Part shown: positions 1 to 64,000 of the stretch, piece after piece
Layout: each line of letters begins with the position of its first letter
Numbering within the stretch: the first letter of the stretch is position 1
Origin: Schlesneria sp.
GTDB lineage: Bacteria > Planctomycetota > Planctomycetia > Planctomycetales > Planctomycetaceae
Direction: 5' to 3'
Length of the DNA: 64,000 bases
Assembly: GCA_028291515.1 (NCBI GenBank)
Contig: JAQGHU010000114.1
Coordinates: 1 to 64,000, forward strand
The notes under the pieces: model-generated
Databases searched by the model: none
Told to the model about the DNA's origin: nothing
The model's input: only the letters and a program-made list of their open reading frames with translations
Program-made: the position numbers and the translations under genes

Positions 1-207
1 GTGGAAGCGACTACGTTCGCTCCGCTCACTCCGTCCCTTCCACCCCCATTCCAGAGTAGAAGGAATGTGTCACCCATGTCCCCGAACACCTGTTACCCTT
101 GACTCCGGTCCAAACAGAAGCGGCCAAGCAGTGACACATCCCGTTTACTTTGAGAGATCACCCAATGCCACCCCGCCCAGCGGGAACGATAGATATCTGA
201 AACGGAT

Positions 208-474
208 TCATGGCTTAAGATGAAGGACTCTCTTGATTTCTTGCCGAAGCCTTTCTTCGTCAAACTCATATTCTTCACGGTCAGATTGAGGGTTATAGAG
301 GTCTGCAAAGCAAAAGATTGATGACAATGCTTCACTAACTTCAGGCGGGTCTTGAAGCAACCTGCCATCGTCCCTCTCACTCTTCCAGCAGCTGATGAAG
401 TCGTTTGCGAAATCGACTGCTGACATATTTCCGTCCGCAAACTTCCTCGCAAGAACAGTTAGATCGTGGCTCAT
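208..474 (-). CDS. Colicin-D-type immunity protein (bacterial self-protective colicin-like immunity family), 88 aa from the internal ATG
   Basis: Seen: ORF 208..534 contains internal ATG (cat at 472-474) giving [37 protein letters not shown]...; this ATG overlaps the toxin stop (ATGA, 474-471). Small acidic protein with the 'F..G.isa.dF...fi..W..er' pattern of colicin-D-type immunity proteins, directly downstream of a colicin-D-like toxin tip. Confidence 0.75.
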   Translation of the reverse strand: MSHDLTVLARKFADGNMSAVDFANDFISCWKSERDDGRLLQDPPEVSEALSSIFCFADLYNPQSDREEYEFDEERLRQEIKRVLHLKP

Positions 475-3400
475 CTTAGTATTCCATCCTTGATATATTT
501 CTCGAACTGCGGCGTACCGGGAAGAAGTTTCCAACCTGTGACGAAATTGCCGTTTTTGTCCAAAACGACAACGAGGTTCGTATTGGGGTTAAAAAACACA
601 TTCGAGTCTGGCACGTAAAGATAAGTCCCCTTCTTTATAGTCCCTGCATCATCCAAATGTGATGCGATGGCTTTGCCAAAGTCGGCAAGAGTTGCTGGGT
701 TTCGTTTGGGTGTCGTAATGCCGAAATCGGGGGCGTGTTTCCATTTCTTCTCCAATTGAAAAGTCCCAATCGTAGCCGACGCACTGTTTGGAGCGTTTGG
801 CGTCGGTGGCAGATTCAGATCATCAATTCTCTTCGTAATATCGGCAGCCGAAACGCCGTGTTGGACCACGTTTCCAGCATCGTCAACAATATCAAACGTG
901 CCATTGGCACCAGGAATCGACTTGTAGGCATTGTGCGCCCACAGCGTGAATTCCCATGATCTGTCCCCGACGAAGTATGTGTGGTGATCGGCCACCGTCA
1001 GATTGTACACGGCTTCGCTGCGGGTTGTGAGCGTGACCTTCTCCACGGGAACCAGCAGGTTGTCGTGGCTGATCAACCGGTCTCCAGGCTGCAGGTCGGC
1101 GGTTTTCCTCCAACCTCGCTCCCAAACGTAGAACGGATGTTCGGCGGTTGTTTCAACGGTGCGTCCGCCAACCCTCAGTTCAGCCACGAAACCGTGTCGA
1201 TGGAAGATCTTTTCCACGCGGCGGACAATGATTGGGGCATGCGGATTCAGTTCGTCCCTTGTCAGAATGTCGTCACCGACCTGGAATTCTTCGATGGGCT
1301 TGGAGCCTGTTGGCGTCAATAACGGAGTTCCGGCGACGAAGCAATTGTGGTTAAGAATGGTCAGCAAGTTTTCGCCGAGGTTCGCAATCGCTTTGGAGGC
1401 TCGCTCACCTCCGATGCCTTTGAAAATCGAACTCAGGCGATCCACCAGTTTGCCGACTTTCGCCGCCTTCAATGCGGCGCTGGCACCCTCCAACGCCATC
1501 CCTTCGAGGATCTCATAGGCAATCATGCCAGTCAAACGACCCAGCGCATGGGCAATTTCCGCATCGCTCTTACCGAGTTCACGTAGTCGAGCAACGAACG
1601 AATCCGCCAGTTCCATCACCGTGCTTCGAGCCAGGCGCAGCGCCAGCATCGTCTGCGGATCCACGCGGCCTTGCAACGATTGGAAGTCGCCACGCATCAC
1701 CGCCGCCCAGGCAGCCGGATCGAGACCCGTGACAATTGTTTTAGAGTTGTTTCTCACGAAAGTGTTCGTTCGGTCTAAGGCGAATTGCCCAGGCCCTCGA
1801 ATAGCGAACATAAATATGGTGGAGGGATTGTTCCAAATCCACTTCTGGGCTCCCCAAGCGAGGCTTGGTATTGAGCCGATGGATTGGATGGTTCCCCAAA
1901 CTCCATCCACGGCGAAGCCTTCCAAAACACCCGCATTAAATTTCTTGTTAAGTTCGTGTGCGTGAAGGAGCGCGCCCAATAGTCCCCAATTGTTACCCGT
2001 GCTCGTCCCGGATGTGGAAGTAGCCGGTCCCCCCAGCAACTGAATCCCCCCTCCGCCGCCGCGGTAAACGAGATCGTTGTCGGGTGACGCATCGCGCTTG
2101 GTCACATACTCCAGCGTGGTCAGGTTCGGGTTGCCGTCGAGGAGCGGGGTGACGACCCGGGTCGGGGTACCGTAGTCGGGAGTCCAGACAGGGGTGGGGG
2201 CGGCCGTCGTCCACTCCTTCAGTTCGCCGATCGCGACCCCCCGGCCGAGATAGGCGGTGGCCTGGCTGACCACGGTCGGGGCCGCTCCGGGCACGCGGGC
2301 GTTCGAATTGACTTGGCGGTAATTGTCGCTCAACGGGGTGTACAGCAGGTTGACGATTTCCCCCGACCCCACCTGGAAGTCGTACGACGACGGCGGGATG
2401 TCGTAACTGGAATTCTCCGTGTACGACGAATCCCCATAGCCGTATGAGCTGTGAGTGGTCGTGGTGCGGGAGTTCGACCACCCGTAGCTGTAATTCTGGT
2501 GCGCGGTGGTCCCCCCCGCCGAACTGACCAGGGTTTCCTCGTACGTTTTGGCGGTGCTGACCTGGCTGGAGGACGGGGTGTCGACCGTCTCGAGGGACTG
2601 GTAGCCCTTCGTCGTCCGCCGCGTGTACCCGGAGAACACCGTCAGACCCTGCAGCGCCGCCGACCCGTAGGCGGCGTGGACGTCGTACACGCGGGCCGTC
2701 GCACTGGGGTACAGGACCGTCGCCTGCCCGCTCTGCTGAGTCGACTCGATGTGGATCCCGTCCTGGTCAGACACGAAGTGGGCCACCTGCCACGAAGATC
2801 CCTCCCCCTCCCGCCGAGTCCATTCCGTCAGGTGATCCAAAGTCCCGTCGACGAAATGTTCGTCCAGATGATGCGCGCCCGTTGCGGCATCGTGGCTGTC
2901 GGTGACCAGCGAAAACGTCAGATTGTTCCCACTGAAGTGCAACCCCATCGTCGTCAGGTTGCCGCTGCTGGACGTTTCGTCCAACGTGTGGTCCCGCAGA
3001 CCATTGGCCACCGTCACCTTGTCCGTCGAGATCGTTTGAGTGTTGTAAACCGCACTCAGACCGATCGTACCGGTGGTTTCTCCGTCCGAAAATGACCCGC
3101 CCACACCCAGCGTGAACGACGTCCCCTGCGAGGTTACCGTCTCGACGTCGCTGTGATCCTGCGTCGTCTTCACGCCCTGTGCATCCACCGCCAGAGAACT
3201 GCTGCCGTACGCACCATCCGTGTCGACGTACGTCGCGGAACCGATCGTCACGTCGGTACTGAAGCTGTCCGCGACAGATACCTCTGTGGACTTCAGCAAC
3301 AGCGACATCGTCGACAGTGAATGTTCGTCCAGCGTCCAGTTCGCACCGCTGGTCAGCGTGGTGACCGGCGTGGCCGCTGTACCGGTCACCGACGGAGTCG

Positions 3401-6400
3401 CCGTCTCCGACTGAATCGTCGACGACGACGTGTTCGTGAACACACGGTCGCCCGATTGGATCAGCGTCAGCTTGTCCGAAGACCCCGACGTCGTCCCATC
3501 GTTCCAAGTGCTCGTTACGTTCAGCGATCCCGTCTCCAGGTTGTATGTCGACGATTGATCGGAAGTGTTGTGCAGTTGCAGCGTTTCGCTGACCGCACCG
3601 CTGGCCATCGTGGTTTGCTGGTCATCCAGTGTTGACAGCGCTTCGGTTGTGCCGGTTTGATCGTAGGTGTCCCACATTGTGGCGACACCATTGGTAATCA
3701 CATTCTGGAATTGTTCTTCCGCATGAGAGGTGTAAGTTCCCGTCGCTGCATCTGAAGTCGACAGATGATCGACCGTTGTCGGTGTGGCATTCGTCGCCAC
3801 GAAAGTCTGCTGGGTGCTGGAATGAAACTCGGAATCGTGAGTGCCGTCGTAATCGTACGATTGATCGGTTGTGGTGGACGCCTTCGTATTCCAGGTGTGC
3901 GCGGTCGACGTTTGCGTCTGATGGTCCTCGCCCGTGTCAGTCGCATCAGACCAGTCTCGGGTTGCGCCTGCGATCGTGTACGAATAAGCATCGGAACCGC
4001 TACCCGAACCACTGCCACTTCCCGAACCGGATCCACTCCCCGAAGCACTGCCGCTACCAGAACCAGATCCACTGCCGGACCCGCTTCCCGTTCCGCTTGT
4101 CGGTATCGCGACGACGATCAGATGCGTGCTGCTCCCATCAGTGGAAGTGACAGTTCCAGCAGAAGTGGAAACCGCATCCTGCGCCGAATCGGAAGTGCTG
4201 TCGAGCGTTGTGAAAGCGTAACCGTGACGCGTGATGCGATCGGTCGCTTCCGCTTCGCGGAGGCTAACGCTCTGATGTATGTTCGACGTGTAGGTGCTGG
4301 TCGATGTGGTGCTCGAATCGGCATCAATCTTGGTCGAAATTGACTCATCCGGCAGCAGATCCCTGATGACAGCGGACGTGCTGCTGGAGGTTGAGATACC
4401 CGCGACATCGTCGTCAGTGTCGTTCAAGATTTGATACGACGCGGCGTGTGTCGTCGAGATGCCCGGCATACTGCTGCCGTAACCCAGCCACGAGCCCAGC
4501 ATGCCGGGGGTCGAAGAGATGGCCGGCCAGCTATTAGGCGGCGGGGGGGCCAACATCAGCTGCTGCGTGGTGATGTTGTTCGCGTGATATGTGGTGTCGG
4601 AGTGACTGCCATACGTTGTCGTGCTGATCGAAGTCGACTGTGATTCATCGTGAGAGGTCTGCACGATCGTTGGTGTACTGGTCGAGGAATTGCTGCCGCC
4701 CACCACCTGATGGTCCGTTATCGCCAAATGACTCGTTCCGAGATCGTGGTCACCGTCGTGAGTTGCTTCATGACTCCAGTCCGAGGTGACCGCGTGATAA
4801 GTGGTCACGCTGCCGTCAGTCGCAGGCGTGCTACTGTCAGATGTTGTATGAGACAGGTCGTCGATTGTCGATTCGGTCGCTGGCGTCTGGCTGTCGTAGG
4901 TGCTGTCTAACGTATAAGTCAATACTTGCTGGTACTCGCCAGTGGCAATTGTTCCATCACCATTCGCATCGAACGGAGTTGAGATAACCAAACTGTACGA
5001 GTGGTCACTACTGCTGTCGGTCCAGGACGGCGTCTCGGACGAAATGGTGATTGTTTCGTCCCTGTGGTCGGATTCAAAATCGGTGGTTGACCCGGCGTTT
5101 CGCACATAGTCGAAACTCTGACTGGTGGTGAGTGAACTCGATGAAGATCCAGTCGAGTCGGAAGTGGTCGTATCGTCTTCCCAAGACGAGATCACACCCG
5201 TCGTGACCGACTTTGTGGAATTGCCGTAGCTGTGGTCTGTCGACTGCGATGAACTTGTCGCCGTGTCGAGACTCGTGGTGCCCGAAGTTATCAACAGGCT
5301 GGAATTGTCGGTTGAATTGAGCGAATGCAGCGTCGAAGTTGTCGAGATCGCTTCCGTGTCGTCCCCCGACGAGCTGTCAACGATCGTCGAATCGTAGTTC
5401 ACATTTCCGAGACCAACATAAGTTTCCAAGTCCGTTTCGACGGTATTGGAGGTGCTGCTCCCATAGGCGTGATCGCTGGACGATTCAGTGTAGGTCGATA
5501 CGGTACCCGCACCGTCGTTGACGCTGACTGTCAACCCCGCAGACGTAGTATCGTCGTAACTGAAATCATCGGTGTCGGTGTACTTCACCTTGGCATTGCC
5601 GAACTGAATGACCCAAGGGGCTGGTGCCGGAGAAGAGCCTGTCGACCCATTCGCCTGAGATGTGGTCCAGTCGGGATTAACGATCGAGATCCCGTAACCA
5701 TCCGCCGCGATCTTGGACGTCCAGTCATCCTGGCTGGTAGTGGCGCTTCCCTGGGTGGTGATGACGGTTCCCTGGGTCGCCGTGATGGCCATATTGCCGG
5801 TCGATTGTGACGATCCGTAGGCCGAGTCGTCATAAGTTGAAGTCGAATGTGCGACGGAAGCCAGTTGATCGCCGGTGACGTTGTATGTGTACTCGTCGTA
5901 CTGGGAATCATCCGACGTGACGGTGATCGTCGAGTGTGTCGTGACCGGCGTCGACACTCCAGCCTGGTCCACCACCGTGCTGTTGTCGGTCATATCGAGA
6001 TCGATATCGGACGCCACTTCGGATGCGGAGTGGCCGTACCCAACCAGGGTGTATGTTTGTTGTAACGCGGTTTGTAGTCCATCGACCCAAGATTGAGCGT
6101 AGTGGGAACCGGTATCCCACCGATCGAAGGAATCGCTTTGCGTCGTCGTTGTCGCAGTCGAAAGCTGATCGGCCGAGGTATCGGTCGTCGTGAGATGGAC
6201 GACGTTCTTGCCCTCCCATTGCGCGGTGTATTCATGCGACCGATCTTCCTCTTCGACCGCTCCGGCATCCGACGTTGTCGTGGAGTGATGGACATGCAGA
6301 TTCGAAATCTGGTTTCCGATGAGCGAGACCATTCCAGTCACCGATTCCGTCCAGCCGTCGTCGATCGTCGAGTTGAAATCGGGTGCCATTTCGAAGTCGA

Positions 6401-9131
6401 AGTGATCTTCTCGCGAAGTGGTCACGTCAGTCGTTTTGACCGTGTCACTGGGATGCGGCCCCGGTTCGATAATGACGACGAAGTGATAGGTGGCGTGCCC
6501 CGATTGATGCGCGGTGAAACTGTGTCCGGTCGTGTCGACAAATGTCGAATCGATCTGATACGTCATCTGGTCATAAAATTCGGAGCTGCTTCCCAATGTC
6601 CCGCTGGTGGTGTGGGAATCTGTGATGATCGTATGAACGGTCAATGTTCCCCCCAGGACGGCTGTCGTGACGGTCTCGTCTTTGGGTTGATACGCTGTGT
6701 ATGTCGCCGTCAAAACGCTGCCAAACGCATCTCGCTGATCTTGAAAAGCGGGCGTGACTCCGAGGTCATCGACATAGACGGTCGGTTGAACCGGATCGAT
6801 GTAGTACGTGGCATAGGCCAAATACGGCTGCAGCACCGAAGCAGCGTCTGTCGAAGGTCCAAAGCTCAACTGACTGGCGGAAGAGGTCGAAGATGTTCCT
6901 GCGGTTGTGGTTACCGTCACGTCTTGGGAACCGGTTAGACCTGCAGGAGCGTAAGCCAAAATCGATGTCGACGACTGCACAGTGTACACCGCGCTAACGC
7001 CGCCAATCGAGACGCTGGTCACATTGGCAAAATTCGTTCCTGTGATCGTGACCAGACCGTTCGACGCGGTCACTCCCATCACCGCAGGGACGGTGCTGGC
7101 CGCCGTGAAGGTGAATCGGTCGAGGCTTGAGAGAGCCGATGTTCCGGCAGACGTGGCGACGGTGATGTCCACTGTGCCCGTGACACTGGAAGGTGTGGTG
7201 ACGGAGATCGAACTGGAACTCGTCACGACGAAGGTCGCGGCGGTGGTTCCGAAGTAAACGCCTGTCACCCCCACGAAGTTGGCACCGTAGACGGTCACCG
7301 AGGTTTCACTCACCCCCGAGGTTGCCGAGAGCGATATGATCGAAGGGACTACCGAGTTGCTTCCAGAATTCGAACCGGAGCCAGAGCCGCTTCCGGACGA
7401 ACCTGAACCAGAGGTGCTTCCTGAACCAGAGCCAGTTCCGCTGCCGGAGGATCCAGAACCGCTGCCTGATCCCGACCCGCTACCGGACCCTGAGGTGAAG
7501 GTGAACTGGTCGAGACTCGACGTGGCGGAGGTTCCAGCCGATGTCGTGACGGAGATGTCCACAGTACCGGTGACGCCGGAAGGAGTGGTGACCGTGATCG
7601 AGCTGGAATTCGTTACGGTAAAGGTCGCGGCTGTGGTACCAAAGTAGACCCCTGTCACCCCCACGAAGTTGTAACCATAGACGGTCACCGAGGTTCCACT
7701 GGTGCCAGAGACCGTCGAGAGTGCCATGATCGAAGGGGCTGCCGAACCGCTTCCGGAATTCGAACCGGACCCGCTGCCACTTCCGGAAGAACCTGAACCC
7801 GAACCGCTGCCTGAGCCTGACCCGCTACCGGAATTAGAGGTGAAGGTGTATTGGTCGAGGCTCGACGTGGCGGAAGTTCCGGCCGATGTCGTGACGGTGA
7901 TGTCTACAGTACCGGTGACACCGGAAGGAGTGGTGACTGTGATCGAGTTGGAATTCGTCACGGTGAAGGTTGCGGCGGTGGTACCGAAGTAGACCCCTGT
8001 CACCCCCACGAAGTTGGAGCCATAGACGGTCACCGAGGTTCCACTGGTCCCCGAAGTTGCCGAGAGCGACATGATCGACGGTGCTGCCGAGCTACTTCCG
8101 GAATTCGAACCGGAGCCGCTGCCACTTCCGGAAGATCCTGAACCTGACGTACTTCCTGATCCCGAGCCAGTTCCGCTGCTGCCCGAGGTTGAGCCAGAGC
8201 CGCTGCCAGATCCCGATCCGCTACCGGACCCTGAGGTGAAGGTGAACTGGTCGAGGCTGAGCGTCGCCGATGTGCCTGCCATTGAGACGACGGTGATGTC
8301 GACGGTGCCCGTGACGCCGATCGGGGCGACTGCGGAGATTGTGTTCGCGCCGGTGACTGTGAATGTGGTGGCGACGTTACCGAAGTAGACGGCGGTGACG
8401 TTCTGGAAGTTGGACCCCGTAATGATCACTGCGGTTCCGCTGGGACCGGAGGTTGTCGAGAGTGCCATGATTGAAGGCGCTGCCGAACCGCTTCCGGAAT
8501 TCGAACCGGAGCCGCTGCCACTTCCGGAAGAGCCTGAACCCGACGTACTACCTGATCCCGAACCGGTGCCGCTGCTGCCCGAAGTGGAGCCAGATCCATT
8601 CCCCGATCCGCTGCCGGTGGAACCAGGCCCACTGCCGGATCCCGACCCACTGTTGGAACCGCTCCCTGATGACGATGTAAACGTCAGCGTGACACTGGCG
8701 GCGGACGAATACCCGAGGCCGTCGGAGATCGTATAGCCGAACGATTCCGTACCGGAGAAGCCGGCGGGGGGCGTGAGCACCAGCCGATCATGAGCCAGGC
8801 CATTGGAGGAGTTGGGATGCTCAATCGTGACCGAACCATAGGTTGGGCTGGAGACGGAACTGATGGAAAGCGTTCCCGACCCGGAACCAGAGCCCGTCGT
8901 ATCATTGGCCAGCACATCCAGCGGGACGGTTGTCGGCGAACCGACTCCCTGGTCGATGGTATAGGCATCGTTTACCGCCACCGCGCTCATGACGCGTCGC
9001 GGTTCGAGCACTTCGACCATCGCGGCCACACCGGACAATTCCGTGCGGCGTTTTCGCAGAACAGGAGAGGCTGTTCCCTGGAACGAGAACAATCGTTTAC
9101 GGACGCCAAACAGCCAATTCTGGATTACCAT
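471..9131 (-). CDS. Giant (2886 aa) LEPR-XLL/TIG-repeat surface protein with pretoxin region, Hint autoprotease and C-terminal colicin-D-like tRNase: candidate polymorphic toxin
   Basis: Seen: N-terminal [12 protein letters not shown]; cadherin-like [10 protein letters not shown]...; four to five TIG/IPT repeats ([37 protein letters not shown]..); (GSG)n linkers; long T/S/D-rich segment; Hint block [24 protein letters not shown]...[12 protein letters not shown]...HTYFVG...AHN; tip [29 protein letters not shown]...[31 protein letters not shown] resembling colicin D catalytic domains. Confidence 0.85.
474..929 (-). other. Colicin-D-like (tRNA-Arg-cleaving) toxin domain, 152 aa, C-terminal to Hint
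   Basis: Motif reading: [10 protein letters not shown] ... [11 protein letters not shown] ... [37 protein letters not shown]; adjacent immunity ORF supports the call. Confidence 0.75.
930..1343 (-). other. Hint (Hedgehog/intein) autoprocessing domain within the giant toxin
   Basis: Seen: starts at Cys codon (1343-1341) [10 protein letters not shown], contains GDxx[17 protein letters not shown], ends ..WAHN directly before the toxin tip. Matches PT-HINT organisation of polymorphic toxins. Confidence 0.85.
7030..8490 (-). repeat. Tandem TIG/IPT domain repeats plus GS-linker repeats inside the giant gene
   Basis: Seen: near-identical DNA blocks such as 'accgaagtagacccctgtcacccccacgaagttg..ccatagacggtcaccgaggttccactgg' recur around 7.24, 7.65 and 7.99 kb, with a diverged copy near 8.37 kb, separated by 'ccgctgccacttccggaa..cctgaacc' GS-linker tracts. 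Confidence 0.85.
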
Positions 9132-9786
9132 CGCGACGATCCCTCACGGCAGGTCAGAGGTTCCTTCCAGGCTTCATCTCAGAATCTTTATTCCTGGCCC
9201 GGAACGTTCAAGTCATTGCGTCTGATCGAAAATGATGTGATGCACGAGATCGCTCTAAGTACCCCAGAACTGGGGCCGGAGAACGACAACTACCGAACAA
9301 ACACGGCAACAATGCGCAAGTACTTTGAGATATGATGCATTGTCACCCAGCCAAGATGACGAAAGGGTAATTTGCCGTCCATTGGTATGCAAGTAGTCAG
9401 TGTGTCATTTTGGACCGTATTTGGCATAATCAAATGCGACAATGGGGGGGCGGTGCGCATTGAGGGGCGGCTCGGCGTGAAGGATCCTGGAGATTTCGTC
9501 GATCCTGTTGCACAAAGACGTTGTGTCTGCCGAGGGCATCTGTCGCAGAGTCCGATGTACAGCGGCGGCGAGTTTTCGATGGCTGCCTCTGGAATAGTCG
9601 GTTGCGAGACGACGGACGATCTGTTGCACGCATCCTCTTAATCTTGGGCTCGGAATTATTGATTCGTCTGGTGCGTGAAGTGAGATCGTCCGTCCGTGGA
9701 GTTGGAATTGCGTCGCAGAGTTCTCGTGTGAAGGCCTGAACCGTGAAACCCCATTCGACTGAACCAATCCAAGCTTCGGACCACTA

Positions 9787-11862
9787 ATGCCCATGCCAGC
9801 GCCCGATGTGTTCGAGAGGATTCTCGATGATTTAATGCGGACGTTCAGCGCGCGAGGGGTCGCGTTATGGAAACACGATGGCGAGCAAGCTTCGATGCGA
9901 CGGATCGCGGCGCGCGGTTCCTCTGCACACGACCCCTTCGTCAGTCCTGCTGCAACCCAGCGCCTGCCGAACGAGTTCGCAATCACCTTGGCGGAAGGCG
10001 AACCGCGCTCCTTACGATTGACGGGACTTTTTGACGACCGCGAAACCCTGGTGCTGATATTGCCACTGTTTCAAGGGAACTTTCCCACCGGTCTGGTCGC
10101 GCTACTGGTGAATCCCGATCCCATTCATGATGATGCCGATGTCCTGGAGAGGTTGTTTGCTGAGTCATTGTCATTGTCACAAATCTTTTCGATGGAGGCG
10201 GACAACCCGCGCCTCGAGACGAAAAACTTAGAACGAGGCATTGGACTTTCAATTCCATCCCAGACTGTTGCGCGGCCAACTCTGATTGCGCCCGCTCCAT
10301 TCGAATTTGTGCTCAGTCTACAGCGAAGTCTGGACTTGGATGATGTCGCCAATGTCGTTGCGAATGACGGGCGCCTGTTGTGGGAAGTCGATCGTGTCAG
10401 TATTGCCGTTCGCCGAGGTCGCCGGGTCGACATCATGGCGGTCAGCGGCCAAGAATCCGTTCATCCGCGCGGAAACCTTGTTCGGCTGATGCGTCGACTG
10501 GCGGAATTGGTCGTAGCGACGGGCGAGGTCTTCCGTTTCGACGGTTCATCGGGCTCCGTTCCGCCTCAGTTAGAAGAGCCGTTGGCCGAGTTTGTCCAAG
10601 AGGCGGGATCGCGATTCATCATGATCGTGCCTTTGATCGAACCTGAACGATTGGTTCCGCCGGAGGCCCCGCCTGGACTGGGCAAAGTACCGAAGATCGA
10701 GCGGCGAGCGATCGGGGCGCTAATTATCGAGCAAATGGCCAGCAGCCAGCCCACGAATGCGCTGCAGCAATCTTTAGATTCGACAAAAGACCATATTGCG
10801 GCTGCGATCTATAATGCTCGAGCTTATAGCTCGATCTTCATGCTGCCGACCTGGCGGGCGATTGGACGCTTTCGCGAATGGTTGCGCGGGCGCCGCCTCG
10901 CAACTGCGGTCGCAATCTTGCTATCCATTGGTGTGTTTGCGATCGTGCTAGTGCTCGTTCCCTGGGAATATCGCATCGACGGAACCGGTCGATTGATGCC
11001 AGTTGAGCAGCGCGAGATTTTTGCTCCCTGGGACGGTGAAATCACAGAGCTTCTTGTCGCAGGAGGGGACCGAGTCGAGGTCGGCCAAGTCCTCCTGAAG
11101 CTTCGCAATGACGAACTGTCGACGGAACTAGTGACTCTGGAAAATGAGCTGCGCGAGAAGCGAAAGTTATTGGCATCCTTGGCTGCTCAGCGAGACGACG
11201 CGGAAAAACAGGGCAAACAAGAACAAATTGTCGAGATACAGGGTAAGTCCGTCGAGGCCAGGGTCGAGATCGAAGGTGGAACTCTGCAACGTGAAATTCT
11301 AAAGGAGAGAATCGAGCAACTCACCGCGAAGGCCCCGATTGCCGGAGTCGTCACGACGTTTCAGGTTGAACAGCTATTAATGCATCGTCCTGTGAAGCGG
11401 GGTGACGTACTTCTACAGATTATGGATGATCGCGGTGCCTGGCAGTTAGAGTTGGAGATCTCCGAAAATCGCGTCGGGCGAGTCTTGAACGCACAAGCGA
11501 AACCGACCGCTGGTGAAACACCAACCGGAAGTGCCGGTGATTCCAAGCATCCCGTGGCCGCCAATTCGGTCACAGCGTTGAATCGAAAAACGGACGCCAG
11601 GGGATTGGCGATCGAATATCGTCTGCTCACGCAGCCCGAATCGAGCTATTCAGGTTACTTAACACAACTGTCGACACGAGCCGCGACGACGGAGACCACC
11701 GGCACCGTATTGGAAGCACGCGCCGCGCTCGATGAGGAGAAACTGCCCCCCCATTCGATTGGAGCTGAGGTTCGAGCACGAATTGGTTGTGGTCCATCAA
11801 CATTGGGAGATGTTCTCTTTGGGGATGTCGTCGAGTTTGTGCAGCGATATCTCTGGTGGTGA
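9787..11862 (+). CDS. GAF-domain-fused HlyD-family periplasmic adaptor / membrane fusion protein (691 aa)
   Basis: GAF-like region SLQRSLDLDDVANVVANDGRLLWEVDRVSIAVRRG...FIMIVPL; single TM AVAILLSIGVFAIVLVLVPW; then IDGTGRLMPVEQREIFAPWDGEITELLVAGGDRVEVGQVLLKL (barrel-sandwich), coiled coil and KAPIAGVV. Confidence 0.8.
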   Translation: MPMPAPDVFERILDDLMRTFSARGVALWKHDGEQASMRRIAARGSSAHDPFVSPAATQRLPNEFAITLAEGEPRSLRLTGLFDDRETLVLILPLFQGNFPTGLVALLVNPDPIHDDADVLERLFAESLSLSQIFSMEADNPRLETKNLERGIGLSIPSQTVARPTLIAPAPFEFVLSLQRSLDLDDVANVVANDGRLLWEVDRVSIAVRRGRRVDIMAVSGQESVHPRGNLVRLMRRLAELVVATGEVFRFDGSSGSVPPQLEEPLAEFVQEAGSRFIMIVPLIEPERLVPPEAPPGLGKVPKIERRAIGALIIEQMASSQPTNALQQSLDSTKDHIAAAIYNARAYSSIFMLPTWRAIGRFREWLRGRRLATAVAILLSIGVFAIVLVLVPWEYRIDGTGRLMPVEQREIFAPWDGEITELLVAGGDRVEVGQVLLKLRNDELSTELVTLENELREKRKLLASLAAQRDDAEKQGKQEQIVEIQGKSVEARVEIEGGTLQREILKERIEQLTAKAPIAGVVTTFQVEQLLMHRPVKRGDVLLQIMDDRGAWQLELEISENRVGRVLNAQAKPTAGETPTGSAGDSKHPVAANSVTALNRKTDARGLAIEYRLLTQPESSYSGYLTQLSTRAATTETTGTVLEARAALDEEKLPPHSIGAEVRARIGCGPSTLGDVLFGDVVEFVQRYLWW

Positions 11863-11907
11863 CATCCGCATACTTGCTATCCGAACAGCAGTTTAAGCCA
11901 CTTAATT

Positions 11908-13854
11908 ATGCATCGGCTGACACGACTTTGGCATCTGGCGAAATCGAGCGGGCGTCCGATGTCCGCGCGTGTCTCGCGCTGGCGCGATTTAGCCCGACGA
12001 ATTATCGCCGAATCCGATCGATTGGTGCGTGAAAGTGACGACGTACTACTACGTCGCGCTCACGAATTGCAGTGGCAAGCAAGGGCCAGTGTGCCGCTTG
12101 ATCGGTTGCTACCGGACGCGTATGCGCTGGTGCGTGAAGCCTCGCGACGTGTCCTTGGTAAGCCGCACTATGAAGCGCAACTGATCGGAGGAATTGGTCT
12201 GTTCGAAGGAGGCCTGGCGGAAATGCAGACAGGAGAGGGCAAGACGCTGACCGCGACGCTGCCCGTTTTTCTGCGGGCACTTCGTGGACAGGGTTGCCAT
12301 GTCGTCACCGTCAACGACTATCTTGCCGAACGTGATTGCGAACTGATGGCACCGATCTACAGGTTGCTTGGCCTAACCGTGGGATGCGTAGTCTCATCCA
12401 GCGAACCACTTACGCGGCGACAGGCCTATCAGCAGGACATAACCTACGCCACCAGTCGAGAAATCGGCTTTGATTTCTTGCGAGATCGATTGAAAGCAGG
12501 GCATGAACTGGATGCCCAGCACAATCAGTTGTGTTTTCCTCCTACGAGGAGCGATGACAGCGAAGAGACTGTGCAACGAGGGCATCATTTTGCATTGATC
12601 GACGAGGCCGACAGCGTCTTGATTGATGACGCCGGAACTCCGCTCATCATCGCCCTGAATCGCGCCGAGGGACCGGCCTATGAGGCGCTGCTAAACTGGA
12701 GTCGTGATTTCGCACGGCACTTTGATTCCGGGAATGACTACGTTTTTGACCCATCGCAACGATCCATCGAGCTTACGAATCGTGGTGTCAGGCGGATCAC
12801 GCTGGCCGCGAAGCCGCCGCAACTGGCTACTTTCGAAAGCGAGAAACTCTACGTTCATGTCGAGCAGGCACTGCGAGGTCTGCTGGCATTCCAACGAGGC
12901 CGAGATTATGTCGTGACCGAGGATCAAGAGATCGCGATTGTCGATGAGGGAACCGGCCGCATCCTTGATGGCAGGAAATGGCAAGCAGGCCTTCATCAAG
13001 CGATCGAGGCCAAAGAACATGTTCCAATCACCGATGAAACTAAGGAAGCTGCTCGCATTACGGTACAGACGTTTTTTCGACGATATGATTATTTGGCGGG
13101 AATGACCGGAACGGCGCTTCCCGCCGCCAAGGAATTGCATCGAACATACAGTCTTCAGGTCACAGTGATCCCGACCAATCGCCGCTGTATTCGGAAAGGC
13201 CTGCCCACGCGAGTCTTCGTGTCGCAACAAACCAAACGCGATGCGCTGATTCACGAAGTTGTGCGTCTTCACGCGGCCGGCCGCGCGATCTTGATTGGAA
13301 CACCTTCCGTCGATGCGTCTGAAGCACTGGGAAGCCTGTTGGGAAAGCGAAGCCTGGAATGTCGGATACTGAATGCACTGTTCGATGAGCAAGAAGCGGA
13401 AATTGTGGCTGAGGCGGGCCAGCCGGGACGAATTACGATCGCCACCAATATGGCTGGTCGAGGAACCGATATTCATCTGCACGAACAAGTGCGCGCCTGC
13501 GGGGGGCTGCACGTCATCGCAACAGAACTGCATTCAAATCGCAGAATCGACCGGCAGTTAATTGGCCGCGCTGCTCGGCAAGGCGATCCCGGTTCGTATC
13601 AGTTATGGCTGTCGCTCGAGGACGAGTTATTTCGAAGCATTGCCGCTGCCCAGTGGCAATCGTATCGCAAATCGGCGAGGCCAGATTCAAGTGGCGAGCT
13701 TCCAGAATCGTGGCTGCGCGTCTTCCGCCGAATTCAAAAATCCATCGAACGCCGTGAGCGCCAGCACCGCAAGCAACTTCTGAAACAAGAGCGGACCCGA
13801 GAACTGTCGTGCCAATCAATGGGGCTGGACCCGTACCTCGAAGTGTCCGAATAA
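11908..13854 (+). CDS. SecA-like preprotein translocase ATPase, short accessory type (648 aa)
   Basis: GGIGLFEGGLAEMQTGEGKTLTATLPVFLRAL, VTVNDYLAERDCELM, GFDFLRDRL, LIDEADSVLIDDAGTPLII, GMTGTALPAAKELHRTYSLQV, ATNMAGRGTDI, RQLIGRAARQGDPGSYQLWLSLEDELF; only about 75 residues follow the last helicase motif, so most of the HWD region and the C-terminal Zn tail are missing. Confidence 0.88.
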   Translation: MHRLTRLWHLAKSSGRPMSARVSRWRDLARRIIAESDRLVRESDDVLLRRAHELQWQARASVPLDRLLPDAYALVREASRRVLGKPHYEAQLIGGIGLFEGGLAEMQTGEGKTLTATLPVFLRALRGQGCHVVTVNDYLAERDCELMAPIYRLLGLTVGCVVSSSEPLTRRQAYQQDITYATSREIGFDFLRDRLKAGHELDAQHNQLCFPPTRSDDSEETVQRGHHFALIDEADSVLIDDAGTPLIIALNRAEGPAYEALLNWSRDFARHFDSGNDYVFDPSQRSIELTNRGVRRITLAAKPPQLATFESEKLYVHVEQALRGLLAFQRGRDYVVTEDQEIAIVDEGTGRILDGRKWQAGLHQAIEAKEHVPITDETKEAARITVQTFFRRYDYLAGMTGTALPAAKELHRTYSLQVTVIPTNRRCIRKGLPTRVFVSQQTKRDALIHEVVRLHAAGRAILIGTPSVDASEALGSLLGKRSLECRILNALFDEQEAEIVAEAGQPGRITIATNMAGRGTDIHLHEQVRACGGLHVIATELHSNRRIDRQLIGRAARQGDPGSYQLWLSLEDELFRSIAAAQWQSYRKSARPDSSGELPESWLRVFRRIQKSIERRERQHRKQLLKQERTRELSCQSMGLDPYLEVSE

Positions 13855-13917
13855 CTTGTGAGGTGTGAACTACGTTTCGGTGATTGTGCCAGTCTGGATT
13901 CATTGCGAAATAGCTGG

Positions 13918-13937
13918 ATTCCCGCCTGCGCGGGAAT
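13918..13937. repeat. Perfect 8-4-8 palindrome ATTCCCGC-CTGC-GCGGGAAT, dRS3-like; possible bidirectional terminator
   Basis: Seen in 'agctggattcccgcctgcgcgggaatgacggaaag' in the short gap between convergent SecA-like and M50 genes. Confidence 0.7.
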
Positions 13938-14014
13938 GACGGAAAGCAACGACGCGGGATGGGTCAAGTTCCGTTCTGGCGATACACCCTGGCGCGAATC
14001 CGGGCCTAGCTCAT

Positions 14015-16240
14015 TCACATCCGGAAATGGAATGTTCGGCGGATGTATCGCCAAAGCCAACCGGAAGCAGAGCGACTTGTCACGATGAATCTTGCCGTCC
14101 CGCGAAGATCTGTTCTGAATAACTCAGGAGATTCGTTGAGGACAACGACCGCTTGATAGGCCGCATTCTGAAGCTCCTCTTTACCCTGTCGATCCGTCGT
14201 GGTCGGAAGTTGCCCCCCGTACTTCACCGATAGCGCGCCTGGAATGTACTCTGCCTGAGCTGTTGCGATGTGTGAGACGGTGCCGCGAAGGATTCGGTCT
14301 GGCAAGTGATCGAGCTTCAAGGCCACCTTCATTCCGACCGATACGTCATGGCGGTCAGACTGATCGAGATAGAGGATGGCCTGCATCGCATCGATCGGGG
14401 CGATGCTTAATAGATGCGTTTGCTCATCAAGCTTGCACCCGGTGTTTCTAGGGTCCAATGGAGTTCCTGTCCATTGGGGGAGCCGCAATTTCTGTTCTTC
14501 CAGTTTTGGAGACGGGACCTTCTGAGGACCAATGATGATTCCGCCGCAAGGAGCAACGATCCTCAGTTGACGCTGATGTTCCACTAAGGCGGCGAGTTCT
14601 TCCTCCACGGAGCGAAGGCTTTCTTGAGCCAACCTCACAGAGCTTGGATTGTCAGTCGCCTTGCCGAGATGAATCGCCTTGATCTGCAGCTTTTGTTGTA
14701 CGTTCAGTTTGCGGACGCGATCTTCCAGTATGGGATCGGACAGGATCGCCAGCAATTGACCTTTGACGACGCGATCACCCGCCTGCACAGGTAGTTCGAT
14801 CAGGTGCCCAGGGACTTTCGTATAAATGTTTTGAACATCTTTGGGCTCGATGGTAAATGCGGCCGATCCAAACCAGGGGACGGGGATCGTTGCGATTGCA
14901 ATGCAGATCACCGTCACGATGGTCAGGCTAATTGCCAGGCGTCGTTTTTTCACCGGTTTTGCACGTTGGGCGGTTATCATCAGATAGGTGCTTCTCGTCA
15001 ATTTGCCCACAATCGCCGCCACCGAAAGTGCGGCGAGGGTCTGGCCGATGCTCTGCAATTCGTACGGTTTCAGGACCGTGTAGAGGAAGGTCAAAATACC
15101 AAACAACACTACCCATCCATACAGTGTCGAGGCGATGGCGAAAAGAACGAACCAATGTCGTCCTGTTTGAGGCATGGATGGATCGGGGCGCGGTTCAGTA
15201 CCCAGCAATAGCCGTTCGATATATTCCTGCAGCAGTCGATCGGCTTTGGGTCGAAGATTGGGAATCTCTAGAAAGTCACTCAGGATGTAATACCCGTCCA
15301 GACGCATCAGTGGATTGGCGTTAAAGATCACCGTCGTGGCCGCGGTCACGAAGAACAGATTCAGGCACAAGTAGTGTAAAAGGCCCGGTTCTGTCATCCA
15401 CCAGACAAAGATCGCGATCGCGGACAGCGCGATTTCGATAATCATGCCGGCCGCGCCGATCAACATGCGCGACCATTTGTTCTTCAGCATCCAGGAATCG
15501 GAGACATCACAGTAGAGACACGGGCTGCCCACCAGCAACATCACGCCCATCTCATGACATTCACCGCCAAAATATTTGCACGACAGGCCATGGCCAAATT
15601 CGTGGATGATTTTGGCACCGGCCAGGGTACACCACAGGAAAATCAGGTTTGGCCAACCGAAGAATTGACTGAATGCTGGCAATCGACTTTGGAACACACT
15701 GAACTGGATCGCTAACAGTAGCCATGAGCCTAAGATGACGACACTGGCAATGACGACGGTTGCGGGATGAAACATCCAGCGCGTCCATCGCAGCATTCGT
15801 GTCAATGTCCTATCTGGATCCCACCCCGGCAATCGCAACGACAGGATATTTGTCAGAACGCCCCACAGTTGTTGTCGCCATTTTTTCCGGCGCTGCCCAA
15901 TTCGCGCGGCTGCCTGTCCGGGCCGAATGCCATAGACGAGCCCTTTTTGATGAAGGTCCGCAATTGCCTGCTGAATATCTTGTAGAATCGGGCTGAGAGA
16001 GGGGAATGTGCGAACAAGGTCATCGCGAATCGCTTCGATGTGCCGACGACCATCCAAAGCCTTCAGTATGCAGTATTGATCACCCCGTAAGCGATGATAG
16101 GTCAGTCCGATTGGATCTTTGATGACGTAATGAGTGACACCCTGAAAATCGATCGCCTTCACAATCAGGTCGGCGCGGCCGCGAAGAGGCACGGGTCGGT
16201 GCGACGAACTGATCTGCTCTGAAGGTATTGACAGCGACAT
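14015..16240 (-). CDS. PqqD-like domain / M50 (site-2-type) metalloprotease / HlyD-like fusion membrane protein (741 aa)
   Basis: N-terminal winged-helix PqqD-like segment (YVIKDPIGLTYHRLRGDQYCILKALDGRRHIEAIRDDL...IADLHQKGLVYG); HEFGH (15590-15604); second M50 motif NANPLMRLDGYYILSDF; C-terminal barrel-sandwich IYTKVPGHLIELPVQAGDRVVKGQLLAILSDP. Confidence 0.85.
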   Translation of the reverse strand: MSLSIPSEQISSSHRPVPLRGRADLIVKAIDFQGVTHYVIKDPIGLTYHRLRGDQYCILKALDGRRHIEAIRDDLVRTFPSLSPILQDIQQAIADLHQKGLVYGIRPGQAAARIGQRRKKWRQQLWGVLTNILSLRLPGWDPDRTLTRMLRWTRWMFHPATVVIASVVILGSWLLLAIQFSVFQSRLPAFSQFFGWPNLIFLWCTLAGAKIIHEFGHGLSCKYFGGECHEMGVMLLVGSPCLYCDVSDSWMLKNKWSRMLIGAAGMIIEIALSAIAIFVWWMTEPGLLHYLCLNLFFVTAATTVIFNANPLMRLDGYYILSDFLEIPNLRPKADRLLQEYIERLLLGTEPRPDPSMPQTGRHWFVLFAIASTLYGWVVLFGILTFLYTVLKPYELQSIGQTLAALSVAAIVGKLTRSTYLMITAQRAKPVKKRRLAISLTIVTVICIAIATIPVPWFGSAAFTIEPKDVQNIYTKVPGHLIELPVQAGDRVVKGQLLAILSDPILEDRVRKLNVQQKLQIKAIHLGKATDNPSSVRLAQESLRSVEEELAALVEHQRQLRIVAPCGGIIIGPQKVPSPKLEEQKLRLPQWTGTPLDPRNTGCKLDEQTHLLSIAPIDAMQAILYLDQSDRHDVSVGMKVALKLDHLPDRILRGTVSHIATAQAEYIPGALSVKYGGQLPTTTDRQGKEELQNAAYQAVVVLNESPELFRTDLRGTARFIVTSRSASGWLWRYIRRTFHFRM

Positions 16241-16309
16241 TGCACGAGCTAGCGGAAATCATCGTGAATTGTGGCAGACGTTTCGCGACACGAGCGACCA
16301 AATTGATCG

Positions 16310-17200
16310 TTAATTCGATTCGTGTACTTCGAGAATCATTTCTGCCGTGAGACCGGCGCGCAGAATATTGTCCTTGTTTCTGACATCTGCAAATATTCTC
16401 GTTTCGTGTGTGACCGGATCCGAGATCAAATCGACAAACGTGATCTGGCCTGAAAACTCCTCGCGTTCTTCGGGTAGATCGAGATCCGGGATAGAGAGTC
16501 GCACTTTCACCTTCGCTCCCTGTTTGGCATATTTAAGATCTGCCAAGTCGATGCGACCTTCAATACGAACGCGATCGGTATTGACGACTTCGACAATGGG
16601 ATCTCCCTGACGTACCGCTTCGCCTTTTTTTCGATAGATTCGCGCCACAACTCCGTCGAATTCCGCCAGGACCGAGTAACTTGCTAGTTCAGCGCGTGAA
16701 ACTTCCGCGGTCAGCTTGTTCAACAACAACTCATGCTCGGCCTGTTCAATCGACAACACGGCTTTTTCTGCTGCCAGCCTCAGCTTTTCTACTTCCAGCA
16801 ATGCGACAGGATTCCCTTTACCCGCGTCTGCTGCCTTCTTATTCGCCTCGGCGTTTTTTCGATACTCGGTTTCTGCAATCTCACTGGCTTTGCGATTAAA
16901 TCGAACTTCGACATCGTTGCCCCCCTTACGTTCAGCCAGTGACAGATTTGCAATGGCGATTTCATCGGCGACCAGGGCGACCTGTTGCCGCGCCTGGACT
17001 TGCATCCCCTCTTTGAATTCGACACTTTTCAGAATACCCGAGCGATCGCATGCCAGGACGACGTGATCTATCAAAACAATTCTGCAATCCGCGATGCGGA
17101 CTGAAGAGCGATTCGGGAGACGAGCCCCGTTCTCTCCGGCTTCGATAAGACCTGTCCCGAAAAACAAAACTGCCACTACGGCGACGCGCAGACAACTCAT
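16310..17200 (-). CDS. HlyD-family periplasmic adaptor subunit (296 aa)
   Basis: Signal peptide MSCLRVAVVAVLFFGTGLIEA; VEFKEGMQVQARQQVALVADEIAIANLSLA; VLAEFDGVVARIYRKKGEAVRQGDPIVEVVNTDRVRIEGRI. Confidence 0.82.
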   Translation of the reverse strand: MSCLRVAVVAVLFFGTGLIEAGENGARLPNRSSVRIADCRIVLIDHVVLACDRSGILKSVEFKEGMQVQARQQVALVADEIAIANLSLAERKGGNDVEVRFNRKASEIAETEYRKNAEANKKAADAGKGNPVALLEVEKLRLAAEKAVLSIEQAEHELLLNKLTAEVSRAELASYSVLAEFDGVVARIYRKKGEAVRQGDPIVEVVNTDRVRIEGRIDLADLKYAKQGAKVKVRLSIPDLDLPEEREEFSGQITFVDLISDPVTHETRIFADVRNKDNILRAGLTAEMILEVHESN

Positions 17201-17246
17201 GGCATGAACTCGAATGTGGTTTGAAAGTGCATTGCTGAGTATCGCC

Positions 17247-19343
17247 TCACTCGTTGGATTCGGAATGTGGAATCAGACTTTTCGCTGGCAATTCAACAAC
17301 CTGATCTACTCTAACATCATCGTCCCAAGAACGCTGTTCGTACAGCATGGGGGTGACGTTTGGTGCGACGGATTTCTCGTCGGACTCGACGCTGTCGGGC
17401 AGCGGTGTTGGCGAGGAGTATTGTTCTTGTTGGGTGGCAGACGGTGCCGGTAGTTCAATATCTATGGGAGATTGGCTATTTGGCGGATGCAACGGCAAAC
17501 CTTCAAAGTCCACCAGTTCTATTCCATCTCGAGCAGCGAGGCGGCCCATGCGATAGAGCAGGTCTCGAAGTGACTTATTGTATTCTGCCTGACTGCGATG
17601 GAAGGCGATTTTTGCCTGTGCCAAGCTCATCTCGGCCCGCAATACCGGGTCGATGCCAATTCGCATAGCGTCCTGATATTCCGCAGTCGCGGCATCGAAT
17701 CGGCGTTGGGCAGCAGCGGCACGACGACGATTCGTTTGCATTAGCGCGTGCCAACGCTGCATCGACTGCAGCACCACGTACAATTCACGGGCGATTTCAT
17801 CTTCCTGCATCGCCAAGGCGCGTTTGGCCTTCACAACACGAAACTCGAGTTGATGCACTTGTGATCGCTGGCTTCGCAACCATAGTGGCACCGTGTATTC
17901 GATCCCCGCATTCCAACTGGTCTCTTTGCCGCGGAGTAGCGATGCGTAGGCGTTGTTGAAACCTTCCGATGTGATTCCATCGTCGGTTCCACCGGTAATC
18001 AGGCGTCTGCCGAACCCGTTCAGACTTCCTCCGACCACAAGGTCCAATCGCGGATTGGCGAGATTGTTGGCCGCATTGAGTTGCAACTCCAGGCTTTGGA
18101 TATTGGTCTTTTGTCGTCGAAGCTCGATTCGATTGGTCAGGGCTTCATACAAGCAGATCGCTCGTTGCGGCTTAATCTCCCGGTGTTCGGGTTGGGCACT
18201 CGGATAGAGGACCATGCTGTCCTCGACGGGCAGACCAAGTAATCGCCGCAATCTGGCTTCCTGTTGGAATAGTTGTCCCAGCGCCTGGTCTCGGCGGGCC
18301 GTGGCATCGTGGTAAGTTTCTTCCGCCTGGGCTTCCTCCGACTCGCCGATAAGTTGGGTCTCGAATTTTCCGAGGGCATCGTCCCACATTTGTTTCGCGC
18401 TATTCGCATTTGAATCCTCGGCCTCGAATTCGCGGAACGAGAGATAGAGATCCCAATAAACTTCTCCAATCTCGCGCAGCAGATTCAGCAAATTCTCCTC
18501 GAAATCGATTTCGGCAAGTCGATTATTGATTCGTGCGATGACAACACCTTGGTTGACGTAGCTGAATCCACGAGCCTGCTGAGAAACGGGACCAGCGACC
18601 GCCGTATATTGCCGCCCTGCCCCGGCCCATAGCGGTTGTCGAAACTCGGCCCCCAATGCACCTGTAAAAGTGGAGTTGAACAAGTTAGTCGGCGCGTTGC
18701 TGTCGGAGTAAGCCCAGTTTTGCGTGAGCGAGAAGATTCCACCGGTCATCAACTGTTGATCGAGCCGCGTTTCCGATTGGGTATAGTCATTCGTCAATAC
18801 GTTTCCAGACTGGAGGATCGAATTCTGCGCCAGGGCGTCTCGGCCGCCCTTCATCGTCACCGAGAATCGAGGATCGAAGTCGGATAGAGCGGCCTCGGTG
18901 CCCCGGCTACCAAACAGAACTCCGGTGTTTTGAATGCTTGGGTCGTAAATGGACGCGACGCCATCTGGATTGGCCAGGATGGGATTCTGGGGAGATAAAA
19001 ACTGAGCGTTCTGGCGAAGGATCTGATTGTTTTCGATCGCCAGCTTGACGGCTTCTTCTAAGGAGATTGCTCGCAGTTCGACTTGGCTGGGGGCCACTAG
19101 CGGCCGTCCCTCACCAAGTGAGACGGGTTCGGTCGAATCAGATGATTCGGGTACTGGAGCAGCAACCTGTTCCGCCAATTGGCGATAGTGCTCCACGATT
19201 GGATTGTCGAGGATTGGCTCGCCATGCCGGAACGCAGCGCAGCCAGCGACAATGCCTGCTATCATCAAGATAGGGATGCGCAGTACGATCGCGTGCGTCG
19301 CAATAGAATGACCGCCCGGCATTGATATGATTTCCAACCGCAA
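17247..19343 (-). CDS. TolC-like outer membrane efflux protein (OEP family), probable lipoprotein
   Basis: AISLEEAVKLAIENN...; EVYWDLYLSFREFE; IQSLELQLNAANNLANPRLDLV; WNAGIEYTVPLWLRSQRSQVHQLEFRVVKAKRAL; lipobox-like IAGIVAGC near the N-terminus. Confidence 0.82.
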   Translation of the reverse strand: MRLEIISMPGGHSIATHAIVLRIPILMIAGIVAGCAAFRHGEPILDNPIVEHYRQLAEQVAAPVPESSDSTEPVSLGEGRPLVAPSQVELRAISLEEAVKLAIENNQILRQNAQFLSPQNPILANPDGVASIYDPSIQNTGVLFGSRGTEAALSDFDPRFSVTMKGGRDALAQNSILQSGNVLTNDYTQSETRLDQQLMTGGIFSLTQNWAYSDSNAPTNLFNSTFTGALGAEFRQPLWAGAGRQYTAVAGPVSQQARGFSYVNQGVVIARINNRLAEIDFEENLLNLLREIGEVYWDLYLSFREFEAEDSNANSAKQMWDDALGKFETQLIGESEEAQAEETYHDATARRDQALGQLFQQEARLRRLLGLPVEDSMVLYPSAQPEHREIKPQRAICLYEALTNRIELRRQKTNIQSLELQLNAANNLANPRLDLVVGGSLNGFGRRLITGGTDDGITSEGFNNAYASLLRGKETSWNAGIEYTVPLWLRSQRSQVHQLEFRVVKAKRALAMQEDEIARELYVVLQSMQRWHALMQTNRRRAAAAQRRFDAATAEYQDAMRIGIDPVLRAEMSLAQAKIAFHRSQAEYNKSLRDLLYRMGRLAARDGIELVDFEGLPLHPPNSQSPIDIELPAPSATQQEQYSSPTPLPDSVESDEKSVAPNVTPMLYEQRSWDDDVRVDQVVELPAKSLIPHSESNE

Positions 19344-19861
19344 GGCGATTGTTGTTGAAGGGCCAAAATCCTACGCCATACGCTGCCGGCTAAATTGTCG
19401 TGTGCATGTAGCAGGGCACTTCAGTACGGTCCACGTAGATTGGTGCAATATCCAGCATCAGTCACGGGAAAAGTAGTGGACTATATTGGAGTTGATTCTC
19501 CCGCGGCGAATTCTGCCGAACATGCCTTCCGGAATGTCTTCGCCAGAATTGCTGATGCTAATGTCGAAGTTGGGGTAATTCTGTTGGTGCTATTCGCGGG
19601 AGGCGGGGTGTCACGACGGACAGTGCGGCATACGTAAAGTGATGACCGGAGCCATCTCAATGTTTGACCCCTCCACACTCCTCCCCAAATCGCAAGCCGC
19701 GCAAGACCGGGGAAACCAGTCGAGTTTTTTCGACACCGGGAATAAGTTGCTTGACAAAACAGACATGCTGTCTACATTGTGTCGGAGTCGGCTATCGAAC
19801 TCATCTGACAATTCTTGTGATTTCATCAACTCATCTTCCCTTTCGGCTTCTGGAGGTCTCC

Positions 19862-21463
19862 GTGATCTTCCTCAAAATCATTGCCTTAGCGTTGGGGTTG
19901 ATCGTTGCTGGCGCCAATAGCGTCTGGGCCGATGAAGAGCCCGCGAATCGGGTGGCCTCGCCGCGGTTGACAACCGACCAGTTGTCGACTTGGATCGACG
20001 AGCAATTTGCCGCCGCCTGGCAGGAATCGAAGATTGTTCCGCCGAACCTCGTTGACGATGCGACGTTCATGCGGCGGACGTTTCTCGATTTAACGGGATC
20101 GATTCCCAGCGTCTCCGAAGCCCGTGATTTTCTGGAATATGCCGGCGAACGGCATCGTGGCGTTCTGGTCGATCGGTTGCTTACCGAGACCCGTCGTCCG
20201 GAAAAGTACGCGGATCGGACCGCTGCGCATTGGGCGACCCTCTGGCGGCGCATGATGGTGCCAGGGAATTCTCCGGAAGCGCAGATGGCGGTGGGGCTCG
20301 AGCCGTGGCTTAAAGAACAGTTCGCGGCCAACGTTCCTTACAACGAATTGGCTCGCAAGCTCATCACGGCCAAGAGCGATGGTCAGCAGATGATGGTGGT
20401 GAACCCCCAATTGGGGGTTCGCAACGGCGGGCCAGCGCTGTTCTTTCAAGCAGTGGGGGGCAAGCCAGAGTTCGCAGCGAGTTCCGTATCACGCGTCTTC
20501 CTGGGCGTTCGCATCGGGTGCGCGGAATGTCACGATCACCCGTTTGCTGCTTGGAAACAGCAGGATTTCTGGGGAATGGCGGCGTTCTTTGCAGGAGTCA
20601 AAAACGGTGTGATCGACGATACGTCATTAGCCAGCATTCGGTCGCCGAACGGTGGTCGGGAGTATGCCGCCGTGTTTCTGGGGGGAGGGGAGGCGAGAAT
20701 TGCGAGTGGAAAGTCGGCGCGAGAGACACTCGCCGACTGGATGGTTGCCGAGAACAACCCGCAATTTGCGGCAACGGTCGTGAACCGCGTCTGGCAGCAC
20801 CTGATCGGCTGTGGGATTACCGATTCTGTTGACGACCTCGACAAGGCTTCACCCGCCGAACGCCGTGTCCTGGATGAATTGGCGAAGAAGTTCGTTGATG
20901 CCGATTTCGATCTGCGATGGTTGATAGCCGGCATCACCAGAAGCCAATTGTATCAGCGAGAGTGCGTGCCGCTGAAAGAGGTCGACAGTGAGCCATCACC
21001 GGGCTTGAGGCCGATTAAGACGCTAGCGCCCGAGCAGGTCTTCAATTCGCTCGAACAGGCCCTGGCGCTGCCGATCGCGCGGGTCGACGGAAGTGCCCGG
21101 TTTAACGGACTGCGAGCTCAATTGATCGCGCGCATGAATGAAGCGGCTTCGAACAGTCCAGACGAGTACCGCGCCGGAATTCCTCAGGCGCTACTCTTGA
21201 TGAACGGACGCTTGACCACCGAAGCGACGGATCTCGAACAGAGCCGGACGCTTCGCGGTGTGCTGGATGCGCCGTTCCTGGATGCCGAAGCAAAGCTCAC
21301 GACGTTGTATCTGGCCACATTCAGTCGGCATCCGCGACCGGAAGAGAAACAGTTCCTGCTGAAGCACATTCAGAAACAGCCCCCTGGAGAACAGCAAAAG
21401 CAGGCGTATGCAGAAATCTTCTGGGGACTGCTGAACAGTCCGGAATTCGTGTTGGAAAAATGA
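19862..21463 (+). CDS. DUF1549/DUF1553 domain-containing secreted protein (planctomycete type)
   Basis: In-frame GTG at 19862 preceded by 'ctggaggtctcc' SD-like sequence, giving signal peptide VIFLKIIALALGLIVAGANSVWA; FAAAWQESKIVPPNLVDDATFMRRTFLDLTGSIPS; FLGVRIGCAECHDHPFAAWKQQDFWGMAAFF; VNRVWQHLIGCGI. Confidence 0.85.
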   Translation: MIFLKIIALALGLIVAGANSVWADEEPANRVASPRLTTDQLSTWIDEQFAAAWQESKIVPPNLVDDATFMRRTFLDLTGSIPSVSEARDFLEYAGERHRGVLVDRLLTETRRPEKYADRTAAHWATLWRRMMVPGNSPEAQMAVGLEPWLKEQFAANVPYNELARKLITAKSDGQQMMVVNPQLGVRNGGPALFFQAVGGKPEFAASSVSRVFLGVRIGCAECHDHPFAAWKQQDFWGMAAFFAGVKNGVIDDTSLASIRSPNGGREYAAVFLGGGEARIASGKSARETLADWMVAENNPQFAATVVNRVWQHLIGCGITDSVDDLDKASPAERRVLDELAKKFVDADFDLRWLIAGITRSQLYQRECVPLKEVDSEPSPGLRPIKTLAPEQVFNSLEQALALPIARVDGSARFNGLRAQLIARMNEAASNSPDEYRAGIPQALLLMNGRLTTEATDLEQSRTLRGVLDAPFLDAEAKLTTLYLATFSRHPRPEEKQFLLKHIQKQPPGEQQKQAYAEIFWGLLNSPEFVLEK

Positions 21464-21544
21464 ATCAAGCCCCCATCTCTTGGCGAGATTGGCTACGGCG
21501 TTGTCGGGCTCTTGTGATTGAGATTTCGCTTTTCGGAGAATGAT

Positions 21545-22867
21545 ATGTTCGACTATTCGCGTCGAGACTTCGTGCGACTCTCCCTTGCCAGCGCCCTTGG
21601 CGTCTCGTATTCCGGGTGGCTGCCTGAACTGGCTCAGGCGGCTAACGCTGCGGAGAAGGGTCGGCACAAATCATTTATTCTACTGTGGATGGCAGGCGGT
21701 CCGTCTCAGACCGATACGTTCGATCTGAAGGTCGGCAATCCCAACGGCGGACCATCCAAGGCGATCGAGACGGCTGTGCCCGGTATTCAGATCAGCGAGC
21801 ATCTACCGGGAGTCGCCAAGCAGATGAAAGATCTTGCGATCATCCGCAGTCTGACGACGCAAGAAGGAGATCACGATCGGGCCACACGCTTGATGCTGAC
21901 GGGGCATCGGCCTGGCCAGGAAGGGGTGAACTATCCGAGCCTCGGTTCACTGTTTGCCAAGGAATTGGGCGACGAAACGAGCGACCTGCCGCACTATATC
22001 AGTGTGTCGCAATTCCGATTCGGAAACGCGGGCGGTCCAGGCTTTCTCGGGCCGAACTATGCACCGTTGGTGGTGTCTGGCGACAGCAGCGATCCAGAAG
22101 CTCGTGCGAACCTGTCGATCGAGAACCTGAAACCTCCGGTCGGGGTCACCAAGGAATCAATGGAACGGCGATTTGAGATTTCCAAGTTCCTTCAGGACGA
22201 CTACACCAATCGGGCGCAGGGGCCATCCACGAAGGCTCACAAATCTAACTTCGATCGCGCGATGCGGATGATCGCCTCCAATGCGAAAGGGGCATTCAAA
22301 CTCGATGAAGAACCGGCGGCACTGCGAGACAAGTATGGTCGCAGCCAGTTCGGACAAGGTTGCCTGTTGGCTCGCCGGTTGGTCGAACGCGGCGTGTCAT
22401 TCGTGGAAGTGGCACTGAACGGTTGGGATACGCACGCCGACAACTTCGCTCAGGTGAAGCGGCTTAGCGAAACGCTCGATCCGGCTTGGTCAACGCTGAT
22501 GTCCGATCTTCGCGAACGCGGGTTGCTCGAATCGACTCTGATCGTCTGGATGGGCGAGTTCGGCCGGACTCCGAAGATTAACGCAACGACCGGCAGGGAT
22601 CATTTTCCGCTGGCCTGGTCCACGGTGCTCGGCGGCGGGGGGATCAAGGGAGGCCAGGTGATCGGGAACACCGGTGACACGGGCATGGAAGTGAAGGACC
22701 GGCCCGTCAAGATCGCCGACTTGTACGCGACGATGTGCGCGGGAATTGGCGTCAACCCCGAGCACGAAAACATCTCACCTGAAGGCCGACCGATTCCGTT
22801 GGTCGAACGAGGTGGCAAGGCCGTCGAGGAACTTGTCGTCGCACCCGCAGCGAAACATCAAACATAG
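21545..22867 (+). CDS. DUF1501 domain-containing protein with twin-arginine-like signal
   Basis: MFDYSRRDFVRLSLASALGVSYSGWLPELAQAA; SFILLWMAGGPSQTDTFDLK; VEVALNGWDTHADNF; LIVWMGEFGRTPKIN; DHFPLAWSTVLGGGGIKGGQVIG. Confidence 0.88.
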   Translation: MFDYSRRDFVRLSLASALGVSYSGWLPELAQAANAAEKGRHKSFILLWMAGGPSQTDTFDLKVGNPNGGPSKAIETAVPGIQISEHLPGVAKQMKDLAIIRSLTTQEGDHDRATRLMLTGHRPGQEGVNYPSLGSLFAKELGDETSDLPHYISVSQFRFGNAGGPGFLGPNYAPLVVSGDSSDPEARANLSIENLKPPVGVTKESMERRFEISKFLQDDYTNRAQGPSTKAHKSNFDRAMRMIASNAKGAFKLDEEPAALRDKYGRSQFGQGCLLARRLVERGVSFVEVALNGWDTHADNFAQVKRLSETLDPAWSTLMSDLRERGLLESTLIVWMGEFGRTPKINATTGRDHFPLAWSTVLGGGGIKGGQVIGNTGDTGMEVKDRPVKIADLYATMCAGIGVNPEHENISPEGRPIPLVERGGKAVEELVVAPAAKHQT

Positions 22868-22935
22868 AGATCCCAAGCTCGAGATTCGAGTCACAAAAAC
22901 GCTACGACCACTGTCCTAGTATTGCACGTTTTCCG

Positions 22936-24711
22936 ATGACATATTCTTACAACACTCTCCGACTATCGATTGCGGAATCGGCCAGGCCGATCTCCTGGAA
23001 ATCGATCTTTTGGAGGTTGAGGCTTCTCTGTTTGGCACTTGCCATCAGCGTCCTTGCATCCGGTTTGGTTCAGGCGGATGAACCGGCCACTAGTTCCGAA
23101 GTTCGCGACGTGATGTTCATGCTCGATAGCGGCCCCGTGCATTTGAGAATTCATGTTTCGGTCGGTGGCGTGTCTCCGCAGAACGCTCGGCGGGCTAGTT
23201 TGGATCGGCTGTTGAAAACGCTTGATACGAACGGCGACGGCAAACTGTCGCGGGAAGAGGCCGAGCGCACTCCGCTATTCCGCGAAAAACAGCGTCCGAA
23301 GGCAGAAGCATTTCTGAAAGAAATCGGGGCGACGCCAGCGTTTTCTCGACGCGATATGGAACAGAGGTTCGAGCGATTCGGCGGCGAGACGATCGTCTAT
23401 CGCCAAAACGACACCACTTCTGCCAGCGACGATGCCATCTTCAAATTGCTCGACGCGAACCAGGACGGCGTCGTGGATTTGGCGGAGATGCAGAACTCGG
23501 TGGATCTGCTGCTGGCGAAGGACTTTGATGACGATGAATGCGTGACACTCGACGAATTTTCACCTCCCCCTGCCACACTGCTACAACCGCAAGCCGTGGC
23601 ATCAACACAACCTCGCCCCCAGGCCGCGGAGGAGCTGTTGCGTGATACCAATCAGACTCTGCTGCCTGCACAGCTCTTGCAGAAGTACGATAAGAATCGT
23701 GATCACAAGCTTTCCGCAGCGGAATTGGACTGGTCAAAAGAGGCGATCACCACCTGCGATACCGACAAGGATGGACAGCTCAGTTTGAAAGAGCTGGCGG
23801 GCGTGAAGAATTCGCCGGTCGCAATTGAACTGGCCGCAGATGTGATTCATCGGGACGGACAGCCAATGCTGCGAATGCTTGGGTCAACCGGCGACTTAGC
23901 AGATGGTGACAATGTTCCCGAGCATGCCACAATCAGCTTGCAAAGCGGTCTATTTACTTTCTCGTCACGCGATGTCGATCCCTTCGAGGAATCGATGACG
24001 GTTGCTTTGCGGATCTTCAATGAGCTGGATGCCGACAAAAACGGATATCTCGATCGCGACGAGACGATGCTCCGCGAACGGTTCGGCCGCGGCCTGTTCG
24101 ATCAGATCGATGCCGACGGAGATGGCAAGATTTTCGGGGAGGAGATGAAAGAGTTCATTCGTGCTCGCGGCGAACCGGTCGCGATGACTTGCCAGATCAC
24201 TGTCTACGATGACGGGGCCGGATTCTTCTCGACGCTTGATTCCAACGGAGACCGTCGGATTTCAATGCGCGAGATGCGATATGCCGACAAGACGCTCGCG
24301 CGAATGGAACGAGATGACAAACCGGGGCTTTCCGTGTCAGAACCAACTCGGCGTTTCCGTATCGAATTTAGGCGCGGGGTTTTCAATCCATTCGGCAATC
24401 AGGAACGTCGAGTGAATCCGCAGATGCCGACGGCTCAAGTCGACACCATCAAACCACGGGCCGTGGGGCCGATCTGGTTTCAACGGTGGGATCGCAACAA
24501 CGATGGTGACATCACTTGGCGCGAGTTTCTTGGTCCGCGAGATGCCTTTGAACAACTCGACGCCGACCGCGATGACTTGATCGACCCGAAAGAAGCGGAA
24601 GCGGCCAGAGAAGCAACGGCCAGCAATCGACCTGTGAAACCCGCAACCGATTCAACCGGTCGCGATCCAAAATCAGTACCTGTCAGCTCGGAAATCGTTC
24701 CGGAACAGTAG
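22936..24711 (+). CDS. Multi-EF-hand secreted protein (about ten EF-hand-like loops)
   Basis: Loops: DTNGDGKLSREE, DANQDGVVDLAE, DFDDDECVTLDE, DKNRDHKLSAAE, DTDKDGQLSLKE, DADKNGYLDRDE, DADGDGKIFGEE, DSNGDRRISMRE, DRNNDGDITWRE, DADRDDLIDPKE. Confidence 0.88.
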   Translation: MTYSYNTLRLSIAESARPISWKSIFWRLRLLCLALAISVLASGLVQADEPATSSEVRDVMFMLDSGPVHLRIHVSVGGVSPQNARRASLDRLLKTLDTNGDGKLSREEAERTPLFREKQRPKAEAFLKEIGATPAFSRRDMEQRFERFGGETIVYRQNDTTSASDDAIFKLLDANQDGVVDLAEMQNSVDLLLAKDFDDDECVTLDEFSPPPATLLQPQAVASTQPRPQAAEELLRDTNQTLLPAQLLQKYDKNRDHKLSAAELDWSKEAITTCDTDKDGQLSLKELAGVKNSPVAIELAADVIHRDGQPMLRMLGSTGDLADGDNVPEHATISLQSGLFTFSSRDVDPFEESMTVALRIFNELDADKNGYLDRDETMLRERFGRGLFDQIDADGDGKIFGEEMKEFIRARGEPVAMTCQITVYDDGAGFFSTLDSNGDRRISMREMRYADKTLARMERDDKPGLSVSEPTRRFRIEFRRGVFNPFGNQERRVNPQMPTAQVDTIKPRAVGPIWFQRWDRNNDGDITWREFLGPRDAFEQLDADRDDLIDPKEAEAAREATASNRPVKPATDSTGRDPKSVPVSSEIVPEQ

Positions 24712-24789
24712 TCGCCAACACCACAATAAAGTTACCTGCAGCATCACCTCCATTGACTTCAATCGCCAGTAACCAGACGGATAGCAACG

Positions 24790-25821
24790 ATGCCAACCCC
24801 ACCTTTGAATGATGATGCCGCCGCGGTCACGCGACTGCGAGAGGCTCGGACCAAGATCAAGCACGAACTGGCCAAGATCGTCGTCGGCCAGGACGAAATC
24901 ATTGATTCGCTATTGATCGGGATGTTGTGTCGCGGTCACATCCTGCTGCACGGCGTGCCGGGGTTGGGCAAGACCTTGATGGCTCGCACGCTGGCGAGGA
25001 CTCTACAAATGGAGTTTCGTCGCATTCAATTCACTCCCGACTTGATGCCGGCCGACATTACGGGCACGGATGTCATGGAAGAGGACCATGCGACCGGCAA
25101 ACACAAGGTTTCGTTCTTGCCGGGACCGGTCTTCACCAACTTTCTGCTGGCGGACGAAATCAACCGCACGCCTCCAAAGACCCAGGCGGCGCTGTTGCAG
25201 GCGATGCAGGAAGCGGAGATTTCAGTCGGACGCGAGACGTACAAACTGAAACCGCCGTTCTTCGTTGTCGCGACCCAGAACCCGATTGAGATGGAGGGGA
25301 CATACCCGCTGCCAGAGGCGCAACTCGACCGCTTCATGTTCAATTTGAAGATCAAATACCCCTCGGTCGACGAAGAGGTGCAGATCATTAAAGGGACGAC
25401 AAGTATTACCACCGCCAGCGCCGATGCGGTATTGCAAGCCGAAGAGGTGCTGCGTTTGCAAGAGTTGGTTCGCGGCGTCCCCGTCGCCGACAGCGTTGTG
25501 CGTTACGCCGCACGGCTTGTGGCAGCGACTCGACCAGTAATGGCGGGTAAAGACACCGGTGCGAAATCCCTCGACGCAATTCACAAGTACATATCATATG
25601 GAGCCAGCCCGCGAGCATCGCAGTTCCTGGTGCTAGGCTCGAAAGCGCGGGCCATCCTGTCTGGCAGATACCACGTGGATTTCGACGACATCAAAGCGGT
25701 GGCTCATCCAGTTCTACGTCATCGGCTCGTTCTGAACTTTCATGCGAGGGCTGACAACATCGATTCCGATGTCCTTGTCAATCGTCTCCTGGAAGCAGTT
25801 CCGACCGAGGAGCGAAAATGA
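24790..25821 (+). CDS. MoxR-family AAA+ ATPase
   Basis: VVGQDEIIDSLLIGMLCRGHILLHGVPGLGKTLMARTLA; RIQFTPDLMPADITGTDVMEE; NRTPPKTQAALLQAMQE; ATQNPIEMEGTYPLPEAQLDRFMF. Confidence 0.95.
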   Translation: MPTPPLNDDAAAVTRLREARTKIKHELAKIVVGQDEIIDSLLIGMLCRGHILLHGVPGLGKTLMARTLARTLQMEFRRIQFTPDLMPADITGTDVMEEDHATGKHKVSFLPGPVFTNFLLADEINRTPPKTQAALLQAMQEAEISVGRETYKLKPPFFVVATQNPIEMEGTYPLPEAQLDRFMFNLKIKYPSVDEEVQIIKGTTSITTASADAVLQAEEVLRLQELVRGVPVADSVVRYAARLVAATRPVMAGKDTGAKSLDAIHKYISYGASPRASQFLVLGSKARAILSGRYHVDFDDIKAVAHPVLRHRLVLNFHARADNIDSDVLVNRLLEAVPTEERK

Positions 25822-26624
25822 TGTATCGCACAGGTCCATTGATTGCGTTTTGCCTGATTGGTTCGCTGCTGGCCGCAGACGACACGGAAACGACTGCGCG
25901 ACAGACGCGACTGGCGGCCATGCGACAGCGTGCCGAGGCCTTGAAACTGAAGGTTAGCGGGAAGCCCGAACTGCGGCGTGTCGAAAAGGAACCGTTGTTC
26001 CGATACAGTGACCCGACCAGGACCACGACCGACGGGACTTTGTGGCTGTGGACTGAGGCTGGGCGACCGCTTGCGGCGGCCTGTCTGTTCAACGATACGC
26101 GGGAAGGATTTCAGTGGAACTATGAATGTGTCTCACTGAGTGACTCGGCGCTGTTCCTGGATGGCCGACCCGGCTGGAACTGGCGACCGGTCTCGAAACC
26201 ACGCCACTGGATTCGCGTGACTGATCCGGAACCGGCGCGTTCGGAGGCGGCGCGGTTGCTTCAGATGAAAGCACTGCTGGTGCAGTTTCACGCGGACGCA
26301 GACGAAGATGGCAACGTCTCACAGCTAAGGTTGTTACCTCGGCAAGTTCTTCGCTACCGAAGTCCCGATGACAAAATCGAAGATGGAGCGATGTTTCTGT
26401 TCGTATCCGGAACTAATCCGGAAGTGCTCGTTCAAGTCGAAGCCATGACGGATGCTAATCGTGGTTGGCGAATCAGCTTCGCGCGAATGGCTGCGTCGCG
26501 GCTAAAAATCACTTCCGACGACAAGACAGTGTGGGAAGCCGAACGAATCCGCGAATGGAATCCTCAACACGAATACTTCTCGCATTATGGCTCGGATCGC
26601 GGCGAGCTTGACCAGGACAAGTAA
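25818..26624 (+). CDS. Uncharacterised secreted family, paralog 1 of 8
   Basis: Signal peptide; EPLFRYSDPTRTTTDGTLWLWTEAGRPLAAA...; ARLLQMKALLVQFHA; LRLLPRQVLRYRSPDDKIEDGAMFLFVSGTNPEVLVQVEA; overlaps the MoxR stop (ATGA). Confidence 0.8.
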   Translation: MMYRTGPLIAFCLIGSLLAADDTETTARQTRLAAMRQRAEALKLKVSGKPELRRVEKEPLFRYSDPTRTTTDGTLWLWTEAGRPLAAACLFNDTREGFQWNYECVSLSDSALFLDGRPGWNWRPVSKPRHWIRVTDPEPARSEAARLLQMKALLVQFHADADEDGNVSQLRLLPRQVLRYRSPDDKIEDGAMFLFVSGTNPEVLVQVEAMTDANRGWRISFARMAASRLKITSDDKTVWEAERIREWNPQHEYFSHYGSDRGELDQDK

Positions 26625-26667
26625 CGACCATTCGATAACGTGCGCGTCGCACAATTGAGATTTCACC

Positions 26668-27555
26668 GTGACAACCAAGACCCTCGTCGATCCCGCGTTC
26701 TTCAGCCGACTCGACAACCTCGAGTTGCGGGCGCGCGGGATCGTGGAAGGTTTTCTACACGGGTTACACCGCAGTCCGTTTGTCGGGTTCAGCGTCGAGT
26801 TTGCCTCCCATCGCGAATACGCGCAGGGAGATGATCTACGGCATGTGAATTGGAAGTTGTACGCTCGAACGAAGCGGCTTTATGTCAAAGAGTTCGATGC
26901 CGAGACCAATATGAATCTGCATCTGCTGGTCGATATCAGCGGATCAATGGAGTGTGCGAACAAGGGTCACAGCAAACTGTCGTATGCGACTACCCTCGCC
27001 GCGGCGCTGGCACATTTGGCACTGAAGCAGCACGACGCAGTCGGGTTAACGTTATTCGCCGATGAAGTCGTCGCGCATCTGGAACCACGAGCGAAGCCGC
27101 ACCAGTTGGATGAGATTCTGGCCGCGATTTCAACGACGAAGGCTCGACCAAAATCGGATGCCTCGCGGGCGCTGCACCAGGCAGCGGAATTGTGTCAGCA
27201 TCGCGGCATGGTCGTCGTGATCAGCGACTTCTTCGACGACAGAGAAGCGATCACTCGCGGATTCGATCAGCTTCGATATCGGCAGCACGAAGTTCTCGCG
27301 TTTCAAATCTGGGATCCTTGGGAGAGGAACTTACCTCTCGATGGAAACATCTGTTTCAGCGACATGGAAACGCGCGAAGAAATTACCACGCATGCTGATG
27401 GCATCCGCGAGAAGTACCTTGTCGCCATCGACGAATGGCGATCGGAACTCGCTCGCGATTGTCTGAAGCGCGGAATCGACCGGGTCGAGATGACGACTGA
27501 CGATCCGCTCGACAAAGCGCTACTGGATTATCTGGTTCACAGAACAAAAGTTTGA
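26668..27555 (+). CDS. DUF58 domain-containing protein
   Basis: GFLHGLHRSPFVGFSVEFASHREYAQGDDLRHVNWKLYARTKRLYVKEFDAETNMNLHLLVDISGSM. Confidence 0.93.
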   Translation: MTTKTLVDPAFFSRLDNLELRARGIVEGFLHGLHRSPFVGFSVEFASHREYAQGDDLRHVNWKLYARTKRLYVKEFDAETNMNLHLLVDISGSMECANKGHSKLSYATTLAAALAHLALKQHDAVGLTLFADEVVAHLEPRAKPHQLDEILAAISTTKARPKSDASRALHQAAELCQHRGMVVVISDFFDDREAITRGFDQLRYRQHEVLAFQIWDPWERNLPLDGNICFSDMETREEITTHADGIREKYLVAIDEWRSELARDCLKRGIDRVEMTTDDPLDKALLDYLVHRTKV

Positions 27556-27642
27556 GAAGGGAAATCCGAGAAACCGAAGCTCCGAGCTGCGAGAGCCCAC
27601 ATCCGGGTAAGTCAACATCCTGAATACAGAGTTAGACGAGCA

Positions 27643-28428
27643 ATGTCCGGCATTTCGATTTTCATCACGCTGACTTTGATCGGCCAGGCAGCAGCCGAAG
27701 CCCCGGCGGTGGTTGCTTTGAATAGCGAAGCGTCGCTGAAGCTGCTGCAACAGCGAGTCGAGACGACGCAAGTCCGCCTGACGAAGGACCCTGATGTCAA
27801 CATGAAGATCGTGACGACTCCGGTGTTCCGATACAGCGATGAGTTGCGGCAAATTGAGGATGCCGGGTTGTGGCTATGGACAGACCGGGGGCGTCCCGCG
27901 GCGGTGATGAAAGTGGAACGATATAAACTGGGACTTCATCCACGTCAGTGGCTCTATTGTTTCGTATCGCTGTCGCCGGAACTCATTTCGGCAGAATGGC
28001 CTAACGAGCGGAAGTATCAAGCTCGCCAGCCGGGAGTCGTTTGGAAATCGTTTGACGATGTGCCGAAGGAAACTCGCCCTGCCCGATTGATTCAAATGCG
28101 TGAAATTGCTCGCCGGTTTTCAGCGGAGATCATCGATTTCAAAGACGTGCCGCGTCAGATGCGGATGCTCGCCCGCCCCCTCTATCGCTACGAGGACGGT
28201 GTCAACGGGGATGGTTGCCTGTTCGGATTTACCGGCACCGGTACAAACCCGGACCTCTTGCTGATGTTGGACAGTGACGCTGATGGGAATTGGCAGTATG
28301 GCCTGACGACATTGACCGCCGAAGGATTGCGAGTTCGGCTGAATGAGAAACTTGTGTGGGAAGTGCCTCACACCGGTGACAAGGGAACCGAGTTCCCCAA
28401 CTGGACCTATTTCCTTCCGAATAATTGA
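27643..28428 (+). CDS. Uncharacterised secreted family, paralog 2 of 8
   Basis: TPVFRYSDELRQIEDAGLWLWTDRGRPAAVM...; ARLIQMREIARRFSAE; MLARPLYRYEDGVNGDGCLFGFTGTGTNPDLLLML; LVWEVPH. Confidence 0.8.
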   Translation: MSGISIFITLTLIGQAAAEAPAVVALNSEASLKLLQQRVETTQVRLTKDPDVNMKIVTTPVFRYSDELRQIEDAGLWLWTDRGRPAAVMKVERYKLGLHPRQWLYCFVSLSPELISAEWPNERKYQARQPGVVWKSFDDVPKETRPARLIQMREIARRFSAEIIDFKDVPRQMRMLARPLYRYEDGVNGDGCLFGFTGTGTNPDLLLMLDSDADGNWQYGLTTLTAEGLRVRLNEKLVWEVPHTGDKGTEFPNWTYFLPNN

Positions 28429-28433
28429 CTTAC

Positions 28434-30602
28434 ATGATACCGTCGTTTCTTCAAACTGCATTCCTCTACGGCCTGGCTGCCATCGCAGTGCCAGTGCTGA
28501 TTCATCTCTTCTTCCGGCTCCGAACTAAGCGGGTGGAACTGGGGACAATCCGCTTTCTGCGAATTGCTCTGGAAGAGAATGCACGGCGGCGGAAGGTGAT
28601 GCGATGGCTGCTGCTCACCCTGCGAATATTGTTGGTGGCACTCCTCGTCGGACTGTTTGCCAGACCGTACTTCACTGCGGCTGCCACCGGTGGCGATAAG
28701 GAATTGCTGGTCGTTCTGATCGATCAATCAGCCACCATGCAGCTCAAGGGAGAGAACGGACGATTGATCGATCAGGCCGTTGCTGATGCCAGGAAGCTGA
28801 TCGAAGCCGCAGGAACACAGACCCGAATTGAAGTCGCATTCTTCGATCACGAAGTGCATCCCGTGACCGATTCCAAGATCGATGGCAGCGCCACTAGCAG
28901 TGTTGTCCTCTCCAAGGTTCAGGCTCCGTCCTTGCTATTCGGTGCCACCAGCTTTGGCTCGGCGATCGCGTGGGCTCGCGATGTTTGTGTCAAGGCCCCA
29001 GTTGGAGCCAAGCAACTGCACCTCTTCACTGACCTGCAACAATCGGGGCTCGACTGGGCCGAAATCGAACCATTGCCGGCCGAAGTGTCACCGCATCTGC
29101 ACGATGTCGGTCGACCGATTGTCAACAACGCGGCCGTGACGGAAGTGCGCACGCCGCGACTCTGGGTTCGGCCAGGTGAATCGCCGACGATTCGAGCATC
29201 CGTGCTGAATGCCGGGACGTTCGCGTTGAATGAAGTCGCGATTGTGTTGGAGATCGGTCGAGTCGAAGTGGCCGATGATCGCTCTGTGAGCGAACGTTCT
29301 CGGACAGAGTCCAAAGTCCTTCCCAATACCGATTTCGCAAAGCTTGCCGAGCGGATTACCAAGCGAGAGCGAGTGAAACTGGAACCGGGATCGACGATCA
29401 CACTGGATTTCGACTTACCCGCACTCAGCGAAGGCTTGTGGCAGGGACGGGTGACAGCCGAGTACGACGACGACTTGCCATTCGACAATCAACGGTATTT
29501 CGCGATTTCTGCAACGCCAGCCTATCGAGTACTTGTTGTCAGCGGCGAAGCCGATGGTGCATCTGTCACCAGTGAGACCTATTTCTTGGACGCTGCGTTG
29601 CGCTTGGCCGAACTGGGTGATTCCTATTCGGCCAGTCCATTCGCCCCGACTCTGATGTCCTATGTTGACGGTGCCAGCCTACCCAAGCTCTCTGATTTCG
29701 ATGCCACCGTACTGGTGAATGTTCCGAACATCACGCCTTTGGACGCGGCATCGCTGGCATCGTTCGTTCAAGGTGGAGGTGGGTTGCTCGTGTTCACCGG
29801 CGACAACGTCACGGCAGCAAGTTGCGCGGCACTCACCCATGCCGGATTGAGCGCGGGCGAGATCGGCGAGATCAAAGTCACGAATGACTTGCCGTGGCGC
29901 TTGAATCACTGGGACGCCAAGCATCCGGTGTTCGAACCGCTGAGTGACCCGCAGCATGGCGATCTGCGGAGGCTGGTCTTCGCAGCCTACACGAAGGTGA
30001 CTCCTGCAAAAGACGCGTCCGTGCTGGCTCAATTCAGTACCAACGCACCGGCCGTTCTTGAACGTCGAGTCGGCAATGGCACAGTACTGTGGGTCACAAC
30101 TTCTTGCGGACGAGAGTGGAGCGATTGGTGCCGCAGCCAATTATTCCTGCCGACTGTGCACCAGCTACTCGGCTACGAAGTTGGGTTGACAGCGGGTGGT
30201 CGAGTGAGAATGCGACTGGTTGACGTGGAAAGCAGAAGTCCGAACCCAGCAGACGAGGAGCAGAATGGACCGATCCCTTCCTCAGAGGCTTCGTTTTCTA
30301 CAACTGCGAAGTCAGATGCCCTACCGCGAGCAGCCCTGCGTCCCGGCGTCGAGCAATCGGAGCGATATGCCGAGGTGATCAACACCAGTCCGCGTGAATC
30401 CGATACGGACCGTTGCACGGTGAAGGAATTTGAAGAACGTTTCGCGATAAAAGTCGTCGAAGGCAACGGCACGTCGGTCATCGAGGCCAAGGGGCCAGGA
30501 AATGTTGAACTTCGCCAGGACGAGTTCTGGCATTGGGTTGCCTATGCCTTGCTGGCCGTCTTGCTGCTCGAAGGGTTTGTGGGGAATCGCACGACGGCAT
30601 GA
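28434..30602 (+). CDS. BatA/VWA domain-containing membrane protein
   Basis: MIPSFLQTAFLYGLAAIAVPVLIHLFFRLRTKRVELGTIRFLR (BatA N-terminus); VWA-like LVVLIDQSATMQL; C-terminal TM. Confidence 0.85.
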   Translation: MIPSFLQTAFLYGLAAIAVPVLIHLFFRLRTKRVELGTIRFLRIALEENARRRKVMRWLLLTLRILLVALLVGLFARPYFTAAATGGDKELLVVLIDQSATMQLKGENGRLIDQAVADARKLIEAAGTQTRIEVAFFDHEVHPVTDSKIDGSATSSVVLSKVQAPSLLFGATSFGSAIAWARDVCVKAPVGAKQLHLFTDLQQSGLDWAEIEPLPAEVSPHLHDVGRPIVNNAAVTEVRTPRLWVRPGESPTIRASVLNAGTFALNEVAIVLEIGRVEVADDRSVSERSRTESKVLPNTDFAKLAERITKRERVKLEPGSTITLDFDLPALSEGLWQGRVTAEYDDDLPFDNQRYFAISATPAYRVLVVSGEADGASVTSETYFLDAALRLAELGDSYSASPFAPTLMSYVDGASLPKLSDFDATVLVNVPNITPLDAASLASFVQGGGGLLVFTGDNVTAASCAALTHAGLSAGEIGEIKVTNDLPWRLNHWDAKHPVFEPLSDPQHGDLRRLVFAAYTKVTPAKDASVLAQFSTNAPAVLERRVGNGTVLWVTTSCGREWSDWCRSQLFLPTVHQLLGYEVGLTAGGRVRMRLVDVESRSPNPADEEQNGPIPSSEASFSTTAKSDALPRAALRPGVEQSERYAEVINTSPRESDTDRCTVKEFEERFAIKVVEGNGTSVIEAKGPGNVELRQDEFWHWVAYALLAVLLLEGFVGNRTTA

Positions 30603-30654
30603 GGCGTGAATTGTCGAAGTCATTGATGGTCATCGATCAGAACTGAGATCAAGC

Positions 30655-33087
30655 ATGAGCACGATCAATCGCGAGTCCGCATTCCTTAATCGATTTCGAT
30701 CGGTGTGGGCACGGAAACGGCGAGTGGAATTGGGGCAGGTTGGCGTCACGATGCTGCTGCTGGCATTGCTGAGCGTTGGCCTGTTGGCATTTGCCGACTA
30801 CAGGTTGGAACTGGCTCTCTCGGCGCGGCTCGTTGCGCTGGTGGCGCTGACTGGAACGGTGTTACTCTTCGCGGCAGGATCGCTGTGGCGGAGAGTGAGG
30901 CATTGGAGTCAGCCGACAACCGCCGCGGAAATCGAGGCCGCGTTTCCTCAACTGGGCCAGTCAGTCCGCACGACGGTGCAGTTCGGGACGATGAAGGTCG
31001 AACAAGTGCAGTCTGAGGGTGTTGCCACGACCCTTGTCACAGCCCTCGCGGAACAGACTCGTCAGCACGCTCTTCCTCTGCCCATCGAAGACGTGGTACC
31101 AGTCAAGCGATTGGCATGGATCGGAGTTGCACTCGTCGCGATCGCAGCCGCATTCGCGGGGGCCATGGCTGTCGATTGGGAGTGGCGGAATGCAGCGTCG
31201 CGCGCGTTCCTCGGGGATGATCCGTATCGCCAACTCGAAGTTCTTCCCGGAAATCAAACGGTTAGTGAGGGTGGCGAAACGACAATTGACATCGCGCTGA
31301 TTGGGCGCACGAATCGCGAAGTCCTCCTGTTCACGCGGCCCGCTGAAGAAGCGGAGGCAGATTGGACCGAACGAACGCTTCAGAAGAAGGATCCGGAAGA
31401 CAGAAGTCCAAATTCTGCTCGCCAACGCGGCAAATCCACCGATCCTGCGATCGCCTTGACATTGACCTCTGAAGCTCTGTCTTCCACCTCCCGGCCGCGA
31501 GCAGAGTTTGTTGCCAAGCTTGATCGTCTGACGAAGCCCGTGGAATACCGCGTCACAGCAGGTCCGTTAGCAAGTGTCATCTATCGCATCGACATTCGCC
31601 GGCCATTGAGGATCGATGAGATTAAGGTGGACCTCACGCCGCCGACGTATACGGGGCAGCCGACAAGTACGTCTCTGGATGCGAATCTGAGTGTGCTGGA
31701 AGGAACGCATGCGAAGTTTGTGATTCAGTTCGACAAGCCTGTGAAATCAGCATCGCTGGTCTTCGCGCCGCGGAGGCAACCCGTTGACGACGAGGACAAG
31801 AATGAACCGGAAGTGAGGCCGCTGACGCTCGAAAAGTCGCAACTCAGCAATCCGCCGCTTGAAGCTCAAAGTCGCAGAGACTCGCGAGGGTCAGCTTCCG
31901 AGGGGCCGAAATTAGCAACTATCGAACTCCCGCTGACCGAGGATCGCAACTACAGCATCGTGGCCGAGGCGGAAGATGGCATGTTCCTTGCCGAGAACAA
32001 ATACCGAATTCGTGTCCGCCAGGATCAGCCACCGCAAGTCTCCTTTGAGTCACCGGACGAAAAGACAGAAGTCCACACGCTGGCCGAACTGGCGATGCGG
32101 ATTCGCGTCCGGGACGACTACGGACTCGCCAAGGCAGGAGTCATCTTTCAGGTCAATAACGAACAGGAAGTTCCACTCATAGCAGAGGACTTCGCGATCG
32201 TTGCCGTGGCTGCGGACGAACTGGCATCGGTCGGCAGGATCTCGCCCACGACGCAGGCGGCACTCGAAAAAGTACTTCCGCTGGAGTACTTCGAATTGAC
32301 TCAGAAGGACAGCGTGATGTACTTCGCGTTTGCCGAGGACAACCGCCCTGACAAGCCACAACGCACTGAAACTGAAATGAGGTTCATCGACATTCGGCCA
32401 TTTAAACGGACCTATTCCGTGGTCGACCCGGACCCAATGAACGGAATGGGTGGAGGGCCGGGACTAAAGTCGCTGGAAGAGCTGATTGAACGTCAGCGGT
32501 ACGGGTTGAATCGCACCATGCAGGTTGAAAAGCAGTCCGCAGTCGGGCGGATGCCAGACGCCACGTCGTTGGAAGGATTGATGACGTTCGAAAAGGAGTT
32601 GGCCGGAAACGTGCGTGACACCGCGGAAAACCTGCAATCGCGCGGGATTGTTGATGTGGAACTGTTCTTCCAGGCGGAAGCGGCCATGCTGGCCGCCGTC
32701 GATTCTCTGTCTGTCGGCAAGTGGGAGAACGCCACATTGCAGATGCGTGATGCGTTGAAGGCGCTGATTGAGGCCCGAAACCTGATCAGCCTATTCATAT
32801 TGAAGAATCCGACTCCAGCACAACTCGCGGAAATGCGGTGGCTTGATCGGTTGATGGCTCAGAAAATACGCCGCCCGAAGACCGACAAGGAAGAAGCTCG
32901 CGAATTGATCCGTCGACTGGAGGCGTTGATCAGTGACGAAGCGGCTGTCGTGAGTGGATTGGAATCCGGCGAAGAAACGAAGCCAGAGGTGACTGAAACG
33001 GATTTGTCACTGCCGCAGAAGTCTGTGACAAGTGACCCGAAGTCAGCAGGCAGTAATCCGGCGTCAGAAGAAACCAAAGAGAATTAG
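30655..33087 (+). CDS. Large membrane-anchored protein of the BatA/VWA cluster (DUF4175-like organisation)
   Basis: Two N-terminal TM segments; extended beta-rich region (VDLTPPTYTGQPTSTSLDANLSVLEGTHAKFVIQFDKPVKSASLVF); helical C-terminus. Confidence 0.6.
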   Translation: MSTINRESAFLNRFRSVWARKRRVELGQVGVTMLLLALLSVGLLAFADYRLELALSARLVALVALTGTVLLFAAGSLWRRVRHWSQPTTAAEIEAAFPQLGQSVRTTVQFGTMKVEQVQSEGVATTLVTALAEQTRQHALPLPIEDVVPVKRLAWIGVALVAIAAAFAGAMAVDWEWRNAASRAFLGDDPYRQLEVLPGNQTVSEGGETTIDIALIGRTNREVLLFTRPAEEAEADWTERTLQKKDPEDRSPNSARQRGKSTDPAIALTLTSEALSSTSRPRAEFVAKLDRLTKPVEYRVTAGPLASVIYRIDIRRPLRIDEIKVDLTPPTYTGQPTSTSLDANLSVLEGTHAKFVIQFDKPVKSASLVFAPRRQPVDDEDKNEPEVRPLTLEKSQLSNPPLEAQSRRDSRGSASEGPKLATIELPLTEDRNYSIVAEAEDGMFLAENKYRIRVRQDQPPQVSFESPDEKTEVHTLAELAMRIRVRDDYGLAKAGVIFQVNNEQEVPLIAEDFAIVAVAADELASVGRISPTTQAALEKVLPLEYFELTQKDSVMYFAFAEDNRPDKPQRTETEMRFIDIRPFKRTYSVVDPDPMNGMGGGPGLKSLEELIERQRYGLNRTMQVEKQSAVGRMPDATSLEGLMTFEKELAGNVRDTAENLQSRGIVDVELFFQAEAAMLAAVDSLSVGKWENATLQMRDALKALIEARNLISLFILKNPTPAQLAEMRWLDRLMAQKIRRPKTDKEEARELIRRLEALISDEAAVVSGLESGEETKPEVTETDLSLPQKSVTSDPKSAGSNPASEETKEN

Positions 33088-33161
33088 TCGCGAATCGCAG
33101 ACAAGTTCAGTTTCACGCGACAAGTGGTGAGCTCCGACGGGGCGAAAGGCAGAATGAAATC

Positions 33162-35093
33162 ATGACGGCAATTCATCGCATGTTCTTGGCCGCTTTGACA
33201 TTCGTCTTCCTTCAAGTGACCGATTCATCGGGGCAGGATAAGTCGGCACCCAATGCTTCTGATCCATTGAAATCAGCGAAGCCTATGCGGGCTCAATTGC
33301 AGGAAAAGCAGATCGATGTGTCACTTGAAGCTCGCGACATCGAGCGGGTTCTGAGCAAGCTCAAAAAGGCGTCGGAGCTTTCCAAGCAGCGGATTACGGA
33401 AGCGGCCATTAAAGCGGAATCGGCATCCGTGTCGCTTGAAAAGGGAAACTCAAAAGCGGCGAGCGAGGAGGCCCGACAGACGGCCGAGATGTTCAAAGAG
33501 ATCGCCAAACAACTGGAGGCGTTACTGAAGGAAGAGACCCCACAGCGGATCGCCGAGGCACGACAGTTGGCTCAACAGCTTGCCAAGGCAGAACGCGACT
33601 TCGCAGAGCAGCTTGAAGAAGCATTGAAGCCAATGCAGGGAAACGGAAAAGCGAAAAGCGATGCTCAGTCGAAGGCGACTTCGAAGAATGGCTCCGGTGG
33701 CAACAGCGACGAAAATAAATCTCAGGACGAGAACAAAGGAAGAAGCGGCAACGAAAAGGAAGCCGACAAAAGCGGTGACAGGCCACAATCCAAGGGCGGA
33801 ATAGGCCAGGAACCGGCTGACGGACTTGGTGGTCGCGATCCGAGCACGGAAAAAAATAAGCCGATGGAGAGCCAAGCAAAGAAGCCCGGTGCTGGCCCCT
33901 CACTCGACGGTTCAAATGATCCAGATGACATGAGCGGCGATAAGGCGCCACCCGAGGGAGGGCCAGGTGCGAAGCCCGATGACAAGCCGAAAGGTGGTGG
34001 CTCTGGCAAGAACAAAAACGAGTCCGCGGATCGCGACAACAAGAGGCCCGGTCCTGGTGACATGCCGGACGGCCCGAACAATAGAATTTCTGAGGGCACT
34101 GAAAAGAAGGATCCGACCAACGGAGCAAGCAAAGAGCCAGGCGACAAGACTAAAGGTGGCGGCTCGGGAAACGGCAAAATTGAACCGAAGGAAGATGTCG
34201 CCAAAGGGGGATCGGGTCGCGGTAACCGTGATACCAGAAAGTCTGAGGGTTCAGGTGGTGCTGGCATTGAACGACTGAATGACAGGCGCCGCGATGGCAT
34301 GGGGCAGGCTCTGACAGCCGCCGAGCTTCGCGAAATGGTGGCTGAACGTGCCGCCATGTTGGCCGAATCGGGCAAGACATTACAGGACGTGTTGCAAGAG
34401 ATCGCCAAATCAACGGACCCGGGCGACAAAGACTCGGTCGCAAAAATCGGAGCGGTGCTTAAGGAAATCAACATCGACAAGTTGGTTAAAGAGATGAGTC
34501 AGGTCTCGCAGATGATTCAATCTAAGAAGGACGGGGATGCGAAGCTGTCGAGTCTTGATGTTGCCGAACGTCTGGAAATCATGGCTCAACGATTGGATAC
34601 CGCTTATCGAGCCATCGTTGCGCCGCAGGCGGAAGAATTGCGAAAGCTCGAACAAGCTCTCCTCGATCTACGTGAGCGCCTCGAAAAACTCGAAACACCT
34701 TCACAAGTGGCAGGCTGGCACCGCGATCTGCGCGAGTTGCTGAACGAACTCGATAAGTTGGGAGTGAGTCTGAAAGCACGCGAAGAGTTCGAGAAGGAGA
34801 TGAAGAAGATGGGCTTCAGCATCGACTTGGATCGAACGAAGCAGATTCCCGACTGGAGTCTGGTCGATGGACGTTACGTCGTCCCGGACAATTTCAAGGT
34901 GCCATTGATCAACTTGCAAGAAGACATTCAACAACGACTCCAAGCCCTTATTCTTGGTGACTTAGGCAACATCTCAGACGATGCAATGCCACCGAAGTAC
35001 CAGGAACTGGTCGAGCGGTACTATCAGGTGTTGTCACGCCAGAACGGAACATCAGGGACGGCGAAGAAGCCGGCACCTCGAAATCGCAAATGA
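33162..35093 (+). CDS. Secreted coiled-coil / low-complexity (G,K,D,S,P-rich) protein
   Basis: Signal peptide, helical N-terminus, then about 200 residues of GGSGKNKNESADRDNKRPGPGD-type disorder, then a helical C-terminus. Confidence 0.7.
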   Translation: MTAIHRMFLAALTFVFLQVTDSSGQDKSAPNASDPLKSAKPMRAQLQEKQIDVSLEARDIERVLSKLKKASELSKQRITEAAIKAESASVSLEKGNSKAASEEARQTAEMFKEIAKQLEALLKEETPQRIAEARQLAQQLAKAERDFAEQLEEALKPMQGNGKAKSDAQSKATSKNGSGGNSDENKSQDENKGRSGNEKEADKSGDRPQSKGGIGQEPADGLGGRDPSTEKNKPMESQAKKPGAGPSLDGSNDPDDMSGDKAPPEGGPGAKPDDKPKGGGSGKNKNESADRDNKRPGPGDMPDGPNNRISEGTEKKDPTNGASKEPGDKTKGGGSGNGKIEPKEDVAKGGSGRGNRDTRKSEGSGGAGIERLNDRRRDGMGQALTAAELREMVAERAAMLAESGKTLQDVLQEIAKSTDPGDKDSVAKIGAVLKEINIDKLVKEMSQVSQMIQSKKDGDAKLSSLDVAERLEIMAQRLDTAYRAIVAPQAEELRKLEQALLDLRERLEKLETPSQVAGWHRDLRELLNELDKLGVSLKAREEFEKEMKKMGFSIDLDRTKQIPDWSLVDGRYVVPDNFKVPLINLQEDIQQRLQALILGDLGNISDDAMPPKYQELVERYYQVLSRQNGTSGTAKKPAPRNRK

Positions 35094-35214
35094 ACCATTC
35101 GAGTGTCGCAGGAGTAGAGCCTGCTGGCCGCGCCCCCCCGACTTCCATGGTGCGACTCACTCGATCTAGCAACTGCCAGTCTCGTCATATTCAAACAGCA
35201 TCCACGGGTTCATC

Positions 35215-36063
35215 ATGACAACGTCCTTGATTTGGCTGGTCGCACTCATTGGTCAGGCATCGGATTCGTCCGACCTGACCGAGAAGGAAGTGACACGGAT
35301 ATTGGAGCCGTATTTCCAGCAGCAGGCCGCGGAATACGAGTTCTTTCTTGATGAAGCGCGCAAGCAGAAGCTCGAACACGTCGCGAAACCCGCCATGCGC
35401 TGGACGGCCCTCGGTAACTACGGAACCGTCTGGGTCTGGACGCGTCAGGGGCGTCCAGAAGTTGTTGGCTGCCTGGGTGCCTATCTGGACCAAAATAGTC
35501 GGTTGAATGGATTTCATGAGTTTCACTCGCTGACGCTCAAGCCATTGCAGAAGGTTCAGGTTGGCAACGATCACTCCTGGCAATCTCGCAACGCGGGCGT
35601 CGATCTGAAGCTGTTAAACGATGCCGACGCGCCGGCAGCGAATGACAAACTGCGACTAATTCAAATGCGAGCCCTTGCACGAGACTTCACCGCGATGATG
35701 CGCTCGGATGATAAAACGCACACGCTTCGGCTAGCCACGACACCATTGTACCGATACCAAAGCAGCAACCCCGAAGTCTTGGATGGCGCGTTGTTCAGCT
35801 TCCTGTGGGACAACGGCACGGATCCCGAATTTCTACTACTGCTGGAGGCCCGGCAAACGCCAGAAGGCCAACGATGGCACTACGCCCCCGTTCGATTCAC
35901 AACTCGTGAGCTATGGTTAGTTCGCGACAGTAAAGAGGTCTGGCGTGTTCCGGCCTCTGACGAATTCTGGACCTCACGCGTTCTACGCGATAGTTACGCA
36001 TCCTGTGCGACGGGAGTGCTTGATCTGGAGGTCATCAAGAACGAGCAGGAATCGAAAAAGTAA
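35215..36063 (+). CDS. Uncharacterised secreted family, paralog 3 of 8
   Basis: KPAMRWTALGNYGTVWVWTRQGRPEVVG; LRLIQMRALARDFTAM; TPLYRYQSSNPEVLDGALFSFLWDNGTDPEFLLLLEA. Confidence 0.8.
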   Translation: MTTSLIWLVALIGQASDSSDLTEKEVTRILEPYFQQQAAEYEFFLDEARKQKLEHVAKPAMRWTALGNYGTVWVWTRQGRPEVVGCLGAYLDQNSRLNGFHEFHSLTLKPLQKVQVGNDHSWQSRNAGVDLKLLNDADAPAANDKLRLIQMRALARDFTAMMRSDDKTHTLRLATTPLYRYQSSNPEVLDGALFSFLWDNGTDPEFLLLLEARQTPEGQRWHYAPVRFTTRELWLVRDSKEVWRVPASDEFWTSRVLRDSYASCATGVLDLEVIKNEQESKK

Positions 36064-36122
36064 AACTCGCGCCACACGATTTCAGTCTGACAACACCTGG
36101 CTTCCCTCATCGAACGCACACC

Positions 36123-38774
36123 ATGCTGGCCTCAATTCAGTTTCTGACACCTCTGACAGTCGCCGCGTTTGGGACGGCGGCGGCCAGCCTGTTAGTAGGT
36201 GGTCTCCTGCTGCGGTGGCTCGGCGGACCTCCCGCCAGAATTGCTCGACGGTGGGGGCTGTTCGGACTGAGAACTGCCGCTGTTGCGACATTGGTGCTGA
36301 TCCTGCTTAACCCCTCAAACGTATCGCAAGCGCCGGGACCGATCGATCGTCCGGACGTGTTCTACCTGCTGGATGCGTCGCAGAGCATGGCTGTGGGTGA
36401 CGGTGAAACACGATTCGAACACTCTCGACGACTGATGCGTGAGGCAGACGCCGCCACACGCGATGAGGATCATGCGCTGGTCAAGCTGTTTCGATTTGGA
36501 CATCGGCTGGCAGCGGTCGAACTTGGCGAAGAGCAGCAGAAATCAGAAATGAGCACCTCTGTCGCTCCGGGAAGAGCGAAACGCAAACAGCTCGCGCCGA
36601 CCGATTCGGATACTCAGTTGCTGACCGCACTGCGACAGGTGCCAAGTCGGTTTGGAAGGCGGCCTCCGGCGGCGATCGTGCTGTTTTCTGACGGGCGCAC
36701 TCACGATGAAACGGGAGTCGACCAACTGGCGGCGCAATTCGCAAAGCTCAACGTTCCCGTCCATGTCGTCCCTGTCGGCGACACCGCGAAGGGGGGCGAT
36801 GTGGCGATCGTGGCCTGTGTCGTCCCGCCCCGGGCAAGGCGCTTCGCGGAGGTAGAGGTTCAAGTCTTCCTAAGGAGCTATGGGTACGACGGACGTCGTT
36901 GCGAAGTGTCACTGATCGCGCCGAGCAATGTCGAAGGCGAGGCTGCACGCTCACTCGCGGCACCTGTGCCGGTCACTTTGCACGACGGATTTCAGTCAGT
37001 GGCACTGAGTTTTCGCACAGACGCCAAGACACGCAAGCTACAGGTAGCCGTTTCTAATTTGCCGGACGAAGTTTCGACAGCAAACAACTCGTTCAACACC
37101 GAAGTCCAGATCGATCGCACGAAGATTCGCGTGCTGTACATTGAAGGTAGTTCGCAACCGCAAAAGCCGATCCAGGTCGGAACGCGCGTCGAGATGCGGG
37201 GACCCTACTCGGATCTGCAGAAGGCGCTGACCGAGGATGAAGACATCGAATGCGTCGTGCTGAGTACCAGTGGACGCGGACGAATGTTGCGCGTCAGCGA
37301 CATCGGTGCGGCTTCCAGTAGCCGTGGCTTTCCTGAAACGGTGGCCGAATTATCCGCATTCGACGCCATCATCCTTAGCGATGTCGCGTCGGAGGCGTTC
37401 ACTGAGCAGCAACTCGACTGGCTGGAGAAATGGACAGGCCAGCGCGGTGGCGGATTGCTGATGGTCGGCGGGCAACGCAGTTTTCAAGCTGGTCGATGGG
37501 ACGACACTCCTATTGCGCAGATCCTTCCGATTGAGATGCGGGATGAGAATGATTGGATTCCCGGAACGCAGGTCAGCGTGGTGGCAGATCCCCAGGCGAT
37601 GTCGCACCCGCTTTGGACAATTGTCACCGACGCGCAGCAGAACCGCGAGATCATCAGCCAGTTTCCCTCCTTCTTCGGTGCCAACCGTTGGGCAGGCGTG
37701 AAGCCGAATCTGACACGTGTTCTGGCGATGTCGAACCTTGCTGCAGCGGATGTTCCGACTGGTGTTGCCACTGTCGGCACACCGAAGCCGGTCAAAACGC
37801 CGAGTTATTTTCAATCGCTGCAATCGAATCTGACGGGCAAGAAGAAGGGAGAGTCGCCAAAGCCGGATGGACAGAGTGGGCGTGTTGAAAAGTCTGACGC
37901 GCAAACCCCTGCCCCACCGACTTCCGACTCGCTATCGAGCCAACCGGCAATTGTCGTGGGGAAATACGGACGCGGACGGACGATGGCAATCGCGATGCCG
38001 ATCACACCGCCGTGGGCCAACGACTTGCTCACCAAGTGGGGCGGCGACACAAAGTACTATGGCAAGTTCTGGCGCAACGCCATCTATTGGTTGACCGAAA
38101 ACTCATCGATCGGCCGACGCCGCCTTGTCGTGACAGCCGACAAGAAATTCTATCGCCCGGGCGAAACAATCTCGCTGAGCGCCGCGGCATTTGACGAGGC
38201 CGCCAATCAAACGGCTGCGTACACGATCACTTCGATGATCGAGCCGCAAACGTCATTGAGCGATCTTGAATCGGATTACTCCCCGATCCGTTGGCCAGAC
38301 GGCAAACCACGTGAGAGTGGCGAATCCGGTCCATTCATTGCCTGGGGCGAAGAGTTCAACCTCCCGCGCGTCGATGCAGATTCGGGAAAGCCGGCGTTCG
38401 CCTTGGAAATGCCGATTGCCGATGCGCTGACCGTCGGTTCGGTAAGCCAATCGCTGCGCATCGAACTGACGGCGATGGAAGAGTTCACGCAGGTCGACAG
38501 CACATCACTCGACATCCAGATCCTCCACGATCCTTTCGAGCAACAGAATCCCTTTCCGAATCATGACCTGCTGGTGTCAATCGCCAAATGTTCGGGTGGC
38601 CGCGTCATCAGCGATGCCAGTCAGCTCGCTGAAGTGCTGCGCGATGTCCCGATGAAAGTCGGCTCTCCAATTGTCAAGAAAACGCCGTTGTGGAGCACGT
38701 GGTGGCTCTGGACCTGGTTGCTGGCACTACTCACCGCGGAATGGATCTGGCGGCGATCCGTGGGGCTGGCTTAG
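36123..38774 (+). CDS. VWA / glutamine amidotransferase-like membrane protein
   Basis: N-terminal TMs; FYLLDASQSMAVGDGETRFEHSRRLM; FDAIILSDVASEAFTEQQLDWLEKWTGQRGGGLLMVGGQRSF; C-terminal TM TWWLWTWLLALLTAEWIWRR. Confidence 0.82.
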   Translation: MLASIQFLTPLTVAAFGTAAASLLVGGLLLRWLGGPPARIARRWGLFGLRTAAVATLVLILLNPSNVSQAPGPIDRPDVFYLLDASQSMAVGDGETRFEHSRRLMREADAATRDEDHALVKLFRFGHRLAAVELGEEQQKSEMSTSVAPGRAKRKQLAPTDSDTQLLTALRQVPSRFGRRPPAAIVLFSDGRTHDETGVDQLAAQFAKLNVPVHVVPVGDTAKGGDVAIVACVVPPRARRFAEVEVQVFLRSYGYDGRRCEVSLIAPSNVEGEAARSLAAPVPVTLHDGFQSVALSFRTDAKTRKLQVAVSNLPDEVSTANNSFNTEVQIDRTKIRVLYIEGSSQPQKPIQVGTRVEMRGPYSDLQKALTEDEDIECVVLSTSGRGRMLRVSDIGAASSSRGFPETVAELSAFDAIILSDVASEAFTEQQLDWLEKWTGQRGGGLLMVGGQRSFQAGRWDDTPIAQILPIEMRDENDWIPGTQVSVVADPQAMSHPLWTIVTDAQQNREIISQFPSFFGANRWAGVKPNLTRVLAMSNLAAADVPTGVATVGTPKPVKTPSYFQSLQSNLTGKKKGESPKPDGQSGRVEKSDAQTPAPPTSDSLSSQPAIVVGKYGRGRTMAIAMPITPPWANDLLTKWGGDTKYYGKFWRNAIYWLTENSSIGRRRLVVTADKKFYRPGETISLSAAAFDEAANQTAAYTITSMIEPQTSLSDLESDYSPIRWPDGKPRESGESGPFIAWGEEFNLPRVDADSGKPAFALEMPIADALTVGSVSQSLRIELTAMEEFTQVDSTSLDIQILHDPFEQQNPFPNHDLLVSIAKCSGGRVISDASQLAEVLRDVPMKVGSPIVKKTPLWSTWWLWTWLLALLTAEWIWRRSVGLA

Positions 38775-38845
38775 TGTCGAGATCGTTGTGGTTTGAAAGT
38801 CGGTGGGGCCTACCGGGACGTGCTAAAGCGGATTTCGAATAAGGT

Positions 38846-41800
38846 GTGCAAATGTCGAAGCGGGGCGGTCATTTGTCCGGGGCGATGCTGCTCGTAGTCG
38901 TATGCGTGTTATCGCAACCACGACCAGTTGCGGCGCAGCCGGATTACATTCAAGCTCTCATTGGGCGTCCCCGACCGGCTCTTCGCCCAGCGTTTCAAGG
39001 CCATGAGCAGTTGTCACTGGCTTTGGAGCAGGCAGACAAGGGAGACATCGAAGGGTCGCTGAAGTCGGCCCGCGCAGCATTTGCTGACCGTGGAGCTAAA
39101 GAGCTTTTCAATGACTTGGATCTGCAAACCGTCGGCCCCAATCTGCTGCGGCTATCGAATCTGTGGAGCGCGAAAAATGCGCCCGTTGACGAAGTTGCTC
39201 AGATCTTGCGAGACGTTGTATTGCCGATACGACCGGCGGGTCGAATCTACACATTTCCGGCCCAGACTCGACTGACTTCTGATGTCAGAGCATTGACGCG
39301 GCAGAACTCGCGAATCCCGGCACCGGAAAGTGTGGGGGCCGAATTGATTCGCTGGTCGGTGGCAGCGAAGCAGACCGAAGAACTGCAAAAACGGTTGCAA
39401 ATCGTGATGAAGGGCAACCCGCTGATTGAGGTGCCGAGGAACGCGAAGGCGGCCGATGGAGTGGAGAAGAAGGATCTCGGGGCATCAACGACTTTCGACG
39501 CCGCTGCAGCACGTGTCGTCGGAGTACAACTCGCGATTGCGGAGAATGATGTCGATCGGACGAACTCGTTGCTCAAAGAGTTAATCGACGGCATTGAACG
39601 GACGACCGACTCGCAACTCGACTATGTTTGTCACGCAGTGTCGTCCGCCTTGCGCAATTCGAGGTCAGAGAAAACTGCGACCGAATTGCTGGAGGCGGTC
39701 GTTCATCGAGCGTTGACGCTACCTGCTGAATCCGCGTTTCAGGTTAACGCGGTGTCACTGCTGATGCGAGCGGCCGAACTCCATGCGCAGGCCGGGCGAC
39801 CGGACGACGCGAAGCGCTGCGCATTGGCCGCCATCGCGAAGCCGCAGAATAGTCAGCGCCTCGGCCCGGACTACGCAGCGTTCCTGGATCACGTCCTCAA
39901 GCAGCGAGCAGCGGGAGTCCTGCTGGATGCTGGTGCCATCGTTGAAAGTTTGGATATTGCGACGGTGGCTCCTGATCCGCGAGCCCTGCGGTATAGCCAA
40001 GGACCAAGCACAAATAACCTCGCCGCACGAGCGGGCCGTGAATTGCGGAAGCTCCCGCCGGTCGAGCGCTATGAATTGTTGCGGAAGTGGGCGCTGCCGA
40101 ACGGCGATCGAACGGAAGTTCGTTCGGCAATCGATTTGGTGTCGCCAGAGTTACTGCCGCATCTGGGCTCAGGATTATTGCACGATGTCTACAGCACGAA
40201 TTGGGAGTTGCTCGCCAGCGCTCGCGAAGTTGGCAAACTTGATCAGTTGATCCAGGATGTGAACGCAATTCCCGTTCAAACGGCATCGGTAAAATCCTTG
40301 TTGACACTCGCACTCGTCATGCGAGATGGCTCATCGGGCCGAGCGAATGATTCTGCTCCAGTCGCGACCAAGACCGCTTCGAGTGGGGTTCCGGCGCGAT
40401 TGACCGAGCTTCTGGCTGTGACCACGAAGCAAGTGCCGCCGTGGGAGCTGGCCAACAAGCCGCAACCTCCGCTCGATACGTATGTCATCACCGTTGAAGC
40501 GGCGCTGCATCCGGAGTGGCGTGAAGTCGCTGAAGCCTTGATGATTCAACTCATCGAGCATGCCCAACGCACGCAAGCGGCGCGGATCCGCGACCATTTT
40601 CGCCTGGCGCTGACTGAGTTGATCCGACTTCGATCCACAGGTGGTACCGCCACTCCCCAGTTGCGCGGTGAACTGAAAACGTCGCGCACGGACAGTCGTG
40701 AATCGTCCGTTTACGACAACTGGACAAAACTGCGGCCAAAGATGTGGGAAGCAATTGGCTTCGCAACCTCCGGCGAACGCGAACTCGGCGCGCTATCGCC
40801 GACTTGGTTCACCCATGAAGGATATCTGTCGCATGTCTCGAACGGTCAAGAATCTGACTTATGCTTCGCAGTGCCGTTAACGGGGACGTTTGAATTCAAC
40901 GCCGAGTGTCGTGAAGGAGGCTGGACCGAGGGACTGGCCGGTTATGGTGGTGTTTCGTGTCAGATGTATGCCTACACCGAATCGGTTTATATCAGTGGTA
41001 AAGGAGGAGCGGGCTTTGCAGTCAGTCCAAAGATGACGAACCTTCTCCATCGAAGTCCCTGGAATCGCTATACGATTCAAGTCGAAGGCGACACAGTCCG
41101 CCACTTTGCGAATGGACAATTGATCATGGAAGATCAACCGGGAAACTCGGCACCGTGGCTGACACTTGGTGGAAAAGTGGGCTTCACGCCGACGTACCGG
41201 AACCTGCGGATCACCGGCACACCAACTATCCCGCGCGAACTGGCTCTGTTGGGCGATGCCCGGCTGAGAGGGTGGGTCGCTTCCTACTTTGGCGAATCGA
41301 AGCAGGACGCACTGCCAGCGCGGCGATTCATCCAAGTCAAGGTGACCCAGAATAAGCGTGACTCATTGATGACCGTCGAAGATGACGGAACGATGCAAGG
41401 TGAACCCGTCGCAGCTAACCAGACACAGACTGATTGGACACTTGTCGATGGGGAATTGCGGTCTGCTCGTCGATCGAGTTTCTGGCCAGATGACGCGGCA
41501 TCGTGGCTGTCGTACCAGCGTCCAATGCGAAACGGCGAAACGCTCCGATACGAATTTTTCCATGTACCCACGAAGACGATCGCTCATCCGACGTTTGGAG
41601 ATGTGGTGTATTTGCTTGGTGAGGACGGTCGCATTGAAACCGGCAACGTGGGCTCGGACTGGTCGCGACTGGATGGGCGACTGGCAACAAAGACATTGAA
41701 TGGATCAGGAACTGCGATCACAGGCGGGTGGAACGCGGTTACGTTGTCGTTGCGAGGTGGCAAGCTGACAATCGAACTGAATAACAAACAGATCGCTTCC

Positions 41801-44560
41801 GAAGAGGTGTCGACAACCAGCAGCCGCCGGTTCGGTTTCTATCACGATGCTGCTCGATCAGATCTTCGAGTGCGCAAGGTCGTGCTGACTGGAGATTGGC
41901 CAAAGTCGTTCGAGGAGGTGCGAGCCGCGATCGAAATGCCAACGCCGACGGAGCCGCTACCAGATTCCCGCTTCTTAACGCATGTCATTGGCGAAAGCTA
42001 TTTCTCAGACAATGCATGTGAAATCTATCGCCGCGCCATCACACTGGAGACGTCCGAGCGATTTAAGTTCCTGAGACGCTGGGTGCTGCCCAACGAATCG
42101 AGCGATCTGCTGCGAACTTCGGGATCATTCACTCCAACGCATCCTGCTCCACCGGTACTAAACCATCATCCGATTGATGTGGCGACAGCGGAAGCTCGGC
42201 AGGCGTTTGACTCGCGTTGCGTGCAGACGGGAGGCAACTTTGTCTGTCCGGCGATCCTGCTGGTCCTGGCAGCAGCGGAATTGGATCAACTCGCCGAACT
42301 GAAGCAACAAGTATTGGAGTTTCCCGCAGCAAGTTCGTTAGACATGGCTCACAACAGGGCTTCAATGTTGGGAATCATCGCACTATTGGAGGACAATCCC
42401 GAAGAGGCGCTGCTGTGGGTGCGAGAGACGCAAGCGGTGGCCGCTCGGCACAAGGCTGCGCCGATGTATTCGCGTTGGGGAGATGTAGCCTTGGCAAGTC
42501 TTGCGATTCACCATCCAGCCACTCGCGACGCTGCCTTCGAACTGCTGGAATCCCTGCTGAGAAGTCACATTCAAACGGGCAATCCGGGTACGCCGGAGTT
42601 CTCGTGTTTCGTCAATCAACTCCATGGCCAATGCATCTACTTAAGATTCGGCGGTGAGGCGGAAGCGTTTGGAACGAATCCGAAGACCAGTCAATGGCGA
42701 ACCGTGTCGCAACCGCGAGCACGAACGAGAGGTGACGGTATCCCGATTTCGTCGTTCGACATTGTCGCGGGCGAAATGGCTCAACGTGGCGGTCATGATT
42801 TCGACGCCGCTTACTTCCAATCGCCGCTGCTGGGCAACTACGAAGTCAACTGTCGATTGTCACACTTCGATTTCCGCGAAGCGATGCTCATGGCGGCCGG
42901 AAATGCGAATGCGTTGAAATGGACTCACAACGAAGTGAAACTTTCGCATCCGCGATCAGCAATTAAGGAGTTTCCTTTAGCGACACCGATCACCCCCAAG
43001 GTTTACCAATGGCATGACTATAAGATCGTCGTGAAGGACGGACATTACACGAGTTTCATTAACGGACAGAAGCTCTACGAAGAAGCACTACCGGCGGATC
43101 ATGATCCGTGGGTGGCGGTCGTCGGGTGGGCCGCGAATTCATCCCGAGCCGTGCGAGACATCGTAATCACTGGTAAGCCAACGATTCCTCGCGAACTGAA
43201 GCTGATCGGCACGCCCGATCTTCGCGGTTGGATGGTTGATTACTATGCCACCGACTGGGGACAAACACCATTTGAATGGAAGCTCGCTGGCGATGAACTC
43301 ACGTCTCCGCAAGTCCTCGATGCCAACTTCGCGCGCGATCGACGTAAAGTTGAAAACATCATCCGCTATCATCGCCCGATGCTCGAAGATGGTGAGATTT
43401 CGTATGAGTTCTACTACGATCCGGAAGTGAAGATTGAATTGCCTCCGAGTAACTACTTCAGCGGTCTTGGAGCGGCCGCACCTAAACGCACCGCCCGCGG
43501 TCAAGCGCTGGTTCATCCGGCGCTCGATCGCATGGTCTGCCTGATCGAGTCCGATGGTGTGAAAGTTCATTGGCTTACAGACGGACGCTGGGATCGTACT
43601 GGCCTCAAGGCCGGGAATATTGATCCTGCCACGTCTCAAAGCGGCGCGGGGGCCAAGCTGCCGCTCAAGGAGGGCGATTGGAACTTGGTGAAGTTCGCGA
43701 CGAAGGGCGACAGATTGACGGTCGAACTGAATGGCAATCCGGTTTTCACTCGAGAAATCGAACCAACGAACTTGAGGCACTTCGGGTTCTTCCACTATGC
43801 CAACGAATCGAATGTTCGAGTCCGCAATGTCCGCTATCGAGGAGATTGGCCGACAGAGTTGCCCGGTGTTGATCAGCAGGATCTGGCAGGCGGTCCGCAA
43901 AAACTTGCGGCGATTCCAGACACGGACCTGCCGGATTCGAGGAGATGGGATTTCACAAAGTCGAAATTCAGCCTCGACGATTTCCGGTATCACTGGGACG
44001 CACGTGTTGCAAAACAAGTCACGCCAACTGAAGAAGGTTTGCGGATCGTGCAACCGGCGGGCGAGACTAAGATGCAGTTCGTCGGTGTATCGCCGAAGTT
44101 GACCATCGGCGGCGACTTCATTGCGACGCTGGACTACGAAGGTCTGAAAGCCGTTCCGGCGGACGAAGGCTGGGGCTCGGGCCTTAGCTTCAGTGCTGAA
44201 CTTGATGGTTCATACTCGACCGGCTTCGAAGTTCGTCTCGAAGCGAAAGCCCAGGCAAAGATCACACGATCCGTGATGTCGATGTACGCGCCAGACCGAC
44301 CGAACTATTTCCAATCTGAGTCGATCGGTGAGTTCCCTGCTGCTGGACGTCTGCGTTTGCAACGTCATGGAGCGGCTGTCTACTACTTTACCGCCGATTC
44401 GAAGTCCGACAACTTTCGGTTGCTGACCCAAAGACCGCTGGGCACGCACGATATCAAATACCTCACGATCCAAGGCGATGCGAGCGATAGAGTCGGTGGT
44501 TCCGAATTCCTGCTTAAAAGTCTGTCCATCCGAGCTAAGAAATTGACGAAAGCCGAGTGA
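38846..44560 (+). CDS. DUF1583-type planctomycete giant protein (1904 aa) with internally duplicated LamG-like modules
   Basis: Repeated motifs ITGTPTIPRELALLGDARLRGWVASY / ITGKPTIPRELKLIGTPDLRGWMVDY and RRFGFYHDAARSDLRVRKVVLTGDWP / RHFGFFHYANESNVRVRNVRYRGDWP. Confidence 0.78.
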   Translation: MQMSKRGGHLSGAMLLVVVCVLSQPRPVAAQPDYIQALIGRPRPALRPAFQGHEQLSLALEQADKGDIEGSLKSARAAFADRGAKELFNDLDLQTVGPNLLRLSNLWSAKNAPVDEVAQILRDVVLPIRPAGRIYTFPAQTRLTSDVRALTRQNSRIPAPESVGAELIRWSVAAKQTEELQKRLQIVMKGNPLIEVPRNAKAADGVEKKDLGASTTFDAAAARVVGVQLAIAENDVDRTNSLLKELIDGIERTTDSQLDYVCHAVSSALRNSRSEKTATELLEAVVHRALTLPAESAFQVNAVSLLMRAAELHAQAGRPDDAKRCALAAIAKPQNSQRLGPDYAAFLDHVLKQRAAGVLLDAGAIVESLDIATVAPDPRALRYSQGPSTNNLAARAGRELRKLPPVERYELLRKWALPNGDRTEVRSAIDLVSPELLPHLGSGLLHDVYSTNWELLASAREVGKLDQLIQDVNAIPVQTASVKSLLTLALVMRDGSSGRANDSAPVATKTASSGVPARLTELLAVTTKQVPPWELANKPQPPLDTYVITVEAALHPEWREVAEALMIQLIEHAQRTQAARIRDHFRLALTELIRLRSTGGTATPQLRGELKTSRTDSRESSVYDNWTKLRPKMWEAIGFATSGERELGALSPTWFTHEGYLSHVSNGQESDLCFAVPLTGTFEFNAECREGGWTEGLAGYGGVSCQMYAYTESVYISGKGGAGFAVSPKMTNLLHRSPWNRYTIQVEGDTVRHFANGQLIMEDQPGNSAPWLTLGGKVGFTPTYRNLRITGTPTIPRELALLGDARLRGWVASYFGESKQDALPARRFIQVKVTQNKRDSLMTVEDDGTMQGEPVAANQTQTDWTLVDGELRSARRSSFWPDDAASWLSYQRPMRNGETLRYEFFHVPTKTIAHPTFGDVVYLLGEDGRIETGNVGSDWSRLDGRLATKTLNGSGTAITGGWNAVTLSLRGGKLTIELNNKQIASEEVSTTSSRRFGFYHDAARSDLRVRKVVLTGDWPKSFEEVRAAIEMPTPTEPLPDSRFLTHVIGESYFSDNACEIYRRAITLETSERFKFLRRWVLPNESSDLLRTSGSFTPTHPAPPVLNHHPIDVATAEARQAFDSRCVQTGGNFVCPAILLVLAAAELDQLAELKQQVLEFPAASSLDMAHNRASMLGIIALLEDNPEEALLWVRETQAVAARHKAAPMYSRWGDVALASLAIHHPATRDAAFELLESLLRSHIQTGNPGTPEFSCFVNQLHGQCIYLRFGGEAEAFGTNPKTSQWRTVSQPRARTRGDGIPISSFDIVAGEMAQRGGHDFDAAYFQSPLLGNYEVNCRLSHFDFREAMLMAAGNANALKWTHNEVKLSHPRSAIKEFPLATPITPKVYQWHDYKIVVKDGHYTSFINGQKLYEEALPADHDPWVAVVGWAANSSRAVRDIVITGKPTIPRELKLIGTPDLRGWMVDYYATDWGQTPFEWKLAGDELTSPQVLDANFARDRRKVENIIRYHRPMLEDGEISYEFYYDPEVKIELPPSNYFSGLGAAAPKRTARGQALVHPALDRMVCLIESDGVKVHWLTDGRWDRTGLKAGNIDPATSQSGAGAKLPLKEGDWNLVKFATKGDRLTVELNGNPVFTREIEPTNLRHFGFFHYANESNVRVRNVRYRGDWPTELPGVDQQDLAGGPQKLAAIPDTDLPDSRRWDFTKSKFSLDDFRYHWDARVAKQVTPTEEGLRIVQPAGETKMQFVGVSPKLTIGGDFIATLDYEGLKAVPADEGWGSGLSFSAELDGSYSTGFEVRLEAKAQAKITRSVMSMYAPDRPNYFQSESIGEFPAAGRLRLQRHGAAVYYFTADSKSDNFRLLTQRPLGTHDIKYLTIQGDASDRVGGSEFLLKSLSIRAKKLTKAE

Positions 44561-45444
44561 TCCAGATGATCCTGACATTCAATTCCATGTGGCGCGTTGT
44601 TCGATGCGCCGGCTGGATTGGCGCGATCTTGGTGCTCGCGTCGTTGATCGATGTCCTTCATGGCAACGACAATGAACCCGCCCAGGACCGCGCTGAAGAA
44701 CTGAAAGCTCGCCGGTTTGAGCTGATGCAATCCCGGGTCGCAGCGTTGAAGATTGAGTCTGACAAGACGGGTGTTCCGTCGAAATTCGCTGCGAAGCCAA
44801 TCTTCAAGTACAGCGACCCTGCACGCGGATACGTCGCGGCGTCGGTCTGGAAGCTGGGCGAGCAGGGTCGCCCGTTGGCGCTGCTTGCCGTCGAGCTCGA
44901 TCGAAGCACCTACGGCAAGCCGTGCATCGGTTACGAGTATGGTTCGTTCACAAATACGCCTTTCAAAGTCACGTTTGAGAAGTCGACCTGGTCACCCCGG
45001 TCGACACTGTACGAGTTCAAAAAAATTCCCGATGCCCCGCCCCCCGAACGGACGCCACAGCTTCGTCTCATTCAAATCCGCTCGATCGCAAAACGCTTTG
45101 CGTCCACCGAAGTTGTGAACAAGGAGAAGTGCGAACTAAGACTGCTTCCGCAGCCCGTTGATCGTTACGAGCCGTCAGAGGCCGATCGCGCCGATGGCGC
45201 GGTGTTCTTCTTCACTTTCGGCACGAACCCCGAGGTCGTGTTGCTGATCGAATCCGACGGTCAATCCTGGTTCTACGCTGCGGGGCGAATGACCGGAGCT
45301 GAGGAAGTCGTGTTGACGTTCGATGAAGCGATCGCCTGGCAAGGTTCTCCGCTCCAACAGGGAACTGAATCGCCCTTCACCGGTCACATCGCACCGATCG
45401 ATATTCCCGGAATTGATCGAGATGGTAAGGAGATTGCCGAGTAG
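44557..45444 (+). CDS. Uncharacterised secreted family, paralog 4 of 8
   Basis: KPIFKYSDPARGYVAASVWKLGEQGRPLALLA; LRLIQIRSIAKRFAS; LRLLPQPVDRYEPSEADRADGAVFFFTFGTNPEVVLLIES; GTG start overlaps the DUF1583 stop (alternative ATG at 44566). Confidence 0.78.
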   Translation: MIQMILTFNSMWRVVRCAGWIGAILVLASLIDVLHGNDNEPAQDRAEELKARRFELMQSRVAALKIESDKTGVPSKFAAKPIFKYSDPARGYVAASVWKLGEQGRPLALLAVELDRSTYGKPCIGYEYGSFTNTPFKVTFEKSTWSPRSTLYEFKKIPDAPPPERTPQLRLIQIRSIAKRFASTEVVNKEKCELRLLPQPVDRYEPSEADRADGAVFFFTFGTNPEVVLLIESDGQSWFYAAGRMTGAEEVVLTFDEAIAWQGSPLQQGTESPFTGHIAPIDIPGIDRDGKEIAE

Positions 45445-45540
45445 GCAATATGTCGATCTGCGTCTAGCGATTGCTGAAGTGAATGGATTAGCATTCTTTC
45501 ATGATGTTCGGACGCTGGAGCCGTTCCCGGAGAAATCGAA

Positions 45541-46434
45541 ATGAATGCGACATTGATGCTGTTGCTGCTATTGACGCAGACGCCCGCTCGCCTCGAGAAA
45601 TCGAAGAGTCCAAATGAAACTGAAGACGCGGCGATGCGAGCAGCAGTCACCGCCTCCGCGAAAGAGTTTGCCGGACGGTGCGAGTTCATCCTATCAGCGG
45701 CTGACAAGAAGAATCTCGTGTTGTATCCAGAGCCGATCCTGAGATGGTCGAACCCGACCGCCGGAACGGTCTTGGGCGAGGTCTTCGTCTGGACAGACAA
45801 TGGGCGACCGGCCGTCATCGGGAGTTGGTATCGGTGGTTCTCGCCGGATTGGGGTCGCACGTTTGAAGTCTGTTCGCTGTCGCAAGGAGGTATAGAAGGT
45901 CGGATCAAAGACGTTCGTTTTTGGAATCCAGTGAAGGCGGGACTGATGTTCCAACCGTTGAAGAATGTCGATGCTCCGGTTACGTCACACGCGGCACGAC
46001 TCGTGCAAATGCGTCGCCTGGCGAAAGACTTCAGCGCGAGTCTGGTCGATGACCGCGGAGATGCTGCGGGCGTCCAACGACAATTGCGACTGCTCACTCA
46101 ACCAATCTTTCGATACCCCGTTGCCGGCGAAAATTCAAACTACGCCGATGGGGCTCTCTTCGCGTTTGTCGAAGGAACAGATCCCGAGGTATTCTTGCTG
46201 ATTGAAGCGACTCCGCCCAGTGACACGGCGAGCTGGCGTTATGCCCTCGTCCGCATGAACTCTGATGCGTTGCAGGTGGTATTACGAGAAGATGTCGTCT
46301 GGACTGCCCCGAAGATCGAATATCCGCTGAATCTTTCGCAGGCGCCATACTCTTTGTTTACCTCCGATGCTGTTCTTAAGGAATCGGCGAGCCGTGATAA
46401 GCCACCAGTTTCGAGGCCGCAGGTCATACCATGA
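45541..46434 (+). CDS. Uncharacterised secreted family, paralog 5 of 8
   Basis: EPILRWSNPTAGTVLGEVFVWTDNGRPAVIG; ARLVQMRRLAKDFSAS; LRLLTQPIFRYPVAGENSNYADGALFAFVEGTDPEVFLLIEA. Confidence 0.8.
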   Translation: MNATLMLLLLLTQTPARLEKSKSPNETEDAAMRAAVTASAKEFAGRCEFILSAADKKNLVLYPEPILRWSNPTAGTVLGEVFVWTDNGRPAVIGSWYRWFSPDWGRTFEVCSLSQGGIEGRIKDVRFWNPVKAGLMFQPLKNVDAPVTSHAARLVQMRRLAKDFSASLVDDRGDAAGVQRQLRLLTQPIFRYPVAGENSNYADGALFAFVEGTDPEVFLLIEATPPSDTASWRYALVRMNSDALQVVLREDVVWTAPKIEYPLNLSQAPYSLFTSDAVLKESASRDKPPVSRPQVIP

Positions 46435-47324
46435 GCAACATACGACTCGATAGACGCACAATTGTGCTGATGTCCATTACCACTTTTCTCTCGACCGCTC
46501 CTGCATGGAGTCGTGCGGAGGATGCAGTGATCCCGCAGAACGATCCGCGTCTGCAAAAGCTGTATCAGGACGAAGCCAACCGCTGGGAGATGTGGGTTGG
46601 CCCAGATCAGCAACGAAAAGCGGAGATCGTCACCGAACCGGTGTTCCGCTGGCAAAATCCTTCACGAGCCAACGGACAAAGCGGAGCGATGTATGTCTGG
46701 GTGTTTGAAGGTCGGCCGGTTGTGATTGGAGGCGTCTTTTCCAATCCTTCTGGCAAAAACCAACGCGATATCATGCATGAGTTTCACGCGCTCGGCCCCG
46801 ATCGACTTTTTCCGGAGTTTCGCAATTCCAAATCAAAATGGCTGCCGGGAGCAGGAGTGACGCTCTTTCCTTTGCCAGACTCGCCCAAGGTGGAAGAGAC
46901 CCAAGGAAAGCGGACTCTGCAACTGCGAGCGATCTCGCGCGACTTCACTGCCAATTCGCTGGACAACGAGAAAGTTCGCTGGGAACTTCGCCTGCTTCCG
47001 AAGCCACTCTATCGGTACGAGAAGCCGCAGGGCGACATCATTGACGGAGCACTGCTGGCTTTCGTCAGTGACGCGGGGACCGATCCCGAGATCATTCTGG
47101 TTCTGGAAGCTCGAAAAAATGACAAGGGAGACACGGCTTGGTTTTATCGAGCCGTACGGCTTTCGATCTCTGATCTATACGTGGATTACAAAAGAACCAA
47201 GATCTGGACCGCGCTGCACGATGATCCGAACGGAGCATTTGGAAACAAGGACAATACCTACGGCCTGATCTGGGATCGCGCTATCGACGAATTGCCGCCC
47301 GCGACGAAGAAACCACTTGATTGA
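46431..47324 (+). CDS. Uncharacterised secreted family, paralog 6 of 8
   Basis: EPVFRWQNPSRANGQSGAMYVWVFEGRPVVIGG; LQLRAISRDFTAN; LRLLPKPLYRYEKPQGDIIDGALLAFVSDAGTDPEIILVLEA; ATGA overlap with paralog 5. Confidence 0.8.
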   Translation: MSNIRLDRRTIVLMSITTFLSTAPAWSRAEDAVIPQNDPRLQKLYQDEANRWEMWVGPDQQRKAEIVTEPVFRWQNPSRANGQSGAMYVWVFEGRPVVIGGVFSNPSGKNQRDIMHEFHALGPDRLFPEFRNSKSKWLPGAGVTLFPLPDSPKVEETQGKRTLQLRAISRDFTANSLDNEKVRWELRLLPKPLYRYEKPQGDIIDGALLAFVSDAGTDPEIILVLEARKNDKGDTAWFYRAVRLSISDLYVDYKRTKIWTALHDDPNGAFGNKDNTYGLIWDRAIDELPPATKKPLD

Positions 47325-47360
47325 GGCCAGTTGCCTGTTCTTCACAATCCGCTCTTGATT

Positions 47361-47379
47361 TACAGACATCGCGTCTATA
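47361..47379. promoter_or_regulatory. Candidate BlaI operator: TACAGAC-ATCGC-GTCTATA imperfect inverted repeat
   Basis: Seen: 6 of 7 dyad positions match, about 55 bp upstream of the blaI-like ATG at 47435; BlaI/MecI/CopY regulators bind TACA..TGTA-type dyads and often autoregulate. Confidence 0.4.
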
Positions 47380-47434
47380 TCTTTTAACTGAATTCATATT
47401 TCCTCTTGTTGTTCAACGAACGTTGGTTCAATTC

Positions 47435-47824
47435 ATGGCTCTCACCCCTCAAAGTATCACGGATGCCGAGTTGTCTGTTCTACAGGTGATCTGGGAGCGG
47501 CAGACGGCGACGGTTCGCGAACTGACTGAGCGGCTCTATCCCGAAGGAACCGCGGCCCATCATGCGACCGTGCAAAAGCTACTTGAGCGGCTGGAAGCGA
47601 AGAAGTTCGTTACGCGGAACCGCAAGACCTGGCCGCATCAGTTCACGGCGATGATTGCGCGCGAATCACTGATCGTGCGGCAGTTGCAGTCCACGGCAGA
47701 CAAGCTCTGCCAGGGGGAACTGCATCCGTTGCTCACCAGCTTAGTCAAAGCGCAGGGAATTTCGGCAAGCGAACGTCAGTCGCTACGGAAGTTGTTAGAT
47801 GATTTGGATCGGGAACAGAAATAG
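47435..47824 (+). CDS. BlaI/MecI/CopY-family transcriptional regulator
   Basis: MALTPQSITDAELSVLQVIWERQTATVRELTERLYPEGTAAHHATVQKLLERLEAKKFVTRNRKTWPHQFTA. Confidence 0.93.
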   Translation: MALTPQSITDAELSVLQVIWERQTATVRELTERLYPEGTAAHHATVQKLLERLEAKKFVTRNRKTWPHQFTAMIARESLIVRQLQSTADKLCQGELHPLLTSLVKAQGISASERQSLRKLLDDLDREQK

Positions 47825-47911
47825 ATGACGATGTCACAAAGGGCTGTACAGCAGAAATTGGAATCGCCGCGGTCCGAATTGCGGTAGTGAGAATCGTGGG
47901 GGTCGTTTGTC

Positions 47912-50080
47912 ATGACGGTGCTCGTCAATATCGCCCTGATCAACGCAATCACTGTTGTGCCGCTGGCACTACTGGTGTGGTTTGTTGGACGATTGATAAA
48001 GCGGCCTGCTCTAACGCATGCGTTGTGGGTGCTGGTGCTGGTGAAGTTTGTCACTTTGCCTCTCGTCATCTTGCCGTTGACGATCGAGTTGCCGACGACT
48101 GAACAGTCTGCCGGGCGTGAAGCGGAATCCAGCAGAACGGATGTCGCGTCAAATCGCGGAACCCTCACCCAGACAACTCAGCGCGATGCTGAGCTCGAAA
48201 CGATGGTGCCAGCATCAGCTCTGCCGGGTTTGGCGCCGTCCGCATCAACGCAGGTTGCGATCGAGCAAAGTTCCGAAGCATCGTTCGTTAAGTTTCAATC
48301 GGAAGTGGCAACGAAAGGTCGCGCGGGCCAACCAGCCTCTGCCTTCACCGAGCGGGTCTCGGAAACAGTTTCGATTCTTTGGAAGAATCGACCTGGATTG
48401 CCGTCAATGTTGTTGATCTGTTGGATCGGTGGGGTTGCTGCCTGGACCGGATTGCAACTGGCCCGCGCCATCCGATTCCAACGTCGCGTGTTGCGCGATG
48501 CAGTCGAAGTCGACGAATTGCGGGAGCAGACGCAACGACTGGCCTTAAAAATGGGATTGAAGACTTCGCCCCAGGTCCGAATCATTAACGCGTCCGTTTC
48601 GCCGATGCTCTGGGGATGCGGATCATGGACTGTGCTGCTGTTCCCCGCTGACCTCGCCGAACGGCTCGACGACGAATCGCGTGCCACGCTGTTGGCCCAC
48701 GAACTCGCTCACTACAGCCGCGGTGATCACGTTGTGAGATTGTTAGAGTTGGTCGTGATCGGCCTGTTCTGGTGGCACCCCGTCGCGTGGTGGGCACGGC
48801 AGCAAATTGAAGAGGCTGAAGAAGAATGCTGCGATGCCTGGGTCATTGGCGAATTTCCCCATGCTCCGCGTCGTTATGCAGAAGCGCTCCTCGACACGAT
48901 CGACTTCCTTTGTGAAGCACCCGCTGACTTGCCCCCCGTTGCGTCGGGATTGGGGCAGTCTCACTTCTTGCGACACCGGCTGACAAAGATCGTTCGTGGA
49001 GTGGCTCCGAAATCAATGTCCGTTCAGAACCGCTGGGCGCTCGTGCTGATCGCGGCCTTGATGTTGCCACTGCATCCGTTCGCGTTGGGATCAACCAGTC
49101 TTCAAGATGCGCGGCTCAATTCGGTTCAGCGGAACGCGGTCGAGCTTTCCGAATCGAAGCCGGTGCGTGATAGTGAATTGGATGTTGCCGATTCAGATGA
49201 CGACTCCGAACCGTCAACAGAACAACCTTCCGAGATAGAGGTGCCCCGCAACCCTCGCGTTCCGCGAGCGGAACTTCCGCGCCGACGCGGCGAGCAGACA
49301 TGGGCGAATGCCGTTTCACCGGATGGCAGATTCGTCGTCCGAACAACGACGGCGCGGCGGGTCGTGTTAAGCGATCTATCGAACTCCATCGAGACCGATC
49401 TTTCCGACGAACGGATCGTCGCCGTCGCCTTTTCTCCCGACGGAGATTGGTTCGCTTCTGCCAGTTTGGCTGGAGAAGTCGCGATTTGGGACTCTGCCCG
49501 CGCCACGAAGTTGCGAACTCTACTGACCCACGGTGAAGCACTGCGCACGGTGGCAGTCTCGCCGCGCGGCGATGCAATCGCATCCGGAAGCCGTGATGGA
49601 ACCGTCCTGATCAGTGATTTTCTCACAGGACGATCGCTGATCGATATCCCGAGTTATTCAACCGCCGTGAACTGCGTCCGTTTTTCATCGAATGGGGATC
49701 AACTCGCCATTGCTGCCGGGGACTGGCAGTCGAATCATAGTGGACAAGTCTCGTTGCTGGACCTCGAAACTGGCAAGATCACGACGACATTGAAGTGCGC
49801 AACTTCGCCGGGAGCTCTTGCCTACGCAAGCAACGAAGAGCTGATCGTGGGCCATTGGGATGGCCGCACACAGTTGTGGAACCTTGCCACACGAAAAGTG
49901 ATCGGCACCGCGATGGCGAACAAGAGCGTCGTTGCAGCGGCCGCCTTCTCTCCAGACAATCCCGTATTACGCGAAGTGACATTTGGGTTCGTGGACCAAA
50001 CGCCCCAAGCCAACGACGATTCGCCACCACTTTCTTTCCTTCGCAGTATGTTCGAGCGTTCATCGAGTGCCGTGGAGTAA
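47912..50080 (+). CDS. BlaR1-like M56 metallopeptidase fused to C-terminal WD40-type repeats
   Basis: TM segments; SVSPMLWGCGSWTVLLFPADL; LLAHELAHYSRGDHVVRLLELVVIGLFWWHPVAWWARQQIEEAEEECCDAWVI; then IVAVAFSPDGDWFASASLAGEVAIWDSA, LRTVAVSPRGDAIASGSRDGTVLISDF. Confidence 0.88.
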   Translation: MTVLVNIALINAITVVPLALLVWFVGRLIKRPALTHALWVLVLVKFVTLPLVILPLTIELPTTEQSAGREAESSRTDVASNRGTLTQTTQRDAELETMVPASALPGLAPSASTQVAIEQSSEASFVKFQSEVATKGRAGQPASAFTERVSETVSILWKNRPGLPSMLLICWIGGVAAWTGLQLARAIRFQRRVLRDAVEVDELREQTQRLALKMGLKTSPQVRIINASVSPMLWGCGSWTVLLFPADLAERLDDESRATLLAHELAHYSRGDHVVRLLELVVIGLFWWHPVAWWARQQIEEAEEECCDAWVIGEFPHAPRRYAEALLDTIDFLCEAPADLPPVASGLGQSHFLRHRLTKIVRGVAPKSMSVQNRWALVLIAALMLPLHPFALGSTSLQDARLNSVQRNAVELSESKPVRDSELDVADSDDDSEPSTEQPSEIEVPRNPRVPRAELPRRRGEQTWANAVSPDGRFVVRTTTARRVVLSDLSNSIETDLSDERIVAVAFSPDGDWFASASLAGEVAIWDSARATKLRTLLTHGEALRTVAVSPRGDAIASGSRDGTVLISDFLTGRSLIDIPSYSTAVNCVRFSSNGDQLAIAAGDWQSNHSGQVSLLDLETGKITTTLKCATSPGALAYASNEELIVGHWDGRTQLWNLATRKVIGTAMANKSVVAAAAFSPDNPVLREVTFGFVDQTPQANDDSPPLSFLRSMFERSSSAVE

Positions 50081-50112
50081 CCTACCGAATACGATCGACC
50101 GCTAGTTTGACG

Positions 50113-50994
50113 ATGTTCCGAAACACAAGAGTCATTTCCATGCCTGCCCTGCCTCGATGTCTGGCAAAGTCTCTGTTGCTTGTCTGTACGGCATTGTCGC
50201 TCGCGTCGCTGAATGTCGTGGCTCAGGATGTGGCCCCTCAAGACAGCGACCTGGTCCGACGATGGCTGAGCGTCAGCCTGAAGCATGCTCAAGACTATGA
50301 CATTCGTCCAAAAGACAAGCCCGACGAACGGTTCACAATGCTACCGCAGGCCGTTTTTCGTCACAGCCAGCCGGTGCGCGGCGACGACATCGGCGCTGTG
50401 TACTTATGGGTGGACTCCAACGCCAGGCCTGCGGCGATCGGAACGACGTTCGCCTATACGATCGAAGCGGATCGCCGAAGAATCGTTCACGAATTCCACT
50501 CATTGGCAGATGGACCGCTGACGGCCGATTGGCGCGGGAAAACTCAATGGCTGACCAAGGGAGCCGGCTTGGAATGGAAACCCCTCCCGAAGGCTCCCGT
50601 CGCCGATGCGAACCTGGCAACTCGTACGCGGCAGATACGAGACATCGCGCGCCGATTTAGTGCGAACAGTATTGATGAGAAGGACGGGCGTTGGGAACTG
50701 CGACTCGTCACCAAACCGATTCACCAATTTGTCATTGAGAAGCCAGACTCGGTCTGGTGCGGCTCGCTATTCCTTTTCTGTCAGGGTACCGACCCCGAGT
50801 TGATTCTGGCGATTGAAGCAAAAAAACAAGACAACGGCTACTTCTGGCATTACGGTGCGGCATCGTTTACCGACTATGGATTAAGCCTTCGGCTCGATGA
50901 TCTGGAAGTCTGGACCGCGGGGCCGCGATCGACAGGTGCCGATCGACTGCATTGGGCTGGCGGCGTCGCGATCGAAGCTTTACCGGACAAATAA
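50113..50994 (+). CDS. Uncharacterised secreted family, paralog 7 of 8
   Basis: In-frame ATG at 50113 gives a signal peptide (LPRCLAKSLLLVCTALSLASLNVVAQ); QAVFRHSQPVRGDDIGAVYLWVDSNARPAAIG; TRQIRDIARRFSAN; CGSLFLFCQGTDPELILAIEA. Confidence 0.78.
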   Translation: MFRNTRVISMPALPRCLAKSLLLVCTALSLASLNVVAQDVAPQDSDLVRRWLSVSLKHAQDYDIRPKDKPDERFTMLPQAVFRHSQPVRGDDIGAVYLWVDSNARPAAIGTTFAYTIEADRRRIVHEFHSLADGPLTADWRGKTQWLTKGAGLEWKPLPKAPVADANLATRTRQIRDIARRFSANSIDEKDGRWELRLVTKPIHQFVIEKPDSVWCGSLFLFCQGTDPELILAIEAKKQDNGYFWHYGAASFTDYGLSLRLDDLEVWTAGPRSTGADRLHWAGGVAIEALPDK

Positions 50995-51087
50995 TGACAC
51001 GATTCAAACTGAGCAAGGCTGAAATCGCAGTATGAATAGAAACGGCGACCGAGGATCTCTCGAATGATTACAGCATCGGGGTGACAC

Positions 51088-51951
51088 ATGGTTCGGAATT
51101 CGTACTTCGTGCTCGCACTACTCCTCGGCTCTTCGCGATTCGTTATCGGTGCGGACGATGGAAAAACGGCAACACCGACTCCAGACGTGAAAGAGGTGTC
51201 GCCGCTTCGCAAATTCATGGACGATTCGCTGACTTGGAATGAACTGCGTCCCAGCCAGCAATCGTCGACGAAGATGACGGCGCAAGTCGTGATGCGTTGG
51301 GCCAATAATACGCGAGGTTCCGAGGACGGGATGACGGTCCTTTACCTGGCCGACGGTTGTCCTGAAGCTGTCTGCTGCGTCTATCCATGGAAGAACGATC
51401 TGCATCACGAGTTCGATTCGCTCTCGCGTGGTACTCTGATCGCCAAACGCAACGGAAATGTGGTGTGGAGTCCAGCGAAACGGGGGGTGGAGTTTCAGTC
51501 GATTTCCAACGCCGATGCGCCGGACGATTCAGCGGTTGTTCGGCTCCGGCAAATGAAGACTCTGGCGAGTCAGTTTTCGTCGACGATGCTCGGCTGGCGG
51601 GCGGACAAAAGTGATCGCGAAGAGTTGCGAAAGTTGCCTCAACCGCTTTATCGGTACGAAAGCACCCGTGGCAACGTGCTTGACGGAGCCGTTTTCGCAT
51701 TCGTGCAGGGAACCGATCCTGAAACACTTTTGCTCATCGAAGCGTTCAAATCCGCGGGCCATTTTGAATGGCAATTTGCGTTTGCCCGCCGCACATCCGG
51801 TGAACTCGAAGGCCGACACAACGATAAGGTCGTGTGGCACGCCGACCGTTATCCTGCCAACGACGATCCTCATTCGACTCATCGCGTCCTATCGTCCCCG
51901 ATTGAGACCAGCTTGCAAAGCAAGTCCACTCCGAAAGCGACCACACCATGA
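51088..51951 (+). CDS. Uncharacterised secreted family, paralog 8 of 8
   Basis: QVVMRWANNTRGSEDGMTVLYLADGCPEAVC; VRLRQMKTLASQFSS; LRKLPQPLYRYESTRGNVLDGAVFAFVQGTDPETLLLIEA. Confidence 0.78.
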   Translation: MVRNSYFVLALLLGSSRFVIGADDGKTATPTPDVKEVSPLRKFMDDSLTWNELRPSQQSSTKMTAQVVMRWANNTRGSEDGMTVLYLADGCPEAVCCVYPWKNDLHHEFDSLSRGTLIAKRNGNVVWSPAKRGVEFQSISNADAPDDSAVVRLRQMKTLASQFSSTMLGWRADKSDREELRKLPQPLYRYESTRGNVLDGAVFAFVQGTDPETLLLIEAFKSAGHFEWQFAFARRTSGELEGRHNDKVVWHADRYPANDDPHSTHRVLSSPIETSLQSKSTPKATTP

Positions 51952-52937
51952 CTTGCCGGCGGTTTTCTTTAATACTGATGACGAAGTGGATGCTGCTGCC
52001 AGTGTTTGCGTTCGCCCTGACGTGGACCTCCTTCGCCCGAGCCGACGACCCATCGCTCAAGCCCGCATCCACTGAACCGGGTAGTACCGCATTGAAGACT
52101 AAGCGAGCAATCATCCTTTGCGGATTGAGCGGCGACACGGACCATCACGTGTTGTTTTCAAAAACGGTAGCCAATCTGCACGAAGGACTCTGCAAGAATC
52201 TTGGATTTGCTCCATCTGATGTGCTCGTGTTGTTTGGAGACAAGCCGGAAGACGCAGATGCGGAAGTCATCAAATCCGCACAGCGAGCGACACGCGAAGA
52301 ACTCGAAAAGAGCGTCGCCGCTGTGCGGGCACAATTGCAAGCAGAGGACACGCTATGGGTCATCGTGCTGGGGCACGCTCACTACGATGGAAAATATGCG
52401 TGGCTCAATCTTCCGGGGCCCGATATTCAACAGCTTGAGTTTGCGAAGTTGTTTCACGGTCTCCCCGCATCGCAACAAGTTTTTTGGATGACGACACCTG
52501 CCAGTGGCCAGTTCATCAAAACGCTATCGGCTAAAGGGCGTGTCGTGATGAGTGCCACCGATGTCGACTGGGAAACCAACGAGACGGAATTTCCGCAGGA
52601 ACTCGCGAAAGTGTTGTTCTCGCCTCCAGCGGATAAGGAGATGGATGTCGACCAAGACGGAGTCATCACGCTTCTCGACGTGTACGTGATGGTGACTCGC
52701 AATTTGGCTCAGGCGTATCTAGATCGAGAATTACTGGCGACAGAACATCCACTTCTGGATGACAATGGCGATGGTCGCGGCACCGAAGTCCAAATCGACT
52801 TTCTAACCGTCGAGCAGGGAGGCCGACTCAAAAGGCGAAAGCCTGCTGTGGAATCCAAGGTTTCAACGAGCGATGGGCAACTCGCCAATTCTATTGCGCC
52901 GCCGTTCGTGCGATCGGAAGCGATTGGCTCCGAATAA
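51948..52937 (+). CDS. Caspase/legumain (C13)-like secreted protein, apparently lacking the catalytic Cys, with an EF-hand-like loop
   Basis: KRAIILCGLSGDTDHHVLFSKTVANLHEGLCKNLGFAPSDVLVLFGD; LWVIVLGHAHYDGKYAWLNLPGPDI; VFWMTTPASGQFIKTLSAKGRVVMSATD; DVDQDGVITLLD; ATGA overlap with paralog 8. Confidence 0.65.
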   Translation: MTCRRFSLILMTKWMLLPVFAFALTWTSFARADDPSLKPASTEPGSTALKTKRAIILCGLSGDTDHHVLFSKTVANLHEGLCKNLGFAPSDVLVLFGDKPEDADAEVIKSAQRATREELEKSVAAVRAQLQAEDTLWVIVLGHAHYDGKYAWLNLPGPDIQQLEFAKLFHGLPASQQVFWMTTPASGQFIKTLSAKGRVVMSATDVDWETNETEFPQELAKVLFSPPADKEMDVDQDGVITLLDVYVMVTRNLAQAYLDRELLATEHPLLDDNGDGRGTEVQIDFLTVEQGGRLKRRKPAVESKVSTSDGQLANSIAPPFVRSEAIGSE

Positions 52938-53023
52938 CAGAGTACGCCTGACTCACAATGTTTCCACTCGCTCTCCAAATTCGATTGGAAAAATGCGATG
53001 GTAACCGCGTTCACTTTTCATCA

Positions 53024-56000
53024 TCAGGGCACTTCTGATGATGTCGTGGCGGGGACTGGGGCAATGGTCCTCGCTAAGCGGAAGCCGAAGCTGTGGTTGC
53101 GGGCGACTGGTAGGTCGGCGTTGCGGAATGCGGAACGGACGAGTGGGGGACGATCAATGAAGGAACCGCCACGCAACGCTCGGGTTGTTGCGTTGTCGGA
53201 TGCGAGATCTTCCTGATTGTCTTCGACGATGTCGCCTTCCGGGTAGAGGTGATAGCTTCCCTGACACCAGGTAAAGACGTTTCCGTGAGTGTCGAACAGA
53301 CCAAAATCGTTTGGCTTCTTCATCCCGACCGGCCAGAACTTTTCTTGAGAATTGGACTGGTACCACGCGTAATGCGGCAGTAGCTCCGGCGTCTCTCCAT
53401 AGTAGCGAGCGGTCGTCGAGCCCGATCGCGTGACATATTCCATTTCGGCCTCTGTTGGAAACCGATAGCCGGTCAGACTCAGATAGTTCTTTTTCAACGT
53501 GAGGGTTCGACCTCGAATCGAGAAACAGGCTTGATTGGCGGGAATCCCGTCGCGCTCGTTGAGCCAGTTGCAATAGATCGCTCCCATAAACCAGCTGAGG
53601 CCAATCACGGGCAGGTCGGGTGAACGGACCCAGTCGGCTGGCGAGTCCTTGTCATAATCAGGACTGAGTTGCAGATACTGTCCGAGCGTGACCGGAGTTG
53701 TCGCGATCGAGAATGATCGTCCGATCCGACGTTTGTGTCGTCGTTCTTTGCTGATGGGACTTGTGTCAACTTCGTCCGACCCCATCATGAATTCTGTCGG
53801 GCCTGGTATGACGATCAGCGTCTGCCCCTGACTGTTCACGTACCAAGCGTGTGGCTTCTTTGGTTCAGTAGCTGTCAATGAACTGCGGATGTTCTCGAAC
53901 CGCGACTGCCGCTGTTCTTTAGTGAGAACGATTTCATCGACCGTCTGCTTCAACCAGGCCTCGTCCTTCCATTTGCGAAGTAGCCACTCCAAGGCGGCAT
54001 GCAGGCCAGGATCGGCATCGGTCCGATAGATCTCGCGCAGTTTCGGAATCAGTTTCTGGCGAGTTTCCAAGGGGAGCATCTGTTCGTCGAACTCTCCCAG
54101 ACTCAAGTACAGCGCACGACGAATCGTGATGTCTGATTCGATCTCCAATCGCGCGATCAGTTCCTGGGGATCGGTGCCGAGTGGAAAGAGGCGATGAATC
54201 AGATAACTGCGGGCTCGTGGATCAGAAGTATGCTTAAGAATCGGCCAGACCTTTGTGGAGCGGTTGATTCTCAAGAGAGCCACCGCAGCGTTCGCCTGCC
54301 GCTTTGCTAACGATTCTTTTTGATTGTCGTCGGATTCCAGGATTGAAAGCTCGGCGGCTCGCTCCAGGAACGGAACCGCGCGATCAGACTGTACCTGAAA
54401 CTTCGGGAAGATCACGGCAAACTGCTTTTCGTCACCGTCCATTAGCAAATTAGCGAGGACTTCGGGCTGGTCGGAGGCATAGTCGGCGAGGAAGTTTGTC
54501 GCTGTGGTCCGCTCAGTATCGGAACGACGACGATCTCGATAAATGTCGGCTAAAGGCGAAAGCAACTTGGATCTAACGGGCCGCAAGCTCTCGTTCCAAA
54601 CTTTCGAAGCAAATGAGTTCTCATTGACTATTTGTTCTGCCAACACAGGACTGAGCGTCCTCCAGCCTTCACCGTCAGGATCAATCCGGGCCAATGCCGA
54701 GGCGGCGCGCAAACGTGGGGCTGACTGATCCTTTTGTGATGACCCAGCGACAACCCACAGTCGCTGCACTAACCGATTGCGATGAGGCATCAATTCGGCA
54801 CAGAGGACAGGGACTTCGTCGGGGATCGCCTGCAGCAATCGCTCGCAGACGTAATCGGCCATTCCGGAATCCGCTCGCAAGAGAGCCAAACTCGTGTTGA
54901 GTTGTTGCTGTGGGTTCAACGGCGTGTTTTCAAATGCATTACGTAACAATGGATCGACCCATTGGCGAGACGCGGCCATCGTGTCGATGATTTCGGGAAC
55001 TCGGCCGATGTCGGCGTCGATGACAGCTCTGACCAATCCCTGAGCCTCAGTCTCGCGCTCGTGTTCAATGACTCGACTTCGGATTGTCATTCCCACGATG
55101 GTCGCGATCAGCAAGACCAGTCCAGCGACAGTCCCGCGCAGGGCATAGTAGTGCCGTGCGGCCCGCATCATTTTGTGTTGAGGTTCTGTCCAATCTCGCT
55201 TCTGGGTGATGGTCCGCATCCGGGACCACTCGAACAGTCCGGGCAAATTCCGGTGTTCTGGCTTTGCGTTCCAGATCGATGACCACTCTTTCATTAAGAG
55301 TTCGGCCCGACCTTGGCGGGTCTCTTTCTGTTTACCAATCAGCCACTCGCGGAGTGAGGGGGCAAGATAGTCGTGCGTCAGCTGGTAATATTTGCCACCG
55401 GGCTGCTGACTGGACGTGCGGCGATCATCGTCAACGTCTTCCAGATCTGTTGGCGTGATCAGGCGGAGTTCACTGTCGAGAAGGCGGAGGAGTTGCTCGA
55501 AATCGTGAGGTCGGCTCGCATAACCCGAGGCCTCGAGCAAGGCGTCGTACGAGCGCATGTTGCCTTTGATTTCCGAACCATATTCCGGTAGCAACAATTT
55601 CAGAGCTCGAACGATTGCCTGCTGGTGGTACCGATGCTCCGGCGGAGCGGTCGACGCTCCGAACATCTCTTCCAAGAAGGTGACTCCAACACCTTCCATT
55701 CCGCCCATTGACTTCAGTGTGGCAGGAGACCACGGTCGACCCTTCATCATTTCAGCAAACAACGACAATCGGACCGGGATGACTCTGCCTTCCTTGGCCA
55801 GGCCTTTCGCAGATTGGTTCAGGAATTCCTGTTGCTCTTTCGTGGTCAGTGCCGCTGCTTCTGGAAGTTTTCCGTAAGCTCTCCCAAACGCTTCGAGTAC
55901 TTTTGTCGCATGGTCGAGGTCAAACAGGTCAACCAGCGAACTGTTTTGCCCTTCGATCAGACGAATCTCCAATTCCTTCATGAATCGACTGACGGCGAGC

Positions 56001-57631
56001 CAAAAATCATCGCGCACCAAAACGATAGATCGCACTCGGCTACCATCGCATTGTCGCAACGCCTGGACCAACTCGGTGTTTTGGTTTTCCTTATTGGCGT
56101 GCAGCCATTGCTCAAACTGATCGAGGACAATCAGGACTTTCATGCCATTGGGCACTGCCGGTCCCTGCCTCAATCGAGCGATCGATTGCGTCAAGCTTAA
56201 ATCTTCGGATAAGCCGGGGAATCGCTTTCTCAGTCCATGCAGCAGTTTCGTTTCTGTGCCGTCAGCGGTGGCTTCCAGATAAAGCACGATGATTTGATCT
56301 GACAAACGTGGAAGCAACCCGGCTTTCATCAAGGAGGATTTTCCACAGCCACTTGGGCCATAAATCAGCCCGACGGAGAAAGCATCATCAGGTTCGGTCG
56401 CCTCAACGCGGTTCTTCCAGAAGCGAATGCTGTCCGGCAGGCCGTTGCGATCACGTGGACCAGGCAATAGTTCCAGAAAGAAATCCGCGTCATGGGCGTC
56501 ATACGCGCGCAGTCCTTTGGGGACGATCTTGATGCTCAATGCTTGTTGCGGGGCCGAGTGCGAGCGTACTGAAAACGTCGAAGTCTCTTTGAGGAAGGAT
56601 CGCAAATCCTGAGCCAGGTCCTGTGCTGTCTGGTATCGGTCGCTGGCGCGTTTGGAGATCGCCTTCAGGCAGATTCGCTCGAGTTCTGTGGGAATCGTTT
56701 CATCAATCTGGCAGGGCGGCTTCGGTTCAACGGACACAATCTGCGACAGGAGGTCGCTGTCTGACTTGCCACGCAGCGGCTTTTGTTGCGTGAGCAACTC
56801 GTACAGAACGACACCCAGACTGAAGATGTCGCTGCGTCCGTCAACGCGATGTGCTTCGCCACGCGCCTGTTCGGGGCTCATGTAGGCTGGAGTTCCGGCA
56901 AATCGCCGACCATCAATAGCGTCGCGCTCGTTCAGCGCCAGGCCAAAGTCGACCAGGAACGGCTCACCGGATGTGGAGAGCAGAATATTCACCGGTTTGA
57001 TGTCCCGATGAATCAGGCCGAGAGCATGGGTGTAGTGTAAGGTCTCCGCGATGGTCGCAGTGATCGTCACAACCTCGCTGAATGAGAGTCGCGACTGGTT
57101 CATGCGAGCGAACAGATTTGTTCCCGCGATATACTTGGAGACGATAAAGCAGGGATATTGTTCGGAACTTCCCACGTCGTAGACGGGCACGACATGAGGA
57201 TGATCCACGCTGGCCACGGCACGCGCTTCGCGTCGATAGGTTTCGACGTATTCGGGGTGTTTCAACAGTTCTGGGTGGGGAATCTTGATCGCCACGTATC
57301 GATGGAGTTCGTCGTCGTAGGCCAAATAGACCTGCCCGAAACCGCCCACGCCCAACAGTCGTTCGACCCGATAGCGACCGATCTTTTCTGGTTGATCTTG
57401 AAGGGACGCCCCTTTCGCGGGTGACAAATTCCAGTGAGACTCGGCGACCGACATTGGGGTCGCGATCATCTCCTCGATCTTCAGTCGCTCTGTAATCCGC
57501 TGGCGTAGTGCGTCTTGAAGAACAGGATCATTGGGACATAATTCTTCCGGGCTGACAGGCTCGCCGCGATCGCGCATTTCATCCCACTGGACAATCAGAT
57601 CGAATAGCCGATCACGATCAACCTTCGACAT
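53024..57631 (-). CDS. Ser/Thr protein kinase - nSTAND ATPase - FGE/sulfatase-modifying-factor-type C-terminal domain fusion (1535 aa from the internal ATG)
   Basis: Kinase: LLGVGGFGQVYLAYDDELHRYVAIKIP, GLIHRDIKPVNILLS, LVDFGLA, GTPAYMSPEQARG; P-loop VGLIYGPSGCGKSSLMKAGLLPRL, LIVLDQFEQWLH; FGE-like PGPTEFMMGSDE...TPVTLGQYLQL...YRFPTEAEMEYVTRSG...GLFDTHGNVFTWCQ...ALRGGSFIDRPPLVRSAFRN...SFGFRLAR. MSKVDRD start overlaps the sigma-factor stop (TAATG). Confidence 0.88.
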   Translation of the reverse strand: MSKVDRDRLFDLIVQWDEMRDRGEPVSPEELCPNDPVLQDALRQRITERLKIEEMIATPMSVAESHWNLSPAKGASLQDQPEKIGRYRVERLLGVGGFGQVYLAYDDELHRYVAIKIPHPELLKHPEYVETYRREARAVASVDHPHVVPVYDVGSSEQYPCFIVSKYIAGTNLFARMNQSRLSFSEVVTITATIAETLHYTHALGLIHRDIKPVNILLSTSGEPFLVDFGLALNERDAIDGRRFAGTPAYMSPEQARGEAHRVDGRSDIFSLGVVLYELLTQQKPLRGKSDSDLLSQIVSVEPKPPCQIDETIPTELERICLKAISKRASDRYQTAQDLAQDLRSFLKETSTFSVRSHSAPQQALSIKIVPKGLRAYDAHDADFFLELLPGPRDRNGLPDSIRFWKNRVEATEPDDAFSVGLIYGPSGCGKSSLMKAGLLPRLSDQIIVLYLEATADGTETKLLHGLRKRFPGLSEDLSLTQSIARLRQGPAVPNGMKVLIVLDQFEQWLHANKENQNTELVQALRQCDGSRVRSIVLVRDDFWLAVSRFMKELEIRLIEGQNSSLVDLFDLDHATKVLEAFGRAYGKLPEAAALTTKEQQEFLNQSAKGLAKEGRVIPVRLSLFAEMMKGRPWSPATLKSMGGMEGVGVTFLEEMFGASTAPPEHRYHQQAIVRALKLLLPEYGSEIKGNMRSYDALLEASGYASRPHDFEQLLRLLDSELRLITPTDLEDVDDDRRTSSQQPGGKYYQLTHDYLAPSLREWLIGKQKETRQGRAELLMKEWSSIWNAKPEHRNLPGLFEWSRMRTITQKRDWTEPQHKMMRAARHYYALRGTVAGLVLLIATIVGMTIRSRVIEHERETEAQGLVRAVIDADIGRVPEIIDTMAASRQWVDPLLRNAFENTPLNPQQQLNTSLALLRADSGMADYVCERLLQAIPDEVPVLCAELMPHRNRLVQRLWVVAGSSQKDQSAPRLRAASALARIDPDGEGWRTLSPVLAEQIVNENSFASKVWNESLRPVRSKLLSPLADIYRDRRRSDTERTTATNFLADYASDQPEVLANLLMDGDEKQFAVIFPKFQVQSDRAVPFLERAAELSILESDDNQKESLAKRQANAAVALLRINRSTKVWPILKHTSDPRARSYLIHRLFPLGTDPQELIARLEIESDITIRRALYLSLGEFDEQMLPLETRQKLIPKLREIYRTDADPGLHAALEWLLRKWKDEAWLKQTVDEIVLTKEQRQSRFENIRSSLTATEPKKPHAWYVNSQGQTLIVIPGPTEFMMGSDEVDTSPISKERRHKRRIGRSFSIATTPVTLGQYLQLSPDYDKDSPADWVRSPDLPVIGLSWFMGAIYCNWLNERDGIPANQACFSIRGRTLTLKKNYLSLTGYRFPTEAEMEYVTRSGSTTARYYGETPELLPHYAWYQSNSQEKFWPVGMKKPNDFGLFDTHGNVFTWCQGSYHLYPEGDIVEDNQEDLASDNATTRALRGGSFIDRPPLVRSAFRNADLPVARNHSFGFRLARTIAPVPATTSSEVP

Positions 57632-58236
57632 TACTGCACCTGGTCCAGGAGCGACGAATTGCCAACCAACCGTTCGGTGGCCTGGATCCATAACTGGCTG
57701 ACCTTCGTCCGCGAGATATTCAGCACCTGAGCGATTTGCGACTTGGGAATCTCCAGGTAGTAGTGCATCTCAAAGACTTTTCGCTCGTCCTCCTCCAGAG
57801 ATCCGACCCGTTGATGGAATTCATTCCACATTATCAACTGGGCCGGATCGAAAGTCATTTGCGAAGGATCAATCGCATTGGACGTATCAAAGGAATTCAT
57901 CGAACGTTCCTGGTTGAGATGTTTTCCACGTTCAACCATATCGAGCAACACGTGACGAATTTTATGCGCGGCAAGTCGAAAAAAATCTTGAACCGTTTGA
58001 GGTTCGGTCTTTTCAAGTGCTGGCAGCAATCGCATCCAGGTCTCGTTGACGACGCTGTCGACATCGTGAATGAGATGCAGGGCAGGAAACGATTGACCGA
58101 GGATTTTTGCCGTCAACCGGCGTAGTCGCTCCATCGCCCGCTCGAGCAATTCACGGCGAACTTCCGTTCCTTCAAGCGGAAACCGATCAATCAATTGCTG
58201 CAATTCAACACTGGAATCGGCGGGCATGCAAAGCAC
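57631..58236 (-). CDS. ECF-type RNA polymerase sigma factor (planctomycete kinase-linked type)
   Basis: RRLTAKILGQSFPALHLIHDVDSVVNETWMRLL...DFFRLAAHKIRHVLLDMVERGKH...EDERKVFEMHYYLEIPKSQIAQVLNISRTKVSQLW. Confidence 0.87.
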   Translation of the reverse strand: MLCMPADSSVELQQLIDRFPLEGTEVRRELLERAMERLRRLTAKILGQSFPALHLIHDVDSVVNETWMRLLPALEKTEPQTVQDFFRLAAHKIRHVLLDMVERGKHLNQERSMNSFDTSNAIDPSQMTFDPAQLIMWNEFHQRVGSLEEDERKVFEMHYYLEIPKSQIAQVLNISRTKVSQLWIQATERLVGNSSLLDQVQ

Positions 58237-58506
58237 CTGTCTAAACGGGAATCAAGGTCTCGCCGAACTGTCGTTGTGACACGGCACATGACTTTTGCGA
58301 CAGCCTTGCCCGCCATGTGTTTTTGGGATTTTTTCGAAACAGGGCGGAATTGTTGAGCAAATCAACATGGGCGGGATGCTTAGCAATACAGATTCAGTTT
58401 CGCGAATCAAATTCAACGTGAGTCTGATTCGGTTCAGGATGAACAACTGGCGACTCTATGTGGAGTTCGCCACGAACATCCGCATTCGAAAGAAAGAGAG
58501 AGAATC

Positions 58507-58821
58507 ATGAGAAGTTCCATTCTGTTCGGATTGATGGCGATGTCGGCACTCGTGGCCTTCGGTCAAGATGCCCAGGCGAGCTGCTATCGCCGACATTGCG
58601 GTTGGAACCGAGGTTGCGGTGTCTCACGGTGTTACACTCCGACATGCCGCTCAACGTGCTACAGGTCCGCCTGCTACACACCCACTTCCTATTGCTCGCC
58701 CTGCATGACAACAAGTTATGCTCCTGCGAATCCCATCGTGGCGACACCAGTCTGTTCCACCAGTCCGTGCGCTGTCGGCTGCCTGCCACAATGCACGCAA
58801 GTCTACTTTGCGAATCGCTAG
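58507..58821 (+). CDS. Small secreted cysteine-rich protein (104 aa, 13 Cys in the mature part)
   Basis: Purine-rich SD-like 'aagaaagagagagaatc' before ATG; signal peptide MRSSILFGLMAMSALVAFGQDAQA; SCYRRHCGWNRGCGVSRCYTPTCRSTCYRSACYTPTSYCSPC... Confidence 0.7.
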   Translation: MRSSILFGLMAMSALVAFGQDAQASCYRRHCGWNRGCGVSRCYTPTCRSTCYRSACYTPTSYCSPCMTTSYAPANPIVATPVCSTSPCAVGCLPQCTQVYFANR

Positions 58822-58871
58822 GCGTCCAAATCGCCATCTTCCGCGAAGAACTACCGTGAGTTGCAACCGAT

Positions 58872-58910
58872 GATCATCGCCCGACGGGAGTTATCTCCCG
58901 TTGGGTGATC
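58872..58910. terminator. Stem-loop: GATCA-(tcg)-CCCGACGGGAG-TTAT-CTCCCGTTGGG-TGATC
   Basis: Seen: 11-bp stem with one G.U, TTAT loop, plus an extra 5-bp outer stem; lies 50 bp after the Cys-rich ORF. No clear U-tract. Confidence 0.6.
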
Positions 58911-59114
58911 TATCGCCAATTGAATCCCATCAATGATTTCTCCCGGCTTTGCATATTAGCGAAGCGCTTGCGGATTCTCCGCGGCGGGCTCAGGACATGA
59001 CAAAAATGTCATTACTGAGGCGCTGGTTGGCAGTGACTTTTGACAACGTCAACGCAAGTGTAGATCACCATCAAAACGACCTTTCCCAGCCTGATGTGGC
59101 TATGAGGGCAAATC

Positions 59115-60653
59115 ATGCGAGTACAACCATCCGTGATCAAAGCAATCGCGATCGGATTGATTATTGCGGGAATGACACAGGCTGCTTCCGCGCAGCAAGC
59201 ACTCTGGACGACCTATAAAGATGCCGGAGTGCGGCAATATGACGCGGGGAATTATGCGGAGGCCGAGCGATTGATTCGGCTCGCGTTGGACGCGGCTCAG
59301 TCGTTCAATCCTGAGGGACGCCGCGTCGCGTCGACACTGAACGATTTAGCCCGCGTCTATGAAGCTCAAGGGAGATATTCCGACGCGGAGCCGATCTACA
59401 CCCGAGCCCTCGAGATCATGCAAGCTTCTCGCGGGCCGTACGATGCCGAGACGGCGGCGGTCCTCAACAATCTCGCCGCATTTTACAATTGGCTTGGCAA
59501 AGGTGATCAAGTCCTCGAGTTGTTCAAACGCTCCCTAGCAGCGACGGAAGCGCAATACGGTCCTTTTGATTCCAATACGGCATCCATTCTCAACAATCTG
59601 GCCATCGTTTACACCGACTTGGAGAAATTCGACGAAGCCGAGCCACTCTACAAACGGTCCCTGGCGATCGTGCAAGGGCTCTACGGCGCGCAACATCCAG
59701 ATGTCGCAACGCACCTCAGCAATCTGGCCACATTCAACACGATGCAAGGGAAGTTCGACCAGGCCGAGCCTTTGTTCAAACAATCACAAGCGATTCGAGA
59801 AACGATGCTGGGGAAAGAGCATCCTGATACCGCCGAAATCTACAATAACCTCGGTTATCTCTATTATCTGATGGGGAGATACGACCAAGCCGAGTTGTTA
59901 CTCAAGCAATCCGTGACGATCTGGGAAAAAGTTCTTGGACCTGAACACACCTATTTGGGATTCAGCCATAAATCCTTGGGGCTTGTCTATCGGGACACGG
60001 GGAAGCCTGACCTCGCTGCCAAGCATTATGAGCGAGCATTGATGATTTTCGAGAAGTCCTTGGGAGCCAATCACCCGAACGTCGCCAAGATGCTTCAATA
60101 TCTGGCTGAGCTGAACTTCCAACAGGGCAACTACGAATCAGCGGAACCGCTGCTGCTACGCGAATTAGCAATCGTCGAGAAAGCCAACGGACCCGATCGG
60201 GCTCAAGTGACAATTCCTCTCAAAGCCTTGGCAGAATTGAAACGAGCTGAAGGCAAGGACGATGAAGCTAAAGTTTACTTCAAACGAATCTATACCATTC
60301 GCGAACGACTCGTGGCTGTCAATCCGAATGATCGTAATGCTCTGAACGACTTGGCTTGGATGCAGGCGACCTGTCCCGACGACGAATTCCGTGACGCGAC
60401 GAAAGCCTACGACAATGCCAACAAGGCCTATCAATTGGACCGCGGGCAAGGCAGCGTCTACTACAACACACTAGCCGCCGCCTACGCAGAAAACGGAGCC
60501 TACAATCAGGCCCAAGAATGGGCATCCAAGGCGATCGCGCACACGAAGTCTGACAGATCGAAGAAGATCATCAGCGACGGAATCAAACTGTATCAGCAGC
60601 GGACACCCTATCGAGACGACGGAAAGGTCTTGCTGACCCAACGGGCAATCTAG
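59115..60653 (+). CDS. TPR-repeat (kinesin-light-chain/Nephrocystin-like) secreted protein
   Basis: Repeated 42-aa units: LNNLAIVYTDLEKFDEAEPLYKRSLAIVQGLYGAQHPDVATHLSNLATFNTMQGKFDQAEPLFKQSQAIRETMLGKEHPDTA. Confidence 0.92.
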   Translation: MRVQPSVIKAIAIGLIIAGMTQAASAQQALWTTYKDAGVRQYDAGNYAEAERLIRLALDAAQSFNPEGRRVASTLNDLARVYEAQGRYSDAEPIYTRALEIMQASRGPYDAETAAVLNNLAAFYNWLGKGDQVLELFKRSLAATEAQYGPFDSNTASILNNLAIVYTDLEKFDEAEPLYKRSLAIVQGLYGAQHPDVATHLSNLATFNTMQGKFDQAEPLFKQSQAIRETMLGKEHPDTAEIYNNLGYLYYLMGRYDQAELLLKQSVTIWEKVLGPEHTYLGFSHKSLGLVYRDTGKPDLAAKHYERALMIFEKSLGANHPNVAKMLQYLAELNFQQGNYESAEPLLLRELAIVEKANGPDRAQVTIPLKALAELKRAEGKDDEAKVYFKRIYTIRERLVAVNPNDRNALNDLAWMQATCPDDEFRDATKAYDNANKAYQLDRGQGSVYYNTLAAAYAENGAYNQAQEWASKAIAHTKSDRSKKIISDGIKLYQQRTPYRDDGKVLLTQRAI

Positions 60654-60755
60654 CGGCCCACAATCAGCGATTCGTCGTGATCGCGACATCCCTTAAGATA
60701 TGTCCCGCATCCATTGAATGCGGCAATGGGGACGGAGGCCAAACAGGAAAGCGAT

Positions 60756-60829
<74 letters not shown>

Positions 60830-60981
60830 GAATAACTGCATTTGCGGAGTGGCGAACACTCTGCAGGGACGAAGCTTAGCTACTTCTCTCGGTCGTCGCA
60901 ACCGCTGGCGCGAGCTCCAATCACATCGCGATGCGAAATCTTAAAGGCTGACTGCGGCTGACAGTTGTATCGATGGATCGA

Positions 60982-61974
60982 TCAGAACTCGCCCACGATT
61001 TCGCCTCCCGCACGCGTGCTAAGTGCTCGCCAGACGTTTAGATCGATATTTTCACTAATTGTGCGCACGGTGCCGTCCATCAATGCCGAGTTCACGCAAC
61101 CAATGTGGTAACTTCGTGACGTGATTGCCGCGTAGCTTGGGGTGGCGGGAAGAGTTCCTTCTTGCCAACTGTTGTAGTCGCACTGGTCGTAGGTGGTGCC
61201 ACTCACAACACAGGAAACCTTGGCGTTGGGGTTCAGCGTGGCTGTGAAACCGGAATGATGGACCTGACCGTTGGCCCATTCGGTATGCTCGGTGTTTTTG
61301 GCGTTTCCACCCGAGGCAGTCATGTTCGCGGCAACCATCGTGGAAGTACCGGGTATTGTGAGTGACGCTGGGGGAACGTTGCGGTGATAGGGGCTCCACG
61401 CCTTCACTTCAGACACCATCAATGTATTGCTCGACCCATCCGTGATCGCGCTAAATCCGATTTTGGCGTTGGGATAAAACATCCCGTCGCCGCCTTTTCC
61501 GGTTGCAGGATCCCACACGAACCAGGTGCCGTAATTCATTCCATACGTCGTCGGACACAATTTCGGGCTGGTGTCGTCTCGAGTTGTGGCCGCCTTCGCA
61601 TCGCTGGGACAGACGTACGTCGGAATCCGCAACCCATCAATCGCCATCTGACCGCTCCAACCCTTCGACAGATCGATCACATTGAATAGGTTACCTTGGT
61701 CGAGATACGGCAGAATGCGGCCGTGAACCGACCAGGAGCTGCTGGCGACTCCGGATAGCAGAGTCGCACTGGGAGGCACTTGGCCGAAGACATCGAGATA
61801 GTTGTGGACGCTCAATCCGATCTGCTTCAGGTTGTTTTTGCACTGTGTCCGACGGGCCGCTTCTCGGGCCTGTTGCACCGCTGGGAGCAAGAGCGCGATC
61901 AAGACCGCAATGATCGCGATCACGACCAACAGTTCAATTAAAGTAAATCCACAGGAGCGGTTGCGCACTTTCAT
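60982..61974 (-). CDS. DUF1559 domain-containing pseudopilin-like protein
   Basis: Start at 61974: [62 protein letters not shown]-terminal [41 protein letters not shown]. Confidence 0.93.
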
Positions 61975-62266
61975 CAAATTCTTCCCGATCAAATTATAAA
62001 GGAAAAGTAATGTTTCTGATAGTTTTAATGGCAACTTGCATACCACAGCCGGAAATCTAAATTTTCCGTTATATTTCTGCTTCAAGGTCACCCAACGAGA
62101 CGCAACAACGTCGAATAGATCGACATGGCTGTCGAATCGCGCGACATCTCAATCTGCGATTGAATTCCTGGGACGACTAAGCTCAACTGGCCGCCCACGG
62201 CACAAGTAGTCATCGATTCGCGACCCGCTTCAGGTACTTCCGATGCGCCAGGACGACAGAAGTCGA

Positions 62267-62614
62267 ATGCTGCGACGTGATTTCACTCGGCAATTTGTCT
62301 TGGGTGCCGGGCTTTCCGCCGTTCCCCTGACTACGGCCTCGGCCGCCAGTTCAGATGGCCCTCCGGCCCCAAAGTTGCCCGAGGATCCAGCACCGGTCGC
62401 GGCAGAGGTACCACCTGAGGTGCTGCTACTGACCTACCTAGTTCGCCGGTATCCCAGCGACCATCTGGACGAGGTGGCGATCCAAGGCATTTTCCGCGAC
62501 ATTCGTGGCGACGTTGCTCGCGGACGGGCTCTTGCTGAATTCCCGCTGCGCAACTCCGATGAACCAGCGTTCGTGTATAGCGCCTATCGCGCTGCCACCG
62601 TGTCTAACAGCTAA
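62267..62614 (+). CDS. Small hypothetical protein with twin-arginine-like leader, upstream of amidase
   Basis: MLRRDFTRQFVLGAGLSAVPLTTASAASS...; 16 bp before the amidase start. Confidence 0.6.
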   Translation: MLRRDFTRQFVLGAGLSAVPLTTASAASSDGPPAPKLPEDPAPVAAEVPPEVLLLTYLVRRYPSDHLDEVAIQGIFRDIRGDVARGRALAEFPLRNSDEPAFVYSAYRAATVSNS

Positions 62615-62630
62615 GTGCGAGTCCGCTCCC

Positions 62631-64000
62631 ATGCCTGATACGACTTCGCGTGCATTCGCATCGATCCGAGAACTGGCAGCGGACCTGCGCTCGGGAGCCG
62701 TGACATCAGTACAACTGGCAAAGTATTTTCTCGATCGCCTTCAGAAGCACGGGCCAAAGTTCAATGCTGTGGTTCGCGTGACTCATGACGTTGCCTTGGA
62801 TCAGGCTGGGCAGGCCGATGAAGAGCTCAAGCGAGGTCAAGATCGGGGTCTGTTGCACGGAATTCCGTACGCAGTCAAAGATTTGCTGGCTACGAAAGGT
62901 ATTCCGACCTCTTGGGGAGCGGCCCCGCTGAAAGATCAATTGATCGATGAAGATGCTACGGTGGTCGGTCGACTGCGAGCGGCTGGGGCAGTGCTCTGTG
63001 CCAAATTGTCGATGGTCGAACTCGCAGGTGGCTTTGGGTACAAGCAAGCCAATGCCAGCTTCACCGGTCCCGGATTGAATGCCTGGGACAAAACCTGCTG
63101 GTCGGGGGGATCTTCGTCCGGCCCGGGGTCGGCTGTCGGTGCGGGGCTAATTCCATTTGCGATTGGTTCCGAGACATGGGGATCGATCATGACCCCGTCG
63201 GGTTACAACGGCATCGCTGGGCTGCGCCCCACTTACGGACGAGTCAGCCGTCACGGCGCAATGGCTCTCAGTTGGACGATGGACAAGCTCGGCCCCATGT
63301 GCCGCACGGCAGACGATTGTGGCTTGGTCTTGAATGTGATCGCCGGTCCTGATCCGCTCGATCCCACCAGCATTCCGACACCTTGGACGTATGCTCGTGT
63401 CGGGCCGGCCAAGCCAGAAGCCGGTGCACATCGTCGTTTTCGATTCGCCACGCTGGATGTCGACTTTGACAAACTGGAACCCGAGGTCCGCAAGAACTAC
63501 GAGGGTTCGTTGGAGGTTTTGAAACAGATCGGCACGATCGACGCGATCAAACTGCCGGACCTCCCTTATCCGGTCGTGGCTTCAACAATCATCTCTTGCG
63601 AGATGGGCGCGGCGTTCGGGGAATTCATGACCAGTGGCGATGTATGGGAACTGTCGGCTCCTGAGGATCGCTGGGGTGGTTTTTCGAATCTGTTGATTCC
63701 CGCGCGAGACTACATCAATGCTCTGCGAATTCGTGGTCGGATCCAGAAGGAAGTCGACACCGCGATCAAAGATTTCGATGCGATCGTGACGCCGACGCTG
63801 AATACAGAGGCGGGGCCGATCACTCAAAAGTTCACCGAATGGTCGCGCGGCTTTGTCAGCACCGAGATCAGCGGTGCGGCGAACGCGGCTGGTTTGCCCG
63901 GCATTACGGTTCCAAACGGCTTCGGAGCACGGGGCCTACCGACAGGATTGGAATTTACGAGCCGCGCTCTGTCTGAGAACTCCATTCTCGAAGCTGCCGT
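62631..64000 (+). CDS. Amidase-signature family enzyme (GatA-like), truncated by the window end
   Basis: Open from ATG 62631 to the window edge: GIPYAVKDLLATKGIPTSWG (Lys), CWSGGSSSGPGSAVGAGLIPFAIGSETWGSIMTPSGYNGIAGLRPTYGRVS (Ser-cisSer-Lys triad). Not in the ORF track because there is no stop in the window. Confidence 0.9.
   Translation, partial: MPDTTSRAFASIRELAADLRSGAVTSVQLAKYFLDRLQKHGPKFNAVVRVTHDVALDQAGQADEELKRGQDRGLLHGIPYAVKDLLATKGIPTSWGAAPLKDQLIDEDATVVGRLRAAGAVLCAKLSMVELAGGFGYKQANASFTGPGLNAWDKTCWSGGSSSGPGSAVGAGLIPFAIGSETWGSIMTPSGYNGIAGLRPTYGRVSRHGAMALSWTMDKLGPMCRTADDCGLVLNVIAGPDPLDPTSIPTPWTYARVGPAKPEAGAHRRFRFATLDVDFDKLEPEVRKNYEGSLEVLKQIGTIDAIKLPDLPYPVVASTIISCEMGAAFGEFMTSGDVWELSAPEDRWGGFSNLLIPARDYINALRIRGRIQKEVDTAIKDFDAIVTPTLNTEAGPITQKFTEWSRGFVSTEISGAANAAGLPGITVPNGFGARGLPTGLEFTSRALSENSILEAA

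Follow-up and report, generated by a model that had tools for sequence, protein, structure and literature searches.

A fused RRE, M50 protease and HlyD adaptor protein as the probable client-processing part of a secretion machine for giant LEPR-XLL-type proteins

In peptidase-containing ABC transporters (C39/ABC/HlyD) a single membrane complex reads and cleaves a double-glycine leader and passes the cargo out of the cell by way of parts of the HlyD/TolC type. Accessory Sec systems employ a second SecA, SecA2, reserved for large adhesins rich in repeats. Secondary SecA_DEAD proteins with type-I-secretion-related neighbours were described by Kamneva, Poudel and Ward in 2015 from Planctomycetes, Verrucomicrobia and Proteobacteria; according to the passages of that paper considered here, the locus comprises SecA_DEAD, an HlyD protein with a weak M50 match, a GAF-HlyD protein, a further HlyD and sometimes an OEP, and contains no ABC transporter (PMC4452313). 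SecA was proposed to replace the ABC motor and the M50 protein to constitute the pore, and the biological role was termed 'completely unknown'. In a text search of that paper, neither a PqqD domain nor a giant client nor a leader was named (PMC4452313).

The daptide protease MpaP (family NF041824) consists of an RRE and an M50 intramembrane metalloprotease, as does part of the protein reported here; its removal of the daptide leader depends on the RRE, which contacts a short leader segment (PMC10036551). EpeP/YydH (NF058609), another M50 protease, is thought to cleave as well as to export (PMC10885120). Both resemble the present fusion in their HExxH and D-G motifs and in the leader-removing role that it may have, but differ from it in acting on small RiPP substrates, in having no fused HlyD domain and in being uncoupled from SecA-like and TolC partners.

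The window analysed is a stretch of 64,000 nucleotides from a contig of Schlesneria sp. On its minus strand a TolC-family outer-membrane channel (17247..19343, 698 aa, PF02321 E 6e-24) is followed by a periplasmic adaptor of the HlyD/RND_mfp type (16310..17200, 296 aa, identified by profile matches) and, as third gene, by the fusion (14015..16240, 741 aa). The plus strand carries a GAF-like/HlyD adaptor (9787..11862, 691 aa), whose GAF part was seen weakly and in the paralog only, and a secondary SecA-like ATPase (11908..13854, 648 aa); farther outward on the minus strand lies a giant gene of 2886 codons. The SecA_DEAD, M50/HlyD and GAF/HlyD neighbours at 9787-17200 constitute the same gene set as in the 2015 locus, as far as that source was seen, to which the RRE and the link to a LEPR-XLL-type giant are added here.

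The SecA-like ATPase comprises a DEAD motor with P-loop and a preprotein cross-linking domain and has no wing/scaffold domain. Walker A (GEGKT), MAGRGTD and further motor motifs are invariant among its relatives, the SecA scaffold domain being detected in just 1 of 23 of them, and the housekeeping SecA of the same genome is encoded on another contig (C97). Like SecA2 it would be a second SecA serving large repeat-rich proteins; unlike SecA2 it lacks the wing/scaffold domain and is paired with HlyD and TolC, and it reached none of the SecA2 cut-offs. Whereas C39 exporters combine a cysteine protease with an ABC motor, the window's system combines an M50 metalloprotease with a SecA-like motor, for a cargo of thousands of residues.

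The first-pass annotation had described the protein at 14015-16240 as a triple fusion of PqqD-like, M50 and HlyD parts, and all three were detected within its 741 residues at the positions it gave. A model of the whole fusion, built on 40 homologs (mean pLDDT 87), displays, in this order, a winged helix rich in strands (aa 19-104), a bundle of membrane helices bearing both protease motifs, and the adaptor. About seven membrane helices separate the N-terminal soluble domain from the adaptor, so that the RRE is predicted to face the cytosol and the HlyD domain the periplasm. The HlyD/MacA-like domain (14033..14890, minus strand, about aa 451-736) is recognised by PF13437 and superposes with MacA/MexA (Foldseek E 1e-12). 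The architecture is not a chance assembly, since matches, mostly full-length, occur in 67 of 297 Planctomycetota genomes and in many other phyla: within one gammaproteobacterial order 47 of 196 genomes contain the fusion, which is also present in Verrucomicrobia, Nitrospirota, Desulfobacterota, Spirochaetes and others, and a search with a single motif pattern yielded at least 599 confirmed loci. A Padloc search returned no match to a defence family.

Because Foldseek with the whole fusion matched the HlyD part only, the RRE domain (15917..16207, minus strand, aa 12-108) was modelled separately. The resulting model (pLDDT 94) is a winged helix of three strands followed by three helices (residues 42-50, 57-67 and 75-87). 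Its best Foldseek matches are PqqD (5sxy) and the TbiB1 and TfuB1 leader complexes (probability 1.00, E 0.003-0.02), the latter two being lasso-peptide RREs crystallised with their own leader peptides. A profile search of the PDB with the same domain agrees, retrieving PqqD (3g2b, E 0.0012) as well as the TfuB1 and TbiB1 RREs. The Pfam PqqD family (PF05402) matches aa 56-102 with E 3e-4 at 21.4 bits, slightly below the gathering score of 23.4 bits, and is matched by 19 of 40 fusion homologs (E<=0.01). Some homologs carry the RefSeq label 'PqqD family peptide modification chaperone'. The PqqD-like winged helix suspected at the N-terminus therefore has a genuine RRE fold.

The M50 core contains HEFGH at 15590..15604 (minus strand, aa 213-217), with H, E and H invariant in alignments of 24 and 40 members, and NPLMRLDGYY at 15287..15316 (minus strand, aa 309-318), the third metal-ligand region, in which N, D and Y are invariant or nearly so in the same alignments. 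Both motifs, HExxH and the downstream N-P-x-x-R-x-D-G, are located within membrane helices of the model, their residues are conserved across homologs, as established computationally, and the active site is intact in the window's protein. The daptide protease model NF041824 matches aa 47-411 with E 1e-54, at 185.9 bits against an equivalog cut-off of 300, a score by which the fusion is a relative rather than a member of the MpaP family. Since NF041824 matches 40/40 fusion homologs and NF058609 37/40, the closest named relatives of the fusion are, by profile, RiPP leader proteases.

The probable client in the window is the 2886-aa giant (471..9131, minus strand). It carries the leader motif LEPRRVMSA near its N-terminus (8982..9008, aa 42-50, by pattern match), contains Big_9 and TIG repeats and ends in a PT-HINT pretoxin self-cleavage domain (927..1316, aa 2606-2735, PF07591 E 1e-16) and a Colicin_D domain (525..758, aa 2792-2869, PF11429 E 6e-15). 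Adjoining it, where the contig begins, is a gene for a 108-aa immunity protein (208..534, minus strand, PF09204 Colicin_immun E 9e-18). By this domain order the giant is a colicin-D-type polymorphic toxin with its immunity gene. The 24-position NCBI model for LEPR-XLL (NF012209, now named LEPR-8K) does not match it, and LEPRRVMSA is accordingly treated as a variant of LEPR-XLL and not as a formal member.

A diverged second gene set, without a SecA-like gene, is found on contig C48 of the same genome, where it adjoins a giant of 7964 aa starting ...LRKLEERQVLNVTAV; both paralogous clusters thus adjoin a leader-bearing giant. Two more LEPRRVMSA proteins (L236:827-8197 and L235:15698-19540) are encoded on contigs C42 (TIG and PT-HINT) and C80 (TIG). 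They have the leader and the TIG body in common and carry other C-termini, one of them with PT-HINT. Beside giants of the C48 type a conserved protein of about 1,760-2,000 aa recurs (L237:1-5298, likewise in genomes G123, G208, G139, G107, G295 and G196), which in this genome represents a protein kinase that contains numerous WD40 repeats and has a zinc-ribbon-like N-terminal start.

The first-pass annotation had suggested that the PqqD-like domain may recognise the conserved N-terminal region of LEPR-XLL giants and present it for cleavage or export. NCBI's LEPR-XLL model alone being too narrow for this genome, a home-made leader profile (A5) was derived from giants beside the locus; as a phylum search with A5 is partly circular, NF012209 was taken as the independent test. 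Among Planctomycetota genomes with an NF012209 match (E<=0.01), 25 contain the fusion and 1 does not (Fisher p 2e-17); in the gammaproteobacterial order the corresponding numbers are 22 and 1 (Fisher p 4e-15). As to apparent cases of a leader without the fusion, G167 was rejected, its NF012209 match being internal to a frame instead of N-terminal; the giant of G484 is cut off by the edge of its 15.8 kb contig, and G020 and G201 are further such genomes. In the gammaproteobacterial order, moreover, 16 of 24 strong NF012209 matches are located no more than 60 kb from the fusion gene, where chance would place about 1 of 23 strong matches in fusion-positive genomes.

The leader motif itself was found near the N-terminus of neighbouring ORFs in 8 cases, against 0 matches in reversed sequence stretches and 1 in internal ones (1054 ORFs). 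Neighbouring giants were initially cut, their starts being obtained only afterwards and then checked for the motif, and in this prediction test the leader was present in 15 of 16. Examples are the giants of Pseudomonas sp. MMS21 TM103 (8679 aa, LEALEPRLLLSAD), Neptuniibacter caesariensis (7971 aa, LESLEPRLLLSAD) and Desulfomicrobium (6256 aa, LEVLEPRVLLSAD), as well as an uninterrupted frame of 14,389 aa with the leader MEQRFLLSA that adjoins the locus in Sulfuritalea (G306, joined from L225, L234 and L239). The sole leaderless start (G308) opens in mid-repeat, possibly owing to a frameshift or an assembly break.

On plasmids of several alphaproteobacterial families the arrangement is that of an operon. 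A giant that is LEPR-XLL by name or sequence directly precedes DUF3467, GAF-HlyD, fusion, SecA-like, HlyD and TolC genes in RefSeq, although not every gene is present in every operon. All six giants (6/6) carry the leader, one of them after its mis-set start was re-read upstream. The plasmid giant of Alisedimentitalea scapharcae (L286, upstream of position 325, minus strand) was at first sight leaderless, a reading that was rejected when LEPRLLLAAD was found in frame just upstream of the annotated start.

Three features of these operons may be recorded in passing. The small protein DUF3467, possibly an export chaperone, recurs directly after the giant in alphaproteobacterial operons (L283:12681-12977, L276:17836-18117, L278:17726-18046 and L284:11781-12086). 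A SapC-family gene lies at or near two plasmid operons (L275:22245-23066 and L286:658-1455). Genes at the SecA-like position bear the RefSeq name 'prepilin peptidase' (L275:23059-25083 and L278:22204-24120), which, judged by position, is apparently a mis-annotation.

Orthologs in genomes lacking LEPR-XLL proteins had been named beforehand as speaking against the link. Of the 67 fusion-positive Planctomycetota, 42 have no NF012209 match at E<=0.01; in the NF012209-negative, fusion-positive gammaproteobacteria, on the other hand, all four reachable neighbouring giants (4/4) carry variant leaders, namely LEARMMFDG, MEERLLYSA, LESRILYSA and LEKRVLLDA. With the home-made profile 25 of the 67 genomes remain without a leader, and neither model gives a strong match in roughly one in three fusion-positive genomes, of which some are fragmentary assemblies. 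Most Planctomycetota loci have no leader-bearing giant within 10 kb, and a single genome of this phylum may contain up to 23 NF012209 matches; many of the clients appear to be dispersed through the genome. The proposed link between fusion and giants is thus upheld by genome co-occurrence, operon adjacency and the prediction test. Taken as a link between a system and its substrates, the computed genomic tie of the fusion to LEPR-XLL-type giants is well supported.

The fusion is probably the inner-membrane part that reads and processes the clients of a machine secreting very large proteins with short N-terminal leaders of the LEPR-XLL type. Leader binding, cleavage, the succession of the steps and the kind of inner-membrane pore belong to a route that we infer from evidence which is comparative throughout. 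In it the leader of the unfolded giant would be captured by the cytosolic RRE, the M50 core or both, and the truncated SecA-like ATPase, standing in for an ABC motor, would feed the polypeptide to the membrane. The M50 site would then cut the leader near LE-x-R-x-x-L-(S/N/D)-(A/G), and the fused HlyD domain, two further adaptors and TolC would form the exit conduit. To our knowledge no M50 fold is established as a channel for proteins. In the window the polymorphic toxin giant is likely to be the client; its HINT domain would release the colicin-D-type nuclease, and the immunity gene would protect the producer. The SecA-like motor (11908-13854), the HINT/colicin-D end and the immunity gene probably alter the role to be assigned to the system here.

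Which part of the fusion reads the leader is a separate matter. With system and clients unchanged, the M50 core could read LEPR-XLL as a cleavage or docking site and the RRE could bind another leader segment or a partner such as DUF3467 or SecA, an arrangement that we consider possible if somewhat doubtful. In Mantel tests, all of which leave shared ancestry in, leader distance correlates best with the M50 core, with an r of 0.56 overall and of 0.46-0.56 in length-matched windows of 85 aa, compared with 0.42 for the RRE, whose alignment is short and noisy, and 0.32-0.43 for the HlyD part; the correlation with the M50 core persists after controlling for the RRE or the HlyD part (partial r about 0.4). 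No excess of leader-RRE co-variation over the M50 core was detected by this test. Since the leader follows the M50 core more closely than it follows the RRE, the RRE may bind something else. The motif, furthermore, closes in a small-residue site (SA, NA, DG), after which the mature repeats begin, and its tracking of the M50 core fits a motif that serves the protease chiefly for cleavage or docking. Besides the shared ancestry and the noisy RRE alignment, the leader contact made by the daptide RRE (PMC10036551) argues against this assignment, and as to the identity of the reader the divergence pattern is suggestive only.

The kinship with MpaP and EpeP/YydH allows a different substrate altogether: as the named proteins most closely related to it act in the maturation of small peptides, the fusion might process a small RiPP-like peptide or signal, with the giants as hitch-hiking neighbours in adhesin or secretion islands. 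This is improbable in view of the whole-genome co-occurrence with LEPR-XLL in two unrelated groups and of the plasmid operons, which in several alphaproteobacterial families start with the giant.

A secretion machine for giants, the reading preferred here, is also what the conserved gene set points to. At 80 loci across phyla GAF-HlyD was found 73 times, SecA-like 70, HlyD 54, TolC 22 and ABC 2 times; at 82 Planctomycetota loci the respective counts are 63, 28, 59, 18 and 1. HlyD and TolC are present as in type I secretion, while an ABC motif occurs in 3 of 162 loci by a crude regular expression. That the locus is an ordinary type I adaptor set with its ABC transporter encoded elsewhere and the M50 and PqqD parts as decoration is very improbable, for although its HlyD and TolC parts are typical and TolC partners are frequently encoded elsewhere, 159 of 162 loci are without a recognisable ABC gene by that motif test, the protease residues are invariant or nearly so, and a dedicated SecA-like motor is present at 70 of 80 loci.

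The secretion machine proposed above may perhaps represent a separate Gram-negative secretion class, a suggestion that we put forward tentatively. It would consist of a truncated SecA motor, a leader-reading and leader-cutting RRE-M50-HlyD protein and HlyD/TolC parts, and its cargo, polymorphic toxins included, would range from 1,000 to more than 14,000 residues and leave the cell without an ABC transporter or SecYEG in Planctomycetota, Verrucomicrobiota, Proteobacteria and others. New here are the link of the locus to LEPR-XLL-type giants and the identity of the RRE; the literature passages on LEPR-XLL that were consulted contain no link to secretion genes. If the proposal is correct, the exit of the LEPR-XLL giants, the role of the orphan secondary-SecA/HlyD locus and the fusion of an RRE to an adaptor would become one testable system. 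RREs would then recognise the leaders not of small peptides alone but also of the largest proteins that bacteria make, and polymorphic toxins would gain a further possible route of delivery.
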